A stretch of 64,000 nucleotides of DNA from IMG/VR virus record IMGVR_UViG_3300017605_000154, positions 1-64,000 of that record; one strand, 5' to 3'. Shown here one piece after another: positions 1-64,000 of the stretch. The notes beneath the pieces were generated by a model that ran no database searches, was not told the origin of the DNA, and saw only the letters and a program-made list of their open reading frames with translations. This DNA comes from a virus. Position 1 is the first letter of the stretch. Each line of letters starts with the position of its first letter. Position numbers and translations under genes: made by a program.

Positions 1-69
1 GTAGAGATACAGCGCGAAGCGACGTTGAAACGTTGCCGCTTGCGTGGCGTAGATTCGCATTGCGTCCAT
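1..69 (-). CDS. 5' end of a leftward gene, product unknown (partial)
   Basis: An ATG at 69 on the minus strand is preceded by GAGGGAGC, a good ribosome binding site, and opens a frame that runs off the window edge. The visible 23 residues begin MDAMRIYATQAATFQRRF. They are too few to assign a family. The gene lies just left of the inverted repeat at 114-139, whose TTGACT-containing strand points towards it. Confidence 0.55.
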   Translation of the reverse strand, partial: MDAMRIYATQAATFQRRFALYLY

Positions 70-97
70 AGTTCTAGCTCCCTCTAGGTTGAGTGGT

Positions 98-109
98 CGA
101 GCTAGCTCG
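98..109. repeat. 12-bp perfect palindrome
   Basis: CGAGCTAGCTCG is a perfect 12-bp palindrome just upstream of the leftward partial gene and 4 bases from the left inverted repeat. Position and symmetry suit an operator for a dimeric regulator. That role is inference only. Confidence 0.5.
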
Positions 110-113
110 CATT

Positions 114-139
114 CCGTACAGTCAAGAGAGGGAACGGCG
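114..139 (+). repeat. Left copy of 26-bp inverted repeat (IR-L)
   Basis: This 26-bp segment begins CCGTACAGTCAA and ends GAACGGCG. It matches the reverse complement of 612-637 at 25 of 26 positions; the single difference is G against T at position 13. The two copies enclose the gene 171-578. Each contains TTGACT on the strand reading away from that gene, so they could be divergent promoter or operator copies as well as element ends. Confidence 0.85.
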
Positions 140-170
140 TAGAACGGTAGAACGTTGTCTAGCGAGGGTA

Positions 171-578
171 CTACTTGCTCTTGCTCTTGCTCTTTGCCTT
201 TGCCTTTGCGGCGGCCTTTGCCTTCGACGCGGCAACCTTGGCGATGATTGCCTCGCGGTCGCGGGGAACGTAGAACCCGCGCGACTCATCGGTAAGCCGC
301 TTGACGAGCAAGCCATAGCCACGCGCCGCAGCGGCGATGCCGCTGTAGTCAACGTCGCCGATAGCCTTGGTATCGGTCGCGGTCGTTCGCTTGAAGTCAT
401 CGGCGGAAAGCCCGATGGAGTCAAAGCGGACAACGCTACCGGCTTCGACCGTCTCCAAGTGAGCGGCGACAGCCTGGCACAGTGCCGACCACTCTCCACG
501 CGCTGCAATGATCGACAACGCTTCGAGGGGTGACACGACGGTAAGTGTTGCAAGGTTGAGCTTAGCGAGAACGGACAT
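171..578 (-). CDS. Basic C-terminal-tailed protein of unknown function
   Basis: This 135-residue protein starts at the ATG at 578, preceded by AGGAG at ideal spacing, although the frame is open further upstream. The body is a small mixed alpha/beta domain. The last 25 or so residues are almost only Lys, Ala and Ser (AKAAAKAKAKSKSKSK), a typical flexible nucleic-acid-binding tail. I do not recognise the family. It is a leftward gene isolated between a non-coding region and the window edge and enclosed by the inverted repeats at 114-139 and 612-637. A DNA- or RNA-binding role is inferred from the tail only. Confidence 0.75.
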   Translation of the reverse strand: MSVLAKLNLATLTVVSPLEALSIIAARGEWSALCQAVAAHLETVEAGSVVRFDSIGLSADDFKRTTATDTKAIGDVDYSGIAAAARGYGLLVKRLTDESRGFYVPRDREAIIAKVAASKAKAAAKAKAKSKSKSK

Positions 579-611
579 GGTATCTCCTGTTCGGTAAACA
601 GTGAACGATGG

Positions 612-637
612 CGCCGTTCCCTCTATTGACTGTACGG
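612..637 (-). repeat. Right copy of 26-bp inverted repeat (IR-R)
   Basis: This is the reverse-complement partner of 114-139, identical at 25 of 26 positions, and lies 34 bases upstream of the ATG at 578. The adjoining plus-strand sequence adds a further dyad, TGTACGG (631-637) with CCGTACA (648-654). Confidence 0.85.
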
Positions 638-930
638 TAAACAAGCCCCGTACATAGGATGCCGGTAGGGCTGTCGCAATAGGGCCGATACGTTGTCTAC
701 GTTGCTACTCCTGCTTCGATGTAGTCCGCTTCGCGCCGGTTACCGTAGCCGCTCGCTGTGACGCGGCCTCGCTGCACTTTCGCATCGTAGGCTGTCCCGC
801 CTAGCTACTTGTGCCGTTGTCCCGGTTAGCAATACTCGCTCGCTACTGTGCAGGCAACGCAGACTTAGTATCTCCCGTCGACCTACCCACCTTGGGCTGT
901 AAGAGAGGTTCGCACTCCCTCTCCCTAAAC

Positions 931-1004
931 GCTCCGATGCTGGTCACTGGCCGGTACGGCGTGAGCTAGGCGCAAGCCTCTCACGGGCGACCGGCTACAG
1001 GAGC
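931..1004 (+). ncRNA. Candidate structured RNA: nested stem with GCAA tetraloop
   Basis: Complementary arms nest cleanly: GCTCC 931-935 with GGAGC 1000-1004, GCCGGT 950-955 with ACCGGC 990-995, GTGAG 961-965 with CTCAC 980-984, and GGC 969-971 with GCC 976-978 closing a GCAA tetraloop. A smaller hairpin lies just before it (GAGAGG 903-908 with CCTCTC 918-923). The structure is seen by eye; the transcript and its orientation are not demonstrated. A DNA role such as terminase recognition is an alternative. Confidence 0.45.
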
Positions 1005-1043
1005 CATCCGAGCTATGACGTACTCCCTAAGAATAGCACGGGG

Positions 1044-1081
1044 TGCAGACATTGCAACCTTGCGCCGACTGTAGACATTGC
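1044..1081 (+). repeat. Pair of 12-bp direct repeats
   Basis: TGCAGACATTGC (1044-1055) and TGTAGACATTGC (1070-1081) differ at one base and start 26 bp apart. They lie about 200 bp upstream of the late promoter. Binding sites for a regulator are possible, perhaps the sigma-like or LuxR-like product encoded at 9626-10305; this link is speculative. Confidence 0.5.
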
Positions 1082-1180
1082 GCCAGGTTTGCACTCTTGC
1101 ATTGCCGAAACGGACAACGTCGACCGCTTGCAAGATATCGCCGGCGATAAGGATTGCGGCCGGCCTACAGCTTGCGAGAG

Positions 1181-1205
1181 CTCTTTTGCAAAGGAACTCT
1201 TTTGC
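1181..1205 (+). repeat. Pair of 9-bp direct repeats upstream of late promoter
   Basis: CTCTTTTGC occurs at 1181-1189 and again at 1197-1205. The 16-bp period places the pair 79 bp and more upstream of the -35 box at 1284, a plausible activator position. Confidence 0.35.
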
Positions 1206-1283
1206 TAGGGGTGAAGAAAAGGCAGCGAGAGGCCCCGTCTGTATCCATTTCTGTTTTTACAGTTTCGGCTTCAACTTTTGCGC

Positions 1284-1312
1284 TTGACATAAGCACCCCG
1301 CTGTGCTATAAG
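1284..1312 (+). promoter_or_regulatory. Sigma-70-type promoter of the rightward operon, apparently leaderless
   Basis: A consensus -35 TTGACA (1284-1289), a 17-bp spacer and TATAAG (1307-1312) preceded by TGC (1304-1306, extended -10) make this the clearest promoter in the window. The expected start point, about 7 bases after the -10 box, falls at 1319-1320. That is the A of the ATG of the next gene, which has no Shine-Dalgarno sequence. Both facts point to a leaderless mRNA, a common arrangement in actinobacteria. Confidence 0.8.
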
Positions 1313-1319
1313 TGCCGCT

Positions 1320-1448
1320 ATGGATTATGATGACCCCATCGGGACCGAACAAAGAAAACCGGATTGGCCGCTTGTTATCTATCTTGTTTTCGCTCCGGGG
1401 ATAATCTTCGGCCTCGGCGTCCTTTTCGGCTGGTACATCTCGTCTTAA
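1320..1448 (+). CDS. 42-residue single-pass membrane protein, first gene of the late operon
   Basis: The short product starts MDYDDPIGTEQRKPDW and continues with one hydrophobic segment at about residues 17-39 (VIYLVFAPGIIFGLGVLFGW). It ends ISS, with a TAATG overlap into the methyltransferase start at 1448. No ribosome binding site precedes the ATG, which coincides with the predicted transcription start. The acidic N-terminus and hydrophobic C-terminal half suggest a small inner-membrane protein. No family is recognised. Confidence 0.7.
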   Translation: MDYDDPIGTEQRKPDWPLVIYLVFAPGIIFGLGVLFGWYISS

Positions 1449-2263
1449 TGAGCGAACTCTTCTTGCTCGACTTGTTTTGCGGAGCCGGCGGTTGCTCGAT
1501 GGGCTATCATCTTGCAGGGTTCCCCAAGGATCGAATCATCGGCGTCGACATCAATTGGTTCCGCCACTATCCATTCAAATTCGTAAGGGGTGGTGTGTTT
1601 GAACTACTACCCAAGCTCCTGCAAGAGTATCCCATTACACATATTCATGCTTCGCCACCCTGTCAAGCTTACTCTTCCGCTTCCGCAGGGCATAAGAAGT
1701 ACACACCGTATGCCGACTACGTTCCGCGCGTTCGAGAACTCCTGCAAGAATCGGGACTTCCGTACGTAATCGAAAATGTCGAAGGTGCGCCGCTGATCCC
1801 TGAGCAGACGATCTTGCTCTGCGGCACGATGTTTCCTTCAGGCGTGCCAATGACCAAAAGTGGCAAGCTCAGAGTAATTCGCCACAGGCTGTTTGAATCT
1901 AACGTTCCGCTCGTTCAGCCTGCGTCTCCGATTACACCCGACAACCTCACAGGAAATCTACCGCACAAGCCTAACTATCCAAAATACCACAAGTTTAATG
2001 GGCACCCCTACGTACGCACTACCCGTAAGGGATACGCTCATTATGGAAAACTTGATGTATGGAACGACTTTGTGATGGTTGCGGGCGGCGGTAATGCACC
2101 AGCGGATGCTTGTCGAGATGCAATGGGCATTGACTGGATGAATCGCGACGAGCTTTGCGATGCGATCCCGCCGGTCTACACGCGCCACATCGGGCGGCAG
2201 TTGCTTACGCTGCTAGACAAACCGCTCGCTGCGCTGCCTGAGATTCAGATGAGTCTCTTCTAG
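1448..2263 (+). CDS. DNA (cytosine-5)-methyltransferase, orphan phage type
   Basis: This 271-residue protein should transfer a methyl group from SAM to C5 of cytosine in DNA. C5-methyltransferase motifs are visible in order: motif I DLFCGAGGCSMG near residue 8, motif IV SPPCQAYS near residue 67 with the catalytic Cys, motif VI ENVEGAP near residue 105, and the C-terminal AIPPVYTRHIGRQLL typical of the last motif. I chose the ATG at 1448, overlapping the stop of the preceding membrane gene, because the frame's upstream extension overlaps that gene and has no homology-like content. No endonuclease gene lies nearby, so self-protection against host restriction is the likely use. Confidence 0.85.
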   Translation: MSELFLLDLFCGAGGCSMGYHLAGFPKDRIIGVDINWFRHYPFKFVRGGVFELLPKLLQEYPITHIHASPPCQAYSSASAGHKKYTPYADYVPRVRELLQESGLPYVIENVEGAPLIPEQTILLCGTMFPSGVPMTKSGKLRVIRHRLFESNVPLVQPASPITPDNLTGNLPHKPNYPKYHKFNGHPYVRTTRKGYAHYGKLDVWNDFVMVAGGGNAPADACRDAMGIDWMNRDELCDAIPPVYTRHIGRQLLTLLDKPLAALPEIQMSLF

Positions 2264-2318
2264 GTCGGTTCGGGCCGCAAAGTCCTAGAACCTTTTCGCG
2301 CCTTTCGATAACTGGACA

Positions 2319-2369
2319 CCCAGGGCAAAATCGCCAAGTGTGCGTTGCCTAAATTGGCAACAGCCTGGG
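2319..2369 (+). other. Three-way-junction-like inverted repeats before the small-terminase candidate
   Basis: The outer arms CCCAGG (2319-2324) and CCTGGG (2364-2369) enclose the hairpin GTTGCC-taaatt-GGCAAC (2344-2361) and a small GGC/GCC stem (2324-2326 with 2333-2335). It lies in the only sizeable gap of the early late-operon. It could be a packaging-recognition site, a processing site or a terminator; there is no U tract. Confidence 0.4.
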
Positions 2370-2412
2370 GGTCGTGTACCGTGCAGTTTGCGTTCAAGGA
2401 AAGGATACAAAC

Positions 2413-2739
2413 ATGGAAATGAACGAGCTACCTGAAGGTGTGCAGAGGAAGCTCAACGACTATCGTAGGTCGGTCGAAGAGGCTTACGAAGCTGAGTTCA
2501 AGGTCGTTGATTCGAAGCTGTCGGGTGCGAAGACTGTTACACGCGATCAGCTTGCGGATCTAGCTTCGGATGCCGTTCTCTGTCTTGCAGAAGTTATGCG
2601 AGATGGCGAGAAGGATGGCGATAGGATCAATGCTGCCAAGTACGTGCTGGATAAGGTGCTTGGTAAGGATGCAGTGCTTGATCCGGACGATCCGATGTCC
2701 GAGATGATTAAGAAGCTGACCGCTAACAAGAGTGAGTAG
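2413..2739 (+). CDS. Putative terminase small subunit
   Basis: This is a 108-residue, mostly helical protein. ATG 2413 follows GGAAAGGA. The C-terminal half, with INAAKYVLDKVLGKD near residue 75, resembles the helix found in many phage small terminases, where residues of the form A-A-x-x-(L/I)-L-D-x-x-L-G-K recur. The large subunit is encoded 13 kb downstream, an unusual separation, so the assignment is provisional. The next gene starts with a GTG inside its 3' end, so the two are coupled. Confidence 0.4.
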   Translation: MEMNELPEGVQRKLNDYRRSVEEAYEAEFKVVDSKLSGAKTVTRDQLADLASDAVLCLAEVMRDGEKDGDRINAAKYVLDKVLGKDAVLDPDDPMSEMIKKLTANKSE

Positions 2740-2977
2740 GTGGAGTTTTGCGGCGGCGGCTTCGACGGTGGGCGAGATACCGCATTCGGTACAAGCTTCT
2801 CTGGACGTGCAAAAGGATCGAGCCTTGGGCAACCAGCAGATGATTGAACAGATGGAAGCTGCCGCCAAAAGTGTTACGCGACTCGTTGAGTCTGGGCTGT
2901 GGGGCAGTGGCCCGTTTTCACTCGCGCTTTCTGGCGATGAGAAAAGCTTCTACCTCTCGGTGGTGAATGGTGGCTAG
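2732..2977 (+). CDS. Hypothetical protein, 81 residues
   Basis: A GTG start at 2732 overlaps the previous stop by 8 bases, and the gene ends 11 bases inside the next one. The central part (about residues 20-55) is helical and polar, rich in Gln, Glu and Ala. No known motif is visible. The tight overlaps on both sides support a real, translationally coupled gene. Confidence 0.6.
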   Translation: MSRWSFAAAASTVGEIPHSVQASLDVQKDRALGNQQMIEQMEAAAKSVTRLVESGLWGSGPFSLALSGDEKSFYLSVVNGG

Positions 2978-3359
2978 GGCGCTATACATGAAAGGCCCCA
3001 CCATTGGGCTGCCTGCCGAGATTCCTTTTCGTTCGGATCGCGAGTACACGTTTTGCAGACTTTGCGGAGACATCTTCCAGCCCGCACTTGAGCGGTACTC
3101 GGACGAAGACTATACGCCTTTGGTGCAGGCGCAGTCGCAAGAGATGCAAAGATGGTGGCGTGACACCCACAACAAGACGCATCAAGATTGGGAACACGAA
3201 CAGTTCCTAAATAGTGGTCGGTTCCTCAGTCCGGAAGCAACTTACAAGCTCGTCCCTTACGGCATCATTCCGTTGAGTGACCTTGTCTTCGACGGCGATA
3301 GTGCTGCCGCTGGCCTAGAAGCTCCAAGAATGCCCGACTTCAATAACTACGAATGGTAG
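2967..3359 (+). CDS. Hypothetical protein with a C2H2-like zinc site
   Basis: This 130-residue protein has FCRLCGDIF near residue 29 followed by two His in THNKTHQ near residue 69, a spacing that could hold one zinc ion. The C-terminus is acidic and proline-containing (APRMPDFNNYEW). The start could be ATG 2967 or the ATG eight codons... further in at MKGP; the first is used because it overlaps the upstream gene. Function unknown; probably a small virion or regulatory protein by position. Confidence 0.6.
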   Translation: MVARALYMKGPTIGLPAEIPFRSDREYTFCRLCGDIFQPALERYSDEDYTPLVQAQSQEMQRWWRDTHNKTHQDWEHEQFLNSGRFLSPEATYKLVPYGIIPLSDLVFDGDSAAAGLEAPRMPDFNNYEW

Positions 3360-3371
3360 TGAGGAGGATAA

Positions 3372-3779
3372 ATGCCGTTTTACGAAATCGTGTACGAAAC
3401 TGGCAACGTGTCAGTTGCAGAGTACGCGGACGACGCCGAAGCACTTGAAGGTGCAGGGGCACATGACAAGAAGGCGCGTGAAGGTGGTCAGGCTGGGCCG
3501 CAGGGCGGGCCTGCAGAGCGCGTTGCAAAGATTTACAAGTATGCAGAGCATCCGGACAATTACAACACTGAGCAGACAGCAAGCGCGGACGTTCTTCAGA
3601 AGGAAGTGAGCGAGCTTATCAAGGCGCTCTCCGACAAGAATGGCGTCGTGTCGATTGACCAGCTAGTTGTGCAGGTTCGTAACCTCACGCATCCGATGAC
3701 TGAGAAGGAGAATCCGTTTGATTCTCAGTTCAAGATGAAGGAAGACGCAGTGCTGACTCTCGATGGGGGTGGGAAGTAA
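3372..3779 (+). CDS. Conserved actinophage-type hypothetical protein
   Basis: ATG 3372 follows an excellent GAGGAGG site. The 135-residue product begins MPFYEIVYETGNVSVAEYAD, then has a short Gly-rich stretch (GGQAGPQGGPAER) and a helical C-terminal half. The beginning resembles, from memory, small proteins encoded beside structural genes in actinobacterial phages; their function is unknown. Its stop overlaps the ATG of the following structural gene (TAATG). Confidence 0.65.
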   Translation: MPFYEIVYETGNVSVAEYADDAEALEGAGAHDKKAREGGQAGPQGGPAERVAKIYKYAEHPDNYNTEQTASADVLQKEVSELIKALSDKNGVVSIDQLVVQVRNLTHPMTEKENPFDSQFKMKEDAVLTLDGGGK

Positions 3780-4279
3780 TGGCAACCATCGTGTTCCAGC
3801 GCATGTCGCAGCTTGTGACCGATTACGTTCTCGGCGCAAGCGGTTCGATTACTCCTCCGTCGTCGTGGACGATGGGCCTCTCTACTACCGTTGTCGGTAC
3901 CGGCTCCAACATGGCACGGGGTAGCGTTTGGTCTGCAACTGTTACGGGTTCCAACGTCAATGAGATTGGTTCGACTACTGCAGCCGGTTACGCGCGGCAG
4001 ACAATTGCAAAGTCGATCAACCAGGCGGGTATTGACTGGGGAACTTCATCTTTCGACAGCACGTTCTCAACTGGTGGACAGTCCACGACTGCCGATCAGG
4101 TTACGTTTGGCGCTTTCACGGGTTCTGGCCCTTCGCCGAACGGTGCAAACTCTTGGGCGCTTACCGATGGCACGACGCTCAACGCGGGTCAGTTGTATTT
4201 TGCGGCGGATACAGCGGCTACTCGTACATTCGCAGTCGGTGACACCGAGAAGGTTACGGCAACGCTCAAGGCTGGCTAG
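3779..4279 (+). CDS. Putative minor virion protein, beta-rich
   Basis: The 166 residues are rich in Thr, Ser, Gly and Ala with alternating hydrophobic positions, as in beta-structured tail or fibre subunits. The pattern GYARQTIAKS near residue 65 and the absence of charged helices fit a family of small phage receptor-facing proteins. Position at the head of the fibre block supports a virion role. Specific function unknown. Confidence 0.55.
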   Translation: MATIVFQRMSQLVTDYVLGASGSITPPSSWTMGLSTTVVGTGSNMARGSVWSATVTGSNVNEIGSTTAAGYARQTIAKSINQAGIDWGTSSFDSTFSTGGQSTTADQVTFGAFTGSGPSPNGANSWALTDGTTLNAGQLYFAADTAATRTFAVGDTEKVTATLKAG

Positions 4280-4281
4280 TC

Positions 4282-4938
4282 ATGGCGAGCCTTACAGCAT
4301 CGCCTAGTACAGTACGTGCAGGGCAATCGGTTACGCTATTGGGCGAAGGCTTTGCTGCGTCTACGCCCATTGCAATCAGAGTGCCAGAAGTGGGCTTTGC
4401 CGCCGAGATTCCATCGAACGCCGGTGGAGTTGTTTCGAATGACGACATTGCCGATCACGCTACTGTAACTCTGACTTCTGCGGGCCAGCCTACGGCTGGT
4501 GAAACTGTCACACTTGGCTCAAAGACCTACACGTTCCGTGCATCCACGGTGCCTGCCGCCAATGATGTACTTATTGGTGGCAGTGCATCGATTACCCTGG
4601 ACAATCTCAAGGCTGCAGTAAATGGCGCTGCAGGTGCAGGGACGCTATATGGAACGGGTACGGTTGCGAATGCCGATATCGTTGCAGGACAGAAGACTGC
4701 GACCACGATCGTTTTTCATGCGAGGCTAGCAGGGCCGGAAGGTAACTCGCTCGCTTCAACTGAAACTGCAGCCACAGCATTGTCCTTTGGATCGGCAACC
4801 CTATTGGGTGGCGCTAACGATCCAACTGGAATCAAGCTGATGGATTGGAGTCCTGGTAGACCCGGTACTTATCTCGTTACCGCAACGGATGGTACAACGT
4901 CTGCGAGTGTCAACGTTCGGGTGTTCGCAGCTACCTAG
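4282..4938 (+). CDS. Ig-like surface protein interrupted by a second beta domain
   Basis: In this 218-residue protein, residues 1-50 (ASPSTVRAGQSVTLLGEGF) look like the first strands of an Ig/IPT-type domain. The last 40 (PGRPGTYLVTATDGTTSASV) look like its closing strands. Between them, about residues 60-175 match a common phage tail module, with TVTLGSKTYTF, a DNLKAAVNGAAGAGT helix and GNSLASTETA. The arrangement suggests one domain inserted into another. Such domains usually decorate capsids or tails and bind carbohydrate. Confidence 0.6.
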   Translation: MASLTASPSTVRAGQSVTLLGEGFAASTPIAIRVPEVGFAAEIPSNAGGVVSNDDIADHATVTLTSAGQPTAGETVTLGSKTYTFRASTVPAANDVLIGGSASITLDNLKAAVNGAAGAGTLYGTGTVANADIVAGQKTATTIVFHARLAGPEGNSLASTETAATALSFGSATLLGGANDPTGIKLMDWSPGRPGTYLVTATDGTTSASVNVRVFAAT

Positions 4939-4996
4939 ACTGTATGCTTGTGAAAGCACAGCGCAGTTTGGGTGAACGTTATGGGAGGGGTCAGTA

Positions 4997-7900
4997 ATGG
5001 CCCCTCCCACTAACGACAACTTTTCGAACGCTCAAGGGCCACTCAGCACATCGCTGCCTGGGTCGGCATCGGGCACTACTTTCGATGCAACTAAAGAAGG
5101 TACTGAGCCGGCGTTCGCAACAAACGATCAAAGCGTATGGTTCTACTTCATTCCAGGTTCTTCGGGATGGTACAAGTTCTGGGTCGATGCAGCGGATATC
5201 GTAACTCACAACGGGCAGAGCATGGGTATCGCTATTGGTACTCCTACCACTCTTGCCGGTTATACACTATCCGCCGTTGAGTCTTATGTTGCGCATCCTA
5301 CTAGTCAGAGCTTTGCGGGTTTTCCGACTGTCGCGATGTTCCTCACGTCGGGTACGACGTACTACATTAAGGTATGGTCGAATAGGTCTGGGAGTGCAAA
5401 CTCGGAGTCGGTCGACTTTACGCTTAGGTGGGATTCCTTCTCGCCCCCAGGCAACAACAACTTCGCAAGCCCGACCGCTGTGGGGTCGTTGCCTGCAAGT
5501 TTGACGGTTGGTACTAAAGATGCCACGATGGAGGCAAGCGAGCCTCTAATCAACTCTCCTACCTATTCTGCGATTCAAAGCCGGTGGTATACCTTTACAG
5601 CGGCAGCCGCAGGTCTACACCGAGTGCGCTTAGTAAAGGCAGATTTCGCATTTACAGGTACACATCTGACCGGCGTGGTCGATGGGATCGATCAAACGCC
5701 TGGGATTATATACGCGCAAGTATTTACGGACTTCGTCGATACGCTGGCAGAGACTACTGAAGCGAATGCGCTGGCAGTCAATCAAATCGGTGAGACTTCT
5801 AGTGGTGATGTAGTACTTTCATTTGTGGCGCCGAGTGCAGGCACGTACTACATTCGCGTCGGTACACCCTACAAGATCAAGTCTACCGTCAGCGATAACG
5901 GCTATGGCTTTAACGATCAGGTTGCTTCGACTACTATGCAGGTGGAAGTTTCTAGTCCACCGGCTAACAACAATTTTGCAAGTCCTACCGCTCTCAGCAC
6001 GACGTTGCCGGGAACGCTAACCGGGCAGACAACGTTTGATTCGACGCAAGAAGCTACGGAACCAGACGTATTTTCGTCCGGCGCGAATATTGAGCAAAGC
6101 GTATGGTACACATTTACACCCACCGTTTCGGGAGTTTACGCTTTTAAGATTCCGCTGGCTAGCGCGGTATATAACGGTACTAACGATGCATCTAGTGGAG
6201 AACTAAATATCGGTATTTGGGATGAGACTGTCCTAACCGATATGACCACGGCTAATATAATGGCACAGGACGAAATTTTTACCGCTCCGAGCTGGAGTAG
6301 TCCTCACGATGCTGCTATTTTGGTCAATCTTGTCTCAGGTACGACATATCACATCAAAGTCGCATCCGGTTTCGGCACGACATACAACCGCTCAACGTGT
6401 AACTTCACTCTTCAGTGGGATATTATGCCCACGATTACGAATGATGACTTCGCTAGCGCCCAAGCGATTAGCGGTTCAAGTGGATCAGTTGATCCAGTCC
6501 ATACTGCAGGCAGCACATTCCAGACAGGTGCAAGCGAACCACCTTCGATGTACTGGAATGGTGCGCAGACTCAGGGTACGGTATGGTTCGATTGGACGTG
6601 TCCCGCTACTGGCGACTACGTATTCAAGATTGAAGGCACAGAGGATACTACTGGCGGATCGCTCGTACCGAGCTTCGATCTTGCTGTATGGCAAGGTAGC
6701 TCGATAGGTTCGCTAACCAAGGTTTGCCGCTCTTGGATAGGTTCGCAGAACCTTGAAGGTCGACCGTGGTCGCAAGCTACCGCCGTGGGCTTCCACGGCA
6801 TAAGCGGCCAGCATTACAAGATTCAGGTTACGAACTGGAACCCGATTTACAACGATGCGAAACTATCATGGCGAACGAATACTGTCACTGGCGACAGTAC
6901 GGCTGCTCCTGCATCGTTCCCGAACGGGCGCACTAACAACTACGGCAATGATGATAGTGAGCCGCCACCTAACTTTGCTACCATTCTAGGCGGGCATGAT
7001 TCGTGGTGGTTTACCGATGGTCAGGTCGGCCACGTTAAGTGGTTCAAGGCTGTTTACTCCGATACACAGACCATCACGATCGATGGTAAGCAGTTCGATG
7101 GGCTCAATTCCGCCACGGTTACTAGTGTTCTGATCGGAGATGTCGGGCTGATCGTATACAAGGGTGCCAACTACGGATCACTGGCCGTAGCAAAGATATC
7201 TGGCACTACCGTAAATGCAGCCATGATGCTATCGAATGGCTATTTCTCAGGCACGGGAACAGATCGCGCTAGGTTGTTGTCCTTGAATACGCCGGGTTCA
7301 TCCGACGGTGAAGATTTCATGGACGTCGATGTTACTGCCGGAGATACCGTATGGATTGCACTCTTCGGCCTGTACGATGCAGACTACGCAGGTTCGGACT
7401 CTCTCGATGCACAGCAGTTTGAACTCGACTTGCATGTTCCTATTGCCGCACCTGCCAACGATAATTGGCAGGACGTATGGGATAACGACACTTTCGCATA
7501 TTGGCTCAACTACGGCAAGTATCCTCTGCCAAATGGTTTCTTCGATCAATCTAATGCCGTCCATCGTACGGGTAGTACGGTTGGTGGCACTGCAGAAGTG
7601 GGCGAAGGCGCTAGAGCGGGCTTTGCGGCTACACGTTCCGTCTGGTACTACTGGTTCCCTGATAGCGCCGATCCGCGCGATTGGACGCTGACAGTAGATT
7701 CTACGGTTGATTGCGTTCTAGGCGTTTACGACGTGGACTACCCTTCGGGCGATCTACTTGCACTTATGTATGAGGATGACGATAGCGGTACTGGCAACCA
7801 CCCACAGATCGTGATTACTCCCACGCAGCTATTTGCCGATGGATGGTCAGGCGATGCGTTGGCTATCGTCGTGGACTCAAAGACAGAAGGCGCGTTCGAT

Positions 7901-8752
7901 CTATACCTCTCTCGCGAGCTAAGTGGGGGCACTCCACCGAGCAACGATAATTTTGCATCAGCCGCCGTTATTAGTAGTCTTCCATTCTCCGCATCAGGTA
8001 CTACGGTGGATGCGGACGCTGAGTTTGACGAGCCTAATGCAGAGTTCTTGAGTGCGGGTAGTCCGAAGGATTCGGTCTGGTACAAGTATGTAGCCACATT
8101 CAACGGTCAGCTTGGAATCAAGGCCGCATGCAATTCGAACAACGACGACGGCTATGTCTACGTCGATACGTGGCGTGGAACGAGCTTCGCGAATCTAGTG
8201 CGCGATCCCGAACCACCCAAAAGCAATAAGGGATTCTTCGGTTTCGGTGATGCGCCTGCCATAGTGAAGCAGAACGCTCTTACCGTGAACGTTGTTAGTG
8301 GTCAAACCTACTACATTCGGGTGCTGACTGAGAGTGGTGGTTCCGAAGATTTCACAGTCTACGCCGATGTCGATGGAATCTACCTAGACCTGCAAGTTAG
8401 CGCGATCGAAGAGATGCATGGTACGTTGATCGACAGTGCGACCATCCTTGTCGATCTGCAAGCTTCGGGCATCGATCGCTATTCTCTTACTACCGACGCT
8501 GCCACCCTCTTGCTTGACTTGCAGCCAAGCGGTGTTGAAGTGAAAGGTTTCCAGTACACGGACACCGGCTCTATCTACGTGAATCTGACCGCAATTGTTG
8601 CGGATGAATGCATATTTCATCTTGAGCCGTCATGGATCGTGGATGGTATTCGCAAGTGGTCTTGGAATGGATCGAGCCGGCGATGGGCAGTTGGAGATAC
8701 ATCGCGAAGGTGGACATGGATCGAAGGCGAAGGCCAACCCCAGATTTGTTAG
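4997..8752 (+). CDS. Large multidomain appendage protein with repeated PPC-like domains
   Basis: This 1251-residue protein starts after GGGAGGGG. A roughly 150-residue unit recurs about six times, each opening with N-D/N-N-F-A-S-A and containing S-V-W-Y-x-F/Y, which resembles bacterial pre-peptidase C-terminal (PPC) beta domains. Opening motifs include TNDNFSNAQ, NNNFASPTAV, NNNFASPTAL, NDDFASAQAI, ANDNWQDVW and SNDNFASAAV. Residues about 1125-1205 are four copies of the D-x-A-T-x-x-x-D-L-Q repeat shared with the protein at 13008-15383. The C-terminus is Trp/Arg rich. It is probably a host-recognition or adhesion fibre. No signal peptide is present, consistent with virion assembly in the cytoplasm. 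Confidence 0.7.
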   Translation: MAPPTNDNFSNAQGPLSTSLPGSASGTTFDATKEGTEPAFATNDQSVWFYFIPGSSGWYKFWVDAADIVTHNGQSMGIAIGTPTTLAGYTLSAVESYVAHPTSQSFAGFPTVAMFLTSGTTYYIKVWSNRSGSANSESVDFTLRWDSFSPPGNNNFASPTAVGSLPASLTVGTKDATMEASEPLINSPTYSAIQSRWYTFTAAAAGLHRVRLVKADFAFTGTHLTGVVDGIDQTPGIIYAQVFTDFVDTLAETTEANALAVNQIGETSSGDVVLSFVAPSAGTYYIRVGTPYKIKSTVSDNGYGFNDQVASTTMQVEVSSPPANNNFASPTALSTTLPGTLTGQTTFDSTQEATEPDVFSSGANIEQSVWYTFTPTVSGVYAFKIPLASAVYNGTNDASSGELNIGIWDETVLTDMTTANIMAQDEIFTAPSWSSPHDAAILVNLVSGTTYHIKVASGFGTTYNRSTCNFTLQWDIMPTITNDDFASAQAISGSSGSVDPVHTAGSTFQTGASEPPSMYWNGAQTQGTVWFDWTCPATGDYVFKIEGTEDTTGGSLVPSFDLAVWQGSSIGSLTKVCRSWIGSQNLEGRPWSQATAVGFHGISGQHYKIQVTNWNPIYNDAKLSWRTNTVTGDSTAAPASFPNGRTNNYGNDDSEPPPNFATILGGHDSWWFTDGQVGHVKWFKAVYSDTQTITIDGKQFDGLNSATVTSVLIGDVGLIVYKGANYGSLAVAKISGTTVNAAMMLSNGYFSGTGTDRARLLSLNTPGSSDGEDFMDVDVTAGDTVWIALFGLYDADYAGSDSLDAQQFELDLHVPIAAPANDNWQDVWDNDTFAYWLNYGKYPLPNGFFDQSNAVHRTGSTVGGTAEVGEGARAGFAATRSVWYYWFPDSADPRDWTLTVDSTVDCVLGVYDVDYPSGDLLALMYEDDDSGTGNHPQIVITPTQLFADGWSGDALAIVVDSKTEGAFDLYLSRELSGGTPPSNDNFASAAVISSLPFSASGTTVDADAEFDEPNAEFLSAGSPKDSVWYKYVATFNGQLGIKAACNSNNDDGYVYVDTWRGTSFANLVRDPEPPKSNKGFFGFGDAPAIVKQNALTVNVVSGQTYYIRVLTESGGSEDFTVYADVDGIYLDLQVSAIEEMHGTLIDSATILVDLQASGIDRYSLTTDAATLLLDLQPSGVEVKGFQYTDTGSIYVNLTAIVADECIFHLEPSWIVDGIRKWSWNGSSRRWAVGDTSRRWTWIEGEGQPQIC

Positions 8753-8766
8753 GTTAGCGAGGAGCT

Positions 8767-9087
8767 ATGGCATTCACTCTAACGCGAGGTACTAAGGAGA
8801 TTCTGCCCGTCGATGTCGACGACACGACCGATCAAGCGACGTCTCTAGTAAGTGCGACTAGTGTCCAGTTCGATGTCAAGTTGGCAGACTCACCGTTTAC
8901 ATCGTTCTATTCGAATCAGGCTGCATCAGCTACAGGCATGCGCATTAGTTGCCTTGTCGATACATCGGCAGCGCATCCAAACGGGCTGTGGCCGGAAGGT
9001 CACTATGAGCTTTACGTCGAGTTCGTACTAGCAACTGAAAGCGTACGACTCGGCCCGATCGACATTTACGTAATCGGCCAAGGTTAG
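8767..9087 (+). CDS. Small beta protein paired with repeat fibre (paralogue of 15374-15667)
   Basis: This 106-residue protein begins MAFTLTRGTKEILPVDVDD and ends RLGPIDIYVIGQG. The protein at 15374-15667 begins MAVVLTKGTVEFLPIRVSD and ends RLGPYKFRVDD. Shared positions span the whole length. Both genes directly follow a D-L-Q-repeat protein, which suggests an accessory or chaperone/adaptor for the preceding fibre. The beta pattern resembles N-terminal baseplate-binding domains; this comparison is tentative. Confidence 0.65.
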   Translation: MAFTLTRGTKEILPVDVDDTTDQATSLVSATSVQFDVKLADSPFTSFYSNQAASATGMRISCLVDTSAAHPNGLWPEGHYELYVEFVLATESVRLGPIDIYVIGQG

Positions 9088-9096
9088 GAGAGAACC

Positions 9097-9654
9097 GTGG
9101 GCAAAGTTGGTTATCAGGATGGATTGAAGGCAGCATACCAGCGGATCAAGAAGCTCGATCCCGCAGGCTGCAATCCAAACTATAATCCTGACGATCCTGA
9201 TGCTATCCCTGTGGATCAGTTGAAGGCTTGGGACAAAGTTCATCGCACCCTGAAGATCCTCAAGGAAGATCACGATGCGGCAGTTCCTACCAACGGTGGC
9301 GGTAATGGTGGTGGCGGTGGTGGCGGCGGTAATCCGCCTCCCGTTAAGAGATATGCACCGCGTACTCACAATCTCGGCAATCGCGATCAAGACCCGCGCT
9401 TTTGTTGCAAGCCTGAGTATGGCGTTGTTGACAAGGGAACTCACTACGAAGACGAGATGGGTTGCACGTACACGAAGGAACCGTACGGAACGAATCCAGA
9501 TGGTAAGAGGGATCGCGCCTACATCGTGCCCGGACTAAAGGGTGCGGATTCGATGGATGGTGCAGAGCCTTGCGATCCGTACAGCGCAAATGGCATCTCG
9601 GTTCCTCCCTACCCAGGCGATCCTGTTGCACAAACAGGCTCATATCACAGATAA
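9097..9654 (+). CDS. Hypothetical protein with polyglycine linker
   Basis: A GTG start at 9097 follows AGGAGAG. The N-terminal 65 residues are helical (KAAYQRIKKLDP; AWDKVHRTLKILKEDHDA). A run of Gly and Asn at residues 67-79 links them to a Cys-containing C-terminal half (FCCKPEYG, MGCTYTKEPYG). The linker suggests two independently folding parts of a virion protein. Its last codons overlap the start of the sigma-like gene. Confidence 0.6.
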   Translation: MGKVGYQDGLKAAYQRIKKLDPAGCNPNYNPDDPDAIPVDQLKAWDKVHRTLKILKEDHDAAVPTNGGGNGGGGGGGGNPPPVKRYAPRTHNLGNRDQDPRFCCKPEYGVVDKGTHYEDEMGCTYTKEPYGTNPDGKRDRAYIVPGLKGADSMDGAEPCDPYSANGISVPPYPGDPVAQTGSYHR

Positions 9655-10168
9655 AATAAGCGACGAGGTTCTAGTTGAAACTGTCGAGTACCTATCGCGT
9701 GTTCTGTTTAGAACTCGAGGTATCCACTCTAAACTACGCGATGACATACGGCAAGAGATCGCAGTTGCACTCATAAAGGCGCGAGAGAATTTCGATCCAT
9801 CTAAAGCAAGCTGGAATACCTACGCAAATCGTATTGCATTCTACACACTGAGAGAGTATCTGCGGAGTAATTATATTGACGGGAAAGAGTATAAGAAGGG
9901 GCTACAGTCGCCAATCAACTATGTAGCTTTCGAGGAGTTAACAAGTGAGCCGTCCACTACTGAACAGTACGATAACCTTACCACTACAGAGTTGCTTGGA
10001 ATTTGCAAGACGGATAAGGAACGATTCGTAGTTCTATGTCTTATGGCGGGCTACAATTCGGCAGAGATAGAGAGAATGCTACGAATCGGGCAGGGAAGGC
10101 TTACGAAGACTATCTTGCGCTTACGGATCGCGAGCTTGAAATACTTGAGGTTACAGCAACCGGATTGA
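9626..10168 (+). CDS. Sigma-70-family-like transcription factor
   Basis: The core reads as sigma region 2, DDIRQEIAVALIKARENFDP with TYANRIAFYTLREYLRS. A region 4-like HTH follows: TDKERFVVLCLMAG, then YNSAEIERMLRIGQGRLT and KTILRLR. That is the two-domain layout of small (ECF-like) sigma factors or of phage sigma-like late regulators. The start is uncertain. I place it at TTG 9626 with AGG nine bases upstream, because the frame's first ATG (9542) would add residues read from the gene upstream. It would direct RNA polymerase to phage promoters, perhaps late ones. It sits unexpectedly inside the fibre block, and its 3' end overlaps the next gene by 133 bases. Confidence 0.6.
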   Translation: MHKQAHITDKISDEVLVETVEYLSRVLFRTRGIHSKLRDDIRQEIAVALIKARENFDPSKASWNTYANRIAFYTLREYLRSNYIDGKEYKKGLQSPINYVAFEELTSEPSTTEQYDNLTTTELLGICKTDKERFVVLCLMAGYNSAEIERMLRIGQGRLTKTILRLRIASLKYLRLQQPD

Positions 10169-10305
10169 CTAGTGAGGAAACAGCAAAAGAGTTGTTCATA
10201 GCTTTCCAGACTGTAAAGACCTATAAGAAGAGGATTATTCTAAAATTGGACGCGAAGAACATGGTTCACGCAGTAGCTAAAGCTATCAGGCAAGGACTGA
10301 TCTAG
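10036..10305 (+). CDS. LuxR/GerE-type helix-turn-helix protein overlapping the sigma-like gene
   Basis: Residues 29-89 are a nearly complete GerE-type HTH: LTDRELEILEVTATGLTSEE at the start, the recognition segment FIAFQTVKTYKKRI, then the closing helix AVAKAIRQGLI. There is no receiver or ligand-binding domain. ATG 10036 lies within the sigma-like frame, shifted by -1, and the spacing to AAGGAA is long. The HTH itself lies mostly beyond the sigma stop. Either this is a small separate DNA-binding protein, or it is joined to the sigma-like product by a ribosomal frameshift. I favour a separate, coupled gene. Confidence 0.6.
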   Translation: MSYGGLQFGRDRENATNRAGKAYEDYLALTDRELEILEVTATGLTSEETAKELFIAFQTVKTYKKRIILKLDAKNMVHAVAKAIRQGLI

Positions 10306-10340
10306 ATGGGTGTCCCGCTAGGACTACCGAAGGGATAAGT

Positions 10341-10820
10341 ATGAGGGCCGAGTACGAAGCACATACATCAGCAGCAGTAGCCCTTGCCGCTGCGACTACC
10401 GCAAAAACGATTTTCGGAATTAAGGGCGATACAGGATACGCACTCGATCTTCTCAAGTGGTGGTTTACTCTAGATGGAGTATCGGCATCTGAGAAGCCTA
10501 TCTACATTGAACTGTGTTATTGCACGTGGGCAACAAACGCTCCTGGTACAGCCTCAACGTCGGAAACACCGAATCAGGTTGCTGGCCCTAGAATTGCGGA
10601 AACGTTTGCTGCCGGTCGTAACTGGACTTCTGAGCCTACTGTGCTTACGCCGATCGAAGTGTTCGACTACGATCCTTATAAGGCGTACTACGGTTACGAC
10701 TTCTCGCTTGGTGATTCGCCTGACTCAGCGAATGCGGAAGGTTTTGCTGTTCGTATGACTATTCCATCGGGCGGTGCTGCTGTTAACGCTCGTACAGGAA
10801 TGCGAGTTGCGAGAGCTTAA
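10341..10820 (+). CDS. Minor virion protein, beta-rich (actinophage structural family)
   Basis: The 159 residues start after AAGGGATA. The pattern AAATTAKTIFGIKGDTGYAL, an IYIELCYCTWATN strand, NQVAGPRIAETFAAGRNWTSEP and a closing GFAVRMTIPSGGAAVNAR matches, from memory, a small structural protein found in many phages of Gram-positive hosts. It probably contributes to a fibre or capsid decoration. Its stop overlaps the ATG of the next gene. Confidence 0.55.
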   Translation: MRAEYEAHTSAAVALAAATTAKTIFGIKGDTGYALDLLKWWFTLDGVSASEKPIYIELCYCTWATNAPGTASTSETPNQVAGPRIAETFAAGRNWTSEPTVLTPIEVFDYDPYKAYYGYDFSLGDSPDSANAEGFAVRMTIPSGGAAVNARTGMRVARA

Positions 10821-11137
10821 TGCCAACTGCATGGCCTCCAACTCCTTTACCTCCTATCCCACCATTTGAAGCTTGGGGATGGGAAGCACTGGTCGCTCTT
10901 GGAGAGTATCTAAAAAGTCGTGGATGGACAGTACGAAATCCAACTACCCAGGAACGTAATCAGATTTTCGATCCGATTCGTTGCGATCTAGGTCATAGTG
11001 CAACAGGTAGATACGTTGTATCCCCACAGGGTACAGAATATCCAATGGCTGTTTGCTCAACAGGACATGGTAGGGAGAATAGACGTGCTGTATTTACTTG
11101 TTGGCCCCCCTGGTATCAGGACACGTATCTAGTATGA
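10820..11137 (+). CDS. Hypothetical protein, Pro-rich N-terminus
   Basis: The 105-residue product begins with a proline-rich segment (PTAWPPTPLPPIPPF) followed by a small domain with two Cys (RCDLGHSATGRYV; AVCSTGHG). The ATGA at 11134-11137 couples it to the next gene. No family is recognised; by position it is likely an accessory fibre component. Confidence 0.55.
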   Translation: MPTAWPPTPLPPIPPFEAWGWEALVALGEYLKSRGWTVRNPTTQERNQIFDPIRCDLGHSATGRYVVSPQGTEYPMAVCSTGHGRENRRAVFTCWPPWYQDTYLV

Positions 11138-13008
11138 GTCTACGATTCCTAGATGGATTTGAGCATGGCGTACTTTCAAGTGCTGGCGGCGGTCTTTACA
11201 GTAACATCGCTAACTTCTCAACGGTTGCAGACATAGTAACTTCTCCAGTTAAGACTGGTAATCGCTGCCTTCGCTTGAGAAATTCCAGTCGTATTAGTTA
11301 TGACTTTGGGAACTCTCCTGCAATAGCAATGATTGGTGCTTGGGTTCGTTTTGAAGCATTACCAGCAAGCGGCCCCCTTGACATATTTGGTATTGAATCA
11401 TCTGGATCACCGGGCGCCTGGGTCAATCTCAATACAGACGGTACAGTTACACAGGCCGCTTATGATGGTGCGGTTGCGATTGAAGATAGTCCTAACAGCT
11501 CCGGGACACTCGTGATTGGAAGGTTCCATTGGATCGCCTTCTATGCTGATATGTCAAGTAATCCCTGGGTTGTTCGCACAAAGATAGATCAAAATGCTGT
11601 ACGTGAATATCAGCCAGCAATAGCGGGCACAGTAATCGCTAGAGCAAATATTTGGCACAACAATTTTGTAGAGGCGGGCGACCTTACTCGTTATTATGAT
11701 GACGCTGTAATTTATGCTGGAAGCACATCTGACTGGCCTATTACTCCCAAGCGTATTTATCCTAAGGCTCTTAATGCTGTCGGTACTCATAACCTGGAAG
11801 CTGCAACTTCAAAGTTTTACTTTAAGGATATCGCGGGTACGGAAACCGCACTTACTACCTCCGAAACGACTAGTCATCAGGTTATTGATGATTCACCTCT
11901 AGACCAGGACGTAGACCACGTTCTTTTAAAGGGCGTAACAATCCAGTTCGGTACAAGTGTAGAATCACACACTGGTACAACCGGCTCTGTTAGTCAGGCA
12001 TCATTTGATATTTCGATTGCTCTGAACGCACGTTGTCGTGGAGTTCTAGTCTTTACGTTTGATGCGAATGCAAACGCAAACGATGCAACTAGCGTTAAGA
12101 TCAATCCAGCAGGTGCCAATATTGATGTTCCAGCCGTTGCGTCAAGCTTGGCAACAGATACAGCAATTGAGCCGGGTTCATGTCGAGCTTGGTTCATCGG
12201 TACAGGTTTAGCTAGCGTTGTTGGAACAACCGTTACCGTTCGCGTGAATCGAAATAACAACGCGAACACTATGTATGCAGTTGCTATTGCGATTAATGCG
12301 GACACTGATCTTGAAACAACTGGTGTAGCTGTGCAGAACGACGACGGCGCAATTGCCGAATTGTCGGTCAATGACGGTTCGCCAGGACAGAACTCTATGC
12401 GATTTGCAGGAGCCTATTACGGTGGAGCTGCTCCGCCTACGGCTGGTGCAAACTCAACGCTCTTGCAGAGTATCGACTTGGGTGCATTCGGTATTGCTGT
12501 TTCGCGTGAAACAACAGCCGGTCAGGGCGCACGAAATGTTGGACTAGTCGGAGCATCAGATGACCGTGCTTATACAGTATTGGCTGTTCGTGGTGTAACT
12601 CCGCAAGCTACTGCATCTCACTACGCAGAATATGCACTTGAGGATACTACTGACATATTTGAAGCAAAAGCTATACGTATTATTTCAGCAATGAGACAAG
12701 ACACCGCCGCTGCTTGCACTATTGATCTAAACGTCTTTGACGGTACTACCGGAAATGATATTGAAAATGATCTAAACATCAATAGTGCTTCCAATATTTA
12801 TCGAGTGACTGTTTTGACTACTAATCCTTCTGGTGGCTTATGGCTTAACACTATCTTCAATGCTCTAAAACTTAGATGGGGTAAATCAATTAGTGCGGCG
12901 GGGATTCCCCGTCTAGCAGCTTTGCAAGCTGAGATACTGCTCGATGATGTTAAGCATACACCTATTTATAATCGCCAAGATTCACAACACAGGGCGAGTC
13001 GCTGGTAA
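11134..13008 (+). CDS. Tail fibre/appendage protein with N-terminal LamG/ConA-like domain
   Basis: This 624-residue protein starts at the ATG of the ATGA overlap, giving MSLRFLDGFEHGVLSSAGG. Residues 1-210 have the strand order of a laminin-G/concanavalin-like jelly roll, with FHWIAFYADMSSNPWVVRTK and YYDDAVIYAG. Such domains bind glycans. The centre (residues 250-480) is a second beta domain with repeated Ala/Asn/Thr strands. The C-terminal part ends with a helix (IPRLAALQAEILLDD). Likely part of the host-binding apparatus. It is coupled to the next gene by TAATG. Confidence 0.65.
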   Translation: MSLRFLDGFEHGVLSSAGGGLYSNIANFSTVADIVTSPVKTGNRCLRLRNSSRISYDFGNSPAIAMIGAWVRFEALPASGPLDIFGIESSGSPGAWVNLNTDGTVTQAAYDGAVAIEDSPNSSGTLVIGRFHWIAFYADMSSNPWVVRTKIDQNAVREYQPAIAGTVIARANIWHNNFVEAGDLTRYYDDAVIYAGSTSDWPITPKRIYPKALNAVGTHNLEAATSKFYFKDIAGTETALTTSETTSHQVIDDSPLDQDVDHVLLKGVTIQFGTSVESHTGTTGSVSQASFDISIALNARCRGVLVFTFDANANANDATSVKINPAGANIDVPAVASSLATDTAIEPGSCRAWFIGTGLASVVGTTVTVRVNRNNNANTMYAVAIAINADTDLETTGVAVQNDDGAIAELSVNDGSPGQNSMRFAGAYYGGAAPPTAGANSTLLQSIDLGAFGIAVSRETTAGQGARNVGLVGASDDRAYTVLAVRGVTPQATASHYAEYALEDTTDIFEAKAIRIISAMRQDTAAACTIDLNVFDGTTGNDIENDLNINSASNIYRVTVLTTNPSGGLWLNTIFNALKLRWGKSISAAGIPRLAALQAEILLDDVKHTPIYNRQDSQHRASRW

Positions 13009-15383
13009 TGGCTAGATATAAGCGAGCCGATCGTTTTTCTCCGACGCTTACGCATCGTGCGCTAGTTCCTACTGGCGCTACCGGAGCATATACCGACGCC
13101 GCGACAGTATATCTCGATATCCAGGCTAGCAGTAGCGATACCGCACAGTTCGTAGACGGTGGAGTTGCTGGTGTTACCGCTTCCGACAATTTTAATCGCG
13201 CTAATGAAACTCCTATCGGATCGCCCTGGGTACGATTGACAGGTAGCACAGGACTAGCAGACCTAGATTCAAACCATGTAACAGTCCTTACTGCACAGCA
13301 AGGTGATAAGCTCTACTATCACAGTAGTCTAGCAGGTGTAGTGGGTGCAACACAATTTTCGGAATGTGTCGTAGGACAGGTTACGACAGATGGTGGCCCT
13401 GCTGTAAGAATCGGCGGCGGAACTGGATTTAGTGCTTACATTTTCAACGTAGTAACGTTTGCTATTTGCGCTTTCAACAATGGCGCGTTCGTAATAATCG
13501 GATCAGACCTTTCGGCGTTTGTGTTTACTGATTCAGTCATTCGTTTGGAAGCTGAAGGTAACACAGTTCGAGTATATATTGACGGTATCCTACGTGATAC
13601 TAGATCAGATACACTAGTACCTAATGCTGGCAATGGTCCAGGCTGGCATCTCTATGATTCTGCCGGATCAGCAACAAAGAATATTGATAACTGGTCGGGC
13701 GGAGATATCGGTGTCGCCGCTTATGTCTATCTCGATCTTCAACCATCCGCTACTGAAACAAAAGAAATTCCCGATACCGCGACTGTCTACGTCGACATTC
13801 AAGCAATTACGACAGTTGAGACAGCGCAGTTTGTCGACAGTAACACTGCATACGTTGATTTGCAGGCGAGTGGCACCGAGGCGCGAGAAATCGCCGACAC
13901 TGCAACGGTGTATATTGACCTGCAGGCGTCCGACACTCAGATATTCGAAGGAGTCGATAGTGGCAACGTTCCCCTACTATTCACGGTATCCGCAGTCGAA
14001 CTACGCGACCGATTCGACAGCGACAACATCTACTTGGATCTCTCTGTCCAATACGTCGAATTGGCCGAGTTGGCCGACGCAGCCACCGTATACGTGGACG
14101 TCCAAAGCAGCAGCACAGATATCGCTCAGTTCGTTGACGCGCAGACAGTTGGACTCGTTCTGGCTCCGTCGAGCGCGGACACAATTCAAGCAGTCGATGC
14201 TGACTCGGTATATTTCGACCTTCAGGCATCTGGTACCGAATTCGTTGAGCGTGCAACTCTCGACGCGGATACGGTGTACCTCGATATCTCAACCACATCG
14301 ACGCAAGTCTTTGAAGGCGTTGATGCGCAAACCGTCTATGCTCTACTAACGCCTAGTGCGACTGACGTAGCTGACTTTGCGGAAGCAGCTTCAGTCTACC
14401 TCGATATTCAAACAAGCGATACCCAGGCTTTTGCAGGCATCGATGCGGCAACCGGAAATCTCGTTATCACCATTACGAGTTCCGACATCATCATTGCCGT
14501 CGATACTGACTCGGTATATTTCGATCTGCAGGCATCGGGGAACGAATCCCAATCCGGCGCAACTAATGATGCGGACACGATCCTGGTCGATCTGCAGACT
14601 TCTGATACTCAGGTCTTCGAGGGCGTAGATGCTAACTCTGTGCTGGTCGATCTGCAGGTTGCGTCCACGGAGGAGTCTGCCACTGTTGACGCAACTACAG
14701 CTTTCGTAGCTATTACGCCGAGCGCAGCGGATACAGCGCAGTATGTAGAAGCCACTAGCGTTTACCTCGACCTGGATGCTTCCGGAACGGACGTCAAAGA
14801 AGGACTGCAGACCGACGCAGCTACGGTACTTGCCGATCTTCAACCATCAGGAACGGATAGCGCCGATTACGTCGAAAGCGCCAGCGTCTACATCGACCTG
14901 CAAGCTTCCGGTGTAGATCAGTATATTGCGCCGACGCAAGATTCTGATACAGCATATCTGGATTTGCAGGTAACGCAATCCGACATCGCTGCTACTAACG
15001 ACGCAGCTACAGCGTACTTCGACATTAATGTCATTCAGCAGGACATCGCGATCTTCCTGGATGCTGCAACGGCTGTGGTGGGGTTGCAGCCGACAAGCAG
15101 CGAACTGCGTGAAATTTTCGAGTCTGCACAAGCATATCTTGATTTGCAAGTCGCTGCGATCGAGGTACCAGCATACATCGAAACGTTCACTGTTCCCCTG
15201 TACATATTTCCGACCTCGACGGAGTACAGAGAGGTTACGGATGCAGGCTCGGTTTACCTTGATATCAACATATCAGGTCAGCCGATTCTGCTTGCTGTAC
15301 TATCCGGGAAATTGCTTGGCCGCGTATGGGCAGCGAACTTCGGTAACAAGTGGAGAGGGCAGGTGATTAACCGATGGCAGTAG
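13008..15383 (+). CDS. Fibre protein with about 27 tandem 20-residue D-L-Q repeats
   Basis: In this 791-residue protein, one repeat (residues about 24-44) is followed by a ConA/LamG-like domain (about 60-235, beginning DNFNRANETPIGSPW). Some 26 further repeats of about 20 residues then run to the end, with consensus D-(A/S)-x-(T/S)-V-Y-(L/V/F)-D-(L/I)-Q-x-S-x-T-x-x-x-x-x-V. The unit is highly regular and devoid of Cys. It looks like a rigid beta-structured shaft carrying a glycan-binding head. The last 35 residues are basic and Trp-containing. The same repeat closes the protein at 4997-8752. Repeats of this kind can change copy number by recombination. Confidence 0.7.
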   Translation: MARYKRADRFSPTLTHRALVPTGATGAYTDAATVYLDIQASSSDTAQFVDGGVAGVTASDNFNRANETPIGSPWVRLTGSTGLADLDSNHVTVLTAQQGDKLYYHSSLAGVVGATQFSECVVGQVTTDGGPAVRIGGGTGFSAYIFNVVTFAICAFNNGAFVIIGSDLSAFVFTDSVIRLEAEGNTVRVYIDGILRDTRSDTLVPNAGNGPGWHLYDSAGSATKNIDNWSGGDIGVAAYVYLDLQPSATETKEIPDTATVYVDIQAITTVETAQFVDSNTAYVDLQASGTEAREIADTATVYIDLQASDTQIFEGVDSGNVPLLFTVSAVELRDRFDSDNIYLDLSVQYVELAELADAATVYVDVQSSSTDIAQFVDAQTVGLVLAPSSADTIQAVDADSVYFDLQASGTEFVERATLDADTVYLDISTTSTQVFEGVDAQTVYALLTPSATDVADFAEAASVYLDIQTSDTQAFAGIDAATGNLVITITSSDIIIAVDTDSVYFDLQASGNESQSGATNDADTILVDLQTSDTQVFEGVDANSVLVDLQVASTEESATVDATTAFVAITPSAADTAQYVEATSVYLDLDASGTDVKEGLQTDAATVLADLQPSGTDSADYVESASVYIDLQASGVDQYIAPTQDSDTAYLDLQVTQSDIAATNDAATAYFDINVIQQDIAIFLDAATAVVGLQPTSSELREIFESAQAYLDLQVAAIEVPAYIETFTVPLYIFPTSTEYREVTDAGSVYLDINISGQPILLAVLSGKLLGRVWAANFGNKWRGQVINRWQ

Positions 15384-15667
15384 TGCTAACTAAGGGTACT
15401 GTTGAATTCCTTCCAATTCGTGTATCTGATGCGCTAGGCAATCTCGGAACGCTGGATGGAACTGGATTGGCTTACGATCTGTACCACGATGACGAAGCTG
15501 AGACTGTAGTGCTTACGAGCCAAAGCGCGCAGAACGATGGCATGCTTGCACTTCCGCTAATTGATACAACAACACTCGCTGAAGGGCCATATTGCGTGTT
15601 TATCAAGTTTACAACCTTCCCCGAAACACCGCGTCTCGGGCCGTACAAGTTCCGCGTCGATGATTGA
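15374..15667 (+). CDS. Small beta protein paired with repeat fibre (paralogue of 8767-9087)
   Basis: This 97-residue protein shares its opening (V-L-T-K-G-T-V-E-F-L-P) and closing (PRLGPYKFRVDD) patterns with the product of 8767-9087. It again directly follows a D-L-Q-repeat protein. It overlaps the repeat gene by 10 bases and the terminase gene by 8. Probably an adaptor or assembly partner of the fibre. Confidence 0.65.
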   Translation: MAVVLTKGTVEFLPIRVSDALGNLGTLDGTGLAYDLYHDDEAETVVLTSQSAQNDGMLALPLIDTTTLAEGPYCVFIKFTTFPETPRLGPYKFRVDD

Positions 15668-17039
15668 CAAAGCTAAAGTCTTTGAAGAGGTAGGGTACGA
15701 ACCTCACCCTGCACAGAAACTCTTCCACGACTCCGAAGCTAGGCATCGTATTGCATGCTGCGGTCGCCGCTTCGGTAAGTCACTCATGGCCGGACACGAA
15801 ATGACGGCTGCGCTGTTCGTGCCGAATTCTGTCTACTGGATCGTCGGCCCAACCTACAAGCTCGGCGAAAAAGAGTTTCGTGTTGTCTTCGATGATTTCT
15901 TCCGCAAGCTCCCATTCGCACAGGACAAGCGATTTAAGAAGGCGTACAATCTCGACCAGGGCAACATGCGAATCGAGACTCCGTGGAATTCACGCCTTGA
16001 GGTAGTCTCGGCAGATAAGCAAGACTCACTCGTCGGTGAAGGTCTTGACGGCGTCATCATGTCTGAGGCAGCACTGCATAAGAAGGATACTTGGCAGATG
16101 TACATTCAGCCTGCCTTGCTTGACAAAAAGGGCTGGGCAATCTTCCCATCGACGCCTCGCGGACACAACTGGTACGAGGACATCTACATGATGGGCCTCG
16201 ACCCAACTATGTCGAATTGGGATTCGTGGCGATTCCCCACATGGGCGAACACTGCGATCTTCCCTGAAGGTGAGAACGATCCAGAGCTAATTGCAATCAA
16301 GAAGGATGCTTCGGAGTTTCACTGGCTGCAGGAGTACTGCGCTGAGTTCACTGCAATCGAAGGAAAGATTTACAGCGAGTTCGATCGACGTGTTCACGTT
16401 ACAGATATTGCCTACAATCCGATGTGGGCGAACTATCAAGCATGGGATCATGGCTTCGCTGATCCTACCGTCTGCCTCGACATTATGGTAGACAACCTCG
16501 ACAACGTCTACGTATGGCGCGAGTATCAGGTGAGGCGCAAGACCACCACAGAGCATGCGCTAACTTTGATGACGCGAGAGAATCCATACGGCTATCACGT
16601 CGATGGACGTTTCGGTGGTACTGCAGATGCTAACGAGCATGCAACGATTGGCGCTGTTATGGGGCCAGTCATTTCTAGGGTCACACCTTGGATTCATGGC
16701 ATCGAAGCTGTGAAGCGAGCCATGAAGATCCAGAACGATGGTCGGCCCAAGTTCTTTGTGGATCGTTCATGCACCGAACTTATTAGACAACTCGAAAACT
16801 TGCGAACTCCGGATGAGAGGCTTGGAAGGAATGCGAAGGAAGGTCAGCACGATTACGACGACCACGGCCCTGATGCCCTTCGATATTTCTTTAATGAGAA
16901 GTTTGTCTGGGGATACCACGCTGGGAGCCTGGGTGCCGTCTATAGTGCGCAACCAGGGAAGGTTCCATTGGAATCACTTTTGACATACGACGCACAACTC
17001 ACAGTGCCGGGAGCAATTTCCTATGGCCCGCAGATTTAG
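15660..17039 (+). CDS. terL: Terminase large subunit
   Basis: This 459-residue ATPase-nuclease packages DNA into the prohead. Walker A is GRRFGKS at residues 35-41. The Walker B region is DGVIMSEAA near residue 124, with a coupling motif IFPSTPRGHNWYEDIY. The RNase-H-like nuclease shows AWDHGFADPTVCLDI near residue 260 and the classic late acidic motif DYDDHGPDALRYFF near residue 400. Start ATG 15660 overlaps the stop of the preceding gene. The portal gene follows with a 17-base overlap. Confidence 0.92.
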   Translation: MIDKAKVFEEVGYEPHPAQKLFHDSEARHRIACCGRRFGKSLMAGHEMTAALFVPNSVYWIVGPTYKLGEKEFRVVFDDFFRKLPFAQDKRFKKAYNLDQGNMRIETPWNSRLEVVSADKQDSLVGEGLDGVIMSEAALHKKDTWQMYIQPALLDKKGWAIFPSTPRGHNWYEDIYMMGLDPTMSNWDSWRFPTWANTAIFPEGENDPELIAIKKDASEFHWLQEYCAEFTAIEGKIYSEFDRRVHVTDIAYNPMWANYQAWDHGFADPTVCLDIMVDNLDNVYVWREYQVRRKTTTEHALTLMTRENPYGYHVDGRFGGTADANEHATIGAVMGPVISRVTPWIHGIEAVKRAMKIQNDGRPKFFVDRSCTELIRQLENLRTPDERLGRNAKEGQHDYDDHGPDALRYFFNEKFVWGYHAGSLGAVYSAQPGKVPLESLLTYDAQLTVPGAISYGPQI

Positions 17040-18498
17040 CCCTCGCATCTTCGCGCAGGATCGGCCGGACTTTACCGATCCGCGAAAGGTCGAATCGGGT
17101 ACATCTCTCGCCTCCAAGGGAACTGTTCCCGTTCCTGCAGATGCGATGAAGGAACAGGGATCTTCGACCCCCGTCAAGATTCCAGACGTTGTTCCCAAGT
17201 TCGTCAATCGCCAGCAAGCGATTCGCGTTTACGAGGAGATGCGGAACAGCGATGTCACGGTGGACGTGTCATTGCGCGCAACGAAAGTTCCGATTCAGGG
17301 CGCACAGTTCTTCATGCAGCCCTTCGATGACAAGCCCATCAATCACGATATCCATGAGTTCACAGAATTCAATATCTTCCAAGGTGGATCGCGTCCGTTC
17401 ATCCTAGTGCTGGAAGATATCCTCCGCATGTTCGATGATGGTTTTTCAATTCTCGAACCTGTGTGGGAAACGCGCGAATGGTCGCCTAAGCGCGCAGGAT
17501 CGAATCGCAAGAAGTATACGATGCTGCGCAAGCTCGCTGCTCGCCCCGGTGCAACCATTTCAGAAATCAAGTACGACGACAATGGTGGCCCGACGAGTGT
17601 CGTGCAGAATGCAGTGAAGACGGACGGCACCACAGAAGAGGTTGAAATCGACATCGAGAAGCTGTTGATCTTCACCTTCGGTGGTGTTGGTGGCGACTTG
17701 CTCGGCAAGTCAATTCTCCGCACTGCATACGAGCCGTGGTTCTACAAGAACACGCTCTACAAGATCGACGCTATTCAGAAGGAAAGGAATGCTCTCGGCG
17801 TTCCAGGCATGAAGCTTCCAGAAGGCTTCACGACCGCCGATGTTAGCGCAGCCTGGGAAATGGTGACAAACATGCGCACTAACGAACGCGCAGGGTTTGT
17901 TGAGCCCCCTGGCTTTGAGTTCCGTTTTGAGCGACTAGAAGGGCAGCCTGTCAATATCCTGCCTTCTATCGAACATCACGATGCTCGCATCCTTCTGAAC
18001 GTTATGGCGCAGTTCCTACTTCTCGGTCTGCAGGGCGGTGGCGGTCGCGCTACATCAGGTGCGCACGTCGACATGTTCCAGAAGGCGATGAAGTATGTTG
18101 CCAACTATATCTGCGGCGTTTTCAATCTCTACCTCATTCCTCGACTCGTCGGTTACAACTTCGATACGACTGAGTTCCCGACGATGCGTGTTCGGAATGT
18201 GGGCGAGACGAAGGATCTGCAGATGTGGGCTTCGGCGCATGCCAACCTGTTCTCGCAGGAAATCCTCACGAAGACATTCGAGACGGAAGAGTGGTATCGC
18301 GAAAATCTCGATATGCCGTATCTCACGAAGGAAGAGTACGATGCAGCACAGGAAGCTATCAAGGCTGCAGCTTCTTCCTTCGGCGGTGCTGCTCCCACAA
18401 ATGGAAACGGCAACGGCAAGGGTTCCGTTAATACCGAGAACGTTCGAAGCGGAACGGGAAATACAAACACTACGCCGGGAGCCGAAAGTGTTTCGTAA
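17023..18498 (+). CDS. Portal protein, DUF935/Mu gp29-like
   Basis: The 491-residue protein follows terL and precedes the protease, the normal place for a portal. DILRMFDDGFSILEPVWE near residue 125 and the segment ILRTAYEPWFYKNTLYKIDA near 230 with QKERNALGVPGMKLP are typical of DUF935 portals. It should form the dodecameric DNA channel at the capsid vertex. The C-terminal 60 residues are low-complexity Gly/Asn/Ser, probably disordered. Confidence 0.85.
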   Translation: MARRFSPRIFAQDRPDFTDPRKVESGTSLASKGTVPVPADAMKEQGSSTPVKIPDVVPKFVNRQQAIRVYEEMRNSDVTVDVSLRATKVPIQGAQFFMQPFDDKPINHDIHEFTEFNIFQGGSRPFILVLEDILRMFDDGFSILEPVWETREWSPKRAGSNRKKYTMLRKLAARPGATISEIKYDDNGGPTSVVQNAVKTDGTTEEVEIDIEKLLIFTFGGVGGDLLGKSILRTAYEPWFYKNTLYKIDAIQKERNALGVPGMKLPEGFTTADVSAAWEMVTNMRTNERAGFVEPPGFEFRFERLEGQPVNILPSIEHHDARILLNVMAQFLLLGLQGGGGRATSGAHVDMFQKAMKYVANYICGVFNLYLIPRLVGYNFDTTEFPTMRVRNVGETKDLQMWASAHANLFSQEILTKTFETEEWYRENLDMPYLTKEEYDAAQEAIKAAASSFGGAAPTNGNGNGKGSVNTENVRSGTGNTNTTPGAESVS

Positions 18499-18516
18499 GC
18501 TTCAGGAGGTACTGAA

Positions 18517-18687
18517 TTGGCGAAATCAGGGTCGAGTGCATGGTCCCATTCGGAGCCTGGAAGTGGCCCTACGCCCGTATACACTGACGACAATGACAAA
18601 GCAATCAAAGGTGGATGGCGAAGAGATACGCCGCCGATTGCTTACCCCGCAGTATGGCCTCCTCCCGACCCCGAACCAGAAGAGTAG
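18517..18687 (+). CDS. 56-residue Pro-rich hypothetical protein with TTG start
   Basis: AGGAGG (18504-18509) stands 7 bases before a TTG at 18517. The frame encodes MAKSGSSAWSHSEPGSG and ends with a proline/acid-rich tail (AVWPPPDPEPEE). It fills the gap between portal and protease. The excellent ribosome binding site and snug fit make it likely to be real. No family is recognised. Confidence 0.6.
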   Translation: MAKSGSSAWSHSEPGSGPTPVYTDDNDKAIKGGWRRDTPPIAYPAVWPPPDPEPEE

Positions 18688-18701
18688 GGGGTGAATGAAT
18701 A

Positions 18702-19976
18702 GTGCCCTGGGAAGTAAGAGCGAACGGCGATCAGTTCTGCGTGTACAAGAAGGGTGAGAACGCAGAGGTTGCATGTCACCCTACTCGCGAAGAGGCAGTT
18801 CGTCAGATGCGAGCTTTGTACGCGAACGAAGGCACGATGAAGCATAGCCTGATCGCGTTCAGCGACAACGTACTTGAAGATGCACCGGGTGAGCCTGAAA
18901 ACGTCAAGTGGCTAAAGGCTTGGCGGTATAGCTCTTGGGAGCATCCCAAGTATGGACTTGTCGAAATCACTCGCGAGCTTGGTCAGGAGTTCAAGACCAA
19001 TTTCGATGAGCGTGTCTTCGGTAGAGAGCATCTCGTCAACTACGAGCATGGTGTCGACCCTGCAAAGGGTTACAAGGCTGCAGGCACCATCATGGATATC
19101 GACCCGCGTGAGGATGGTATCTATTACAAGGTGATGTTCACGCAGCCTGCACTCAAGGAAATCAAGGATGGCGAGTGGAAGTATCTCTCGCCCGAGTACA
19201 AGGATACTTGGACTGATCCGGAAACCAATGCCGATTTCAAGAACGTTCCAATTGATCTGGCATTGACGAACGATCCGTACTTCCGCCAGCAGGCTCCGCT
19301 GAACTTTTCGGAGCATGGCATTGAGTTGGAAGTTATCACGACAGACCCACCGAAGGGAGGAAGTGAAGTGGACGAACTTCTCAAGAAGTTCGCAGACAAG
19401 CTCGGTGTCGAAATCAAGGACGATGCAGATGAGGATTCAATCCTTAAGGCTGCAGAGGAACTGAACAAGACGATTGAGCCTCTGCGCAAGGCAAAGGAAG
19501 AGGGCGCTCGCGCTCGCACATTCCGCGAGGCGTTCCCTGACGAGTACAAGCGGATGAAGAAGCTGGAAGAGACTGCAATCGAGACAGATGCACTCACGTT
19601 TGCAGAGGACTATGCTCGCTTCACCGTGCGTGATGGTGAGAATGCATGGAAGTCCACCTATGGATTCTCGCAGCTTGTCCTTGACAAGATTCAGGACGTT
19701 CATCGGAAGTTCTCGCTCCGCGAGGTTGACGAGAAGGATCTGAAGGAACTTCTTGATCTGATCGGCGACAAGGGCATCGTGGATTACTCGGAGCATGGTA
19801 GCTCTCGCACCATCGAAGGTCGTGTTCGCTCCGAAGATCCGAAGATTGCCTTTAGCGAGGCAGTTCTCGAGATTCAGGAGAAGGATCAGGTTACGTACGA
19901 GGCAGCGATCACTCTGGCTTCAACGAAGTATCCTGAGTTGTACGATGCATACCTGAAGGCCGTTCCCCAGCGGTAA
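18702..19976 (+). CDS. Mu gpI-like head maturation protease fused to scaffold
   Basis: This 424-residue protein has a GTG start 18702 after AGGGGG. Residues 1-45 (MPWEVRANGDQFCVYKKGE) form a small domain often attached to phage head proteases. The protease-like part has REHLVNYEHGVDPAKGYKAA near residue 108, DGIYYKVMFTQPALKEIKDG and WKYLSPEYKDTW near residue 160, as in the Mu I-protein family. From residue 223 a charged coiled-coil-like segment (LLKKFADKLGVEIKDDADED onward) is the scaffold. It cleaves scaffold and itself during prohead maturation. Confidence 0.8.
   Translation: MPWEVRANGDQFCVYKKGENAEVACHPTREEAVRQMRALYANEGTMKHSLIAFSDNVLEDAPGEPENVKWLKAWRYSSWEHPKYGLVEITRELGQEFKTNFDERVFGREHLVNYEHGVDPAKGYKAAGTIMDIDPREDGIYYKVMFTQPALKEIKDGEWKYLSPEYKDTWTDPETNADFKNVPIDLALTNDPYFRQQAPLNFSEHGIELEVITTDPPKGGSEVDELLKKFADKLGVEIKDDADEDSILKAAEELNKTIEPLRKAKEEGARARTFREAFPDEYKRMKKLEETAIETDALTFAEDYARFTVRDGENAWKSTYGFSQLVLDKIQDVHRKFSLREVDEKDLKELLDLIGDKGIVDYSEHGSSRTIEGRVRSEDPKIAFSEAVLEIQEKDQVTYEAAITLASTKYPELYDAYLKAVPQR
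19368..19976 (+). CDS. Nested capsid scaffold protein, internal in-frame start
   Basis: Inside the protease gene and in the same frame, GGGAGG (19355-19360) stands 7 bases before a GTG at 19368, opening VDELLKKFADKLG. The resulting 202 residues are helical and highly charged, as expected for a scaffold. Known parallels are Mu gpI/gpZ and lambda C/Nu3, where the scaffold is made from an internal start so that it outnumbers the protease. The ribosome binding site is seen; the product is inferred. Confidence 0.65.
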   Translation: MDELLKKFADKLGVEIKDDADEDSILKAAEELNKTIEPLRKAKEEGARARTFREAFPDEYKRMKKLEETAIETDALTFAEDYARFTVRDGENAWKSTYGFSQLVLDKIQDVHRKFSLREVDEKDLKELLDLIGDKGIVDYSEHGSSRTIEGRVRSEDPKIAFSEAVLEIQEKDQVTYEAAITLASTKYPELYDAYLKAVPQR

Positions 19977-19993
19977 GAGAGGAGGTTGAATAA

Positions 19994-20389
19994 ATGGCTG
20001 ACTCTAACTTCGTTCTCGCTCGCGGCTTCAATGCCGATGCAGCAATTGTCAAGAACCGTGCTGTAAAGAAGGGAACGGCAGCCGAGAGTGTTACTCCCGT
20101 CACTGCCGCAGGCGATGTTGTTCTGGGAATCTCAGCGTTCGATTGCACTGCAGCCGAGATTCTTAAGGGCAAGGGCGCGTCTGTGCAGATGATGGGTGTG
20201 GTCGAAATGGAAGCTTCAGTCGCTCTTGCAGTTGGTGCGCTTGTCGGCATCTCTGCTAATGGTCGAGCGGCTGCGGCCGGTGCAGGTATTCGCACCATTG
20301 GCGTTGTTGTTGGCAACCCGTCAACCAATGCAGGCGACGTGGTCAGTGTCCTTCTGGGCCTGCCCGGTCTGCTTGGCGTCGGCGCATAG
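19994..20389 (+). CDS. Head decoration protein (DUF2190-like)
   Basis: The 131-residue, small-residue-rich protein (VVLGISAFDCTAAEILKGKG; GVVEMEASVALAVGALVGIS) lies between protease and major capsid genes and has the repeated short strands of DUF2190/capsid-cement proteins. GAGGAGG precedes the ATG. It should trimerise on the expanded capsid and stabilise it. Confidence 0.7.
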   Translation: MADSNFVLARGFNADAAIVKNRAVKKGTAAESVTPVTAAGDVVLGISAFDCTAAEILKGKGASVQMMGVVEMEASVALAVGALVGISANGRAAAAGAGIRTIGVVVGNPSTNAGDVVSVLLGLPGLLGVGA

Positions 20390-20407
20390 GAAGGGAGGTA
20401 AGAGTAG

Positions 20408-21415
20408 ATGTACGATCCTAGCGCACTTTACACCGATCCGATTCTTACCAACCTTTCGGTAGGGTTCAAGGATCAGTCCCTCTATGGCGCGGAGCTTTTC
20501 CCGATCACTCCGGTCAATACTCAGTCCGGTCGATATCGCGTTTTCGATCGTTCGGATTGGGTGATCTTTGAGGATCGCCGTGAACCGGGCGACGTTGCGC
20601 GTGAAGTTCGTGGTCGGAAGTGGAGTGAGGACACGTTCCGCACTTCCGAGCATTCGCTTCAGGGTGCAGTTAACGACGAAGAGAACCAGCAGCTTAATTC
20701 GCAGGGTGGTCTTGCGAACGCTGCATTCGGCGGCGCACTTCAGATCGACCCACATGCGGATCAGACGAAGCTTCTTACCCGTGCGATTCTTCTCAAGCAT
20801 GAGTTGAAGGTTTCGACACTGATTCGCGACACTGCTCAGTATCCGGTTGGCAACACAGTTACACTTGCCGGTGCGCAGAATTGGGACGATTACACGGGTG
20901 GCGTTGCTTCCACGTCGAATCCGGTCAATGACATTCTGGTGGGCATGCGGAAGGTTTACAGCCTTACGCGGCGTTACCCGAATGTTCTCGCGATCCCGAC
21001 GATGGGAATGTCCTACATCGAGAACCATCCTCGCATCATCGATCGGTTCAAGAACTTCAGGCTCACGCAGGATGATGCATTCCGCCTGCTTACGGGCTTC
21101 GAAGGTAGGATCATCAACGTCGACTCCGTGTACAACTCGGCAAACAACATCGATGCAACGCCTTCTATCACGGACTTTTGGGGGAAGGACGTTTGGCTTG
21201 GGATCGTTGATCCTAACCCTGGCCTTCTCACCATGACGTTCGGGAAGACGTTTGCACAGTCGTATCCGAATGGTGGAATTCGGCCTACGGATCGTTGGCG
21301 CGAAGAGGATCGTAAGGCAGATGTGATTCGCGTTTCGATGAAGTACGATCTGAAGATCGTCTCGAACGTCGCAGGCTATCTCATCAAGACGGCGTTCTCG
21401 GCTGGCGCTTTCTAA
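20408..21415 (+). CDS. Major capsid protein (HK97 fold, E-like)
   Basis: This is a 335-residue protein directly after the decoration gene with a strong GGGAGGTAAG site. It has no N-terminal delta domain of HK97 size. Features of the E-type capsid group are visible: FPITPVNTQSGRYRVFDRSD near residue 35, AILLKHELKVSTLIRDTAQY near 120, MGMSYIENHPRIIDRFK near 200 and the closing VAGYLIKTAF. It forms the capsid shell. Confidence comes from position, size and pattern together. Confidence 0.85.
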   Translation: MYDPSALYTDPILTNLSVGFKDQSLYGAELFPITPVNTQSGRYRVFDRSDWVIFEDRREPGDVAREVRGRKWSEDTFRTSEHSLQGAVNDEENQQLNSQGGLANAAFGGALQIDPHADQTKLLTRAILLKHELKVSTLIRDTAQYPVGNTVTLAGAQNWDDYTGGVASTSNPVNDILVGMRKVYSLTRRYPNVLAIPTMGMSYIENHPRIIDRFKNFRLTQDDAFRLLTGFEGRIINVDSVYNSANNIDATPSITDFWGKDVWLGIVDPNPGLLTMTFGKTFAQSYPNGGIRPTDRWREEDRKADVIRVSMKYDLKIVSNVAGYLIKTAFSAGAF

Positions 21416-21434
21416 ACAGAGAGGATTGAGATAG

Positions 21435-21785
21435 ATGGCATCAGGAACGTATTACGCTTGGAGTCCGATCAGGGCAGGCACGGCTGAAAAGCCTGTCGCC
21501 ATTGATCGTGGCGACAAGGTTACAAAGGACGCACTCGGCGTTGACGACGCCAATTGGGCAGCACTTATCGAATCTGGTGCTGTTCGCGACAAGGAGTTTC
21601 CTGCAGATAAGGATTACGAAGGTTCGGTAATCGACTACCTTCGTGACAAGCTGCAGGAGGCTCAGGCAATGTCTGGTGCTGTAGAGGAAGAGGAAGCGGC
21701 TTCGCAGCTTTCAGCGGTTGCTGCAGCCGCAGAGCCTTCCGTGGCACCAGAGCCGTCGTCGTCGTCCTCGTCGGGTAAGAAGTAG
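21435..21785 (+). CDS. Hypothetical head-associated protein with Ser-rich tail
   Basis: The first 80 of 116 residues form a small domain (YYAWSPIRAGTAEKPVAIDR; WAALIESGAVRDKEFP). The remainder is Ala/Glu/Pro followed by a serine run (PEPSSSSSSGKK), which is disordered. Similar short proteins occur between capsid and adaptor genes in siphophages, but the role is not established. Confidence 0.55.
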   Translation: MASGTYYAWSPIRAGTAEKPVAIDRGDKVTKDALGVDDANWAALIESGAVRDKEFPADKDYEGSVIDYLRDKLQEAQAMSGAVEEEEAASQLSAVAAAAEPSVAPEPSSSSSSGKK

Positions 21786-21793
21786 GTTGTGTT

Positions 21794-22231
21794 GTGCTAG
21801 CGAGTATTGACGACATCAACACCTTTCTGCCGCAGGACAAGCTTTCTGCAACAGACGGGAACGAGGAGATTGCTCGTCATCAAATCGACGTTGATCGTGT
21901 AATCAAAGGGTACTTGTCTAGCACGTATACAGCCGCAATCCTCGCTGCATGGGTCGACCCCGATGATACACCACCATTCATTAGGAGCATCGCGGGTCGG
22001 CTCATCGCAGCGTGGCATTATGCAAGAAAGCTTTCCGAGAATCTTCCAGATTGGGATAGGACATATCCACAAAGGCTGTACGATGAAGCGATGGCAATGT
22101 TGCTTCGTGTGCAAGAGGGCGACGTCGATCTAGGTATTCCTGGCGAAACACCGGGAACTGGTTTCAGCGAAGACTTCTTCTATCCCAACAAGAATACTGA
22201 GCCTGTCTTCACAATGGACATGCGCTTCTAA
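21794..22231 (+). CDS. Head-tail adaptor, Mu gp36/DUF1320-like
   Basis: This 145-residue helical protein has a GTG start at 21794. SIDDINTFLPQDKLSATDGN at the start, HQIDVDRVIKGYLSSTY and RSIAGRLIAAWHYARKLSE match the Gp36/HK97 gp6-like connector pattern. It should form the ring below the portal. Its stop TAATG-overlaps the next gene, keeping connector genes coupled. Confidence 0.7.
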   Translation: MLASIDDINTFLPQDKLSATDGNEEIARHQIDVDRVIKGYLSSTYTAAILAAWVDPDDTPPFIRSIAGRLIAAWHYARKLSENLPDWDRTYPQRLYDEAMAMLLRVQEGDVDLGIPGETPGTGFSEDFFYPNKNTEPVFTMDMRF

Positions 22232-22827
22232 TGTCGGTCGTCTTCCCGACTACGCGGGTTAATCTCGACTTCGAGTGGGAGAACGATCTTCCCGTCGAGA
22301 TTAACTACAAGCTCGCACAGCTTGAAGGTTATCTGGAAGACACTGAATACCTGATGGAGCGCGCAATGCGCATTCTCCAGCGGGACATGAGGCGCAAGTT
22401 CGAAACTGAAACCGACCCCGATGGTATGCATTGGGAAACACTCGTCAAGCCCGAATCGAACCAGATCGGTATTCTTCGCAGAGGCTCTACAAATGCAGAC
22501 ATGTATCGCGCTGCTATCTCCGATGAAGCTTGGTCGGCCTCTCCTGTGGGGGTCTTCTTCGATTCGGGTGCGATGCCGGACTACTGGATTCACCATGAAC
22601 AGCCTGATGGTGGAGCGCATCGAATTCCAAAGCGTGAGTTCATCGCACCTACAGCGCAAGCTCAGGACGAAATCGAAGTAATGGCTGCAACATGGATGGA
22701 TGCAGGCGTCGAAGCGATTACCGAAGGGTTCTCTGGATTCTCTGGATTCACTGGAGTCTTCAATCCTAAGAGTGGTCGCTTCCATGATCCTTCTACTGGC
22801 AAGTTCGTGAAGGCTCCACTAATCTAG
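22231..22827 (+). CDS. Tail completion / virion morphogenesis protein (Mu gpG/P2 S-like)
   Basis: The 198-residue protein has the hallmark order of the morphogenesis family: a helix ending RDMRRKFETE, DPDGMHWETLVKPES near residue 63, ILRRGSTNADMYRA, and HRIPKREFIAP near 130. It joins tails to heads or seals the neck. A short repeat GFSGFSGFTGVF precedes a basic C-terminus. The context between adaptor and tail tube genes agrees. Confidence 0.75.
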   Translation: MSVVFPTTRVNLDFEWENDLPVEINYKLAQLEGYLEDTEYLMERAMRILQRDMRRKFETETDPDGMHWETLVKPESNQIGILRRGSTNADMYRAAISDEAWSASPVGVFFDSGAMPDYWIHHEQPDGGAHRIPKREFIAPTAQAQDEIEVMAATWMDAGVEAITEGFSGFSGFTGVFNPKSGRFHDPSTGKFVKAPLI

Positions 22828-22829
22828 GT

Positions 22830-23321
22830 ATGCCGTATTACACGCGACCCGAGGAAGTGCTAGTAGCACTGAAGACTCTCTTCGAAGTCAATGGGCCACT
22901 ACTCGGATTCCGCTACGTTGCAACGCAGGAAGAGAAGCTGATCCCCGAGTATCCTTGTATTCAAATTGCATCAGAGCCACTACTACGCGAGATTCATGGT
23001 ACGTACACTTTCGAAGGTACGTTTGTTTTCGTCTTCTGGATCTACCACGCCAACTTCGAAGTTGGGCATGCTGTACGTACGATCGAAGACATGCAGCTTG
23101 CTACCAAGGTCGTTCAATTCCTCCACAGGCCGGACGTTCGCATGCTACGCGAAGGTGCAACTGCAGAGGGCGATATCGTGACAACCGAAGATAAACTGAT
23201 TTTCAGCTACGTGTCTCTCGAAACTCCCGGTATGGTGCAAGTACAGGCGCGGACTGAAGAAGTTATCACGACGCGGCTTTTGTGGCTAGGCACGTCTCAG
23301 GAAAGATTCGAAAAGGGCTAG
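22830..23321 (+). CDS. Putative tail terminator protein
   Basis: This 163-residue alpha/beta protein lies between the tail completion and tail tube genes, where the tail terminator normally lies. The pattern EEVLVALKTLFEV, a central EGTFVFVFWIYHAN strand and long helix DMQLATKVVQFLHRPDV fits the terminator fold. No direct motif is diagnostic. Confidence 0.5.
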   Translation: MPYYTRPEEVLVALKTLFEVNGPLLGFRYVATQEEKLIPEYPCIQIASEPLLREIHGTYTFEGTFVFVFWIYHANFEVGHAVRTIEDMQLATKVVQFLHRPDVRMLREGATAEGDIVTTEDKLIFSYVSLETPGMVQVQARTEEVITTRLLWLGTSQERFEKG

Positions 23322-23329
23322 GAGGCGAG

Positions 23330-23545
23330 ATGAAGGTAGAGCTAAACGACGACTCACTGCCAAAGGGTACAGAGCTTGCAGTAGCTAGCTTGGGTACGCT
23401 AGTAAATGGTAAAGCAGTTGAGTTTGACGACGAGGCAGTAGCGACTTTTGAAGCTGCAACAGGGCAGAAGCTTGCTACCGCATTCAAGGGCAATGCGAAT
23501 GTTTCTGTTAGTGGGAGTTCTTCAAAGAAGGAAGGGGGTGAGTAA
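23330..23545 (+). CDS. Small hypothetical protein upstream of the tail tube gene
   Basis: ATG 23330 follows GGAGGCGAG; the frame's first ATG at 23282 would place the start inside the previous gene without a site. The 71-residue product (VELNDDSLPKGTELAVASLG) ends in a Ser/Lys-rich tail. It is coupled to the tail tube gene by TAATG. Unknown role. Confidence 0.6.
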   Translation: MKVELNDDSLPKGTELAVASLGTLVNGKAVEFDDEAVATFEAATGQKLATAFKGNANVSVSGSSSKKEGGE

Positions 23546-24531
23546 TGCCGGCTGGATTGTCAGGCGCAGGTTGGATGGGGCTGGCCCTTGAAACTGTAAA
23601 GGGTACATTTGTCCCTGCCACAGTGTTCATTCCTATTCTGTCGGAGAGTTTCAAGTATACCGAAGATCGGTATTTCTCGCCGCAGATTAGGCAGCAGGTG
23701 ATGACCTCCGATGTGGCGCAGGGCTTCTATCACATCGAAGGCGACATCGAGATGGAGGCAGACGTAAATTATCTGCCGTATCTGCTGTACTGCACACGGC
23801 ACAATATCTCATTCGCTACTGGCGTGTATACGTTCACTCCCTCTTCAGCGGGGGCAACTTCGACTGCAGCTTCGGGTGCAGTTGAGAGAACCGCATCGAT
23901 CACCATTGTCCGCAACGGGATCGGCTTTGGCTATTCGGGCTGCACACTTGGATCACTAGGCTTCTTCATCGACACTGGTGTTCTCAAGTTCCGCATGACG
24001 ATGTTTGGCGAGAAGGATAACGTTGTTGCCTCGCCGCCTACTCCAACGTGGCTTGCACCTTCTCTGTTCGGTGCTTCAGCACATTCGGTGTACGTGGACA
24101 CTTCGGGTACTTCACCTGCATTTGCAACGCCCGATGTGAACTTCAACGGATTCGAGTTTACGGCGAATCACAATCCTAGTGCGGAGAACCGACTCGTCAA
24201 TAGTCGTGGTGCTACGTACATCATGCGCCATGAAACAGAAATCAACGTCACTACCGAACTCGACTTCACGAACAAGACAGAGTACGACCTCTTCGTCGCA
24301 ACAACGCAGAAGGCGTTCCGACTTGAAAGTCTGAAGGGAGGGGCGACGTTCGCAACTGCTACGGAAGCTGTGAGCATTGACATCAACAGAGGCGTTTACG
24401 AGACTTACGATGTTGGCCTCTCCGGACTCGCAGACCTCATCATGGCCGGTGTCACAATTCGTGGCATTGGTATTACTGGTGGTAACGCTTACCGGATTCG
24501 CGTTAAGGCACCCAGCGTTACTATCGCGTAG
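23545..24531 (+). CDS. Major tail (tube) protein
   Basis: The 328-residue protein precedes the frameshifted chaperones, the invariant position for the tail tube. ESFKYTEDRYFSPQIRQQVM near residue 32, GDIEMEADVNYLPYLLYCT and VNFNGFEFTANHNPSAENRL near 195 fit the tube-protein beta sandwich. It polymerises into the tail tube around the tape measure. Confidence 0.8.
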   Translation: MPAGLSGAGWMGLALETVKGTFVPATVFIPILSESFKYTEDRYFSPQIRQQVMTSDVAQGFYHIEGDIEMEADVNYLPYLLYCTRHNISFATGVYTFTPSSAGATSTAASGAVERTASITIVRNGIGFGYSGCTLGSLGFFIDTGVLKFRMTMFGEKDNVVASPPTPTWLAPSLFGASAHSVYVDTSGTSPAFATPDVNFNGFEFTANHNPSAENRLVNSRGATYIMRHETEINVTTELDFTNKTEYDLFVATTQKAFRLESLKGGATFATATEAVSIDINRGVYETYDVGLSGLADLIMAGVTIRGIGITGGNAYRIRVKAPSVTIA

Positions 24532-24559
24532 TCGTAGTATCTACAACAGGAGAAATGGT

Positions 24560-25003
24560 ATGCCAGTCGCAACACGAAAGATCGAGACAGAGAAGCATGA
24601 TCTAAAGACGTTGCCAGGAGCATGGGTCGAACTGCGTCAGCTTTCATATGATGAGATGCTTGAGCGTCGCGACGGCGCAACGCAGATCCTCATGGAGCGT
24701 GGGATTAAGAATACTGATTCGCAGCAGATGAACGTCAAGGTTCTGAACCGCTGGTCGAATCAGTATTCTTTCCCACGTTGCATCGTTGACCACAACCTAA
24801 CGGACGAACAGAATATTCCGCTCGACTTCAACAAGCCCGAGCGAGTGTTCCCAATGCTCGATCCGCGAGTCGGTGCAGAAATCGAAGCACTGATTGATAA
24901 GCTCAATCAGGAGGACGACGTCGAAGAGGATTTTACCCCTGCGCCCGACTCCTCATTGCCGGATGGACCGACCTCGCCCTCGAACGATTCGGAAGCGAAC
25001 TAG
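24560..25003 (+). CDS. Tail assembly chaperone, short (G-like) form
   Basis: ATG 24560 follows ACAGGAGA. The 147-residue product has a chaperone-like beta start (WVELRQLSYDEMLERRDGAT) and ends in a disordered Asp/Ser/Pro tail. It lies between the tube and tape measure genes. A -1 frameshift near its end yields the long form; see the separate entry. Confidence 0.75.
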   Translation: MPVATRKIETEKHDLKTLPGAWVELRQLSYDEMLERRDGATQILMERGIKNTDSQQMNVKVLNRWSNQYSFPRCIVDHNLTDEQNIPLDFNKPERVFPMLDPRVGAEIEALIDKLNQEDDVEEDFTPAPDSSLPDGPTSPSNDSEAN

Positions 25004-25224
25004 TTCTAGAAGTCCAACGATGGATACGCATTACCCGGCTAGCGGCACATATGCATGTCTTGCCGCTAGCCGGAGGACTTTTCGACCAGCCTGCAAGTTG
25101 GATCGTGCGCATGGAAGCTGTGTTACGCGCAGACTCGGAGCAATCAAGTGGTGCAGCGCAGGACAACAAAGCAGAAGCAGAGCGTAGGCTAGAGGAGAGA
25201 ATGCGTGGCGTTCGGCCGCAGTGA
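24560..25224 (+). CDS. Tail assembly chaperone, long (G-T-like) form made by -1 frameshift
   Basis: The -1 frame is closed by TGA TAA at 24895-24900 and then open to TGA 25222-25224, so the shift must occur between 24901 and 25001. It then reads ARLLIAGWTDLALERFGSEL, then VQRWIRITRLAAHMHVLPLA and GGLFDQPASWIVRMEAVLRA, the T-domain pattern of siphophage chaperones. With a shift at 24931-24934 the fusion is 221 residues. It ends 20 bases into the tape measure gene. Both forms load onto the tape measure before tube assembly. Confidence 0.75.
24929..24937 (+). promoter_or_regulatory. Probable -1 ribosomal frameshift site
   Basis: In the zero frame the codons are GAT TTT ACC. The TTT tRNA can re-pair perfectly one base back on the run of four T (24931-24934), after which the frame reads TAC and CCC. 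It is the best slip site in the allowed interval, though it is not a canonical X-XXY-YYZ heptamer. Confidence 0.5.
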
Positions 25225-28200
25225 ACTCCGTCTTATCCTAGGCGTTCAAGCCTATGGTACTAGCAATCTTGCGCGACTGCGTAGAGATATCACATCTCTA
25301 GGCCGTACTGTCGATCTTGCGAATGCTAACCAGTCCCGCGTAGCAGCGGAGGCTGTAAGGTCGATGGAGAAGGGCGAAACTCTCCGCCGTAGTATCGCCG
25401 CTAGGGAAGCAAGCATTGCGCGGCGAACTACGGCGGCGCAGGATGCAAGAACTGCAGGATTGGCAAAAGCGGAGCGAACGCGCGGGAGACTGATAACTCG
25501 CGGGCAGCAGCTTGAAGCGCAGGCTGCAGCAAAGCGTATGCAGATTGCCAACACGGAAGCTGCGATTACAAAGGGCACCACAGGGAGTGCTGCGTTGCGT
25601 AATCAAGTCTCTCGCATGGGACTTGAGAACCAGACAATGCGAATTGCTGATCGTCGCATCTCGCTCGCAGAAAAGGAACTTGGTCTGCAGCGCAGTATTC
25701 GTAACACTCGCGCTAGAACCATCGACCTCGAAAGACAGCTAGGAAAGCTGGGCGCTAACGATGCGCAGATTTCACGCTGGCGTCAAGCTAACGCAAACCT
25801 CGGAAACATGGGGGCTCGCCTTAGGCCCATTGTTCTCCGGTTGCAGGCTGCAGATATCAATGCGGCGAAGCTGCAAAGTGAGCTAGTTGGCCTAGCAGAC
25901 GAAGCGCGGATTCTCGATGCTGAGACTGCGAAGTTGAATCTGAATGAACAGAAGGTCTTAGCGACGATCAATGAGCAAGTTGGTGCGATGGGCAGGTTGG
26001 ACGAACTGCTCAAGGTACAGAATACCCAGCTTGCCGCTATCGAAGCTAGAGAATCTGCAATCGCTGGGGAGTTACGGCTGATCCAGGCTGAAGAAGGTCG
26101 TATTAATGGGCTGCATGCAAGCCGCATAGCCGAGCTACATGTTGAGCGCGAACTACTTGAGGGCGAGAAGCTCGCCCTCGTAGAGCAAGAAGCCATCCTG
26201 CAGAGATTGCTTGGGCAGGAGATGGCTCGCGCTGCAGCGATGGACAAGCAAGCGGTGGCAGCCGAACGCGCTATGAAGCGCGAGGTTGCAGGTCGCACAC
26301 TTGCGCACGGTGGTCGTGCCGCACAGTTCACAGGATTGATTGGTACTGCCGTCTTCGCTGCGACTGCGAATGCCGCTGCAGACATGAGTCGCAAGACCGC
26401 TCTAGCAGGAACGCAGATGCGCGATGTCGGCGGAAGCTTCCAGCAGGCCGCAGTTAGAGGTAGGGAATTGCAGCAAGTCATTCTTCACATGATGGAGAGA
26501 TTCCCTGCAGATGCGGCCGAGATGTCAGATTCGGCTTACGAGATTTTCTCATCGATGAACCTCGTCCGTGATGGCGTTGTCGATGTGACAAAGGGCTATC
26601 AGCTTATGGCGACTGCGAACAAGGTTGCGGTTGCCGGACAAGTTGATCTAGAGGAAGCAACGAGCGCGATGATCGTCACGCTCAACAACTTCAATCCTGC
26701 TCTGCGCAACGTCCACGGTACGATGAATCAGGTGTTTGCAATCGTCCGCTTCGGACAGATGCGATTGAGCGACTTTGCGGCAGCGATGGTTCCTCTCGCG
26801 CCGGTTGCGAAGACTGCAGGCTTGGGCCTTGAAGATGTCGGCGCTGCACTTGCAAGCTTGACGATTCTCTTCAAGAGTCCACAGCAGGCCGCTCAGGGTC
26901 TTGCTCGCGCTATCGAACTTTTCCAGCTTGCTCCCTTCGAACAGGGCTTCCATAAGCTAGGCATCGAAGTCTACGATGCAGGCCACAAGATGCGTCCGCT
27001 GCACGATATCCTCACGGATATTTCGAAGCGATTCCCGGAAGTGGCAACTGGTCAAAGGTCGATCATCAACTTGCTTACGAGTGTGTCGAAGGCTAGCGGT
27101 CTAACGAAGGCTGGCATCCAGGGCACAGTGCAGGCACGTCGTGCGCTTGGTGGCTTGCTTACCACCATGCAGCTTTACGACAACATTCTCAAGAATATTC
27201 ACGGCGATCAGAACGAGTTCAATGATGCCTTCGATGCGATGAAGGATACACCCGGTGTGCAGTGGGCGATCTTCGTCAATCAGATGAAGGCATTCGCGCT
27301 CACTGTGGGGCAGGCAGCATTGCCCGTCATGTTGCGAGTTGGGCAGTGGCTCGTCAATGCCGCACATTGGATCGAAGATATGATTAAGCGCACTGATGGT
27401 GCCGCCGTAAAGTGGGCAGCATTCGGCTCAGTGCTATTGCTCGTCGGCGGTACTCTCCTCAACATCGCAGGCAGCTTGATCGCGCTTACTGCAAACCTTC
27501 GACTCGCAACAATGTCCTTCGGCGCGATGGGCGGCTCTGCAGCTAAGGCAGGCATCGCAGTTCGACTACTCGGCGCAGGCTTGTCTGTTTTGGCTGGTAT
27601 TGGCGTTATCTCAATACCGATCGTAATGCAGCTTGTTAAGGGCGGCGAGCCTGGATTGTGGGACTTCCTTGGTGCCGCGCTAGCAGGTGCAGCAGGTGGC
27701 GCAATGATCGGCTCTGCAATCGCTCCTGGCGTCGGTACAGCAATAGGCGCAGCCGCCGGTGGAATCGTGTTGCCTATTACGGTCAAGATCATCTCCGAGC
27801 TACAGAAGCCGGAAACCAACAAGGTTGCCAAGGATGCACACAAGTTGTTTATGAAGCAACTGCGTGATGCTGGCAGTCGTCGGGAAGAAGATGCAGTTTC
27901 AAGGCGATGGGGCCTAGACCCAAATGGAAATTTCTTCAAGCTGGAGGATTTCGAAAAGGCTTGGAGAGCATCCCTTAAGAAGTTCAAGGTTCCTACTATC
28001 GGTGAAGATGTCGCAGGTCGTCCTGGCGGGCCACGCGGTAAGAACATCAAGAAGTCGAAGACGCTGCTAGATCAGTACCAGGACTACGTGAAGCAATTCA
28101 CGAAGGCCCAGCTTGACGCACAAAATACCTACTTGGATTCTTTGAGCGCAGGCGACACCAAGGGTGATCGTGCTGCCTCACTTGCCAAGAAGCATGCGCA

Positions 28201-29242
28201 GATCGTATCCGACGCATTCAAGCAGATGCAGCAGGAAGTAGAGCAAGACGTTGACAAGCTCGGTGGTGTCTACGATAAGTTTCTGCAGATGAACCAAGCT
28301 GCATTCGGAGAAGTCTTCCAGGGGCCAGTGCTTAGTGGTTTCATGGGGCAAATCTTTAGCAGCATCAATGATCTACTGATGCAGTTCGGGCAGAGCATCC
28401 CGGTGCCTATTCAGATCATCCAGAACGACCTCGATGTGCAGATGAAGAACTTTGCCAAGTTGCGCGATGGATACGCAGCACTGGTAAAGAAGGGCGTTCC
28501 TCCCGAGGTTGTTTCACAGATTCAACAGATGGGTATGGCCGGCTTGCCGTTCATCCAGGGCTTGCTAAATGCAAGTGGGCCACAGTTCCAGAAGTGGCTT
28601 GCAAGCATGAAGAAGAGTCATGGTGACATCGTCAAGGCTACCGAAATTGATTTCGACGCACAGCTTGCGCAATGGAAGAAGTATGGCTCGGACATCGCGA
28701 CCAAGATGATCGACGGACTTTCATCGGACGCTGCTCAGGCAACAATCAAGGGTGGGTTCGACAAGTACGTTATGCAGGTCTTCGGCAAGACTCTCAGGGA
28801 CAACATGGCGAAGACGATTGCAACGAACATGCAAGCCGCGATGGAAGAAGCTGCCGCAGCTAACGCAGCGAAGGATAAAGAGAAGGGCTTGACCAAAGCG
28901 CAGATCAAGGCTGCAAGAGAGGCTGCAACGAAGGCACTAGCTGGGGGGCCGAAGGGCAAGCCACAGCCGACGGTAGTCGACAAGGCTGGTAAGGCTGGCA
29001 CAACTGCCGCTACACGCCAGTTCCCCGGTAGTGGCGGCATATCGCCTGGGGGCACGATGCCGAAGACCTTCGGCGGTTTCGTCTCGACCTTGCCTAGCTC
29101 CGCTATTACGCAACCGCACACCGTTGTCAACAATCAAGGTGACTCTATCGTCATCCATGCTGATGGCGTTCACCCGAATAATCTTACGAGGGCAATGAAT
29201 AAGAGTGCCTTCAAGAATCGCAACAAAAGACGTGGTCGCTGA
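25205..29242 (+). CDS. Tail tape measure protein
   Basis: This 1345-residue protein is the longest in the window. GTG 25205 follows GAGGAG. Residues 1-370 are alpha-helical coiled coil rich in Ala, Arg and Glu. About 380-640 resemble the TP901-type minor tail domain (EMSDSAYEIFSSMNLVRDG; GLGLEDVGAALASLTILFKS). Hydrophobic segments at about 735-770, 785-810 and 815-860 could cross the host membrane during DNA entry. The C-terminal 300 residues are again helical. Length sets the tail length; using the usual 0.15 nm per residue it would be around 200 nm. Confidence 0.9.
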   Translation: MAFGRSELRLILGVQAYGTSNLARLRRDITSLGRTVDLANANQSRVAAEAVRSMEKGETLRRSIAAREASIARRTTAAQDARTAGLAKAERTRGRLITRGQQLEAQAAAKRMQIANTEAAITKGTTGSAALRNQVSRMGLENQTMRIADRRISLAEKELGLQRSIRNTRARTIDLERQLGKLGANDAQISRWRQANANLGNMGARLRPIVLRLQAADINAAKLQSELVGLADEARILDAETAKLNLNEQKVLATINEQVGAMGRLDELLKVQNTQLAAIEARESAIAGELRLIQAEEGRINGLHASRIAELHVERELLEGEKLALVEQEAILQRLLGQEMARAAAMDKQAVAAERAMKREVAGRTLAHGGRAAQFTGLIGTAVFAATANAAADMSRKTALAGTQMRDVGGSFQQAAVRGRELQQVILHMMERFPADAAEMSDSAYEIFSSMNLVRDGVVDVTKGYQLMATANKVAVAGQVDLEEATSAMIVTLNNFNPALRNVHGTMNQVFAIVRFGQMRLSDFAAAMVPLAPVAKTAGLGLEDVGAALASLTILFKSPQQAAQGLARAIELFQLAPFEQGFHKLGIEVYDAGHKMRPLHDILTDISKRFPEVATGQRSIINLLTSVSKASGLTKAGIQGTVQARRALGGLLTTMQLYDNILKNIHGDQNEFNDAFDAMKDTPGVQWAIFVNQMKAFALTVGQAALPVMLRVGQWLVNAAHWIEDMIKRTDGAAVKWAAFGSVLLLVGGTLLNIAGSLIALTANLRLATMSFGAMGGSAAKAGIAVRLLGAGLSVLAGIGVISIPIVMQLVKGGEPGLWDFLGAALAGAAGGAMIGSAIAPGVGTAIGAAAGGIVLPITVKIISELQKPETNKVAKDAHKLFMKQLRDAGSRREEDAVSRRWGLDPNGNFFKLEDFEKAWRASLKKFKVPTIGEDVAGRPGGPRGKNIKKSKTLLDQYQDYVKQFTKAQLDAQNTYLDSLSAGDTKGDRAASLAKKHAQIVSDAFKQMQQEVEQDVDKLGGVYDKFLQMNQAAFGEVFQGPVLSGFMGQIFSSINDLLMQFGQSIPVPIQIIQNDLDVQMKNFAKLRDGYAALVKKGVPPEVVSQIQQMGMAGLPFIQGLLNASGPQFQKWLASMKKSHGDIVKATEIDFDAQLAQWKKYGSDIATKMIDGLSSDAAQATIKGGFDKYVMQVFGKTLRDNMAKTIATNMQAAMEEAAAANAAKDKEKGLTKAQIKAAREAATKALAGGPKGKPQPTVVDKAGKAGTTAATRQFPGSGGISPGGTMPKTFGGFVSTLPSSAITQPHTVVNNQGDSIVIHADGVHPNNLTRAMNKSAFKNRNKRRGR

Positions 29243-29724
29243 TGTTTTCACTCATTCGCTTTCGTAACCCTGTCAACACTGGTCAGACGTTGACAGTTAA
29301 CGAGCTAACGTCCGAGCCTGTCTATCCTGTGGAGAAGTTCACTTGGGATTACGAGTTGTCGGGCGACGAGATTGCAAAGTTCGAAGCTCCGGGTCAATGG
29401 GATAATCTCAAGGTCGTGCGCAAGATGACCCTCGACTGTGAGGGCCACATCGTTTGCCGCACGACTCCGCTGTACTGGACAGCACGAAAGAATCTGTGCA
29501 ACCTAGTACTTCCACCTGCAACTATCCCTGTCGAGCGAAAGCACATTCGGATCGAAATGCAGCTTGATGGTGATAGCGCCACTTACTATGGCGACTTCGT
29601 ACTAGATGATTACTCGATCCCCCTGGAAGCGAACTACCCCACAGTCACGCCGTTTATGTTCCAGTGGTCGTGTAACTTTGGCTATTGGCGCAATATCGCG
29701 ACTAACGCAGCAGTGAGGCTATGA
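29242..29724 (+). CDS. Putative distal tail (Dit-like) protein
   Basis: The 160-residue protein follows the tape measure with a TGATG overlap and precedes a Tal-like protein, the standard Dit position. The strand pattern (SEPVYPVEKFTWDYELSGDE; FVLDDYSIPLEANYPTVTPF) is beta-rich. It should form the hub joining tube and baseplate. No sequence-specific motif proves this. Confidence 0.55.
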   Translation: MFSLIRFRNPVNTGQTLTVNELTSEPVYPVEKFTWDYELSGDEIAKFEAPGQWDNLKVVRKMTLDCEGHIVCRTTPLYWTARKNLCNLVLPPATIPVERKHIRIEMQLDGDSATYYGDFVLDDYSIPLEANYPTVTPFMFQWSCNFGYWRNIATNAAVRL

Positions 29725-30926
29725 GGGCTTATATCCGTGTCCAGCATGTCGATCCAGGCGAGGGAGTGGTTGGAACATTCAATCCACTTGAGCCGCGCTT
29801 CGCGTATCGCATCAATGACATCGGCGATATTACCTACAACGTAGCTCTCTCCAATCCTCAAGTTACTCGCGATGCGTTCGCACCTAAGCGGACGGACTTC
29901 CGCCTGCAGGTTTCAAACGATGGCGCTTACTGGCGCAACATCATGGGCGGCTTCCATTGGCCTGTTGGATTCAGTAACGAGGAAGGTACTGTAAAGATTC
30001 AAGGCATGGATTGGCTGGCATACCTCGACCAGCCCTACTGGTTCGATGCCTACCTGATCGACGCCCAAGACCTCGTCGGACCAAAGAATCGCATGAAGCA
30101 AATTCTTGAGGATGCTAGCTCTTGGGCGCATGTTTGGATTGGTGCTGCAGGAGTCGATCAGCCGGGAGTTTCATACGGCGCTACACAGCAAACGATTGTG
30201 CAAGACATGATCGATGCGGTTGCAGATGGTAACGATGGGACGCTCAACATCGGTACTAACTTCGTTGGCCCGAACTGGTCAGAGGTTCTCAACTACCAGA
30301 TCATGTTCCAGGATAGCACTACGATCCTCGACCACATTCGCTCTATCTCCGCGCTGGATGATCCTCTCGGTTTCGATTTCTTTATGAATTGGGACAAGAC
30401 GATTGTCTTCTACAACACTACACGCTCCGGCCCAATTGACAGTATCACTACGTTGTACAGCATCACCCGCAAGACGCCAGGACTACTCAATGTTGAATGG
30501 CAGAACAATGGGCCGGATGCAACATGGTCGGTTATGATTGGTGAAGGTAGTCCGGGATGGTGGGCGCATAAGACGTTTGCGCCCTCGGTTGACACATACC
30601 GGCGCTGGTTGAAGATCAACAAGCTCGGCGCGAACTACCGCATGCCGAAGGCTATCAACTCTGCAGCCAGGGGTAACCTCGACCGCTTCCCTAAGAAAGA
30701 CCTCAAGATTTCTGTATACGCCGAACAATTCGATCCTGTAGATGCGACCGCTCTGTTTGCTCCGTTGCTAGGTGAGGCGCTTTACGTCGACTTGGACTTC
30801 CCGCCGTATCACAGGATCAATGCAAACTTCTGGATCGTCGGGCAGGAGTTTCACACTGACGATGAAGGCAACTGGATTTGCGACTTTAGCCTGCAGCAGA
30901 TTTACGATCCGTCGGGAGTGGGCTAA
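29721..30926 (+). CDS. Tail-associated baseplate protein (Tal/gp27-like)
   Basis: This 401-residue protein overlaps the Dit-like gene by 4 bases (ATGA). An early segment RFAYRINDIGDITYNVALSN near residue 28, a WMDWLAYLDQP-like strand (QGMDWLAYLDQPYWFDAYLI) and the closing FSLQQIYDP match the gp27-like fold seen in siphophage Tal proteins. It would make the trimeric tip. No peptidase domain is visible. Confidence 0.6.
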   Translation: MRAYIRVQHVDPGEGVVGTFNPLEPRFAYRINDIGDITYNVALSNPQVTRDAFAPKRTDFRLQVSNDGAYWRNIMGGFHWPVGFSNEEGTVKIQGMDWLAYLDQPYWFDAYLIDAQDLVGPKNRMKQILEDASSWAHVWIGAAGVDQPGVSYGATQQTIVQDMIDAVADGNDGTLNIGTNFVGPNWSEVLNYQIMFQDSTTILDHIRSISALDDPLGFDFFMNWDKTIVFYNTTRSGPIDSITTLYSITRKTPGLLNVEWQNNGPDATWSVMIGEGSPGWWAHKTFAPSVDTYRRWLKINKLGANYRMPKAINSAARGNLDRFPKKDLKISVYAEQFDPVDATALFAPLLGEALYVDLDFPPYHRINANFWIVGQEFHTDDEGNWICDFSLQQIYDPSGVG

Positions 30927-31543
30927 TGGCTCCCCGTCAGCAGACTTTCGATTCCGACACCATCGGAAACATCTATACAAGAATTGCTGACCTAGAAGAT
31001 CGTGTGCGCCTGCTAGTGCGCACTCCTTCGCATGTGGAGCGAATCAATCCCGTCTACCTTCCTGACCCGGTCGAAGGTCAGATCGCGATTGACGCTCGCA
31101 CGAACTGCCTCATCTACTACGCGAACGAGGCATGGCGCGAGAAGTGCAGTGCCGTGCATGCGATCAAGGTGTATGGTGATAAGACAACCAACAAGGTTCT
31201 CGATGGCGCATTCAAGTTTCCAATCGAAGAAGACCTAGCTGACACCGTTATTGAACAAGTGCAAGTCTTCAACGGCACGGCTGGCACGGGTGCAACGTCG
31301 ATCCAAGTTCGCAACGTTACTCGCGCTATCAACATTCTTGATACTGTCGTTTCAGTTCCGTCGGGCGCATTCATCTCTACAGTGCAGGCAGATATCAATG
31401 ACGCCGGTGATCCGGACAACCCTAACAACATGGTGAATAACGGCGACATGATCTGGATTAACTGCACTGCGATCGGTACCGGATCGAAGGGGCTCGGTTG
31501 CTACATCACGTTCCACGGCCCGAAAGTTGACGTGACTCCGTAA
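30926..31543 (+). CDS. Baseplate/fibre-attachment protein
   Basis: Residues 10-35 of this 205-residue protein form a coiled-coil segment (IGNIYTRIADLEDRVRLLVR). The typical PVEGQIAIDARTNCLIYYAN motif near residue 52 is common in phage tail proteins that carry fibres. The C-terminal two thirds are beta. It probably trimerises through the N-terminal helix. Coupled to its neighbours at both ends by TAATG. Confidence 0.6.
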   Translation: MAPRQQTFDSDTIGNIYTRIADLEDRVRLLVRTPSHVERINPVYLPDPVEGQIAIDARTNCLIYYANEAWREKCSAVHAIKVYGDKTTNKVLDGAFKFPIEEDLADTVIEQVQVFNGTAGTGATSIQVRNVTRAINILDTVVSVPSGAFISTVQADINDAGDPDNPNNMVNNGDMIWINCTAIGTGSKGLGCYITFHGPKVDVTP

Positions 31544-32853
31544 TGCCTGCTAAGGCTGGAAAGTTTGTGTTGCGAGCCGGCGATATGGCTGTCTTCTCAT
31601 CCGCTGGTACCAACAGTGGTTTCCAAGTTAATGGAATTGGCTTCAAGCCTGAGATTGTTATTATCATGTCTGTTGGTCTAACCGCAGAAGACGTGTGGAG
31701 CACTACTCCAAACATCTGGGGCAACATGGGTATTTGGAGTAATGACGCTGATGGCACGATTGAGGGCAACACGGGACTGAATGAGTTCTGGGGAACAGAC
31801 GGTAGACCATCGAGCTTCTGGTCGAATAGCGGTGTAGTGTGGTTCAAGTCTAGTCATAGTGGCGGCGGTTCCGCTATCTACATTGCAAACACTCACGACG
31901 ACGGTTTCTACATCGGCTATCCAGCGGGCGGCTACGAAGGGGGCTTCGGTATCGTATGTTACTACCTCGCGCTAAAGTCGGAAGAGGGTCAAGCTGCGCA
32001 GGTGTATGGGTATCCAGGTTCAGCTAGTGCGACAACCGTTGGATTCCAGCCAGCCGTGTACATGGCGCTAGGCAGCGGTGGTTTGTCTGGCGGTGCAGGA
32101 GATATTGGCTTCCTCGACTTCTCCGTACCCTCATGGGGATTCGGAGGTTTCGAGAACCAAGCCGACCTATCGCGAAACGCCCCCGAGTGGATGGCTAACG
32201 GTCTTGCACACACCGAGACTGTTGAGCAGATTCGTTACTTTCTCGACGGCAATGGCGATCAGTGGGTATTCGATGGTTATACCGCTTCTCAGATTGTTGG
32301 CAACAGTGCATTCATCTACGGTCGAACTGCCACCGAGTTCACCATCGGAATCACAGATGGATTTCCTGCCGGAATCAATGAGCGCGTAGCAGTACACATG
32401 CTTGGCGACGGCCTCTATGCTGGTAACCAAGTAACTCCTAATCCAGTAGGCGTACCGCTAGATGTCGATGTCGGCTTTTCGCCTGAAGCCGTCATCTTCC
32501 TCGGCCCACAAACCAATCACGGGAACTTCTTCGGCATTCCGTGGGGTGGGCGATGCTTCGGTTTCCTGACCGAAGATTTTCAATGTTGCATTGCATGGGG
32601 AGCGCAGCAGCGAGCTTCAGACAATGACCCCTTCGGTCGCGTGGCTAGCTTCTGCACTTCGGACTTCTCGTGGATTTCGAATTTTACGAGTGACGAAGTT
32701 GCCGACCCAACGAATCCGAATTACGGCAACGCAGAGCTTGCCGGTGCTGGATTCACAATGCACTCGCTAGCACTTCCAAAATCCAACCAGTACATACGCT
32801 ATGCGGCGTATGGCTTTGTGGAGGAATCCCCAGGGTTCTTTAGGATTATCTAA
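31543..32853 (+). CDS. Tail fibre protein with internal duplication
   Basis: The 436 residues consist of two related halves. Each begins with a G-F-x-P-E-x-V-I-x-x strand (VNGIGFKPEIVIIMSVGL near 25; VDVGFSPEAVIFLGPQTN near 308) and later contains a Trp- and Gly-rich run (TPNIWGNMGIWSND; FGIPWGGRCFGFLTEDFQC). This two-domain design is frequent in phage receptor-binding proteins. The protein is last among the tail genes, before the lysis genes, a typical place for a receptor-binding protein. Confidence 0.65.
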   Translation: MPAKAGKFVLRAGDMAVFSSAGTNSGFQVNGIGFKPEIVIIMSVGLTAEDVWSTTPNIWGNMGIWSNDADGTIEGNTGLNEFWGTDGRPSSFWSNSGVVWFKSSHSGGGSAIYIANTHDDGFYIGYPAGGYEGGFGIVCYYLALKSEEGQAAQVYGYPGSASATTVGFQPAVYMALGSGGLSGGAGDIGFLDFSVPSWGFGGFENQADLSRNAPEWMANGLAHTETVEQIRYFLDGNGDQWVFDGYTASQIVGNSAFIYGRTATEFTIGITDGFPAGINERVAVHMLGDGLYAGNQVTPNPVGVPLDVDVGFSPEAVIFLGPQTNHGNFFGIPWGGRCFGFLTEDFQCCIAWGAQQRASDNDPFGRVASFCTSDFSWISNFTSDEVADPTNPNYGNAELAGAGFTMHSLALPKSNQYIRYAAYGFVEESPGFFRII

Positions 32854-33182
32854 TGTCGTCAGACGCCGGAAACGGAAACACCCTAACATATCGTATCGCG
32901 CAAGTTGAGCGTGAAGTGGAGAAATTGGAAGACCGCTGGGATACTAGCTTTACCGACTTGCGCTCGCAGATTGTTTTACTGACGCGCGAGGTAGCCGTCT
33001 TCCATGCAGAGTTCAACGCGCACGTTAAGACCTCGGAAGATCGACTCGACCAACTAGAGGGGTCTGTTAACGACGACGTGAAAGGCTTGAGAAAGCTACT
33101 GCTTTCCACAGGTGCGGCCGTGCTACTCGCAGCGATCACTTTTGCAATCTCGGCCTTTAAGGTATTCGGTGGCCCCGGATAG
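32853..33182 (+). CDS. XhlA-like membrane protein of the lysis cassette
   Basis: Residues 10-80 are a coiled coil (YRIAQVEREVEKLEDRWDTS and onward) and residues 85-105 a transmembrane helix (LLLSTGAAVLLAAITFAISA). This layout matches XhlA-type holin partners. It probably anchors at the cytoplasmic membrane and helps the holin or times lysis. Its end overlaps the next membrane gene by 14 bases. Confidence 0.65.
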   Translation: MSSDAGNGNTLTYRIAQVEREVEKLEDRWDTSFTDLRSQIVLLTREVAVFHAEFNAHVKTSEDRLDQLEGSVNDDVKGLRKLLLSTGAAVLLAAITFAISAFKVFGGPG

Positions 33183-33537
33183 TAACACACCTACGAACGG
33201 CAATTCTAACAGTTCTAGCAGTGCGAGCAGAACTAATACAAAGTGGATGATCTATTCCGCTCTGTTGATTTGGGCTGCAAGCTTTATTCTAATCGCAGGG
33301 ATAGGCACTTACTCTGTCTATCGCGGTCAACAAGTCAACAGAGAACTGTGTCATGTAACAGATGATAACCGCAGTATCTTGCTACAAATTCTCGATGTGG
33401 CCGAAGGGCAAAGCCTCGGCAGAGCTACTGACGTAACGGAAAGGAATCTTATACGGCAGAGCTATAACGAACTGCGCGCATTGATCCCACCTTTGAAATG
33501 TACGACAAGAGGGGGGCCGCAAGAATTAGAACCCTAG
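33169..33537 (+). CDS. Single-pass membrane protein in the lysis cassette
   Basis: I place the start at GTG 33169, after AAGG, because the ATG upstream (33112) lies deep in the previous gene. The 122-residue product has a disordered Asn/Ser-rich N-terminus, one transmembrane helix (WMIYSALLIWAASFILIAGI) and a helical C-terminal domain with two Cys (RELCHVT; PPLKCTTRG). It may be a holin partner or spanin-like protein; the topology is inferred. Confidence 0.6.
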   Translation: MAPDSNTPTNGNSNSSSSASRTNTKWMIYSALLIWAASFILIAGIGTYSVYRGQQVNRELCHVTDDNRSILLQILDVAEGQSLGRATDVTERNLIRQSYNELRALIPPLKCTTRGGPQELEP

Positions 33538-33968
33538 CCGTCATATTCCTTGCTGTCCTGCTAATCTCGCCTGCCGAAGCTGTACGAGAGATTAGCCCAG
33601 GTGTATCGCATATTCGAGTGACCTCGCAAGTCATCAAGCGTGACAAGAGAGGCCGCATTAGAATCAGCGCGTCAGCGATTTACAACAAGCACATCTCACC
33701 CTACGCGATTGGTAATAGCCTCACGCGCTGTACTCAAGCCGGCCCTAGGAGAACGCTACCTAGACATACGCAACTCTGCACTACATGGTTTAGATTTCCT
33801 CTAGGGCAGGTTATTGCGTCTGGGATAGTAACGTCGGAAATTTACTACAAGATGGCCGTTGTAGGTGGAACCGGAGTGTACTCTAACGTTGGAGGCGAAG
33901 TCAGAGTTATTGCTACCAAGCTCGTTCCACGCAAAGAGAACCTCGTATTCACTCTAAGGTCGTTCTAG
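33498..33968 (+). CDS. Secreted barrel-like protein (AOC/dirigent-like fold suspected)
   Basis: A signal peptide is clear: basic RGAARIRT, hydrophobic LAVIFLAVLLISP, and a cleavage site after AEA near residue 27. In the mature part, GQVIASGIVTSEIYYKMAVV then GGTGVYSNVGGEVRVIAT strongly recalls the G-G-T-G-x-Y-x-x-x-x-G signature of allene-oxide-cyclase/dirigent barrels. Two Cys (RCTQAG, QLCTTW) could form a disulphide. Export of such a protein from a lysis cassette is unusual. The family match is by eye. Confidence 0.55.
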   Translation: MYDKRGAARIRTLAVIFLAVLLISPAEAVREISPGVSHIRVTSQVIKRDKRGRIRISASAIYNKHISPYAIGNSLTRCTQAGPRRTLPRHTQLCTTWFRFPLGQVIASGIVTSEIYYKMAVVGGTGVYSNVGGEVRVIATKLVPRKENLVFTLRSF

Positions 33969-33976
33969 GAGGCACT

Positions 33977-34192
33977 ATGGCACCATCGCCCGGTGAAACG
34001 CGACACGGCAAGGAGATATCGACTCAGGCTCCTATCGGTGGTGCGATCATCGATAGTGACCCTGGCGATGAGCAGGATGACTTCGTCAATGCTCCTAACG
34101 ATGCACCTGCCATTGTCGAAGGCGATCTAGAAGACGTAGACGATCACGGCGATGAGGATGATGATGAAGATGGCGACAGCGGAACAACGTAA
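33977..34192 (+). CDS. Acidic disordered hypothetical protein
   Basis: A GGAGG site precedes ATG 33977. The 71 residues end in a strongly acidic run (EDVDDHGDEDDDEDGDSG). No structure is expected. The last 40 bases overlap the endolysin gene in another frame, so part of its composition may reflect that overlap. Confidence 0.5.
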   Translation: MAPSPGETRHGKEISTQAPIGGAIIDSDPGDEQDDFVNAPNDAPAIVEGDLEDVDDHGDEDDDEDGDSGTT

Positions 34193-34664
34193 ACATATCC
34201 GCACCATCATTCGTCTCTATCTCGAAAGAGCCGAAGCTGCGCAGCCGAAGATTCACTACTCGCAGTTTCGTCCGCTGACTTCGTTTGGTGACCCACCATC
34301 GCACGGATTCACGACCGACTGCAGCGGCCTAGTTATCTCGGCTTTCTATTGGGCAGACATGTGGCTGCCTGCAAAGGTAAAAGACCCCGGAGGCTATGGC
34401 TATAGCGGCGATGGTTGGACGGGTTCCATTCTTGAAACCAACCTCAAAAGGAGGGTGCCGCTCGATAGGAAGTTCTTCGTTGGCGACATGGCGTTGTTCG
34501 GCGGAAGTCTAAGCCGCACGTCGCATGTCACAATCTGCCGTAGAAACGGCGATGCCATGTCCTCCATCTGGACTTCGCATGGTAGTGAGCGTGGGCCGTA
34601 TGCAACGCGACTCCGTTATCGCTCCGACCTACTTTGCGTTGTCCGTGCAGAGTCCCTAGCGTAA
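34152..34664 (+). CDS. Endolysin, NlpC/P60-type cysteine peptidase
   Basis: This protein of up to 170 residues has the catalytic Cys in TTDCSGLVISAFYWAD near residue 57, GDMALFGG near 116 and the catalytic His in SRTSHVTICR near 125; these are the NlpC/P60 landmarks. It cuts peptide bonds of peptidoglycan stem peptides during lysis. Five in-frame ATG codons (34152-34170) make the exact start unclear; the fourth or fifth fits the GAGG best. No signal peptide or wall-binding domain is present, so it depends on the holins for release. Confidence 0.8.
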   Translation: MRMMMKMATAEQRKHIRTIIRLYLERAEAAQPKIHYSQFRPLTSFGDPPSHGFTTDCSGLVISAFYWADMWLPAKVKDPGGYGYSGDGWTGSILETNLKRRVPLDRKFFVGDMALFGGSLSRTSHVTICRRNGDAMSSIWTSHGSERGPYATRLRYRSDLLCVVRAESLA

Positions 34665-34673
34665 GGAGCCAGA

Positions 34674-34919
34674 ATGCCAGTTGAGATTAACGTGGAGCGG
34701 AAGGCTATCGAGATTAAGTGGGAGCCGAGTGACTACGTTGGCAACGTGAAGGTTGTCGCTACTGGCGAGGCAGGCGATATCCACAACACTACTGATATGC
34801 CCAACGATGGAAAGGCTGTCCTTTCCTATCCCGCAGACTTCTCCGGTACGTCCACGATCCAGGTGCTAGGTGTCGAGGATGACGCTCTCGTTGACGAGGG
34901 TGACATCGAAATCAGCTAA
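34674..34919 (+). CDS. Small Ig-like protein
   Basis: AAGGAG precedes ATG 34674. The 81 residues read as one beta sandwich (INVERKAIEIKWEPSDYVGN; STIQVLGVEDDALVDEGDIE). It lies between endolysin and holin genes. Such single-domain beta proteins can decorate virions; no more can be said. Confidence 0.55.
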   Translation: MPVEINVERKAIEIKWEPSDYVGNVKVVATGEAGDIHNTTDMPNDGKAVLSYPADFSGTSTIQVLGVEDDALVDEGDIEIS

Positions 34920-34930
34920 GGGAGGTAAGT

Positions 34931-35344
34931 ATGGGACAGTTGCTTCATGCGTTCTTCAGCGACACGCGAGTTCAGATTTCGCTTCTTCTTCTCGTTCTGG
35001 ACTTCGTGCTGGGCACCGTTGCTGCATTCGTTGATAGCACGCAGGGCTTCCGCCTGAGCTTTTGGTCGGACACTCTGCGTAACGACGTGCTAGGTAAGGT
35101 GGTGCCCTTCTTTGTCATCTACGGTGGATACAAGTATGCATCGAGTGCTGACCTTGTGATCCCCGGACTTGACATGGAAGTGTTGATGAACGCAGCATGG
35201 GGCGTCTTGACGCTGGCATTCGTTGGATCGATTCTCAAGTCTGTGTCGGACCTCGGCCTCTTCAATAATGAAGGGGTGGGCACCAAGCAGATCGCGGGTA
35301 CCGATCCTATGACGCCTACCATTCCTGCCCCGCCGAATCCGTAA
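34931..35344 (+). CDS. Holin
   Basis: In this 137-residue protein, three hydrophobic segments at about 15-34 (VQISLLLLVLDFVLGTVAAF), 54-72 (VLGKVVPFFVIYGGYKYASS) and 86-104 (NAAWGVLTLAFVGSILKSVS) with a short polar C-terminal tail fit a multi-pass phage holin near the end of the late operon. GGGAGG precedes the ATG. It should form the membrane hole that releases the endolysin. Confidence 0.75.
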   Translation: MGQLLHAFFSDTRVQISLLLLVLDFVLGTVAAFVDSTQGFRLSFWSDTLRNDVLGKVVPFFVIYGGYKYASSADLVIPGLDMEVLMNAAWGVLTLAFVGSILKSVSDLGLFNNEGVGTKQIAGTDPMTPTIPAPPNP

Positions 35345-35352
35345 ATTCCAAC

Positions 35353-35442
35353 ATGAGTAATCCAGACCTCAACACGCTACTGCTACTTGCAATCTTCATC
35401 CTGCTACTGGTGGTAGCTGTTTCGGACAAGATTACTTTCTAA
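35353..35442 (+). CDS. 29-residue transmembrane microprotein
   Basis: ATG 35353 starts eight bases after the holin stop. The product, MSNPDLN then LLLLAIFILLLVVAVS and a short DKITF end, is essentially one transmembrane helix. It is the last gene before the transcription terminator. An antiholin or holin partner is an attractive guess. There is no obvious Shine-Dalgarno site, so translation may depend on the holin gene. Confidence 0.55.
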   Translation: MSNPDLNTLLLLAIFILLLVVAVSDKITF

Positions 35443-35444
35443 GG

Positions 35445-35514
35445 TTCCCCTCGACGGGGGAATAAAAGGGGCCGGGTTGCGTTTTCTCTCCTGTTGGCGC
35501 TTACCCGGCCCCTT
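35445..35514. terminator. Strong bidirectional terminator between converging operons
   Basis: A short hairpin TTCCCC (35445-35450) with GGGGAA (35457-35462) is followed by a 12-bp perfect stem: AAGGGGCCGGGT (35466-35477) with ACCCGGCCCCTT (35503-35514). The latter encloses a 25-base T-rich loop that has a smaller TTGCG/CGC pairing. It lies between the last rightward gene and the first leftward stop. Confidence 0.85.
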
Positions 35515-35554
35515 GTATTAATTCAGTCGTTGGCTGGTCTGGTGGTATGTGGCA

Positions 35555-35758
35555 TCACCCCCTTTCGATTGCTTCTTGGAGTGCTAAACTAATAGCTTCT
35601 GCGTCTTGCTGATAACTGTTTGTGCACAGAATTCTTTCTGCCCATCCATAGTCGGCTACGACCATGAACAACTGCGTAGCCTTGTCTTCCTCCTGAGCTA
35701 CAACTCTAAGGCTGGGTAGGCGTTCATTCCACTCAAGAAAGTCAATTGCCTTCTCCAT
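35555..35758 (-). CDS. Hypothetical protein, last gene of the leftward operon
   Basis: The 67-residue helical product (EKAIDFLEWNERLPSLRVVA; DAEAISLALQEAIERG) starts at the second of two adjacent ATG codons, overlapping the upstream TGA (TGATG). No family is recognised. Confidence 0.65.
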   Translation of the reverse strand: MEKAIDFLEWNERLPSLRVVAQEEDKATQLFMVVADYGWAERILCTNSYQQDAEAISLALQEAIERG

Positions 35759-36075
35759 CATCCTTCCTCGTCTTTGCCGTCAGGATACCATGCAACGTCG
35801 TATCGATCCCTGACTTCATACTGAGGCGGCGCTGGTTTCATCTTGTGGAGTTCTGCAGGTCGCTCCTCCCACACAGGCCACCACTCGTTGAAGTCAGTGG
35901 TATCGAAGTTACTGTCGAGGTATACCCGTATCCGGCCTCGCTTGAAACATTCCGAAGGGCATCCTGCCTCGTTCCGAGTTCGGACTAGTGCTTGAAAATC
36001 AATGCCCTCTTCACTACGCATCGAGTAATGAAATCTCTTGTGGTCATGGCAGACCCACACAAGATTGACGCCCAT
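35758..36075 (-). CDS. Hypothetical protein with His/Cys pattern
   Basis: The 105 residues include an early VWVCHDHKRFHYS and a later AGCPSECFKRG, which together could bind zinc, and a Trp-rich EWWPVWEERPAE segment. The gene is coupled at its 3' end to the next gene. Function unknown. Confidence 0.6.
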   Translation of the reverse strand: MGVNLVWVCHDHKRFHYSMRSEEGIDFQALVRTRNEAGCPSECFKRGRIRVYLDSNFDTTDFNEWWPVWEERPAELHKMKPAPPQYEVRDRYDVAWYPDGKDEEG

Positions 36076-36077
36076 TG

Positions 36078-36293
36078 CTAAAGCTCCACTTCATCGCGAG
36101 TTGTGTAGTACCAGTCCGACGCACCGCAAGAACACTTATGCGGATTGGGATATTGCGGAGGCCACCTAGTTGTCCGCGCGCACGACTTGCAGATCCATCT
36201 CTCGTTCTCCACCATCTTGAAGAACTTTCGAATGTCTGCAATCGGATCGCTTGCTACGTTGTCCCACGAATCCCAAGCGTCGGAAGCCTCCAC
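36078..36293 (-). CDS. Small zinc-ribbon protein
   Basis: A GTG at 36293 follows AAGGAG. The 71-residue product has WICKSCARTTRWPP and HKCSCGASDWYY, two knuckles of a zinc ribbon. It follows an acidic, Trp-containing N-terminus. Probably nucleic-acid or protein binding; target unknown. Confidence 0.65.
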   Translation of the reverse strand: MEASDAWDSWDNVASDPIADIRKFFKMVENERWICKSCARTTRWPPQYPNPHKCSCGASDWYYTTRDEVEL

Positions 36294-36294
36294 A

Positions 36295-36690
36295 CTAGCT
36301 CTCCTTGACGATGTACATGTGAGCGTGTCGGTCGTAGAATGCGGCCTTGTAGAAGATGCCGACGCGCTCGACTCCCTCAGTATCTACGATGTGCGACCAG
36401 TAGCTATTTCCACCTGCACGTCGCTCCCAACCTTCGGGAAGCTCTGCATGCCGGAAGATTGGATCGTCCTCTACGATGTCGCCAAACTTGAAGCCTAGTG
36501 CTTCGAAATCTTCGATCGCATCTCGGTGCGTATCTACTGGCAGCACATCGCTGAAGAGTAGTTCTCGCTGACCTTCCGCTTCCATATCCTCAATCGGATG
36601 ACCGCCGGGATTGGCAAGCTGGCCCATAAGAAAGTCGAGCGCATGCTCAGGGTTCTTCAACTTCTCGGTAGTGTTCGTCACGGGCTTCAT
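36295..36690 (-). CDS. Conserved actinophage hypothetical protein
   Basis: This 131-residue protein has CAGGAG upstream of ATG 36690. The C-terminal half, with GFKFGDIVEDDPIFRHAELP, GWERRAGGNSYWSHIVDTEG and IFYKAAFYDRHAHM, matches from memory a protein family repeated in many actinobacterial phages, of unknown function. Its presence supports the host inference. Confidence 0.7.
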   Translation of the reverse strand: MKPVTNTTEKLKNPEHALDFLMGQLANPGGHPIEDMEAEGQRELLFSDVLPVDTHRDAIEDFEALGFKFGDIVEDDPIFRHAELPEGWERRAGGNSYWSHIVDTEGVERVGIFYKAAFYDRHAHMYIVKES

Positions 36691-36911
36691 TTCATCTCCT
36701 GTTCTCTAACCTTCCAGACCCGCATGATCCAGAAGAATGCACGTATTACCCGACCTCTCAAGCAATCTGCCTCACCCAAGAGAGCATGCTCCAAGTGGTC
36801 AGGGCACATCGGAATCGTTACAAGTCTGATCGACGTACCCGTTTCGATTTTTTGTCCTAGCACATCTCCTTCGTAGATTTCGTATATCCATCCCGGCTCA
36901 AAAGTAGGCAT
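36687..36911 (-). CDS. Hypothetical protein, 74 residues
   Basis: A compact beta start (WIYEIYEGDVLGQKIETGTS) is followed by a Cys/His segment (IPMCPDHLEHALLGEADC) and a basic helix. It overlaps both neighbours. Function not recognised. Confidence 0.6.
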   Translation of the reverse strand: MPTFEPGWIYEIYEGDVLGQKIETGTSIRLVTIPMCPDHLEHALLGEADCLRGRVIRAFFWIMRVWKVREQEMK

Positions 36912-37383
36912 TACGAATCCACTCCTCTGCCACTAGCTCCACTGTGGGGTCTTCATTAAATTGGTACCCGGCCCCGAAGTTGAACCAGTGCAATAGATGC
37001 CTCGCTGCGTCTCTTCCGTGATCGTATCCTTTCTGGTAGACGCCTAGTGACTTCAACTTGTTGTCGTCGTAGTATCCTTTACCCTGTGCAGCCTTCTGCA
37101 TCCACAGCGGATGCCATGTATCGCTTGAGCAGAATAGTCGCGTGATTCCGATAAGTTCCACAGGGTAAAGATTGAGGCCGTCCTTCTGCTTACCTTGCCT
37201 GAATTCGAAATCCTCGCATACTGTGTGTAGGTTGTGATGCAAGTGCGCTCGCGTTAGAAAGAGCCAGAACTCGTTGTGATTGAATCGTTCCTCATTGTAC
37301 GCGAGAAAGAGTTTCTCTTTGTCTGCAACCCCTAATGCATATCCAGTAGTTTCGCCTGGATCAATCGACAGCACTCGTAGCAT
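36898..37383 (-). CDS. RuvC-like Holliday junction resolvase
   Basis: The 161-residue protein begins MLRVLSIDPGETTGYALG, the first RNase-H-fold acidic motif of RuvC. The second acidic residue is in TVCEDFEFRQG near residue 58 and the last in GYDHGRDAARHLLHWF near residue 125. It should cut four-way junctions formed in recombination-dependent replication, before packaging. The next upstream gene overlaps its start by 23 bases. Confidence 0.8.
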   Translation of the reverse strand: MLRVLSIDPGETTGYALGVADKEKLFLAYNEERFNHNEFWLFLTRAHLHHNLHTVCEDFEFRQGKQKDGLNLYPVELIGITRLFCSSDTWHPLWMQKAAQGKGYYDDNKLKSLGVYQKGYDHGRDAARHLLHWFNFGAGYQFNEDPTVELVAEEWIRNAYF

Positions 37384-37624
37384 TCATTTGCCTTTCTGTC
37401 CATGCATTCTTACGGCATCGACTAGAACAGTACACAGCATGCAACCGCTCCGGGTAGAAGGCGGATCGGCAGAAGGCGCAGATCCGTTCTCCTACCGTTC
37501 TACGCGGCATGTGGCGCAAACCGCAGGTCGAACAGGTGCAGACGTGTTCTGATATAGGCTGACCCTCCTGATCCGTTCTGGATGCGTTCTGTGCGGCCGA
37601 TTTGGGCGTCTGACGGCTCGCCAT
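37361..37624 (-). CDS. Double zinc-finger protein
   Basis: The 87 residues carry two probable zinc sites: CTCSTCGLRHMP at about 29-36 and ERICAFCRSAFYPER with VYCSSRCRKNAWTER further on. The second resembles small treble-clef zinc fingers of phage and toxin-associated proteins. The N-terminus is polar and disordered. Confidence 0.65.
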   Translation of the reverse strand: MASRQTPKSAAQNASRTDQEGQPISEHVCTCSTCGLRHMPRRTVGERICAFCRSAFYPERLHAVYCSSRCRKNAWTERQMNATSAVD

Positions 37625-37631
37625 CTTTGGA

Positions 37632-37847
37632 CTACCGCCGAACCTTCAAGGTGAGGGCAATTTCCATTGCATCTATGAAGCGATGCACAAACTTCGGCGC
37701 TGAACCATTGTGAGTGCGCAGATACTCCACGGCTTCTTCCGCTTCTTTCCGACTCATCTCAACCTTGTAAACGTCCCGCATGCTAAGCGGATCAACCACT
37801 GCGACGGTAACTGTCGACGGAAGCTTAGTGTACTCCGTAACCTTCAT
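37632..37847 (-). CDS. Hypothetical protein, 71 residues
   Basis: A beta start (STVTVAVVDPLSMRDVYKVE) is followed by two helices (SRKEAEEAVEYLRTH; FVHRFIDAMEIALTLKVRR). The gene overlaps the next upstream one by 4 bases. Unknown. Confidence 0.6.
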   Translation of the reverse strand: MKVTEYTKLPSTVTVAVVDPLSMRDVYKVEMSRKEAEEAVEYLRTHNGSAPKFVHRFIDAMEIALTLKVRR

Positions 37848-38029
37848 GCTCGCCCCGTTCGCATCATCTTTGAAAAGGCATCCGACGCTGCTTGCGTAGC
37901 GGAAGCAAGCTGCTGCAATGTCGGCACAGCGCCGGTAGTCTTCGGAGTTACCTCGACTCGCATGAGAACTATAACGTCATCCGTTGAACGAGGTAGCCGA
38001 GCTTTGAACGTCGTCTGAATAGCTCTCAT
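37844..38029 (-). CDS. Hypothetical protein coupled to the DNA polymerase gene
   Basis: ATG 38029 forms an ATGA overlap with the polymerase stop. The frame's more distal start would lie inside the polymerase gene. The 61-residue product (IQTTFKARLPRSTDDVIVLM; LASATQAASDAFSKMMRTGR) has a strand-strand-helix pattern. Possibly a polymerase accessory by position only. Confidence 0.6.
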   Translation of the reverse strand: MRAIQTTFKARLPRSTDDVIVLMRVEVTPKTTGAVPTLQQLASATQAASDAFSKMMRTGRA

Positions 38030-40422
38030 TTCGCATCCGCCCATGTATCTCCACTCCCGATGTCTACCTTGTAGGGGATTGTCCAGCCTAGTTCCTCGCC
38101 GGGTCTTGACTCCATGACTTCCTTGCATATCCGTTTGTACTCGTCCACGTATGATTCTTCGACATCGGCAATAATCGAGTCATAAACCGTGAGAATGAGG
38201 TCGGCTCTCTTGTGGTCAATTTGACTCGGTATACTGTATCCTCCACCGAGAACAATACATGCTCGGAGTGTGAAGTCCGCAGCAATGGATTGAGGCTTGT
38301 AGTTAACCGCTTCACGTATGGCTGTATTGATGTTCTCTTTCGTGAGTAGGTGAAAGCGGCGAGCCCTCCCAAAAGGAGTGGAGACGCGACCAGTGCGCAT
38401 CTCCTTGACAATCTCTTGCTTCCACAACTTGACGTTCTTGAAGTACGTCCACCACCAATCGATAAATCGTTGAGCTTCTCGTTCGGGGATTTCATGCTTC
38501 TCCTGGAAGGTCGCTGCACTCTGTCCGTAGGCCACACCGAAGTTCATGTTCTTTGCGCGGCTCCTTTGCTCTGACGTAAACTTCTCACCATAGAATCTGG
38601 CCGCTGCAAGCGAATGCAAATCCTCGTCGTCTTTGTAGACGCGAAGGAGTTCTGGGTCTTGCGATAGCCAGCCGATAGTCCGAAGTTCCGCTTGGGAATA
38701 GTCAGCGACAACGATCTGCCTGCCCACTGTTGGGATAAAAAGCTTTCTAATGTCAGGCAGCCCAGGCTTTGTACGGGTGATGTTGAGGAGATTCGGATTC
38801 CGTGACGAGGGCCGACCAGTGACGGTTCCGTGAAGAAGCAAATCCGTGTAGATCCGACCTTCAGGATCATCGATTGCCCTTTCGATCATTCCTACAATGT
38901 AGGTGGATGCCTGCTTCGTTAGCTCTCGATACCGCTTCAACTCTTTCGCAAACTGCTGCATCAATTCGGTCGATGGTGCATCCGCAGCCGGGAGCATGCG
39001 CGACACGAATCTGCCTGCGACGATTTCATTCAGCGATGAGTCATCCGTCGACCTCTGCATGTCCGGACGCTTCTGCATCTCATGCCGAATCTTCCATTCA
39101 TCGTAGAAGAGAACTGCCGTCTGCTTGGTCGATGCCGGATTGTAGAGCGGCTTGTCGATCATCGTGCGGAGCTTAAGCTCCTGCTCTTTGATCGCCGGCC
39201 CGACATCGTTCTCCATTAAGTCTGCGGCGGTCTGAACATCGTACCGGAATCCAACACTCTCCATGCGAGCAATTGACTCCACACCCTCACGGAGCAAATT
39301 AGTGTATGAGGATCGAGTTCCCTCAGAGTCGACTCGGGGATCGAGTCGCTCGTATAGTTGGTACGCCCCTGCAACGTCCCATCCGGCATAAGTATGAAGC
39401 TCATCGTAATCTTCAACAACTCCGGTTTTCTTAAAACGCTTGACGGAATCTGGCTCATAGTTCGGCCATCCGAATTCCTCCATCAGACAATACTCTAGAG
39501 CATGGACGCCTCCGCGCTCGTCGCATGCATAATTCAACAGCAACGTATCTTCATCTATACGGGCTTGGATTCCGTATCCGTATCGGAGGATCTTGACATC
39601 GAAGATTCCGTTGTGCCAGATGAATCGTTTGCTTCGGTCTTCGAAGAGCGGCCGTAGGAAATTGTCAATGAAATCGGTATCGTCCCAAAGACCTCCCCGC
39701 TCTCCGAGGACAACGGCAGAATCTCCTCCAGTTGCAAACTGAAGACTGACAATTCGTGCTTTGTGAGTGAGTCCTCCACGGCTTTCAATATCGCTAGCAA
39801 TACATTCGGCTTCGGCGAGCGAAGCAATATAGTCTCTTGCGGCACTGCCATCTTCGATTACCTCGACTGTCGGTAGCGTTGGTGGAGGGAGCGGATTGAA
39901 GGCGCGTCGGAAGTCGCGCTTGAGGTTTGGGAAGGTGGAGTCATCTCGGAGTACAAGAGCCGGATTGTTAGTGGCGACAACTGTTCGTCCTGGTTGCTCG
40001 ATTCGATATCCACGGTAACGATCAATGGCTCCTCTTCCAATAATGAGATTAACAGCTTCCGAACCAGCGGCGAGGACGAGTGGTATGCCTCTGAGTTCCG
40101 AATGCAACCTTGGAGCGCATGCCTTAATTGCCTCTGGCGGTACCTTCCCCGCATCTGGAGCGCAAAGGACAACATTCGTGAGTAGGATATCGTCACGATC
40201 TACACCGTTCTCCTTCAGTAGATAGGTTAGGACATCTCCCGAAGGCCCACTAAAAGGTCTACCCGCCATCGCTTCATGGTGTCCGGGCGAGCGACTTACG
40301 AACGCTGTGGTGGGGTTTCGCGGAGCGGTCGTTTTCGCGCAAGGCTTGTTGTACAACGGACACTCTTCGCAAATCGCGTCCGGATGCTTACGCTTAATCC
40401 CCTCTTCCATGCGCAGTCCCAT
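38026..40422 (-). CDS. polA: UDG-like domain fused to family A DNA polymerase
   Basis: This 798-residue protein has three parts. Residues 15-190 resemble a family 4/5 uracil-DNA glycosylase, with four iron-sulphur-type Cys (ICEECPL near 18; VVLCAP and KACAPRL near 90-105) and AGRPFSGPSGDVLTYLL. The usual catalytic motif GEAPG reads SRSPG and the HPS-type motif reads NNPAL, so activity is doubtful. Residues 195-375 have the exonuclease motifs ASDIESRGG, WHNGIFDVKI and YAGWDVAGAY. The polymerase has motif A DYSQAELRTIG at 574, motif B RSRAKNMNFGVAYG near 620 and motif C VYDS near 746, where most family members have VHD. It is the replicative polymerase. Confidence 0.88.
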   Translation of the reverse strand: MGLRMEEGIKRKHPDAICEECPLYNKPCAKTTAPRNPTTAFVSRSPGHHEAMAGRPFSGPSGDVLTYLLKENGVDRDDILLTNVVLCAPDAGKVPPEAIKACAPRLHSELRGIPLVLAAGSEAVNLIIGRGAIDRYRGYRIEQPGRTVVATNNPALVLRDDSTFPNLKRDFRRAFNPLPPPTLPTVEVIEDGSAARDYIASLAEAECIASDIESRGGLTHKARIVSLQFATGGDSAVVLGERGGLWDDTDFIDNFLRPLFEDRSKRFIWHNGIFDVKILRYGYGIQARIDEDTLLLNYACDERGGVHALEYCLMEEFGWPNYEPDSVKRFKKTGVVEDYDELHTYAGWDVAGAYQLYERLDPRVDSEGTRSSYTNLLREGVESIARMESVGFRYDVQTAADLMENDVGPAIKEQELKLRTMIDKPLYNPASTKQTAVLFYDEWKIRHEMQKRPDMQRSTDDSSLNEIVAGRFVSRMLPAADAPSTELMQQFAKELKRYRELTKQASTYIVGMIERAIDDPEGRIYTDLLLHGTVTGRPSSRNPNLLNITRTKPGLPDIRKLFIPTVGRQIVVADYSQAELRTIGWLSQDPELLRVYKDDEDLHSLAAARFYGEKFTSEQRSRAKNMNFGVAYGQSAATFQEKHEIPEREAQRFIDWWWTYFKNVKLWKQEIVKEMRTGRVSTPFGRARRFHLLTKENINTAIREAVNYKPQSIAADFTLRACIVLGGGYSIPSQIDHKRADLILTVYDSIIADVEESYVDEYKRICKEVMESRPGEELGWTIPYKVDIGSGDTWADAK

Positions 40423-40423
40423 G

Positions 40424-41338
40424 TTACTTACTCTTCAGCAAGTCGGCGATTAGATTTGCCATGACATCGGAAGCTTTCAATCCGCCGCGCTCCTTCACTA
40501 GATGGACAGGCACTCCATACGCATCTTCAAGCGCAAGTGCAAACCTTCCCACAGTCTTCGTACCGACGTCCTTCACGAAGATGTTCTGTGGATATGCGTA
40601 CTCTGCGCGGAAACCGTCAGGACAAATAAACGTCCTACCCCAAAGCGCAATCTCTCCCCAGATGAACGCATCCGACTTGAGTTGCGAATTGTTCGGCTTG
40701 TTGTAGGCGTAGATACCACACTCGCAACCGTAACGTGGGGCATCGTGATCTTTGAATGGATCGCCCCCACAGGTTGCAACTAGCGGCTCGTATCTCGGCC
40801 AAGGTACACCGTTCCGCGAAAGCAAGATTGGCTTCGCAAGATTGCCCTTCTTCAGATAGACGAAGTCACGGTAGCCAATCTCGACAGTCTTCTGAACCTT
40901 GCGAACAACGGTTGGTGTCTTCTTTTTCTTCTCCGGTTCGGGCTTTGTAAAAGTGAATGTCGGTGTATATTGGGGAGGCGGCGTATTCATTGGATCGGAC
41001 GGCTTATACCTAGTGGGCAGCGTATAGTATGGATCGGGTGGATTGAAGACGACTGCATCGGCTACTTCTACTTCAACTAGAGTACGGGTCATATCGTGGT
41101 TGATCCGATGAATATGCGCCTGACCATTACGCAATAGATCGTGAAGCCGGATTAGCTCATCGTAGGTGCTACTCACCGGATAGATACCACTCAAAGGTAC
41201 CGCTTCAAAGAGCAACTCGTAGCAAGCAATTCTCCGCAGTTGGTCATTCGTTCGCATTATCCTTACAAGCTGCATCCCCTGATAATACTCACGGATTAGC
41301 TTGTAGAACAAATCCAATTCTCTAGGGTGAGTTGGCAT
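40424..41338 (-). CDS. Hypothetical protein with C-terminal CGIYA-type domain
   Basis: In this 304-residue protein, residues 1-100 are a helical domain (DLFYKLIREYYQGMQLVRIM). Residues 100-155 are Pro/Lys linker (FTKPEPEKKKKTPT). The C-terminal domain has CGGDPFKDHDAPRYGCECGI then IWGEIALWGRTF and GFRAEYAYPQ. The last pattern (C-x-C-G-I-Y-A, then W-G, then G-Y/F-R-A-E-x-A-Y-P) recurs in small phage and bacterial proteins of unknown function and may bind metal. It lies beside the polymerase, so a replication-linked role is possible. Confidence 0.6.
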   Translation of the reverse strand: MPTHPRELDLFYKLIREYYQGMQLVRIMRTNDQLRRIACYELLFEAVPLSGIYPVSSTYDELIRLHDLLRNGQAHIHRINHDMTRTLVEVEVADAVVFNPPDPYYTLPTRYKPSDPMNTPPPQYTPTFTFTKPEPEKKKKTPTVVRKVQKTVEIGYRDFVYLKKGNLAKPILLSRNGVPWPRYEPLVATCGGDPFKDHDAPRYGCECGIYAYNKPNNSQLKSDAFIWGEIALWGRTFICPDGFRAEYAYPQNIFVKDVGTKTVGRFALALEDAYGVPVHLVKERGGLKASDVMANLIADLLKSK

Positions 41339-41463
41339 TAGGCAGGCACCTTCTCAGGCTTGCGTTCCGGCGTGGGAGTCGGAGTCTTCTCAGGCTTGGC
41401 AGGCACGGGAGACTCTGCGGGTTCGATCGTTACAATCTTCGTGGGTTCACCGACTTGTGACAT
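41338..41463 (-). CDS. 41-residue Pro/Lys-rich peptide
   Basis: ATG 41463 follows CAGGAGAAG and the stop forms TAATG with the next gene. The peptide is MSQVGEPTKIVTIEPAESPV followed by repeated P-x-K-P-E-K and T-P-T-P units. It is disordered and resembles the proline-lysine linker in the protein encoded immediately downstream. Confidence 0.6.
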   Translation of the reverse strand: MSQVGEPTKIVTIEPAESPVPAKPEKTPTPTPERKPEKVPA

Positions 41464-41476
41464 GTTGCTTCTCCTG

Positions 41477-41845
41477 TTATTCGGTATCGTCGCTTACCGT
41501 TGTATAATCGGCGTAGCCGCCTATCTCTGCGCGGGCTTCCAACTCTGCCAATAGCTGACGAGTCGTTGCTAGACCGAGAAGCGGATCTTCGGGAATGTCC
41601 GCTCTCTCATATGTCTCTGTGAAGATGTCAGCCCTGCAAGGATAGAACTCTCCCTTGACACCCTTCATAAGCCAGTCACCCGGCCAAATCACTCCCTCGC
41701 TATCGAGCGTCTTCACACGAAGAGTTACCACTCCATCTTCATTCGAAGTGTAAACGTTATGCCCTGCGAACTCATACGCTTCATGCCAATTGCTACCGCT
41801 CCACTGAATAGCATCGACCACTGCTGGCTTCTTACGAAACTTCAT
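41477..41845 (-). CDS. Conserved phage protein of the FRKKPxVVxAxQW type
   Basis: The start at ATG 41845 gives MKFRKKPAVVDAIQWSG, the usual beginning of a widely distributed small phage family that also has PGDWLMKGVKGEFYPCRADI near residue 75, both present here. The frame extends upstream over the neighbouring gene, which I exclude. The 122-residue protein's function is unknown. Confidence 0.75.
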   Translation of the reverse strand: MKFRKKPAVVDAIQWSGSNWHEAYEFAGHNVYTSNEDGVVTLRVKTLDSEGVIWPGDWLMKGVKGEFYPCRADIFTETYERADIPEDPLLGLATTRQLLAELEARAEIGGYADYTTVSDDTE

Positions 41846-42269
41846 TGGCTGCTCTCCCGTAGATGATTGACCGTAGATCAGGCTGGGTGAAGTTCGGCCC
41901 CTTGAGGATCTTTCCATCCTCTCTGACAATAGGCTTTCCTCCAACATCAAGTTTTGACATATTTGATCGATGGACTTCTGCGAAGCATTTATCAAAGTCC
42001 ACGCCAAAACTAACCAAGCTGCCGACAAGCACATAAACAAGATCACAAACAGCGTCAGCATAGCCTACCAAGTCCTCGTCCACCCAGGCTACTAGAAGTT
42101 CTTCCCATTCCTCCTCATTCAATGCTGCTCGGAGATTGAACAATGTACCATCGCCATCGTCGTCATTCTCAAGCGAGAAGTCGATGGGATCACCCGGCTC
42201 GCGCACGACCAATCCGTACGTCTTGTGAAATTCCTTCAGTGCTTCATACGGGGTTAAGCTCGTAGACAC
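41832..42269 (-). CDS. MazG-like nucleotide pyrophosphohydrolase
   Basis: The helical core has NEEEWEELLVAWVDEDLVGY then DAVCDLVYVLVGSLVSFGVD and FAEVHRSNMSKLDVGGKPI, the E-x-x-E then D-x-x-Y-V pattern of all-alpha NTP pyrophosphatases close to phosphoribosyl-ATP hydrolases. The final GKILKGPNFTQPDL is typical of phage members. It may adjust dNTP pools or lower (p)ppGpp-type signals. I use GTG 42269 as start; the site before it is weak, and translation is probably coupled to the kinase gene. Confidence 0.75.
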   Translation of the reverse strand: MSTSLTPYEALKEFHKTYGLVVREPGDPIDFSLENDDDGDGTLFNLRAALNEEEWEELLVAWVDEDLVGYADAVCDLVYVLVGSLVSFGVDFDKCFAEVHRSNMSKLDVGGKPIVREDGKILKGPNFTQPDLRSIIYGRAANEVS

Positions 42270-42852
42270 GCGCCATCCATTCGTCGAGGGTTGAATACAA
42301 CTCATCTAGTGTTCCGTCGTTGCCTATATCACCACGAATGTAGTTCTCGTCAATACCTGCTTCCGATTCGTGTCCGTCACCTTCGAAGCCCGGACGATGC
42401 ACTTGCCAAATATCGCCACCGATGTCAACGAGATTCTCAGCCTCGTTGTTAAAGCGCACATCGCGAACCACGTACCTCACAGCCTCGAATTCCTCGTCGC
42501 TTAGTCCGTGAATGTACTTCCTGTTGAACTGGTCAATCCAGAAGTCCTCTCCGAACACACGACGACCCATCTCTGTGCCGAATAGCTGCAGATGCTCGCG
42601 CCACGTATACGTGTAGCGAACCGTATCAGACACGTCGATATTGACCTCGACTAAATCAATCGAGTTGCCGTGGTTATTCTTCCACTCAAGAGCCTCTTCT
42701 AGCGAAATGCCCCACAGTGCGCAGACTGCGTCGTACATGACATCGCTGAATCCGAGCTTTGTAAAGCCGTACTCTTTCACAAGGAAGTCGGCAATCGTGT
42801 CCTTGCCTGAACCGATCTTTCCGTTGAGTCCGATAATCACTAGAAGATCCAT
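42244..42852 (-). CDS. Deoxynucleoside monophosphate kinase
   Basis: ATG 42852 gives MDLLVIIGLNGKIGSGKDTI with a P-loop at residues 9-17. TYTWREHLQLFGTEMGRRVF near residue 80 and RYVVRDVRFNNEAENL near 128 match T4 gp1-like dNMP kinases. It converts dNMPs released from degraded host DNA to dNDPs. The start overlaps the end of a membrane microprotein gene by 13 bases. Confidence 0.8.
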   Translation of the reverse strand: MDLLVIIGLNGKIGSGKDTIADFLVKEYGFTKLGFSDVMYDAVCALWGISLEEALEWKNNHGNSIDLVEVNIDVSDTVRYTYTWREHLQLFGTEMGRRVFGEDFWIDQFNRKYIHGLSDEEFEAVRYVVRDVRFNNEAENLVDIGGDIWQVHRPGFEGDGHESEAGIDENYIRGDIGNDGTLDELYSTLDEWMARVYELNPV

Positions 42853-42938
42853 CCGATCAGGTTTACGGCAACTACAAACATGATTGCTGCACTGAGCAAG
42901 AACAGTACCACGCTCAGGAATTGAGAGAAGATGCCCAT
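42840..42938 (-). CDS. 32-residue transmembrane microprotein
   Basis: ATG 42938 overlaps the stop of the upstream gene (TAATG), and its own stop lies inside the kinase start. The product MGIFSQFLSVVLFLLSAAIM then FVVAVNLIGWIF is one hydrophobic helix. The double overlap and the intact frame argue for a real gene. Function unknown; it may localise partners or act on the host membrane. Confidence 0.6.
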   Translation of the reverse strand: MGIFSQFLSVVLFLLSAAIMFVVAVNLIGWIF

Positions 42939-43282
42939 TAGTTCTCCCAGATAGGCTTTCCGTTCGGCCCCTGCATATGGATACCCTCAAGAATCTTCCG
43001 CCGCAACGCATCGCTCTGCTGCTTAGGCGCAGCTTCACGCAGTGCCCGAAGATTGTTAAGCATGATGTACTTGTACTGATAGTTGATTTCTTCCTCCGTG
43101 ATTGCATCGTTGAGAATCAGCACATTCGTTAGCGCCTGCACGCGCACTGACATATCGAAGATCAACTGACCGAGTGCGCCAAAGTTTACAGCGTCCAGGC
43201 TAATTCCCATCCGCTGCCACTTCTTCTCTTCTTCGATCAGTCCGGCCTGCACTTCTTCCAAGCTAGGCAGTTCTTCGTCCAC
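42938..43282 (-). CDS. Hypothetical helical protein, 114 residues
   Basis: GTG 43282 follows AGGAAG. It reads as four or five helices (SLEEVQAGLIEEEKKWQRMG; FDMSVRVQALTNVLILNDAI; ALREAAPKQQSDALRRKILE) with no Cys. It overlaps the zinc gene upstream by 20 bases. No family is recognised. Confidence 0.65.
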   Translation of the reverse strand: MDEELPSLEEVQAGLIEEEKKWQRMGISLDAVNFGALGQLIFDMSVRVQALTNVLILNDAITEEEINYQYKYIMLNNLRALREAAPKQQSDALRRKILEGIHMQGPNGKPIWEN

Positions 43283-43436
43283 GCTTCTTCACTTCCTTTC
43301 CACAGTACTGCGTCGTGTCGCAATGGATGCAAACTCTGAATCGAATGTCTTCAGGATCGGCAAGCCATACATGTTGGCCTAACGAACAGGCGAGCTTAAT
43401 CTCTGCCTCAGACAGCGACGTAGGCTTTTCCGCCAT
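43263..43436 (-). CDS. 57-residue zinc-binding protein
   Basis: ATG 43436 lies 29 bases inside the primase-helicase gene and the stop is 20 bases inside the next gene. MAEKPTSLSEAEIKLACSLG leads to QHVWLADPEDIRFRVCIHCD then TTQYCGKE, a C...H...CxxC...C arrangement fit for one zinc. The dense overlaps and conserved-looking metal site support it. Confidence 0.6.
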   Translation of the reverse strand: MAEKPTSLSEAEIKLACSLGQHVWLADPEDIRFRVCIHCDTTQYCGKEVKKRGRRTA

Positions 43437-45573
43437 GAGCTTTCTCTACTCGTATCTGGCCCCTCTCTTCCAGGGTTTCCTCAATCTCGTTCATCTCGCG
43501 CTTTGACAGATTCGTCAATCGCATAATCTCCCCGCGAGTAATATGGGGAGTGCGCTCAATCGTTCGAAGCACTCTCTCCAACGTGCGGATCATAACCGTG
43601 CGTCCGACGCTACTAATTATCTCAATCGAATAGTGACCCCAATCTTGGACGTACTTCGCGGCGTGTAGTACATCGTCCTTCGACACTTCCAGATAGCTTC
43701 CCTCCGGCTCCTGCCTAGAGGCAGCGAGTAACACTGCCATCTTTAGCAGCGACTTCGAAAGTCTGTCGAACGTCGGCAGGGCAACATCAGACTTCGATGA
43801 CCGTGCAGCTACGTCAACGAGATTCGCTTCGATGTCACCGTACAGTTCCCATGCGTCCGGCGCAAGGATCGCTTCGGCGTTAACCGACACGAATGCTTCC
43901 TGATCGAGAATCTGTACCTCGGATGGAACAGCGTACGATTTGTAGAGAGTTTGCAGCTTTGAGTAGATCGCTTGCTTCTGCTCGACCGACTCTGTGGTGG
44001 GTGGCCCGGTTCTACGAATCGCTGTCAAGTCTGTGTCACCACTCACCATCAGGAATCTAGGAAAGAATCCTGAGTAAACGTACGAATCATCAGTGACCGA
44101 GAACAGCTTCTCTTTAATCCCTCCTCCGAAGAAGATGAATACTGGCTCGCTTACAGAGATTGTCTCTTTGCGCAACCTTCGCGTGAAGAAGTGCGGCACG
44201 TCATAAAGCTGAGTCATCAACTCTGGCATGCCTGCGAGGTAATCTTTCTTGCGCGTTGAATCGAAGAAGCCGGTGACCTCATCGCGGAAGAACACCGAGG
44301 TTTTCCCAGGCCGCAAGCCAAGCTCGTTCAGGATACCTTCCATCGAACCTTCCGATGCAATCAAGATATCCTTGTCGATGAAGGCGATAATCTCTGTCGC
44401 CATGCGCATAGCCGTCGACTTGCGCGTGAGCGTGGAGTCGCCAACGATCAACCCCCACAGGTTCGGACGGACACTGCCGTAGTTTGTATCGCAACGAATG
44501 TTTCCAGCTAGCAATGCAGAGAGCAAGATGAAGCCGGATAGATCATGGTACTGGCCCGGTGCATCTGTTGCCTTCAAACCCCATTCGCGGTATTCATCGA
44601 TAAAGGATTTATTTAGATCGCCGTATTGTTGCCCAGGTATTAGCTCAGGCATCTCCAAAAGTCCAGTGGAAACGATTGCTTCAAAAGATTCAATCTGTTT
44701 CCTCGCCTTGTTAACCTCGCGCCACAGATACTTGATCGGCCTCTTGTCGCGATCGTACTTGTTGAAGTTGCAGTTAGCTGCAATGACGTATGTTTCTTCG
44801 GGCGTGAGCCCCGTTTCCAAACACGTCTTAATCAGGCTCCACAGAAGCTTCGACCAGTCATCTGCGGGAGTCGGCTGCATTGTCCAGCGATCTTCGAAGT
44901 TTGTCCGCTTTAGCTTCACGTAGTGCTTGCGGATAACATCTTCGGCTGACGGCAACTCCTCGAGATTTGGAGCATCACTTACTCTTACCTCTTGCGCTTC
45001 GGTTACTTCAGGAAGCGCATCGAAGAATTCGACAGGAAGCATTGCTTCCGCATAACGCAGAAGTTTCACTTCCGGCCGATCCTCATACTTCATGTTGAGC
45101 GTGTTCGGCACACGCAACAACTGCGTTAGATCCCAACCGCTAGGATCGGCTCCGTTCTCTGCGTAGTAGTATGCGAGTCGCTTGGAGTAATCCTCTGCGA
45201 CGTACGAATCTAGCGCATGCTCCAACCGCCAGATTGCTTGGAAGCGATCCGGAGAGGACTCGATAACGATTGACGGACGAGGGTCTAGAGTGTCGGGATT
45301 CGCTTCATCTAGGTCCGACCAAACTAGATTTGTCTCAAGGCAGTATTCCTTCTGCCTTACCTTCTCGGATAGGAGATTGATGCAGAACCAGATGTTCTTT
45401 CGGTTTCTCCATCTCGCGATGAAGTCGTACATCTCCTGCTCTTGGACAGGCCATTCATAGAAGTATTGCTTGAAGTCTCCTGGGATCGGAGACTGCGTTG
45501 CGATACAAACATATCCTGGCGTCGATCCAAATAGCAGCCGAAAGAAATCTACTTCAACGGCTGTCGTAGCCAT
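43408..45573 (-). CDS. Primase-helicase: AEP (RepB-like) primase with DUF3987-type ATPase
   Basis: In this 721-residue protein, residues 1-210 hold an archaeo-eukaryotic primase-like domain with NLVWSDLDEANP near residue 80 (D-x-D metal site) and SIVIESSPDRFQAIWRLEHA near 105. Residues 330-620 match the DUF3987 ATPase, with LSGFILLSALLAGN, RPNLWGLIVGDSTLTRKSTA in the P-loop position (R-K-S-T instead of G-K-S/T) and VFFRDEVTGFFDS as the Walker B-like region. The C-terminal 70 residues form a winged helix (TPHITRGEIMRLTNLSKREM). It should unwind and prime phage DNA. The altered P-loop is typical of part of this family. Confidence 0.8.
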   Translation of the reverse strand: MATTAVEVDFFRLLFGSTPGYVCIATQSPIPGDFKQYFYEWPVQEQEMYDFIARWRNRKNIWFCINLLSEKVRQKEYCLETNLVWSDLDEANPDTLDPRPSIVIESSPDRFQAIWRLEHALDSYVAEDYSKRLAYYYAENGADPSGWDLTQLLRVPNTLNMKYEDRPEVKLLRYAEAMLPVEFFDALPEVTEAQEVRVSDAPNLEELPSAEDVIRKHYVKLKRTNFEDRWTMQPTPADDWSKLLWSLIKTCLETGLTPEETYVIAANCNFNKYDRDKRPIKYLWREVNKARKQIESFEAIVSTGLLEMPELIPGQQYGDLNKSFIDEYREWGLKATDAPGQYHDLSGFILLSALLAGNIRCDTNYGSVRPNLWGLIVGDSTLTRKSTAMRMATEIIAFIDKDILIASEGSMEGILNELGLRPGKTSVFFRDEVTGFFDSTRKKDYLAGMPELMTQLYDVPHFFTRRLRKETISVSEPVFIFFGGGIKEKLFSVTDDSYVYSGFFPRFLMVSGDTDLTAIRRTGPPTTESVEQKQAIYSKLQTLYKSYAVPSEVQILDQEAFVSVNAEAILAPDAWELYGDIEANLVDVAARSSKSDVALPTFDRLSKSLLKMAVLLAASRQEPEGSYLEVSKDDVLHAAKYVQDWGHYSIEIISSVGRTVMIRTLERVLRTIERTPHITRGEIMRLTNLSKREMNEIEETLEERGQIRVEKAHGGKAYVAV

Positions 45574-45581
45574 GCAGCTAA

Positions 45582-45794
45582 CTACGCTGCACGGAACATC
45601 GCAAGTTGACCGTTACCGTTCGTGTCTGCGTGACGCACACGTTCACGGTACGCGGAAGTGGACTCCCCATAATTGGGAAGCGGGTTACTCAAAACTCTGT
45701 CTGCCAGCTTCGCAACAGGCTCGTTACGCGAGTGCGCACGTTGAGCTTCAAGTGCTGCACCAATTGCCTGAGGGTCGCGGATATCTCGATGCAT
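45582..45794 (-). CDS. Hypothetical protein, 70 residues
   Basis: ATG 45794 has GGAAGGA at good spacing, unlike the upstream in-frame ATG. The product is helical then polar (RDPQAIGAALEAQRAHSRNE; STSAYRERVRHADTNGNGQL). It sits just ahead of the primase gene. Unknown. Confidence 0.6.
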   Translation of the reverse strand: MHRDIRDPQAIGAALEAQRAHSRNEPVAKLADRVLSNPLPNYGESTSAYRERVRHADTNGNGQLAMFRAA

Positions 45795-45919
45795 GTCAAT
45801 CCTTCCAAGCTGTTGAGAATGAAATAAGAGGCTGGTGCGCTTTCGCAAAACCTACTGTCACACCACTTAGCTACGCTCGCCTGGGCCATTACGCATGGGC
45901 TTTGTAGCACCGTCTATCC
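45795..45919. other. Short gap without a recognised gene
   Basis: About 125 bases between the ssDNA-binding gene and the 70-residue gene. On the minus strand it contains GCGTAGCTAAGTGG, similar to the CGTAGCTCAATGG motif of the 56-kb non-coding region. No cloverleaf could be completed by eye. An overlapping frame (45689-45910) has unnatural composition. Confidence 0.4.
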
Positions 45920-46390
45920 TTACATCAGGCCAGGGCCACTAGCTCCACCGGCAAGCGATCCAGCGGGCTTGATACCCTTCACGCGATTCGTGTAGTCACC
46001 CGAACCTGCAGGGTACTCTTCCTTCGTGACACGGGCGACACATTCACGACCTTCCAGGCTCTTGAGCTTGGAAAGGTCGAAGCCCTTCGCCTTCACCTTA
46101 TCCTTGTCCTCTCCGAGAGCGACGAGGAAGTTGACGAAGTTGCCTACCGTCTTCGCGTGGTTCTCGTAGTTCTTGTCGGGCAGCGGGTAGTTCGTCCAAA
46201 TCGGATGATTTGCGTTCTCCTCACCCTCTGCCACACGAAGCTGCACCTTCACCATCGGCGTTCCGGCAGGAAGCTTACCGCTACCGGAAACCTCGGTCAT
46301 CTCGACCTCGTACACGTTACAATTGTACGAGCCAGTGGGGAGTGCTTCGAAACCACTGGTATCAGCACCACTCAGATCAAGAATGCTCAT
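45920..46390 (-). CDS. DUF669-like single-stranded-DNA-binding protein
   Basis: The 156-residue product starts MSILDLSGADTSGFEALPTG, with SYNCNVYEVEMTEVSGSGKL and NHPIWTNYPLPDKNYENHAK then TVGNFVNFLVALGED. This follows DUF669 phage proteins, which bind ssDNA beside a Sak4-like ATPase, exactly as here. The C-terminal tail is Gly/Ala/Pro-rich. Its gene overlaps the ATPase gene by 4 bases. Confidence 0.7.
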   Translation of the reverse strand: MSILDLSGADTSGFEALPTGSYNCNVYEVEMTEVSGSGKLPAGTPMVKVQLRVAEGEENANHPIWTNYPLPDKNYENHAKTVGNFVNFLVALGEDKDKVKAKGFDLSKLKSLEGRECVARVTKEEYPAGSGDYTNRVKGIKPAGSLAGGASGPGLM

Positions 46391-47166
46391 GTCTTCTTTG
46401 TTCCTTTTCCGTTGGCGTTGTTGCCGTGAATGGCATCGAACATCAGGGGAATCGTTGGATTCTCCATGAAGTGCCCGAGGGTCGCAGTGCGATCTTTCGC
46501 GATCACCTTCTGCGTACCCGTGAATTGGATAATGCGATTGATTGCCTGCCCGTTCTCTTCTCCTTCCTCACTAGGACGTGTGTAGAGGTACCCGACAACG
46601 TCGAAGAATCCTGCAAGCTCGGTTCGCATCTTCCCCGGTAGGTTCGGATAGTAAACCACTGAGCCTGTCGAATCCTTGTAAGGGTCGACTAGCGCGGTGA
46701 GGATGGTGTTCATTGGAAGATCGCGGAAGTGCCGCACGATCTTCCGCATATGCACACCTGTCTTACCCCACTCCCTTACGTCGGGTACATCGGGGTCACG
46801 ATCTGGACGACGTTGCACAAGCTCTTTCATAATGTCCGAAAGGTCAAGCTTCTGCAACTCCGTCAGAGAATCGATAACGACAGTCTTGTAGTAGCCCTTG
46901 TTGTCCGTCACCAGCTTGTTATGCACTGCGATGATCTGCTCGATAGATCGAACTTGGATCACGTCAACATCAGGTCGATGCCGCAGTGTAGTAGTTCCAC
47001 CCTCAACGTCAAGGACAAGCACCGGAGACGTTTTCGGATGATCTTGCGCCGTACCTGCAAGATATGTCTTCCCGGCTCCTGGCTCGCCGAACACCAGGAG
47101 ATTTAGATATTCGATTTGGTCAGGAGACATGACGCCCAAATCGTCCCTAATGCTGTCGTCAGCCAC
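46387..47166 (-). CDS. Sak4-like RecA-family ATPase (AAA_24)
   Basis: This 259-residue protein has Walker A FGEPGAGKTYLAG near residue 30, VLVLDVEGGTTTL near 50 and Walker B TVVIDSLTELQKL near 95, as in the phage Sak4 single-strand annealing/recombinase family. It should act with the adjacent ssDNA-binding protein in recombination or replication restart. The N-terminus (RDDLGVMSPDQIEYLNLLV) is short, without a DNA-binding addition. Confidence 0.75.
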   Translation of the reverse strand: MADDSIRDDLGVMSPDQIEYLNLLVFGEPGAGKTYLAGTAQDHPKTSPVLVLDVEGGTTTLRHRPDVDVIQVRSIEQIIAVHNKLVTDNKGYYKTVVIDSLTELQKLDLSDIMKELVQRRPDRDPDVPDVREWGKTGVHMRKIVRHFRDLPMNTILTALVDPYKDSTGSVVYYPNLPGKMRTELAGFFDVVGYLYTRPSEEGEENGQAINRIIQFTGTQKVIAKDRTATLGHFMENPTIPLMFDAIHGNNANGKGTKKT

Positions 47167-47451
47167 TTACCTTCCCTTCGTTATGACGTCGCGGATAGCT
47201 TCGATCGTTTCCCTTGCCAAAGGGCTTGCACTATCATCAGCAAAAGCCTCGGCAAAAGCATCGTGTCGGCCAAGTTGTACCTTTATGCTGAGGATCTGAT
47301 TCTCGACGGTGGTCAAACGATTCTTCAATTCGTCTGCTGCTTCGTGAGCCTTTCGTTTCTTTCTCGTAGTAGCAGTGTGAAGCGGGCCGAGTCCATCGTG
47401 GATAATGTCGGCAAGCTTCATGGGTGATTTGGGTCGTCTCACTTCAGCCAT
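47167..47451 (-). CDS. Coiled-coil hypothetical protein
   Basis: A basic stretch (TATTRKKRKAHEAADELKNR) leads into a heptad-like helix (LTTVENQILSIKVQLGRHDA) and a final helix ending ITKGR. Directly upstream of the Sak4-like ATPase. Might be a DNA-binding accessory; unproven. Confidence 0.6.
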   Translation of the reverse strand: MAEVRRPKSPMKLADIIHDGLGPLHTATTRKKRKAHEAADELKNRLTTVENQILSIKVQLGRHDAFAEAFADDSASPLARETIEAIRDVITKGR

Positions 47452-47684
47452 TCTTTATCGGGCCACGCTTGATGGATAATGACGTTAAGCTCGCGGAGTG
47501 CATGTATCATGCAGCGGGGAATACCGTTCACCTTGAAGAAGGTAGACGATCCGCAACCTCTACACGCACACCGCATCGCTCTATCGAACTGGCGAAGTGG
47601 CCCGTACTGAGGAGGAACAGGATACTGCGTAGTCTCTTCGAGAAGTTCCTCGACAAGATCATCAGGGATTGCTTCAATCTTCAT
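47439..47684 (-). CDS. Small zinc-binding protein, 81 residues
   Basis: ATG 47684 is used; the frame extends upstream across the next gene without a site. CACRGCGSSTFFKVNGIPRC then MIHALRELN is a C-x-C-x2-C ... C-x2-H zinc site. The N-terminus is acidic and helical. Unknown partner. Confidence 0.6.
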   Translation of the reverse strand: MKIEAIPDDLVEELLEETTQYPVPPQYGPLRQFDRAMRCACRGCGSSTFFKVNGIPRCMIHALRELNVIIHQAWPDKEWLK

Positions 47685-47865
47685 CGTCTTCGTCGTCGCC
47701 TTCGTCAAACTCGTTTCCGAAGGCAGTCGTGTAGGTCTTGAAGTACCTAGCAGACTCCGTGCCCAATGACTCTGCTTCCTCTTCGGTGTCAACTATCCCT
47801 TCGATCGCAAAGCTGATGTTCATGTCGGAGTTAAGTCGAATGTTATGAGCGATCTTTAGAATCAT
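47674..47865 (-). CDS. Hypothetical protein with acidic tail
   Basis: 63 residues, beginning MILKIAHNIRLNSDMNISFA and ending in FDEGDDEDDED. The acidic tail overlaps the next gene. The body reads strand-helix-strand. No family. Confidence 0.55.
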   Translation of the reverse strand: MILKIAHNIRLNSDMNISFAIEGIVDTEEEAESLGTESARYFKTYTTAFGNEFDEGDDEDDED

Positions 47866-48092
47866 ATTCCCCGCATTTCTATTCCTGGTGGTTTATCGAC
47901 CTTAGGCTTCGGAGGGGGAGGAACGGCAAGTGCAATGTTGATCGGATTCCAGCGCGGCTCGCGATACGTTCTCTTCACAAGCCACAACGTACGCCATGTC
48001 CGACGCTTCACTCTCACGTAGTAGTCCGGGCGGTTTCTCTCCTCGTTCTGTAGAAACTTCTCATACGCCGTGTTAAACACGATCCTACTCAT
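47862..48092 (-). CDS. Basic hypothetical protein, 76 residues
   Basis: ATG 48092 follows GGGGGTAGG. The product is strongly basic (YYVRVKRRTWRTLWLVKRTY) with a Pro/Lys end (VPPPPKPKVDKPPGIE), suggesting nucleic-acid contact. Coupled to its neighbours. Confidence 0.6.
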   Translation of the reverse strand: MSRIVFNTAYEKFLQNEERNRPDYYVRVKRRTWRTLWLVKRTYREPRWNPINIALAVPPPPKPKVDKPPGIEMRGI

Positions 48093-48097
48093 AACGC

Positions 48098-48271
48098 CTA
48101 CCCCCACTCCATCTCACTTTCTGCCACAGACGCCGCGAACGATTTGCCAATTTCTTCTTCCATCTTGCCGCCGTTACAAGTACCTTCGTGTCCTTCGTCA
48201 AGAATGCAGATAGCGATTCCCTGCGGCCCTAGTGCAACCGGCTTCCAGCATTTCTTTCTCTTCTCGCCCAT
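48098..48271 (-). CDS. 57-residue Cys/His protein
   Basis: ATG 48271 forms TGATG with the upstream stop. MGEKRKKCWKPVALGPQGIA then ICILDEGHEGTCNGGKMEEE has the pattern C ... G-x-x-x-C-x-L-x-x-G-H-x-G-x-C, which looks like a one-zinc motif repeatedly seen in actinophage small proteins. The remainder is a short acidic helix. Confidence 0.6.
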   Translation of the reverse strand: MGEKRKKCWKPVALGPQGIAICILDEGHEGTCNGGKMEEEIGKSFAASVAESEMEWG

Positions 48272-48543
48272 CAGCAATCCATCCCGTAGCCGGTCATTTT
48301 GTCCATCTTCTTCTCGTTTGACAGCTTCGCTTTGGCTTTGTCGATCTTCGCCTTAAACTCTGGATCGCAAGTAAAGCCCCACTCGTCCAGACTGACGATC
48401 TTTCCATCCTGGCTGTAGCCAACGAAGTTCGTGTAATGCCCCATCATGCTCGTAGGCTTCGGATCATGGCAACGCCCACAATGATAGTGGGATTCCAGTC
48501 CGATCGGTTCTTCACATATATCGCAGATAGTGTAGGTCATCAT
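48271..48543 (-). CDS. Zinc-finger protein, 90 residues
   Basis: Two Cys pairs at the start (TICDICEEPIGLESHYHCGR then CHDP) form a zinc-ribbon-like head. A charged helix follows (KIDKAKAKLSNEKKMDKM). It starts in an ATGATGA overlap with the membrane-protein gene upstream. Confidence 0.65.
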   Translation of the reverse strand: MMTYTICDICEEPIGLESHYHCGRCHDPKPTSMMGHYTNFVGYSQDGKIVSLDEWGFTCDPEFKAKIDKAKAKLSNEKKMDKMTGYGMDC

Positions 48544-48716
48544 CGATCCCTACGGGATGGCTGTAGCGGCCCTTCGAACAGAAGACCGCCAACAATTACT
48601 CCGAAAGCGAATCCGGCCATGAACCAATCCAGTCCGGCGAGTGAGAGAAGTATAGCGATAAATACGGTTACGATAAACAGCGCATACTTGATCTTTTCGA
48701 TCTTAGTGCTATACAT
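48540..48716 (-). CDS. 58-residue two-helix membrane protein
   Basis: MYSTKIEKIKYALFIVTVFI then AILLSLAGLDWFMAGFAFGV and IVGGLLFEGP make a hairpin of two membrane helices with a basic C-terminus (QPSRRDR). The start site is weak. The stop overlaps the next ATG. Unknown function; small membrane proteins recur across this operon. Confidence 0.6.
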   Translation of the reverse strand: MYSTKIEKIKYALFIVTVFIAILLSLAGLDWFMAGFAFGVIVGGLLFEGPLQPSRRDR

Positions 48717-48746
48717 TACAAATACCGTAGGTAATGTAGGTCATCG

Positions 48747-50003
48747 TCATCTATCGCGATTGAGTTCGTATCCGTCTGCAAGCATGCCCTTCCAATCACT
48801 GCCATCGTCTTTCGAAAGGCAAGGAGCGCGGAACTGGCATCGTGTGCAGTAGCCGAGACGAGACGGAGATTTGTAGATGCGTGGTTCATCGAGCATATCA
48901 AGCGCAACCATTCGGAGTTCTTCGCCGGTGGCTCGGATTTCGTGGACATTCCTCCTCGCAAAGTCGCGTTGGATAAACACCTTGTCGCCTTCGGCCAGAA
49001 GATACTCGTAGTACCCCTGAGCCTTAGGATCGTCGTGGAACCAATCGACAAGGCCCATGTCGCGAACCGTGTCGGAGAACATCTGCGCAGTCGTACCTTC
49101 CTTCGATCTATCAAGACTCGGGAATCCCCTAGTCGTGATTGTTGGAGGCTTGGGATACACCTTGCGCAGCGCGTTGCAAACCACGTCTTCGATGTGCTTC
49201 CAGGGAAGATCGTGAATTTCCGCTTCCGTTACTGACGCCCAGATATACGTAGAGAACTGCGGATCGTTCTCAAGAGATTCGAAGTAATCTTCGTCCACCT
49301 TGCTCGCAGTCTTATGATCGAAGATTCCATACTGGCGCTTAGGCGGTCGATCGGGCCAAAAGACAATGGCATCTCGTTTGCCTCTAGCATGGACTTCAAG
49401 AGACTTTCCGTAATTCGGTGATTCTTCCCGAAGATCAACACGCTCGAACCCAAGAGGGATAGAGAAGGTAGATTCCGCAGCCACCACTTCAAAGTCATCT
49501 TCACGGGCGGCATACTCCTTGTAGAAGGTCATCATGCCAACCCCAAGGTCTTTGAAGCCCATGAACTCTTCCTCGTCCGGCGAAGGTAGAAGATCGCGAA
49601 GACCTTGAACCTCGTACATCGCCGGCTTGGTCTTTGTAGCCTTGGAAATCAGCACCGGATTCACGTCGTACGTGTACTCTAGCTCGTCCTCCGGAATCTT
49701 TCCACCTTCCCACTGAAGCTTGAACCACGTCAGGAAGGATTCCACCGGATCGCGCTTTAGCACAGGATTGTAATAACGCTCAAGTGCGAAGTGCGCTCCG
49801 CCCCCATACCAGAGGTTTACATTGATGCCGTGATACTGCACCTTACGCCGCAAATTCGTGCGCGTAGGAGACGACCAATCCCAATACCTTCGGCATCGCT
49901 TAAAGCTCGCGATGTCCGAGGCGTGAATAGGGATAATGTCGTACTTTGAAGGCTTCTCAGGAGGGACGGCAAGCCCTGCTGGAATCTCGATCTTACCACT
50001 CAC
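48747..50003 (-). CDS. Cas4/AddB-like PD-(D/E)XK nuclease with iron-sulphur site
   Basis: GTG 50003 is preceded by AAAGGAG at ideal spacing. The 418-residue protein has an early SDIASFKRCRRYWDWS and a late LGYCTRCQFRAPCLSKDD, together the four Cys of the AddB/Cas4-type Fe-S cluster. Between lie GKRDAIVFWP and YGIFDHKTASK, the D ... D-x-K nuclease centre. It probably trims DNA ends during recombination with the Sak4-like ATPase. A promoter and hairpins lie upstream. Confidence 0.8.
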   Translation of the reverse strand: MSGKIEIPAGLAVPPEKPSKYDIIPIHASDIASFKRCRRYWDWSSPTRTNLRRKVQYHGINVNLWYGGGAHFALERYYNPVLKRDPVESFLTWFKLQWEGGKIPEDELEYTYDVNPVLISKATKTKPAMYEVQGLRDLLPSPDEEEFMGFKDLGVGMMTFYKEYAAREDDFEVVAAESTFSIPLGFERVDLREESPNYGKSLEVHARGKRDAIVFWPDRPPKRQYGIFDHKTASKVDEDYFESLENDPQFSTYIWASVTEAEIHDLPWKHIEDVVCNALRKVYPKPPTITTRGFPSLDRSKEGTTAQMFSDTVRDMGLVDWFHDDPKAQGYYEYLLAEGDKVFIQRDFARRNVHEIRATGEELRMVALDMLDEPRIYKSPSRLGYCTRCQFRAPCLSKDDGSDWKGMLADGYELNRDR

Positions 50004-50245
50004 GGGGAACTCCTTTCTATCCCTTGGATAGCACCCACTCTTGGCAAAGGTGGGGATTTTAGTTGGGGCACCTATTTTAGAAGTTGTGCCCCCCTGCCTT
50101 CTGCCGTCGGTTCCCCCTACGGGCTGGATCGAAGACAGCCACGCAGGAACCCTCATCCTCGCAGGGTGGCGGCGAGATGTCAAGAGCGCCCTCCGCTGTG
50201 GAGGGGTCAGGTGTCATCTGGCCGTTGCCCGAGCCGACAACGCAA
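50004..50245. other. Intergenic leader of the replication operon
   Basis: These 242 bases hold no gene. They contain the hairpin GGGGCAC (50065-50071) with GTGCCCC (50086-50092), a promoter candidate at 50155-50183, and the terminator-like hairpin CCCTCC (50189-50194) with GGAGGG (50200-50205) after the upstream gene. Confidence 0.6.
50155..50183 (-). promoter_or_regulatory. Candidate promoter for the leftward replication operon
   Basis: On the minus strand TTGACA (50183-50178) is followed after 17 bases by GAGGAT (50160-50155). The -35 box is consensus; the -10 box keeps only the A at position 2 and the AT end. It stands 152 bases ahead of the nuclease gene and behind a hairpin, a logical place for a new transcription unit. 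Confidence 0.45.
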
Positions 50246-50875
50246 TTATCTATTCTTGTCGTTATACAATCTCTTTGCTTCGTTCCATTCTTTCTCTGTG
50301 ATCTTACCGTGCCTATACCAACCTCGGAATCTTTCCCAGCAAGTCCGACAGTCGCTCGTTACATTGCGAGCAAACCCCCCACAGGCAGAGCAGACTTCAA
50401 GACCTCTGTTGTTGCGTTTCTCTTGACGCCAACGAGAGTGCGCATTTATCGAGTGTTCGTCTTTCCGCTGGATCGACGTTAGTTCCAACATCAAACGACG
50501 AACTACTGATTTTTGCAGCCTCCTCTCACCACCTAGCAAACCTCTACGGATCGTTGTTGGCGACAAACCAGTACGCCTTGCGAGTTCTTGCGCTCCAATG
50601 CGGTTGGCTGCTTCTCGAAAGAATGGTGCGACTGCGTTGACTGGCACCAGACCATTGTGCGGCCCTGGAAACTTGAGCTTGTTCCAGTTGGTGCACAATC
50701 TGCATCTAGATACGAATTGCCCTTTCCTCTCACCGCTCTTGTGCGTGTAGAAATACTTGTCTGTCGCGGGAAGATACGTAGGTTCTTCGTGGGCAGGGCC
50801 AGTGCAACGCTTGTACCACCGACCGTGAATCTGCTTGTACGTGCCCCTAGCAATCTGTTCTTTGCTAGGTTTCAT
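50246..50875 (-). CDS. Zinc-HTH-zinc DNA-binding protein
   Basis: In this 209-residue protein, the first third has Cys at YKRCTGPAHEE and FVSRCRLCTNWNKL. The middle is a plausible helix-turn-helix (AQELARRTGLSPTTIRRGLL). The last third has EVCSACGGFARN and SDCRTCWERFRGWYRHG. Two zinc ribbons around an HTH suggest a regulator. No regulatory target can be named. Confidence 0.65.
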   Translation of the reverse strand: MKPSKEQIARGTYKQIHGRWYKRCTGPAHEEPTYLPATDKYFYTHKSGERKGQFVSRCRLCTNWNKLKFPGPHNGLVPVNAVAPFFREAANRIGAQELARRTGLSPTTIRRGLLGGERRLQKSVVRRLMLELTSIQRKDEHSINAHSRWRQEKRNNRGLEVCSACGGFARNVTSDCRTCWERFRGWYRHGKITEKEWNEAKRLYNDKNR

Positions 50876-51452
50876 CTGCCACTTTATTTACAGCCCACAT
50901 CGGACAGTACACATACTGAGTGCCGTCGTACATCTGCTTGACGACATACAGATCGACGTACATATCCACGACGAGGTAGCCAGGATCGTAGTCAGATTCA
51001 AAGCCACCGAATCCTGCTGAATAGTAGCCTGGGCTAGAAGCTCCGATTGCTTTACGCACTTTGCCGATGATCCACCCGAAGGAATCCTCCGGCCAAACCA
51101 TGACTGTTTTGTTCGTGATCTGTCCTGCGCCAAACTTGGCCCGTGGATACTTAGCAAAGCGTTCACGCGCAAGCTCGGTGTGAAGCATCTCTCCGTATTC
51201 TTCACGGGGGTACAGACCATCGATAATCTTCCAGCCTAACGGCGCTCGAAACTCTTCCGAATTTCCAAAGATGCTGTTCTTTGTCAGTCCCTTGATAGAG
51301 GAGGGATCATCCTTGTAGCCATCTTCGTACAGCTTCTTGTAGCGAGCGACGCCTGCGCGATGAGTGAAGTGAACCCGCGTCCCGAAAGGAAGCAGTTCGA
51401 AATCAGAGGCAAGCGCAAGCGGTGGAGAGTGACGTCTCGTTTTTGTTTTCAT
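50865..51452 (-). CDS. Hypothetical protein, 195 residues
   Basis: An alpha/beta protein rich in Tyr, Gly and Phe (GVARYKKLYEDGYKDDPSSI; WPEDSFGWIIGKVRKAIGAS; YLVVDMYVDLYVVKQMYDGT). It overlaps the zinc-HTH gene by 11 bases. No family is recognised. Confidence 0.6.
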   Translation of the reverse strand: MKTKTRRHSPPLALASDFELLPFGTRVHFTHRAGVARYKKLYEDGYKDDPSSIKGLTKNSIFGNSEEFRAPLGWKIIDGLYPREEYGEMLHTELARERFAKYPRAKFGAGQITNKTVMVWPEDSFGWIIGKVRKAIGASSPGYYSAGFGGFESDYDPGYLVVDMYVDLYVVKQMYDGTQYVYCPMWAVNKVADET

Positions 51453-51456
51453 GGCC

Positions 51457-52938
51457 TCAGTCCGTGAAGATTTGATTGAACCAATTTTCCTTCATGTTGT
51501 TCAAGTCTAGCACTCGCTTGTCGATTGTGGTGTTAGCGTTGATGTGGATAATCTCCACTGCGCCAATTTGCCCTGGACGCCACAACCTTGAGACTGCCTG
51601 CGAGTTTCTAGCTGGTGACCAATCTCTGTCAAGGAACACTCCGTACTGTGCTGATGACAAGTTGATCGACTCACCGCCGAGTGCAATGGTGGACATGAAC
51701 ACCTGATGCTTCTTCTGGGGGAACAGATCATGCCACTTCTCGTACCGAGTGCGCTCCGAATCCTTCTCCTCCATGTGGATATAGGGAATGCCAATCTTGT
51801 CGAAGCGATGAGCTAGCAGCTTGAGGGGATCTTTGAAGTTGGAGAAGACCACGACCTGCTGCCGCTCCTCTTCATCCCACTCCAAACTTTCCAGTAGCTC
51901 CATGAACGCATCCAGCTTGGATGATGGCTCTACTAGCTTGACAACTTGCACTCGCCGCTCGAGTTTTGGATCGAAGTACGAATCGACTAGCTCAGGCGTC
52001 GCAACCGAAATCTGCCGCAACCTACTAAGCTGCGAGAGAACGTTCGGACTATGGATCGGATAGCCCTGCTGGTCGAGAGCCTGAAGATCCTTGAGAATCC
52101 CCTGGTACATCTTCTTCTGCGTAGCGTTAAGCTCGACGTCGATAGAGTGGAAGATCGGTTCCTTAATGTGTGGATGCACTTCCTGCATGGTACGACGAGG
52201 ACCGAGAGACTTGCGAAGTGCAATGAACTCATCCTTGGTTGCGGGGTTGAGTCCTACGATCTTCGAATACCCGTGCCAGTCAACTTCTTCCAAACAGAAG
52301 TGCTTACGGAAGCGCCAATAAGAACCGAACTTCTGGCGATCCAAGAAGTTGAGCAGCGACCAAATCTCTGCAGGCTTGTTGATGAATCCAGTACCCGTCA
52401 TAAGATGACGATAGTTCATCTTCATCATCTTGATGTTGCGCGACCACTGCGTCTTACGATTCATAATCTTGTGAGCTTCGTCCAATCCTACGAATGCCCA
52501 CTCCAAGCCGCCGAGAATCTCCTTCATCGGAGACTTGTTCATAAAGCAATGGTAGTGCGCGATGACAACCTTCTTGCCTTCGCCATGCAGCATGGTCTGT
52601 ACGAATTCATCCAGGTCTACAGGAATGCGTACGTCGGATGGAAGCATCAACGCTTCGGCATGCTTCGTGCCAACGTTGAAGACTTGCCAATCATTCACGT
52701 CCCAGCACTTAGGGATGCAGTCGAAGTATGCACCCTTGCCAGACTTCGTAGTAACAATCAGGATATTGCCTGAATCTTCGATCACACGGTCAATCAGCCA
52801 AAGTCCTGTACTCGTCTTGAAGACGCCCATGCTTGACCAGTTCGCAGAATATGGCTTGCTGGCGAGGAACTCAATATCTTCCTCCTGCCAGTCGCGGGTT
52901 TCGTACCGCTCAAGCTCTGCGAAATGCAGTGCGGCCAT
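51457..52938 (-). CDS. SNF2-like helicase with altered motif I
   Basis: The 493-residue protein has SF2 order: motif I region SMGVFKTSTGLWLIDRV near residue 36, where GxGKT is replaced by G-V-F-K-T-S; motif II LDEAHK near 152; motif III LMTGTGFINKP near 180; motif V STIALGGESINLSSA near 410; motif VI QAVSRLWRPGQIG near 445. Lys and Thr of motif I remain, so ATP binding may persist. It would translocate on duplex DNA. I use ATG 52938, which overlaps the upstream TGA, rather than the GTG one codon earlier. Confidence 0.8.
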   Translation of the reverse strand: MAALHFAELERYETRDWQEEDIEFLASKPYSANWSSMGVFKTSTGLWLIDRVIEDSGNILIVTTKSGKGAYFDCIPKCWDVNDWQVFNVGTKHAEALMLPSDVRIPVDLDEFVQTMLHGEGKKVVIAHYHCFMNKSPMKEILGGLEWAFVGLDEAHKIMNRKTQWSRNIKMMKMNYRHLMTGTGFINKPAEIWSLLNFLDRQKFGSYWRFRKHFCLEEVDWHGYSKIVGLNPATKDEFIALRKSLGPRRTMQEVHPHIKEPIFHSIDVELNATQKKMYQGILKDLQALDQQGYPIHSPNVLSQLSRLRQISVATPELVDSYFDPKLERRVQVVKLVEPSSKLDAFMELLESLEWDEEERQQVVVFSNFKDPLKLLAHRFDKIGIPYIHMEEKDSERTRYEKWHDLFPQKKHQVFMSTIALGGESINLSSAQYGVFLDRDWSPARNSQAVSRLWRPGQIGAVEIIHINANTTIDKRVLDLNNMKENWFNQIFTD

Positions 52939-53126
52939 CACTTACCTCCCTTCGTTATAATATCGCAGTACACGTAGTCGTTGTATTGTACTATAATGGC
53001 GTCTGAGATAGAGTCTTCGATATCGTTGTAGCTTCCACCTTTCTGCAGTAGCTCAATTACTGCGTATCTCAACTTCTTCTTGGCGTCCTTTATTTCTTGC
53101 GGCTCTCCTGGATCACGAAGTGTCAT
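52938..53126 (-). CDS. Hypothetical protein, 62 residues
   Basis: MTLRDPGEPQEIKDAKKKLR then YAVIELLQKGGSYNDIEDSI and a final strand. Helical and charged. The start at ATG 53126 is chosen because the upstream extension overlaps the neighbouring gene. Coupled to the helicase gene. Confidence 0.6.
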   Translation of the reverse strand: MTLRDPGEPQEIKDAKKKLRYAVIELLQKGGSYNDIEDSISDAIIVQYNDYVYCDIITKGGK

Positions 53127-53127
53127 C

Positions 53128-53319
53128 TTATTTGTTCTCTGCGAGAGCAGCATCAATCTCGCGCTTCCAATACGGCCCGTCCGCAGCGGAATCCAAGTGA
53201 TCCCATTGGCGGATACGTCGCAGTAGATTGGCTAGCTCATCCGCGCGAGCTTCCGCAGCTTCCCGCAGCATTACCTGTTCCTTAATTTCATTGAGAACTT
53301 GGCGTTCTACATTGCTCAT
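53128..53319 (-). CDS. Short coiled-coil protein
   Basis: The 63 residues are one long amphipathic helix (VERQVLNEIKEQVMLREAAE then ARADELANLLRRIRQ) and a shorter second helix. Overlaps the next gene upstream by 4 bases. Unknown. Confidence 0.6.
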   Translation of the reverse strand: MSNVERQVLNEIKEQVMLREAAEARADELANLLRRIRQWDHLDSAADGPYWKREIDAALAENK

Positions 53320-53636
53320 GCCATGCCTGTTTCGATTGCTTGGCAGATTCGGCAGCCCATCGGATGCCCTTGTGTATAAATGTGGACAGCGCCATCTATC
53401 CCTACACCGTCGATTGGCGCATGCGGTTGCGCGGCTACTGCATGAAGCGCGATCTTAGCAGCCTCCGTACGTCCGGCCAGAGCGACAAGCTCGATGAGTC
53501 CTTGCCACCCATCGTTGACGATAGCGACGGTCGCGTCATCGGCTTGCGGCGGGACAAGTGGCGCGAGGTTGAGAGCATGCACGACCTTCGCTCTACTCTC
53601 CTGCACGGTGGCGGCGTTCTGTTCCGAAGTGGTCAT
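53316..53636 (-). CDS. Hypothetical protein, 106 residues
   Basis: A helical, Ala-rich protein (VVHALNLAPLVPPQADDATV; GLIELVALAGRTEAAKIALH) with a late GCRICQAIETG Cys pair. No recognised family. Overlaps its neighbours by 4 bases at each side. Confidence 0.6.
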   Translation of the reverse strand: MTTSEQNAATVQESRAKVVHALNLAPLVPPQADDATVAIVNDGWQGLIELVALAGRTEAAKIALHAVAAQPHAPIDGVGIDGAVHIYTQGHPMGCRICQAIETGMA

Positions 53637-53782
53637 GCCAGCAACTTTCCAAGACCATAGAGAATTAGAAACAGCCCACCGAGTAGGAGCAGGCCGGTGA
53701 TAGCCAAAAGAAAAACAATTATGAGGTTCACTACCGCATCTTCTTCCCCCTCTTGGAATTTGTCCATCAGTGGATCAGTCAT
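53633..53782 (-). CDS. 49-residue single-pass membrane protein
   Basis: ATG 53782 has a perfect AGGAGG upstream. MTDPLMDKFQEGEEDAVVNL leads to one transmembrane segment (IIVFLLAITGLLLLGGLFLI). The same frame stays open to 53899 and would add RHQCKQCRRSG and a helix, but those codons lie upstream of the clear ribosome binding site. Confidence 0.7.
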   Translation of the reverse strand: MTDPLMDKFQEGEEDAVVNLIIVFLLAITGLLLLGGLFLILYGLGKLLA

Positions 53783-53909
53783 GCCAGACCTCCTGCATTG
53801 CTTACACTGGTGTCTCGGCTTAGAAAGACTGTGATACTTGACATGTTGAATTGCGAGGACTTGCTCTTTCGTTAGCTTGTAGCTGCCGTATGTTCTCATA
53901 GGCCATTCC
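53783..53909 (-). CDS. Possible upstream in-frame extension or leader peptide
   Basis: From ATG 53899 the frame reads MRTYGSYKLTKEQVLAIQHV then KYHSLSKPRHQCKQCRRSG and continues without a stop into the membrane protein starting at 53782. Either a longer 88-residue form exists, or this stretch is untranslated leader. The Cys pair is suggestive. Evidence does not decide. Confidence 0.3.
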
Positions 53910-53938
53910 GATGTGGGGGGTTGTTAGCCCCCCACATC
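53910..53938 (-). terminator. 11-bp perfect hairpin after the secreted-protein gene
   Basis: GATGTGGGGGG (53910-53920) pairs completely with CCCCCCACATC (53928-53938) across a 7-base loop. It lies 10 bases beyond the stop at 53948 on the transcribed minus strand. There is no U tract, so it may also be an RNA-protecting hairpin. Confidence 0.65.
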
Positions 53939-53947
53939 TGTCGAAGT

Positions 53948-54814
53948 TTAGCCGTTGCCCATCGGGGCGCAAACGCCGTGGTACAGCTTAGTGTACTTCG
54001 GGCACTTCTTGACCTTCTTCTCGATGTACACCTTCTTGATCTTTACCTTGTACTTCACGACCACCTTGGTCTTGACCTTGACCTTCACCTTGGTCTTGAC
54101 CTTGGTCACTGTCTTGGTAATCTCCCTAATCGGCGGCGTCACGATGCGATCCACATACACGATTGTAGTGGTTGTCGTATTCGGCGGCACCTTAGGATCG
54201 GTAGGTCGTGGAGCGCATTCGTCGTTAGTTCCGCCGAATGCGTCTACTCCACCATCCTTATCTGCCCCGATAAACTTACAAGGCGGATGAGACGGTGGAA
54301 CTACAATCGGAACGCAAGCGCCGTTAACCAGCATGTAGCCCGGTGGAACCTCAGACTGGTTGCCCTGAAGATTCTCACAAACATCGACAGGATGCTGCGG
54401 CTCGACACAAGTTGGTCGACCGTTCTCATCCTCTGATGCGATCAAACCTTCCGGCACTGACTCTTGCACACCTACGATATTTGTACAAACGTCATCGTGT
54501 GGAGGCGTACAATGCTCCTCACAATCCTGACCGTCTGGACAACTTGGCTCTCCCTGCCCCGTATCGTAAGCGACAACAAGACTACGATTCTGGCCGTCCG
54601 CAAAAAATCCGCCGATCCCAGGAAAATCGGGAATGGCATTCACGGAAACGCTGATCGGATTCTGTCCTGTCTGTAGTCGCTCATCGACCCCCGGTGTTCC
54701 AACGTACTTGCAAACGAACACCTTATCAGGATGCTCGTAACCTGCCGTAGCTGTCTGTACTAGCCCAACTAGTGCCACGACTACTACGGCAAGCGCCGCA
54801 AGGATCTTCTTCAT
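53948..54814 (-). CDS. Secreted Cys-rich protein with Lys-Val tract
   Basis: Residues 1-24 of this 288-residue protein are a clear signal peptide (MKKILAALAVVVVALVGLVQ then TATA). Next comes HPDKVFVCKYVGTPGVDERL then QTGQNPISVSVN, a pattern I associate with secreted actinobacterial and actinophage proteins. At least ten further Cys follow in the middle third. Residues about 220-275 form an alternating basic/hydrophobic tract (TKVKTKVKVKVKTKVVVKYK). Such a tract could pair with anionic wall polymers or form a long beta hairpin. It may act outside the infected cell, for example in superinfection exclusion; that is a guess. Confidence 0.65.
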   Translation of the reverse strand: MKKILAALAVVVVALVGLVQTATAGYEHPDKVFVCKYVGTPGVDERLQTGQNPISVSVNAIPDFPGIGGFFADGQNRSLVVAYDTGQGEPSCPDGQDCEEHCTPPHDDVCTNIVGVQESVPEGLIASEDENGRPTCVEPQHPVDVCENLQGNQSEVPPGYMLVNGACVPIVVPPSHPPCKFIGADKDGGVDAFGGTNDECAPRPTDPKVPPNTTTTTIVYVDRIVTPPIREITKTVTKVKTKVKVKVKTKVVVKYKVKIKKVYIEKKVKKCPKYTKLYHGVCAPMGNG

Positions 54815-54821
54815 TGCCCCT

Positions 54822-55367
54822 CTATTCTTTCATCAACCATATTTCGGCACTCACTTGTGCAATTGCCTGCTTCGCCGCATTTTGCAAGCCTCTGCGTTGG
54901 TATCGTTCTTTCAATGTCCTATAGCGTCTCCTCCATGATCGACATTCTTGGGTCTTCGTGCAGAATTGGGCACCGTTACGTGCCCCGACGAGAACTGAGC
55001 CGCACGATAAACAGTGCGGACGATTGTGTTCGTAAACTTGTTGTCTCGCATTCGCAATCGAATACCCATGATGTAGCAAAATCTCGAGCGCGTTCGCATT
55101 ACGAGCAAGCCACCGCTCATCCCTACATTTGGGACATAACTTACGGTGCGCCTGATCTTTTGCGAACCCCTCCCCACAGGAGAGACAGGCGACGGTGGTA
55201 ACTCCTGAACATTTTGGACACCACCCTGTTACTTCATCTAGCTCATCGACTAACTCTCCGCAAGATGGACATATCTCAAGATCATGTATGTCGGCAGGGC
55301 GCACGGGATCAGTGCGGTCACCATTGCCCGTTACAGCCTCTAGCCCACGCCCTGCCAACTCTGTCAA
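54822..55367 (-). CDS. Multi-zinc-ribbon protein
   Basis: A TTG start at 55367 follows AAAGG. The 181-residue protein has four zinc sites: EICPSCGELVD and GWCPKCSG; VACLSCGEGF and KLCPKCRDE; HCLSCGSVLVG and FCTKTQECRSW. Between the second and third lies a helical segment. It ends in a basic coiled region (RRRYRTLKERYQRRGLQNAA). It resembles transcription- or RNA-associated zinc ribbon proteins. It lies between two secreted-protein genes. Confidence 0.65.
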   Translation of the reverse strand: MTELAGRGLEAVTGNGDRTDPVRPADIHDLEICPSCGELVDELDEVTGWCPKCSGVTTVACLSCGEGFAKDQAHRKLCPKCRDERWLARNANALEILLHHGYSIANARQQVYEHNRPHCLSCGSVLVGARNGAQFCTKTQECRSWRRRYRTLKERYQRRGLQNAAKQAIAQVSAEIWLMKE

Positions 55368-55390
55368 ATCAGCCTTTCACACGCTAGCCC

Positions 55391-55900
55391 CTAAGGGCCG
55401 GGACAACTCCATCCGTCGCCGAATCTAGCATAATGACCAAGTGCTGCGTTGTATTGGTCACGCGGCGTATGTCTTACATGCCAAGGCGGTGCCCCCATGT
55501 ATGCAGCATCCGCGTTATATTCTCTCCACGAAATTCCGAACGCACTGACGAAGCTACTGTTACTGTGTTCCCAATTAAAGTGCGTCTCGCAACGGGCGAC
55601 ACCTTTCCAATTCCAAGGCAACCATGCATTCCAGTTGTACTGGTAGTCATTCCAGAATGCTTCCGCACGTTTGTAGACCTTACGTGCGATTGTACAACTA
55701 CGCTGCCAAGGAACTTCCTTACACTTCTTCTTGTTGGGCGCGAGCAACCAGCTGTGATTATTGAAGAAGCGCATTACATTTGTACTCTGCCGAAACTTGA
55801 TCGCTGCACTTTCGGACTCCTGTTTTGCACTTGCCACTTGCGTATGTCCGCTGAAGCCGGCGATGGCTAACAGCGTTAGTAACGTAGTTAGCAGCCTCAA
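55391..55900 (-). CDS. Secreted Rpf/lysozyme-like transglycosylase
   Basis: The 169-residue protein carries a signal peptide (LLTTLLTLLAIAGFSGHTQV then ASA). Its C-terminal 75 residues follow the Rpf/transglycosylase pattern: WNWKGVARCETHFNWEHSNS with the catalytic-position Glu, then SAFGISWREY, then PRDQYNAALGHYARFGDGWS. It should cleave glycan strands of actinobacterial peptidoglycan from outside. It is remote from the late lysis genes and in the opposite operon, so it is presumably expressed early. AAGGAGG precedes the start. Confidence 0.7.
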   Translation of the reverse strand: MRLLTTLLTLLAIAGFSGHTQVASAKQESESAAIKFRQSTNVMRFFNNHSWLLAPNKKKCKEVPWQRSCTIARKVYKRAEAFWNDYQYNWNAWLPWNWKGVARCETHFNWEHSNSSFVSAFGISWREYNADAAYMGAPPWHVRHTPRDQYNAALGHYARFGDGWSCPGP

Positions 55901-56033
55901 AACATGATCCTCCTTGTTTGTTTACAAAACAGTGGAAGGGCCGCTTATGCATCTACATGTGCCCGCAGGGGGAGCGAGCATCAAGCAGAAGTTTGCAGCC
56001 CTTCCACTTTTTGCGTAGCCGTACTACGCAAAC
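55901..56033 (-). promoter_or_regulatory. Structured leader of the secreted transglycosylase gene
   Basis: AGTGGAAGGGC (55931-55941) is a perfect 11-bp partner of GCCCTTCCACT (55998-56008), enclosing 56 bases. Next to it TTTGCGTAG (56010-56018) pairs with CTACGCAAA (56024-56032) around CCGTA. Both lie between the stop of the upstream gene and the AAGGAGG site, so they could control readthrough or translation. No ligand or class can be assigned. Confidence 0.5.
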
Positions 56034-56255
56034 TTAGGACACGTCTTCTCCTATGACCCCTGGTACCAATTCCCACTCAGGGAAATACTTGTGAAGAGTG
56101 TCCATCATGTCTGACTTTTCTGAATACCCCTCCGAGGGCGCGATAATCTCACCGCGTGGCCCGTCAGCCAGTATGTGAAAATACCAGAGGTTGTTTGTCG
56201 TGCGAAAGTATTCGATCCTGCGCTTCGTCTTGTTGCGCTTCAGCAAGTTGCGCAT
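56034..56255 (-). CDS. DUF1508-like small protein
   Basis: The 73-residue product has IEYFRTTNNLWYFHILADGP followed by RGEIIAPSEGYSEKSDMMDT. The F-x-L/I-x-A-x-N/D-G-x-x-(I/L)-x-x-S-E-x-Y pattern is that of DUF1508 (YegP-like) proteins, of unknown biochemical role. GGAGAG stands before ATG 56255. It is the first gene left of the long non-coding region. Confidence 0.65.
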   Translation of the reverse strand: MRNLLKRNKTKRRIEYFRTTNNLWYFHILADGPRGEIIAPSEGYSEKSDMMDTLHKYFPEWELVPGVIGEDVS

Positions 56256-56349
56256 TACTCTCCGATCTTCGTTAGAGCTACGCCTACCTCAGAGATGGGG
56301 GGAGACGCTAACACCTCTGATCCCACCAATTTTGCCACGTATCCCTCGG

Positions 56350-56425
56350 CGTAGCTCAATGGGATAGTCCGACCGACCCCTACGAATACGTCGTAGGTTA
56401 CTCTTGACTACCCCATTCAACTACG
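56350..56425 (+). ncRNA. 76-nt hairpin element, copy 1
   Basis: CGTAGCTCAATGGGATAG (56350-56367) pairs with CTACCCCATTCAACTACG (56408-56425) at 15 of 18 positions. An inner hairpin, CCTACG with CGTAGG, closes the 7-base loop AATACGT. Size and the GTAGCTCAAT start recall a tRNA, but no D-, anticodon- and T-arm set can be drawn, so it is not called a tRNA. Confidence 0.5.
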
Positions 56426-56478
56426 GTAGTTCTAGTGTGCGCGGCCTACGGTCATACGATGAGTACCAGAAATTTACT

Positions 56479-56604
56479 CATCTAGCTACGAGTTTGCCGT
56501 GAATGATTCCTGGCGCATCATCCATCTTTCCTGTAGTTTGCCACTCTACAGGCACACACTAGTTCTGAAAACTACGGGATAGTGGACTATCGCAGACTTC
56601 GTCC
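56479..56604. repeat. Three hairpins between the long elements
   Basis: Read in order within this interval are GATGAGTA/TACTCATC with a 9-base loop, CCTGTAG/CTACAGG with a 9-base loop, and the 10-bp perfect GATAGTGGAC/GTCCACTATC with a 13-base loop. Their density is far above the surrounding coding DNA. Confidence 0.5.
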
Positions 56605-56732
56605 ACTATCGGGTGATTGGTGAGAGTCTTTGCATTGACCCTTTGTTCTGCGACCAAAATTGAGCTACGTTGGTTAGCAGACTTGCACATCGTCTCGCTC
56701 ATGTATCTACTTATTACCGGACGATCGACCCC

Positions 56733-56835
56733 CGTAGCTCAATGAGCTAGAAGACATTCCTCGGTTATGGACTTACCCTATTTGGAAGGCAGTAGCCATA
56801 ACTCTGTACTCGTACATCTAGCTCATTCAACTACG
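56733..56835 (+). ncRNA. 103-nt hairpin element, copy 2
   Basis: CGTAGCTCAATGAGCTAG (56733-56750) pairs with CTAGCTCATTCAACTACG (56818-56835) at 16 of 18 positions. The two mismatches fall at the same places as in copy 1, so both copies keep ATTCAACTACG exactly. The inner stem is GTTATGG with CCATAAC. Inner sequences of the two copies are unrelated. Confidence 0.5.
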
Positions 56836-57009
56836 CAAAGTTTCAACTTTCCCCCTTGCGCGATCCTCTGAGGAGCGTACTCCCCAGGGCCGCTCCTGTC
56901 AATGCGTGGCGGCGCGTCCTGGCCGTCCGGAGCGGGGGTCAGCATCGACCTCCCCCCGCGCTCGGACGCTCGGAGAACGGCTCCTGTGGCCGTACAGAAC
57001 CTACGAACT

Positions 57010-57240
57010 TTAGAACCCTGCATCCTTTGCCTTACCGCCCTTGCAACCGATATGCGGATACCATGCATAGGGATCAGAACCATGCCAGAAGGTCAAACCG
57101 CAATCCTCGCAAACTTGCGGAATCTTGGCACTGTATGCCGCGACTCCATGCGGTTCGTCCCGCCTGTCCTGGGACTTAACGACAACCTTGCGGGCATGCT
57201 CGGCGATTGCATCCAACGACTCACTAAAGATGATCTTCAT
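57010..57240 (-). CDS. Small zinc-binding protein, 76 residues
   Basis: AGGAGG precedes ATG 57240. A helix (SESLDAIAEHARKVVVKSQD) is followed by IPQVCEDCGLTFWHGSDPYA and YPHIGCKGG: a C-x2-C ... H ... H/C zinc site. Possibly nucleic-acid binding. Confidence 0.65.
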   Translation of the reverse strand: MKIIFSESLDAIAEHARKVVVKSQDRRDEPHGVAAYSAKIPQVCEDCGLTFWHGSDPYAWYPHIGCKGGKAKDAGF

Positions 57241-57306
57241 GTTTCCTCCTGAGTGTTATCTAACTGTATGCATCGCTCACCTTCCTTTCGTTAGCCTCAA
57301 GAATGA

Positions 57307-57327
57307 GGGCCGGGATATACCCGGCCC
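57307..57327 (-). terminator. Terminator after the 94-residue gene
   Basis: GGGCCGGG (57307-57314) and CCCGGCCC (57320-57327) form a perfect 8-bp stem around ATATA, followed on the minus strand by TCATTCTT. It stands 25 bases beyond the stop at 57353. Confidence 0.75.
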
Positions 57328-57352
57328 CCAAACTTCAAGCTACCTTCGAAAG

Positions 57353-57637
57353 TTACGCGGTAGCGAGATCGTTCCGGACGAGATACACGTTCTCGTCCTT
57401 GCCGCGAACCTCGACGTTCTTTGCGGGCGAGTCCTCGTCGGCCGCAACAGCACGCTTGATCGCGGACTTCAGCGAAGCCTTGATCGAATTCGCCTTCACA
57501 CCCTCGAAACCAACCTTGGTTCCGCGAATGTTGGCCTCGATGAACGATGCGAGGAACGAATCGTACTCGCCATGACCACGGCCACCACGGGTACCCTCAA
57601 GCTCATCAGCCTCGACGGGAATCATCTCAAGCGACAT
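57353..57637 (-). CDS. Separately transcribed small protein, 94 residues
   Basis: AGGAGG stands before ATG 57637. The GTG at 57724 could give a longer form with a Ser/Thr/Ala-rich N-terminus and also has GGAG ahead of it. The body (GGRGHGEYDSFLASFIEANI; KANSIKASLKSAIKRAVAAD; VEVRGKDENVYLVRNDLATA) is helix-rich with a closing beta pair. It has its own promoter (57844-57872) and terminator, unlike its neighbours, so it is probably abundant. A nucleoid- or host-directed role is a guess. Confidence 0.7.
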   Translation of the reverse strand: MSLEMIPVEADELEGTRGGRGHGEYDSFLASFIEANIRGTKVGFEGVKANSIKASLKSAIKRAVAADEDSPAKNVEVRGKDENVYLVRNDLATA

Positions 57638-57704
57638 CTTCTTTCCTCCTGTTGTTGTAGTTGCAGCGGAAGCTGCGGTTGTATCTGTGTCTGCCTTGCT
57701 ACTG

Positions 57705-58142
57705 CTACTTCTTGGTCTTGCCACGATGCTCCACTCCTGTTCTTTCGACTAGCTGGAGCCTTCGATCAACGTCCGAAAATGCCTTCACTACATTCATACC
57801 TCCTACGCTGGTTTCCAGTACGGACAGTCGATTCATTAGGGACACTATAGGGGATTCTGCCTCCATTGTCAAGCCCATTAGCTCATCTTCTTGCGGCTTC
57901 CGCAGGAGGACGAGCGTGGAGGGCTTGGAGCGACCCCCTCGGTCAAGCAGCGCCGCGTAGCCTCCGTCGTACAATGCTCTTGTGATGACGGAGTAGTACG
58001 TCGATGAAGCAATTGACCGAACAAGTATCGAAAGTGAACCGATGTAAAGTTGGTTGCCTTCGACTTTAACGGATTCTTCCTCCATTCTTTCGTAGACAGA
58101 GATGATGTGTTGAGCAAGCCTTGGAGACATGTGGGTTTGCAT
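57705..58142 (-). CDS. Winged-helix-like protein, 145 residues
   Basis: ATG 58142 overlaps the upstream TGA (TGATG), after AGAGG. MSPRLAQHIISVYERMEEES leads into LYIGSLSILVRSIASSTYYS then VITRALYDGGYAALLDRGG, which reads like a winged helix. A C-terminal helix follows. A consensus promoter lies inside its coding sequence. A regulatory role is possible. Confidence 0.6.
   Translation of the reverse strand: MQTHMSPRLAQHIISVYERMEEESVKVEGNQLYIGSLSILVRSIASSTYYSVITRALYDGGYAALLDRGGRSKPSTLVLLRKPQEDELMGLTMEAESPIVSLMNRLSVLETSVGGMNVVKAFSDVDRRLQLVERTGVEHRGKTKK
57844..57872 (-). promoter_or_regulatory. Consensus promoter for the 94-residue gene
   Basis: On the minus strand TTGACA (57872-57867), 17 bases, TATAGT (57849-57844). 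This is as good as the late promoter at 1284. Transcription would start near 57837, inside the 145-residue gene, and end at the hairpin 57307-57327, giving a short transcript of about 530 bases. Confidence 0.75.
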
Positions 58143-58477
58143 CACGCCTCTTCTGTTTTCCACCCTGCAAGGAAACAAAAGCGGCACATCTTGAAGCCAT
58201 TGGCTTCTGCAACCATCGCAGTGTCGGTACCGCGAGGGTCGATGCAATCAGGGTTTTCGCATTCACCATAAGATTGCTTGGTTTCATAGAACCAATTATG
58301 GTAACTGCGCTCAAGCACCTTCGACTTGCGAGGTTTGGATTGAGGCGCTCGCATTACCTCGTCTAGCTCTTCTGGCGAAATCTCCTCCATTTCTTGACTT
58401 GCCTTCTTTACGACGTGAGTAACTTTCTCGAGCGTGTTTGCAATCTCCGCAAGTTCCTCTGAAGATAGCTCCTCCAT
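58142..58477 (-). CDS. Hypothetical protein with zinc site
   Basis: ATG 58477 follows AAGGAA. An acidic helical first half (ELSSEELAEIANTLEKVTHV) is followed by YHNWFYETKQSYGECENPDC and MCRFCFLAGWKTEEA, giving C-x4-C and C-x2-C for one zinc. Coupled to both neighbours. Confidence 0.6.
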   Translation of the reverse strand: MEELSSEELAEIANTLEKVTHVVKKASQEMEEISPEELDEVMRAPQSKPRKSKVLERSYHNWFYETKQSYGECENPDCIDPRGTDTAMVAEANGFKMCRFCFLAGWKTEEA

Positions 58478-58707
58478 TAGATTCCTTCCCCAAGCTTTTG
58501 AATATCGACCCAACCACAAGGTGTGTAAGTACCGTCGGTTGGGCTGTAGTGTACCTTGCCCTCTTGATAGCGAAGCTTGAAAGTTCTGCCTCTTAGCTCG
58601 ACCGACTTGCTTCTTGCCTTGACTGCATCGGCCAGAGCCATGACGTCAAGAGGATCAAAGCTTGACACCCCTAAGCGGGCCTCCCAAGGTTCGGGTTTCT
58701 TGGTCAT
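58477..58707 (-). CDS. Hypothetical protein, 76 residues
   Basis: AGGAGGAGC precedes ATG 58707. MTKKPEPWEARLGVSSFDPL opens it, and RGRTFKLRYQEGKVHYSPTD lies near the end. Strand-rich after a helix. Unknown. Confidence 0.6.
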   Translation of the reverse strand: MTKKPEPWEARLGVSSFDPLDVMALADAVKARSKSVELRGRTFKLRYQEGKVHYSPTDGTYTPCGWVDIQKLGEGI

Positions 58708-58714
58708 GCTCCTC

Positions 58715-59251
58715 CTAGTCGGTAGTGTAGCCGGTAGAAGCTTCGATCGGAGGGCCAACAATCTCAAGCACTGCGGCAGCGACTTCGTCCTCCGAGATTC
58801 CCAGCCAACTAGCAAGGGCTTCGGTAGGAATAGAGACACTTGAATAACTCACAGTGATTGTTCCCGAAGGAAGGCCCTTCTCAGTAAATCTAGCATCAAG
58901 CAGATCACTGAGAACTTTCTGCCTTGCCCGCCTCTTTCGAGTGTCGTAGGTTCGACGCTCTTCCTCAAGAAGAAGGGCAGCTTCCTCATCCTTGTAGAAA
59001 GCCCAGAAGTCCAGCAGTTCGCGGGAAGAGACTGTAGTCTCATGCCCTTCCTTGTAGTAGCTAAGGTTGTAACCTTTGCCCGGTTCGATTACCTTGATCT
59101 GGACCTCAGTCTTGCGGTTCTTGTCGTAGAGGGACTTAACCTTTCTGATGCGAGTAACTTCTACCTTGGCAGCGCCGATGGGAATGCTTCCCTTAGGACG
59201 CTTCGGAAACCAAGCGTAGAACTCGCCTACATAAAGCTCGTTGGCGTTCAT
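58715..59251 (-). CDS. Hypothetical protein, 178 residues
   Basis: AAGGAAGGAGC precedes the ATG. The N-terminal 75 residues form a beta barrel-like part (LYVGEFYAWFPKRPKGSIPI; YDKNRKTEVQIKVIEPGKGY). A long charged helix follows (EERRTYDTRKRRARQKVLSD). The C-terminus may be a small HTH (PTEALASWLGISEDEVAAAV). A DNA-associated function is plausible. Confidence 0.6.
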   Translation of the reverse strand: MNANELYVGEFYAWFPKRPKGSIPIGAAKVEVTRIRKVKSLYDKNRKTEVQIKVIEPGKGYNLSYYKEGHETTVSSRELLDFWAFYKDEEAALLLEEERRTYDTRKRRARQKVLSDLLDARFTEKGLPSGTITVSYSSVSIPTEALASWLGISEDEVAAAVLEIVGPPIEASTGYTTD

Positions 59252-59261
59252 AGCTCCTTCC

Positions 59262-60578
59262 TTAGATTCCTGCCAACTTGTCCAGCCTTGTAAGAATCAG
59301 CTCAAGCATGGATGCCTTCTTCTCTTCCTCCTGCGGGTATCCACGCGCGGAACCCTTGGTGTCGAAACTCTCTAGCATCTTGAGAAGCACGGTTGCATAC
59401 TGCCCACTGATCGAAACACTCGGAGCAATAGTCTGAAGCTCCTGATCGACTAGGTTCTTGACAGCTTCGATCTGCTTTGGAAGCTCCACTCGCGCAGCCT
59501 CAAGCTCGTTGAGGGCTTCGTCGTGATCCTTGCGAAGATCGATGACTGCAAGATTGGCAGCCTGCGCCTTGTGCGTTACAGCCTTCCAATCATCGGGGTC
59601 AGTACCATCGGCACCTGCAGTCTCCGCAATCTTGCGAAAGACCTCTTCGTACTCATCGACTAGCGCAACCGCAAGGTCGTACGTTGTCTGATCCGGCCCC
59701 TCCTGTGGAGAAGTTGAAGTATCAGGCGCCTTTTCCTTCTTCTCCTTCTTCGGCGCAGACTCAGGCTTCGACCGAATCTTTGTCTCATCGATTTCTCCCC
59801 ACTTCAAGCCATCGAGATGATCCATTGTTGCTTCGATCAACTCAATCGACCACAAGGAAGTGCTCTTACCCTTCTCCAACAGCGTGTAGAGAAGTTGGTA
59901 GCCTGCCTGGGGGGTCTTCCAAGCTCGAAGATTTCGCTTGGGTGCAACCTCCTCAATTGCGATACGCACGAACTCGCTTCGTGCGGTACCTGCCCTGCTA
60001 GGACTTGTGTACTTCTTGCCCTCGACGGTGGCGCGAGTCTTTGCTCGCTCGACAAGATTCTCTTCCTGCCTCTCAAGCAGAGTGCGAAGCCTTGCAATCG
60101 ATGCCTTAATTCTCGGTGCGTCTTCAGCAGCCATGTTGTGTATCGCCTCTCCTGTTGCTTCACTCGTAAATGGATGATGGTCAGAATTGGGGCCTACTTT
60201 CACCCGCGTCAGGAAACTACTGTCGTCCTCCAAATCATCGATAAGAGGTACTCGTTGTCCTGCCGCTGCAGCTTGCTCTTGCGCCTTCTTCAAGGCGTCA
60301 AGATCAATCGCCGGCTTCTTCTTGTGTCCCTTTCGATTTTTCTTCTGTTCCCTCCCGAATTCAATGTGATAGCCAGCTTTCCGTAGGATGCGTCGAATGT
60401 TGAAGTGCCAGTTAAGATCCCCACCTTGCTTGTTTGCATGTCCAGAGATACCAGTGAGGACTGTTCCCGACTTCGGATCGATGATGTCCCACATCGTGTG
60501 GCTATGCTTAGAAGGATTCTTCTGGACTACAAGCCCAACCTCCTCGATCTTATCTATGACTTCGTGAAGACTAGGCAC
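59262..60578 (-). CDS. Large hypothetical protein with HicA-like N-terminus
   Basis: This 438-residue protein has a GTG start. Residues 1-75 (KNPSKHSHTMWDIIDPKSGT; GDLNWHFNIRRILRKAGYHI) recall the small HicA-type double-stranded RNA-binding fold, which has a conserved His followed by a final R-K-A-G; this is a weak resemblance. A Lys-rich linker and long helical regions follow (APRIKASIARLRTLLERQEE; DHDEALNELEAARVELPKQI). The central KWGEIDETKIRSKPES and Lys/Glu-rich stretch is disordered. Function unknown. Confidence 0.6.
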   Translation of the reverse strand: MPSLHEVIDKIEEVGLVVQKNPSKHSHTMWDIIDPKSGTVLTGISGHANKQGGDLNWHFNIRRILRKAGYHIEFGREQKKNRKGHKKKPAIDLDALKKAQEQAAAAGQRVPLIDDLEDDSSFLTRVKVGPNSDHHPFTSEATGEAIHNMAAEDAPRIKASIARLRTLLERQEENLVERAKTRATVEGKKYTSPSRAGTARSEFVRIAIEEVAPKRNLRAWKTPQAGYQLLYTLLEKGKSTSLWSIELIEATMDHLDGLKWGEIDETKIRSKPESAPKKEKKEKAPDTSTSPQEGPDQTTYDLAVALVDEYEEVFRKIAETAGADGTDPDDWKAVTHKAQAANLAVIDLRKDHDEALNELEAARVELPKQIEAVKNLVDQELQTIAPSVSISGQYATVLLKMLESFDTKGSARGYPQEEEKKASMLELILTRLDKLAGI

Positions 60579-60756
60579 TTTTCTTACCCATCTCCTTCAC
60601 CTCGATCTTGTAGATGTAGCCGTCTACGTTGACCGCGAAGAAATTCTTGCCTTCGGGCACAGCCGATGAGACACCAGGAAAGGCACGTTCGAAAACGTGC
60701 GTGACGATCTGGTTCTCACGATCAGCCTTGCGTGTGGAAAGCTCTGCCTCGCTCAC
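60571..60756 (-). CDS. Hypothetical protein, 61 residues
   Basis: A helix (ELSTRKADRENQIVTHVFER) and a beta hairpin (KNFFAVNVDGYIYKIEVKEM). Overlaps neighbours by 8 and 4 bases. Unknown. Confidence 0.6.
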   Translation of the reverse strand: MSEAELSTRKADRENQIVTHVFERAFPGVSSAVPEGKNFFAVNVDGYIYKIEVKEMGKKSA

Positions 60757-61223
60757 GATGTCTCTCCCTTTCTGCTACTACTGATGAAGTTACAGTCGTA
60801 GCCATCGGTTCCTGCGTACTGCCAGATGCGCTTACAGGCTAGCGTAAGTTTATCACCTGGCTTCACTAGCGCGCAACGTGTGTCCTCGCATCCGAACTGT
60901 CGACCATCGGTGTACTCGACCACGAACTTCTGTTGGAAGCTATCACTGCTTCCGAGGAGTCGACTCTTGATAGAGCGAACCTCTCCAACCTTGGTCACGA
61001 ACTGATGGTACTCAGCCTTGTAGGGGTAGTAGCCGACGGCGACGAATACTAGAGCTATCGCAGCAATCACCCACAAGGCGTACGCAGGAACTTTCTCGAA
61101 GGTATCGAACTCACGATTTGCACGCCACCAGAAAAATCCTCCTATCACTAGCAGGGCTATGAACAGTAGAACTAGGGGTAGGAGAACGAGAACTTCCAGT
61201 GTCCAAGTCGTATTACCTTCCAT
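60753..61223 (-). CDS. Two-pass membrane protein with extracytoplasmic domain
   Basis: Of 156 residues, helices lie at about 9-33 (LEVLVLLPLVLLFIALLVIG) and 47-68 (ALWVIAAIALVFVAVGYYPY). The C-terminal 85 residues form a beta domain with four Cys (GCEDTRC; LACKRIW; YDCNF), likely outside and disulphide-bonded. Might alter the host envelope. Confidence 0.6.
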   Translation of the reverse strand: MEGNTTWTLEVLVLLPLVLLFIALLVIGGFFWWRANREFDTFEKVPAYALWVIAAIALVFVAVGYYPYKAEYHQFVTKVGEVRSIKSRLLGSSDSFQQKFVVEYTDGRQFGCEDTRCALVKPGDKLTLACKRIWQYAGTDGYDCNFISSSRKGETS

Positions 61224-61573
61224 CAGCAGCCTGCCCTACGCTCGGCTGCCATCTCTGCGTACATGTCATGCAAGTCTCGCGCTTCCTCTTCCGTCATCAA
61301 CTCGGAAAGATTGCGGCCTGCAAGATTAGGGCGACCGCAACCCCCACAGAGGCCGCGCTCTACCATGTTGCGCTCCATCGACATCATCACCGCTTCGCGA
61401 GATTCGTCATCGTCGTAAAAGCCCAACTCATCCAAGTCATCCTGTGTGTACACGAATGGCTCGATGTGTGAACGTGAAACCATTTCGGGCAAACGATGGT
61501 AGATATCCCAGAGCTTTGCGTTATACTCTGCGATGCCTTCGATCTGCCCACAGTGCTGACATACCTTGTCCAT
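61223..61573 (-). CDS. Zinc-binding hypothetical protein, 116 residues
   Basis: The start at ATG 61573 (TGATG with the upstream stop) is preceded by GGAGGG. KVCQHCGQIEG at the start and GLCGGCGRPN later give two CxxC pairs, and the end EMAAERRAGC adds a Cys. The body is acidic and helical. Confidence 0.65.
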   Translation of the reverse strand: MDKVCQHCGQIEGIAEYNAKLWDIYHRLPEMVSRSHIEPFVYTQDDLDELGFYDDDESREAVMMSMERNMVERGLCGGCGRPNLAGRNLSELMTEEEARDLHDMYAEMAAERRAGC

Positions 61574-61821
61574 CAGTTTCCCTCCCACTCTTCATCTTCT
61601 GCAGTAGCGTCGTAGGCTGCATTTTGCTTGAGGCAACCATCGCACTGATACGGTTCGACTTGATCGTCTTTCATCCTTGTAAACATTCCAGGGTAGACCT
61701 TCTCCTCATCGACCAGCTCGCCAGCGCGAGTTTTCTCTAGGTCTGCATCAAGGCACTCGCCGCAGACAATCATGCCGCTACCGTCGTACTCGTAGTAGTA
61801 CTCAGGATTGTGCTTTGCCAT
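61573..61821 (-). CDS. Zinc-ribbon-like protein, 82 residues
   Basis: MIVCGECLDADLEKT and YQCDGCLKQNAAY provide two CxxC knuckles around an acidic middle. The tail is acidic (DATAEDEEWEGN). GGAGAGG lies upstream. Partner of the next zinc protein by coupling only. Confidence 0.65.
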   Translation of the reverse strand: MAKHNPEYYYEYDGSGMIVCGECLDADLEKTRAGELVDEEKVYPGMFTRMKDDQVEPYQCDGCLKQNAAYDATAEDEEWEGN

Positions 61822-61829
61822 GTCCTCTC

Positions 61830-62174
61830 CTATCTATCGAGCTTTGCGTAGCTATCCTTACCGACAAGCTTCTCGGTTGCGAACAACTCGGAGTCTTCCG
61901 GGCCGATTGCCTTCCACTCCGCAAATTCCCACTCGACTAGCCACTCGTAGATGCTGCGTGCTAGCTCATGCGATGACATGCTATACTTCTCGCCGAACCA
62001 GATCGTGTGCTGTCGGTCGAGACTGACCAATCCATACTGGTCGACCTCGACATAGACAAACACCATCTCATCAGATTTACGACTTGTGTTGTGTGGCAAC
62101 TTCACGAGATAGGTTGTCCACACTTCACTAAAAACAGGCTCGTTCTCTGCATCCCAAAGATCGATGTCAGCCAT
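61830..62174 (-). CDS. Hypothetical protein, 114 residues
   Basis: GGGAGGAACTAG precedes ATG 62174, which overlaps the previous stop (TAATG). Beta-rich start (VFSEVWTTYLVKLPHNTSRK; MVFVYVEVDQYGLVSLDRQH), then a helix (MSSHELARSIYEWLVEWEFA). Unknown. Confidence 0.6.
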   Translation of the reverse strand: MADIDLWDAENEPVFSEVWTTYLVKLPHNTSRKSDEMVFVYVEVDQYGLVSLDRQHTIWFGEKYSMSSHELARSIYEWLVEWEFAEWKAIGPEDSELFATEKLVGKDSYAKLDR

Positions 62175-62440
62175 TACTCTAGTTCCTCCCAAAGTTCGCT
62201 GAGTGGGATTACATCTGGATCGGGAGAACACTGATCGAGAAATGCGTACTGATCGAAGTTGAGATTGTCAAGTTTAAACCGCTGGGCAAATTCAAGCGCA
62301 AGGTTCTCGATCGCTGTCCGCGCTCCCATCTTGTGAATCAAATCGGTATCGCTAATAGATCCTCCATCAGCCGGATAATGATTGCGTAGACGCTTCGCTA
62401 CGAAGTTGTAGTGCAACTGGTGAAACTTAGGCTCTGCCAT
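62174..62440 (-). CDS. Hypothetical protein, 88 residues
   Basis: ATG 62440 overlaps the upstream stop. MAEPKFHQLHYNFVAKRLRN and ARTAIENLALEFAQRFKLDN are helical, ending in acidic PLSELWEELE. This resembles, from memory, short actinophage early proteins of unknown role. Confidence 0.6.
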   Translation of the reverse strand: MAEPKFHQLHYNFVAKRLRNHYPADGGSISDTDLIHKMGARTAIENLALEFAQRFKLDNLNFDQYAFLDQCSPDPDVIPLSELWEELE

Positions 62441-62679
62441 TACTCGGCCCACATTAGATCCCAGCACTCAGGGTGAGTACCAGAGATGAGGATTTCTCTC
62501 TGCTCTGCAGAAAACGAAGGCCACACTTTCTGTACGTGCGCTCCTGCGCACCATTCGTTGAATGCGTCAAGCCCAACTTCAATCATTGCCAGCTTGTTAC
62601 ACCACTGGCAAATTCTGGCAATATGGACTCGATCGCCAACTACCGTAACTTGCGCTCCTGGCATTCCTGGCGTTACCAT
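62440..62679 (-). CDS. Small Cys-containing protein, 79 residues
   Basis: A strand (AQVTVVGDRVHIARICQWCN) brings one CxxC pair, with later Cys at NEWCAGAH and THPECWDLMW. The end, with QREILISGTHPECWD, recalls a conserved actinophage family. Zinc binding is likely. Confidence 0.6.
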   Translation of the reverse strand: MVTPGMPGAQVTVVGDRVHIARICQWCNKLAMIEVGLDAFNEWCAGAHVQKVWPSFSAEQREILISGTHPECWDLMWAE

Positions 62680-63284
62680 ACTTCGCTCCCGATGTTTGTC
62701 ACGCTTCCCCTTTCGTTCACTTCCCAGATGTCTGGGTAGTAGCCTGTCTTTCGCATATGCAGGCTAATTCCTGCGAGAACTCTATCGCGTGTAACTTCTC
62801 CTTCATGGTTCGGCCAGACTTCGATCTCTTTTCCGGCATCACCATCGAATGCATGCCACTTGCCGCGATCCCAACTCAGGAAGATGTCGTATTCACTCTG
62901 CCCCCACCCATCGATGTACAACTCCTGGAAAACCTTGGCTGCTTTCTCCTCCGTATCGTACTCATCGAAGTCGACAAACCCCGACTCGCTCTCGTTGAGG
63001 AGATAATTGTCGAAGCGAGTAATTCTTCCCCAACCATCCGGCCCCATCGATTCGTCTTCTGCGCCGCTATCCATGCTCCATTCGTAGAGAATGAGCGCCT
63101 TGCCCATGCTCTCTGCGTAGTGCTGCTCGAAAGACTCTGGATCGCTAGATGAGTACTGCTGGAACTTTCCGGGGTGGTTGTTCGCTACAGCACAAGGCAT
63201 GCAGCACGAAGACTCTCCGATTGTTGCAGCCTTGGTAGATACCGTCTTGTGCTTGCCTACGATGCACTCGTATACCAAGCTCAT
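62673..63284 (-). CDS. Hypothetical protein, 203 residues
   Basis: ATG 63284 (ATGA overlap) follows GGGAG. Cys occur early (YECIVGKH; SSCCMPCAVANNHPGKFQQY). The rest is acidic and aromatic (GWGRITRFDNYLLNESESGF; WGQSEYDIFLSWDRGKWHAF). No family is recognised. Confidence 0.6.
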   Translation of the reverse strand: MSLVYECIVGKHKTVSTKAATIGESSCCMPCAVANNHPGKFQQYSSSDPESFEQHYAESMGKALILYEWSMDSGAEDESMGPDGWGRITRFDNYLLNESESGFVDFDEYDTEEKAAKVFQELYIDGWGQSEYDIFLSWDRGKWHAFDGDAGKEIEVWPNHEGEVTRDRVLAGISLHMRKTGYYPDIWEVNERGSVTNIGSEVW

Positions 63285-63457
63285 AGCACTGGCTCCCTTA
63301 GTCTTGCGGCTGACTTGATTCGAATTTCTCTGTCGGTAGCAAGATTGCGTGCTGTCCATCCGCCGAAGGGATTCTCTCGGAGAATACGCACTGTTACAAT
63401 GCGACCGGAAACCTTAGCGGTGTACCTTCCACCGACAGTGATGTCTTTCTTCTTCAA
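63281..63457 (-). CDS. 58-residue basic protein with TTG start
   Basis: AGGAGG stands 7 bases before TTG 63457. The product MKKKDITVGGRYTAKVSGRI then VTVRILRENPFGGWTARNLA and TDREIRIKSAARLRE follows a very common phage small-protein pattern (V-G-x-x-Y-x-A-K-V-S-G ... G-W-x-A-x-N-x-x-T-x-R). Probably an SH3-like beta barrel. Confidence 0.7.
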   Translation of the reverse strand: MKKKDITVGGRYTAKVSGRIVTVRILRENPFGGWTARNLATDREIRIKSAARLREPVL

Positions 63458-63458
63458 C

Positions 63459-63704
63459 TTAGTTCCTCCTCACGAATTCACCGTTGACGACGGTACCGAT
63501 CAGCTTGCGACCATTCGACCTTCCGGAAGTCGATCCGCCACACAGGTAGATTTCGAAAGTGTCGTCGTCACCATCGGGATTAGCATGAATCTCTACGCCG
63601 TGATCCCAACCACGCAGCCACACAGTTAGATCGTTGGCGTACTTATCTGCCGTCGTGCTGTGTGACGAAGAACTAACCGTCGCTGCAAACCTACGCTTAC
63701 CCAT
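63459..63704 (-). CDS. Hypothetical protein, 81 residues
   Basis: A Ser-rich start (RRFAATVSSSSHSTTADKYA) is followed by beta strands (TVWLRGWDHGVEIHANPDGD; TFEIYLCGGSTSGRSNG). Ends ahead of the TTG-start gene. Unknown. Confidence 0.6.
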   Translation of the reverse strand: MGKRRFAATVSSSSHSTTADKYANDLTVWLRGWDHGVEIHANPDGDDDTFEIYLCGGSTSGRSNGRKLIGTVVNGEFVRRN

Positions 63705-63711
63705 TTTGCCC

Positions 63712-63924
63712 TCACTCCTCTACCGATTCGTAAAGAACGATCATCAAGCTGCCAACCGCTAGCACACAGAAGAATGCTCCCATGCTGCCTAAGATTGCGG
63801 TCCTCCAACTGTGTTCGATTGCGACCCAGAAGAACGTAGCCATGCTAATCAGGAACGATACCAAAACTACGCCTAAGGCCATCAGCACATACACCGACCG
63901 TGCCGAAACTCTCTGGATATTCAT
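63712..63924 (-). CDS. Two-pass membrane protein, 70 residues
   Basis: ATG 63924 follows AGGAGACG. Two hydrophobic helices: YVLMALGVVLVSFLISMATF and ILGSMGAFFCVLAVGSLMIV. Short acidic C-terminus (YESVEE). It overlaps the preceding gene by ATGA. Unknown. Confidence 0.65.
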   Translation of the reverse strand: MNIQRVSARSVYVLMALGVVLVSFLISMATFFWVAIEHSWRTAILGSMGAFFCVLAVGSLMIVLYESVEE

Positions 63925-64000
63925 GCGTCTCCTTTGTAGTCCCAATCTTGGACGACTCCGTACCAGTTACCATCTCCGTAATCATCGGTAACCGATCCAT
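63921..64000 (-). CDS. 3' end of a leftward gene (partial)
   Basis: The frame ends at TGA 63921-63923, overlapping the next ATG. The visible C-terminal residues are GSVTDDYGDGNWYGVVQDWD then YKGDA. Acidic and aromatic like its neighbours. The start lies beyond the window. Confidence 0.55.
   Translation of the reverse strand, partial: GSVTDDYGDGNWYGVVQDWDYKGDA

Follow-up and report, generated by a model that had tools for sequence, protein, structure and literature searches.

A predicted ECF-like sigma factor gene and a GerE-family gene overlap out of frame in uncultured soil phages

When a sigma-like gene runs into a LuxR-type helix-turn-helix (HTH) gene in a different frame, does the locus encode one protein or two, and could the products act together? 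An earlier note on a 64,000-nucleotide stretch of viral DNA (hereafter the window), which belongs to a 77,257-base virus contig in IMG/VR, had described such a locus and proposed either a dedicated late-transcription switch or a −1 frameshift joining the two reading frames. Our analysis favors, with a probability of roughly two in three, a compact regulatory pair encoded as distinct proteins: a phage sigma factor of ECF-like type that has just regions 2 and 4, and a DNA-binding protein that is a bare GerE domain. To judge from the sequences, this pair is probably a phage transcription module.

Two regulator genes in one stretch of DNA

The locus has the following features.

9097..9654, + strand: upstream structural-region gene, whose 3' end overlaps the start of the sigma gene by 29 nt
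9626..10168, + strand: predicted ECF-like sigma factor gene, 180 aa, TTG start (from Pfam, AlphaFold, Foldseek and homologues); region 2 at residues 13–84, disordered linker at residues 85–118, region-4-like HTH at residues 120–177
10036..10305, + strand: GerE/LuxR-type HTH gene, 89 aa, ATG start (from Pfam, AlphaFold and homologues); GerE domain at residues 28–89, residues 1–27 of low confidence
10036..10168, + strand: sigma/GerE overlap, 133 bases in common, the GerE frame being −1 relative to sigma
10118..10129, + strand: register point, where the codons CGC TTA CGG ATC of the sigma "RLRI" also encode the GerE "LT" motif

By its predicted domains, the product of the first regulator gene is a member of the sigma-70 (ECF-like) family, its region 4 being recognized more by structure prediction than by profile. 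Sigma70_r2 (PF04542) matches the protein with 28.7 bits (E 1.1e-6; Pfam cut-off 24), and TIGR02937 aligns with residues 38–167 at 34.2 bits (E 1.8e-8), which is below its cut-off of 42.9. The Pfam search returned no separate region 4 match in the window protein. The AlphaFold (AF2) model, for which four sequences were used as input, consists of two helical domains with pLDDT values mostly of 76–90 inside the domains. Three helices make up region 2, and a C-terminal domain of four helices (residues 120–126, 130–140, 145–152, and 156–177) follows the low-confidence linker. When the model was compared with the PDB using Foldseek, the top matches were nearly all sigma factors, with ECF factors first (best E 6.3e-4); the flexible linker makes for a loose overall superposition. 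Matches in a viral structure library are largely phage sigma factors, and the protein matches the sigma PHROGs 1740 and 351. The window protein thus has both a region 2 above the Pfam cut-off and a predicted two-domain sigma fold.

As for the second gene, its sequence places the product in the GerE family, as a bare HTH domain without a sensor. GerE (PF00196) matches with 58.6 bits (E 4.7e-16; cut-off 23.5), and the AF2 model has pLDDT values of 94–98 from residue 31 onward and of about 50–60 before it. No autoinducer-binding or receiver domain is found at the N terminus, GerE being the sole Pfam domain and residues 1–27 not being confidently folded. The earlier note's account of a two-region sigma and a bare GerE HTH sharing 133 bases out of frame therefore holds in its coordinates, frames, Pfam domains, and predicted folds. 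So does its placing of the pair in the fibre block, since the pair adjoins tail-fibre-like genes and lies upstream of the genes for terminase (15561), portal (17023), and major head (20408). The terminase large subunit, portal, protease, major head, and tape-measure genes all follow downstream, with replication genes on the other strand. In one of the fibre-like proteins (13008–15383), a motif like "AxTVYLDLQASGTE" is repeated many times over.

Conservation of the overlap in other phages

The window sigma protein is hard to trace by its own sequence. As sole query, it found no match at E 0.01 by tblastn against 50,697 phage records and no match in IMG/VR or in 84,980 genomes. Relatives were gathered via the major-head gene and the conserved gene at 3779–4279, which define a group of uncultured soil siphoviruses; relatives of the gene at 10341 brought neither sigma nor GerE. 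Within the group, sigma homologues that are 34–35% identical occur in the phages that we label L072 and L080/L081, and in each a homologue of GerE overlaps the sigma gene. L080 and L081 are contigs from different IMG datasets that are identical at the locus. A sigma profile built from three sequences brought no additional members from viral contigs and none at all from genome contigs. Sigma70_r2 scores 30.4 bits in the L072 homologue and 42.5 bits in that of L080. The overlap with GerE measures about 199 nt in L072 and about 202 nt in L080, and its register is common to the window, L072, and L080: the GerE "LT" codons start within the sigma "RLR" codons. The sigma gene also overlaps the preceding gene in each case. 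Read from the sequence, this second overlap is about 29 nt from the TTG start in the window, of equal length from the ATG start in L072, and 44 nt in L080. The comparison with relatives that the earlier note had called for thus finds both frames kept, at the same register, and shows that the sigma/GerE overlap is a real, conserved gene pair, beyond chance.

The arrangement recurs in L105, a distant phage outside the group that also encodes thymidine kinase. Its sigma gene (3426–4133) scores above the Pfam region-2 cut-off, and the L105 and L080 sigma proteins both have weak region-4/HTH matches. The L105 GerE gene starts within sigma, at an ATG (3959) preceded by a good Shine-Dalgarno (SD) site, and overlaps it by 175 nt. 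The frame is again −1, as in all four phages, with the register about nine residues further on. The pair as a whole (3426–4189) has a tail gene on one side and a terminase-small-subunit match on the other. The differing register suggests that the overlap originated repeatedly or has drifted.

These phages also bear on whether there is a functional module at all. GerE could instead be a variable cargo gene, with sigma inserted between it and the upstream gene and the overlap reflecting compaction without shared regulation. GerE genes do occur without sigma in many relatives, where each has a start of its own, in many cases a weak one. GerE comes immediately after a gene similar to 9097–9654 in L070 and L078, where the sigma gene is missing from between the two, and some relatives have neither sigma nor GerE. 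The placement of lone GerE genes varies as well. In L039, GerE (2217–2567) lies before the homologue of the 3779 gene, between it and the homologue of the 3372 gene; in L041 (506–835), a bare GerE gene comes directly before terminase; and in L042 (7994–8353), it is in the early block on the other strand. Moreover, most relatives are without a sigma gene, and therefore sigma is accessory rather than essential, and not the core late switch of the group. The cargo reading is nevertheless unlikely. No sigma without GerE was seen within the group, whose three distinct sigmas, about 35% identical, all carry the GerE overlap in one register, and the overlap is seen again in L105. Bare GerE matches also occur in annotated phages (two of Rhizobium, two of Vibrio, and Pseudomonas phage Komp_PAO1_1). 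None of these has a sigma gene annotated beside GerE, and in the two Rhizobium phages GerE overlaps its neighbors by just 4 nt. The GerE domain tree is too short to resolve a clade of GerE from sigma-bearing phages.

One protein or two

Programmed −1 frameshifting would join sigma to GerE in one of two ways: late, giving sigma regions 2–4 plus GerE with the join between RL and T, or early, giving a swapped sigma in which region 2 is followed by GerE in place of region 4. Such a fusion, which we consider doubtful, would agree with the −1 frame of GerE in 4/4 cases, with L072, which is without a good independent GerE start, and with the position of the RL/T join, which would keep both domains nearly whole and falls right where sigma-frame codon usage drops, being poor after RLR. 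However, no slippery heptamer (X XXY YYZ) in the sigma zero frame is present in the open stretch of the window, L072, L080, or L105 (0/4), and pseudoknot-free folding of the RNA at 10090–10230 gave a z of −0.72, no better than shuffles. Furthermore, the L105 GerE has its ATG and good SD site, and relatives have stand-alone GerE genes.

The GerE frame is itself open far upstream of the RL/T join, more so than expected. Upstream of the domain, it is open for 35, 49, 104, and 28 codons in the window, L072, L080, and L105, respectively. Upon synonymous reshuffling of sigma, the P values for open stretches of this kind are 0.14, 0.048, 0.004, and 0.19 (same order), and an empirical control on the −1 frames of other genes gave 0.13, 0.094, 0/2,021 positions, and 0.32. 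Codon usage in the 27-codon N-terminal stretch of the window GerE is gene-like, within the top 3.6% of open −1 frames. In the sigma tail within the overlap, similarity between phages exceeds what GerE coding explains (P 0.02), while conservation of the GerE N-terminal peptide, whose start position varies between phages, is marginal (P 0.06). These open-frame, codon, and conservation tests are modest singly and agree with two products. The frameshift fusion of the earlier note thus finds little in its favor here: there is neither heptamer nor unusual RNA fold, the GerE frame is coding-like from its ATG, and the sigma frame is still weakly conserved past the point where a fusion would exit it.

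The weak spot of the two-protein reading is the start in L072, where the sole upstream start for GerE is a TTG (15331) with no SD site. In the window, the SD site of the GerE ATG (10036) is weak and distant (−5.1 kcal/mol). Weak SD sites are usual for GerE genes in these phages, and they are as expected for coupled translation.

Two other readings fare worse. In a switchable sigma factor, a shift before the region-4 HTH would let GerE replace region 4, giving two promoter specificities per gene in an arrangement that would have arisen in at least two phage lineages; we think this very improbable. Finally, the window is a single metagenomic contig, but an assembly or sequencing error that split one fused gene, which the earlier note had named as a possible undoing of its finding, has a negligible chance of explaining the locus, because the overlap keeps its −1 frame and its register in the divergent L072 and L080/L081, the latter two from different datasets, and the −1 relation repeats in L105.

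A candidate transcription module and its precedents

How might two separate proteins work as a pair? The start codon of GerE falls within sigma, and so ribosomes probably translate the two genes in a coupled manner, which would keep the products in step. The sigma factor would direct the host's core RNA polymerase to phage promoters; GerE would act as an activator or co-factor bound beside them, or tune the same promoters. Our results establish the two domains and the overlap, kept in register in three divergent genomes and seen again in a fourth, whereas we infer expression of both proteins, their coupling, their promoter targets, and any physical interaction between them. We likewise infer a role in late transcription; that the pair is a dedicated late switch, as the earlier note proposed, is possible. 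Counts of k-mers and of two-box patterns ahead of the phage genes turned up no promoter motif in common, apart from SD-like words. A single strong sigma-70-like host-type promoter (1284–1311, TTGACA-17-TATAAG; chance expectation 0.07) lies upstream of the structural block, and the pair itself may therefore be expressed from a host promoter.

Each partner has well-known counterparts. The window sigma shares region 2 and a predicted two-domain fold with ECF sigma factors (Escherichia coli SigE, Mycobacterium tuberculosis SigL/SigH, and phage PHROGs 1740 and 351), which are also its best structural matches. In contrast to these, it is very divergent, its 3' end is dual-coded with a second regulator, and no anti-sigma gene is recognized in the phage. 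The GerE protein resembles other bare GerE proteins (Bacillus subtilis GerE, cyanobacterial PedR, and PHROG 3282) in having a single domain of about 60 residues and no sensor, but it is encoded within the structural region and starts inside a sigma gene.

As a pair, they would work like known bipartite systems, an analogy by which we do not claim membership. In the split sigma factor SigO-RsoA of B. subtilis, regions 4 and 2 are divided between two proteins (PMC8103513). The possible likeness is that of two small proteins co-acting on promoters, whereas the phage sigma holds both regions and its partner is a GerE. Late transcription in phage T4, by the gp55 sigma with the gp33 co-activator and gp45 (PMC2988020), offers a functional analogy only, namely a small phage sigma that works with a small phage-encoded co-factor on the host's core polymerase. 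The partner here is a DNA-binding HTH. The LuxR proteins of the Aeromonas phages ARM81ld and Apop are quorum-sensing receptors with an XRE partner (PMC10432266). They too are phage-encoded LuxR-family HTH proteins with a partner DNA-binding protein, but the window GerE is without a sensor domain and its neighbor is a sigma factor.

That sigma and GerE families each occur in phages is known. In the open-access literature, however, we found no published description of an overlapping sigma/GerE pair, dual-coded in one stretch and retained across divergent genomes. If both proteins act together, uncultured soil phages would have in this pair a compact transcription system of their own, and one well suited to testing how overlapping regulator genes hold each other in register.

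Two other genes in this part of the window are placed differently in relatives. The gene at 4282–4938 is in the fibre block, and its homologue in L012, L013, L014, L015, and L046 is found between the homologues of the 23545 and 24377 genes, just before the tape-measure gene. The gene at 8767–9087 lies 6.5 kb upstream of terminase, and its homologue abuts terminase in many relatives.
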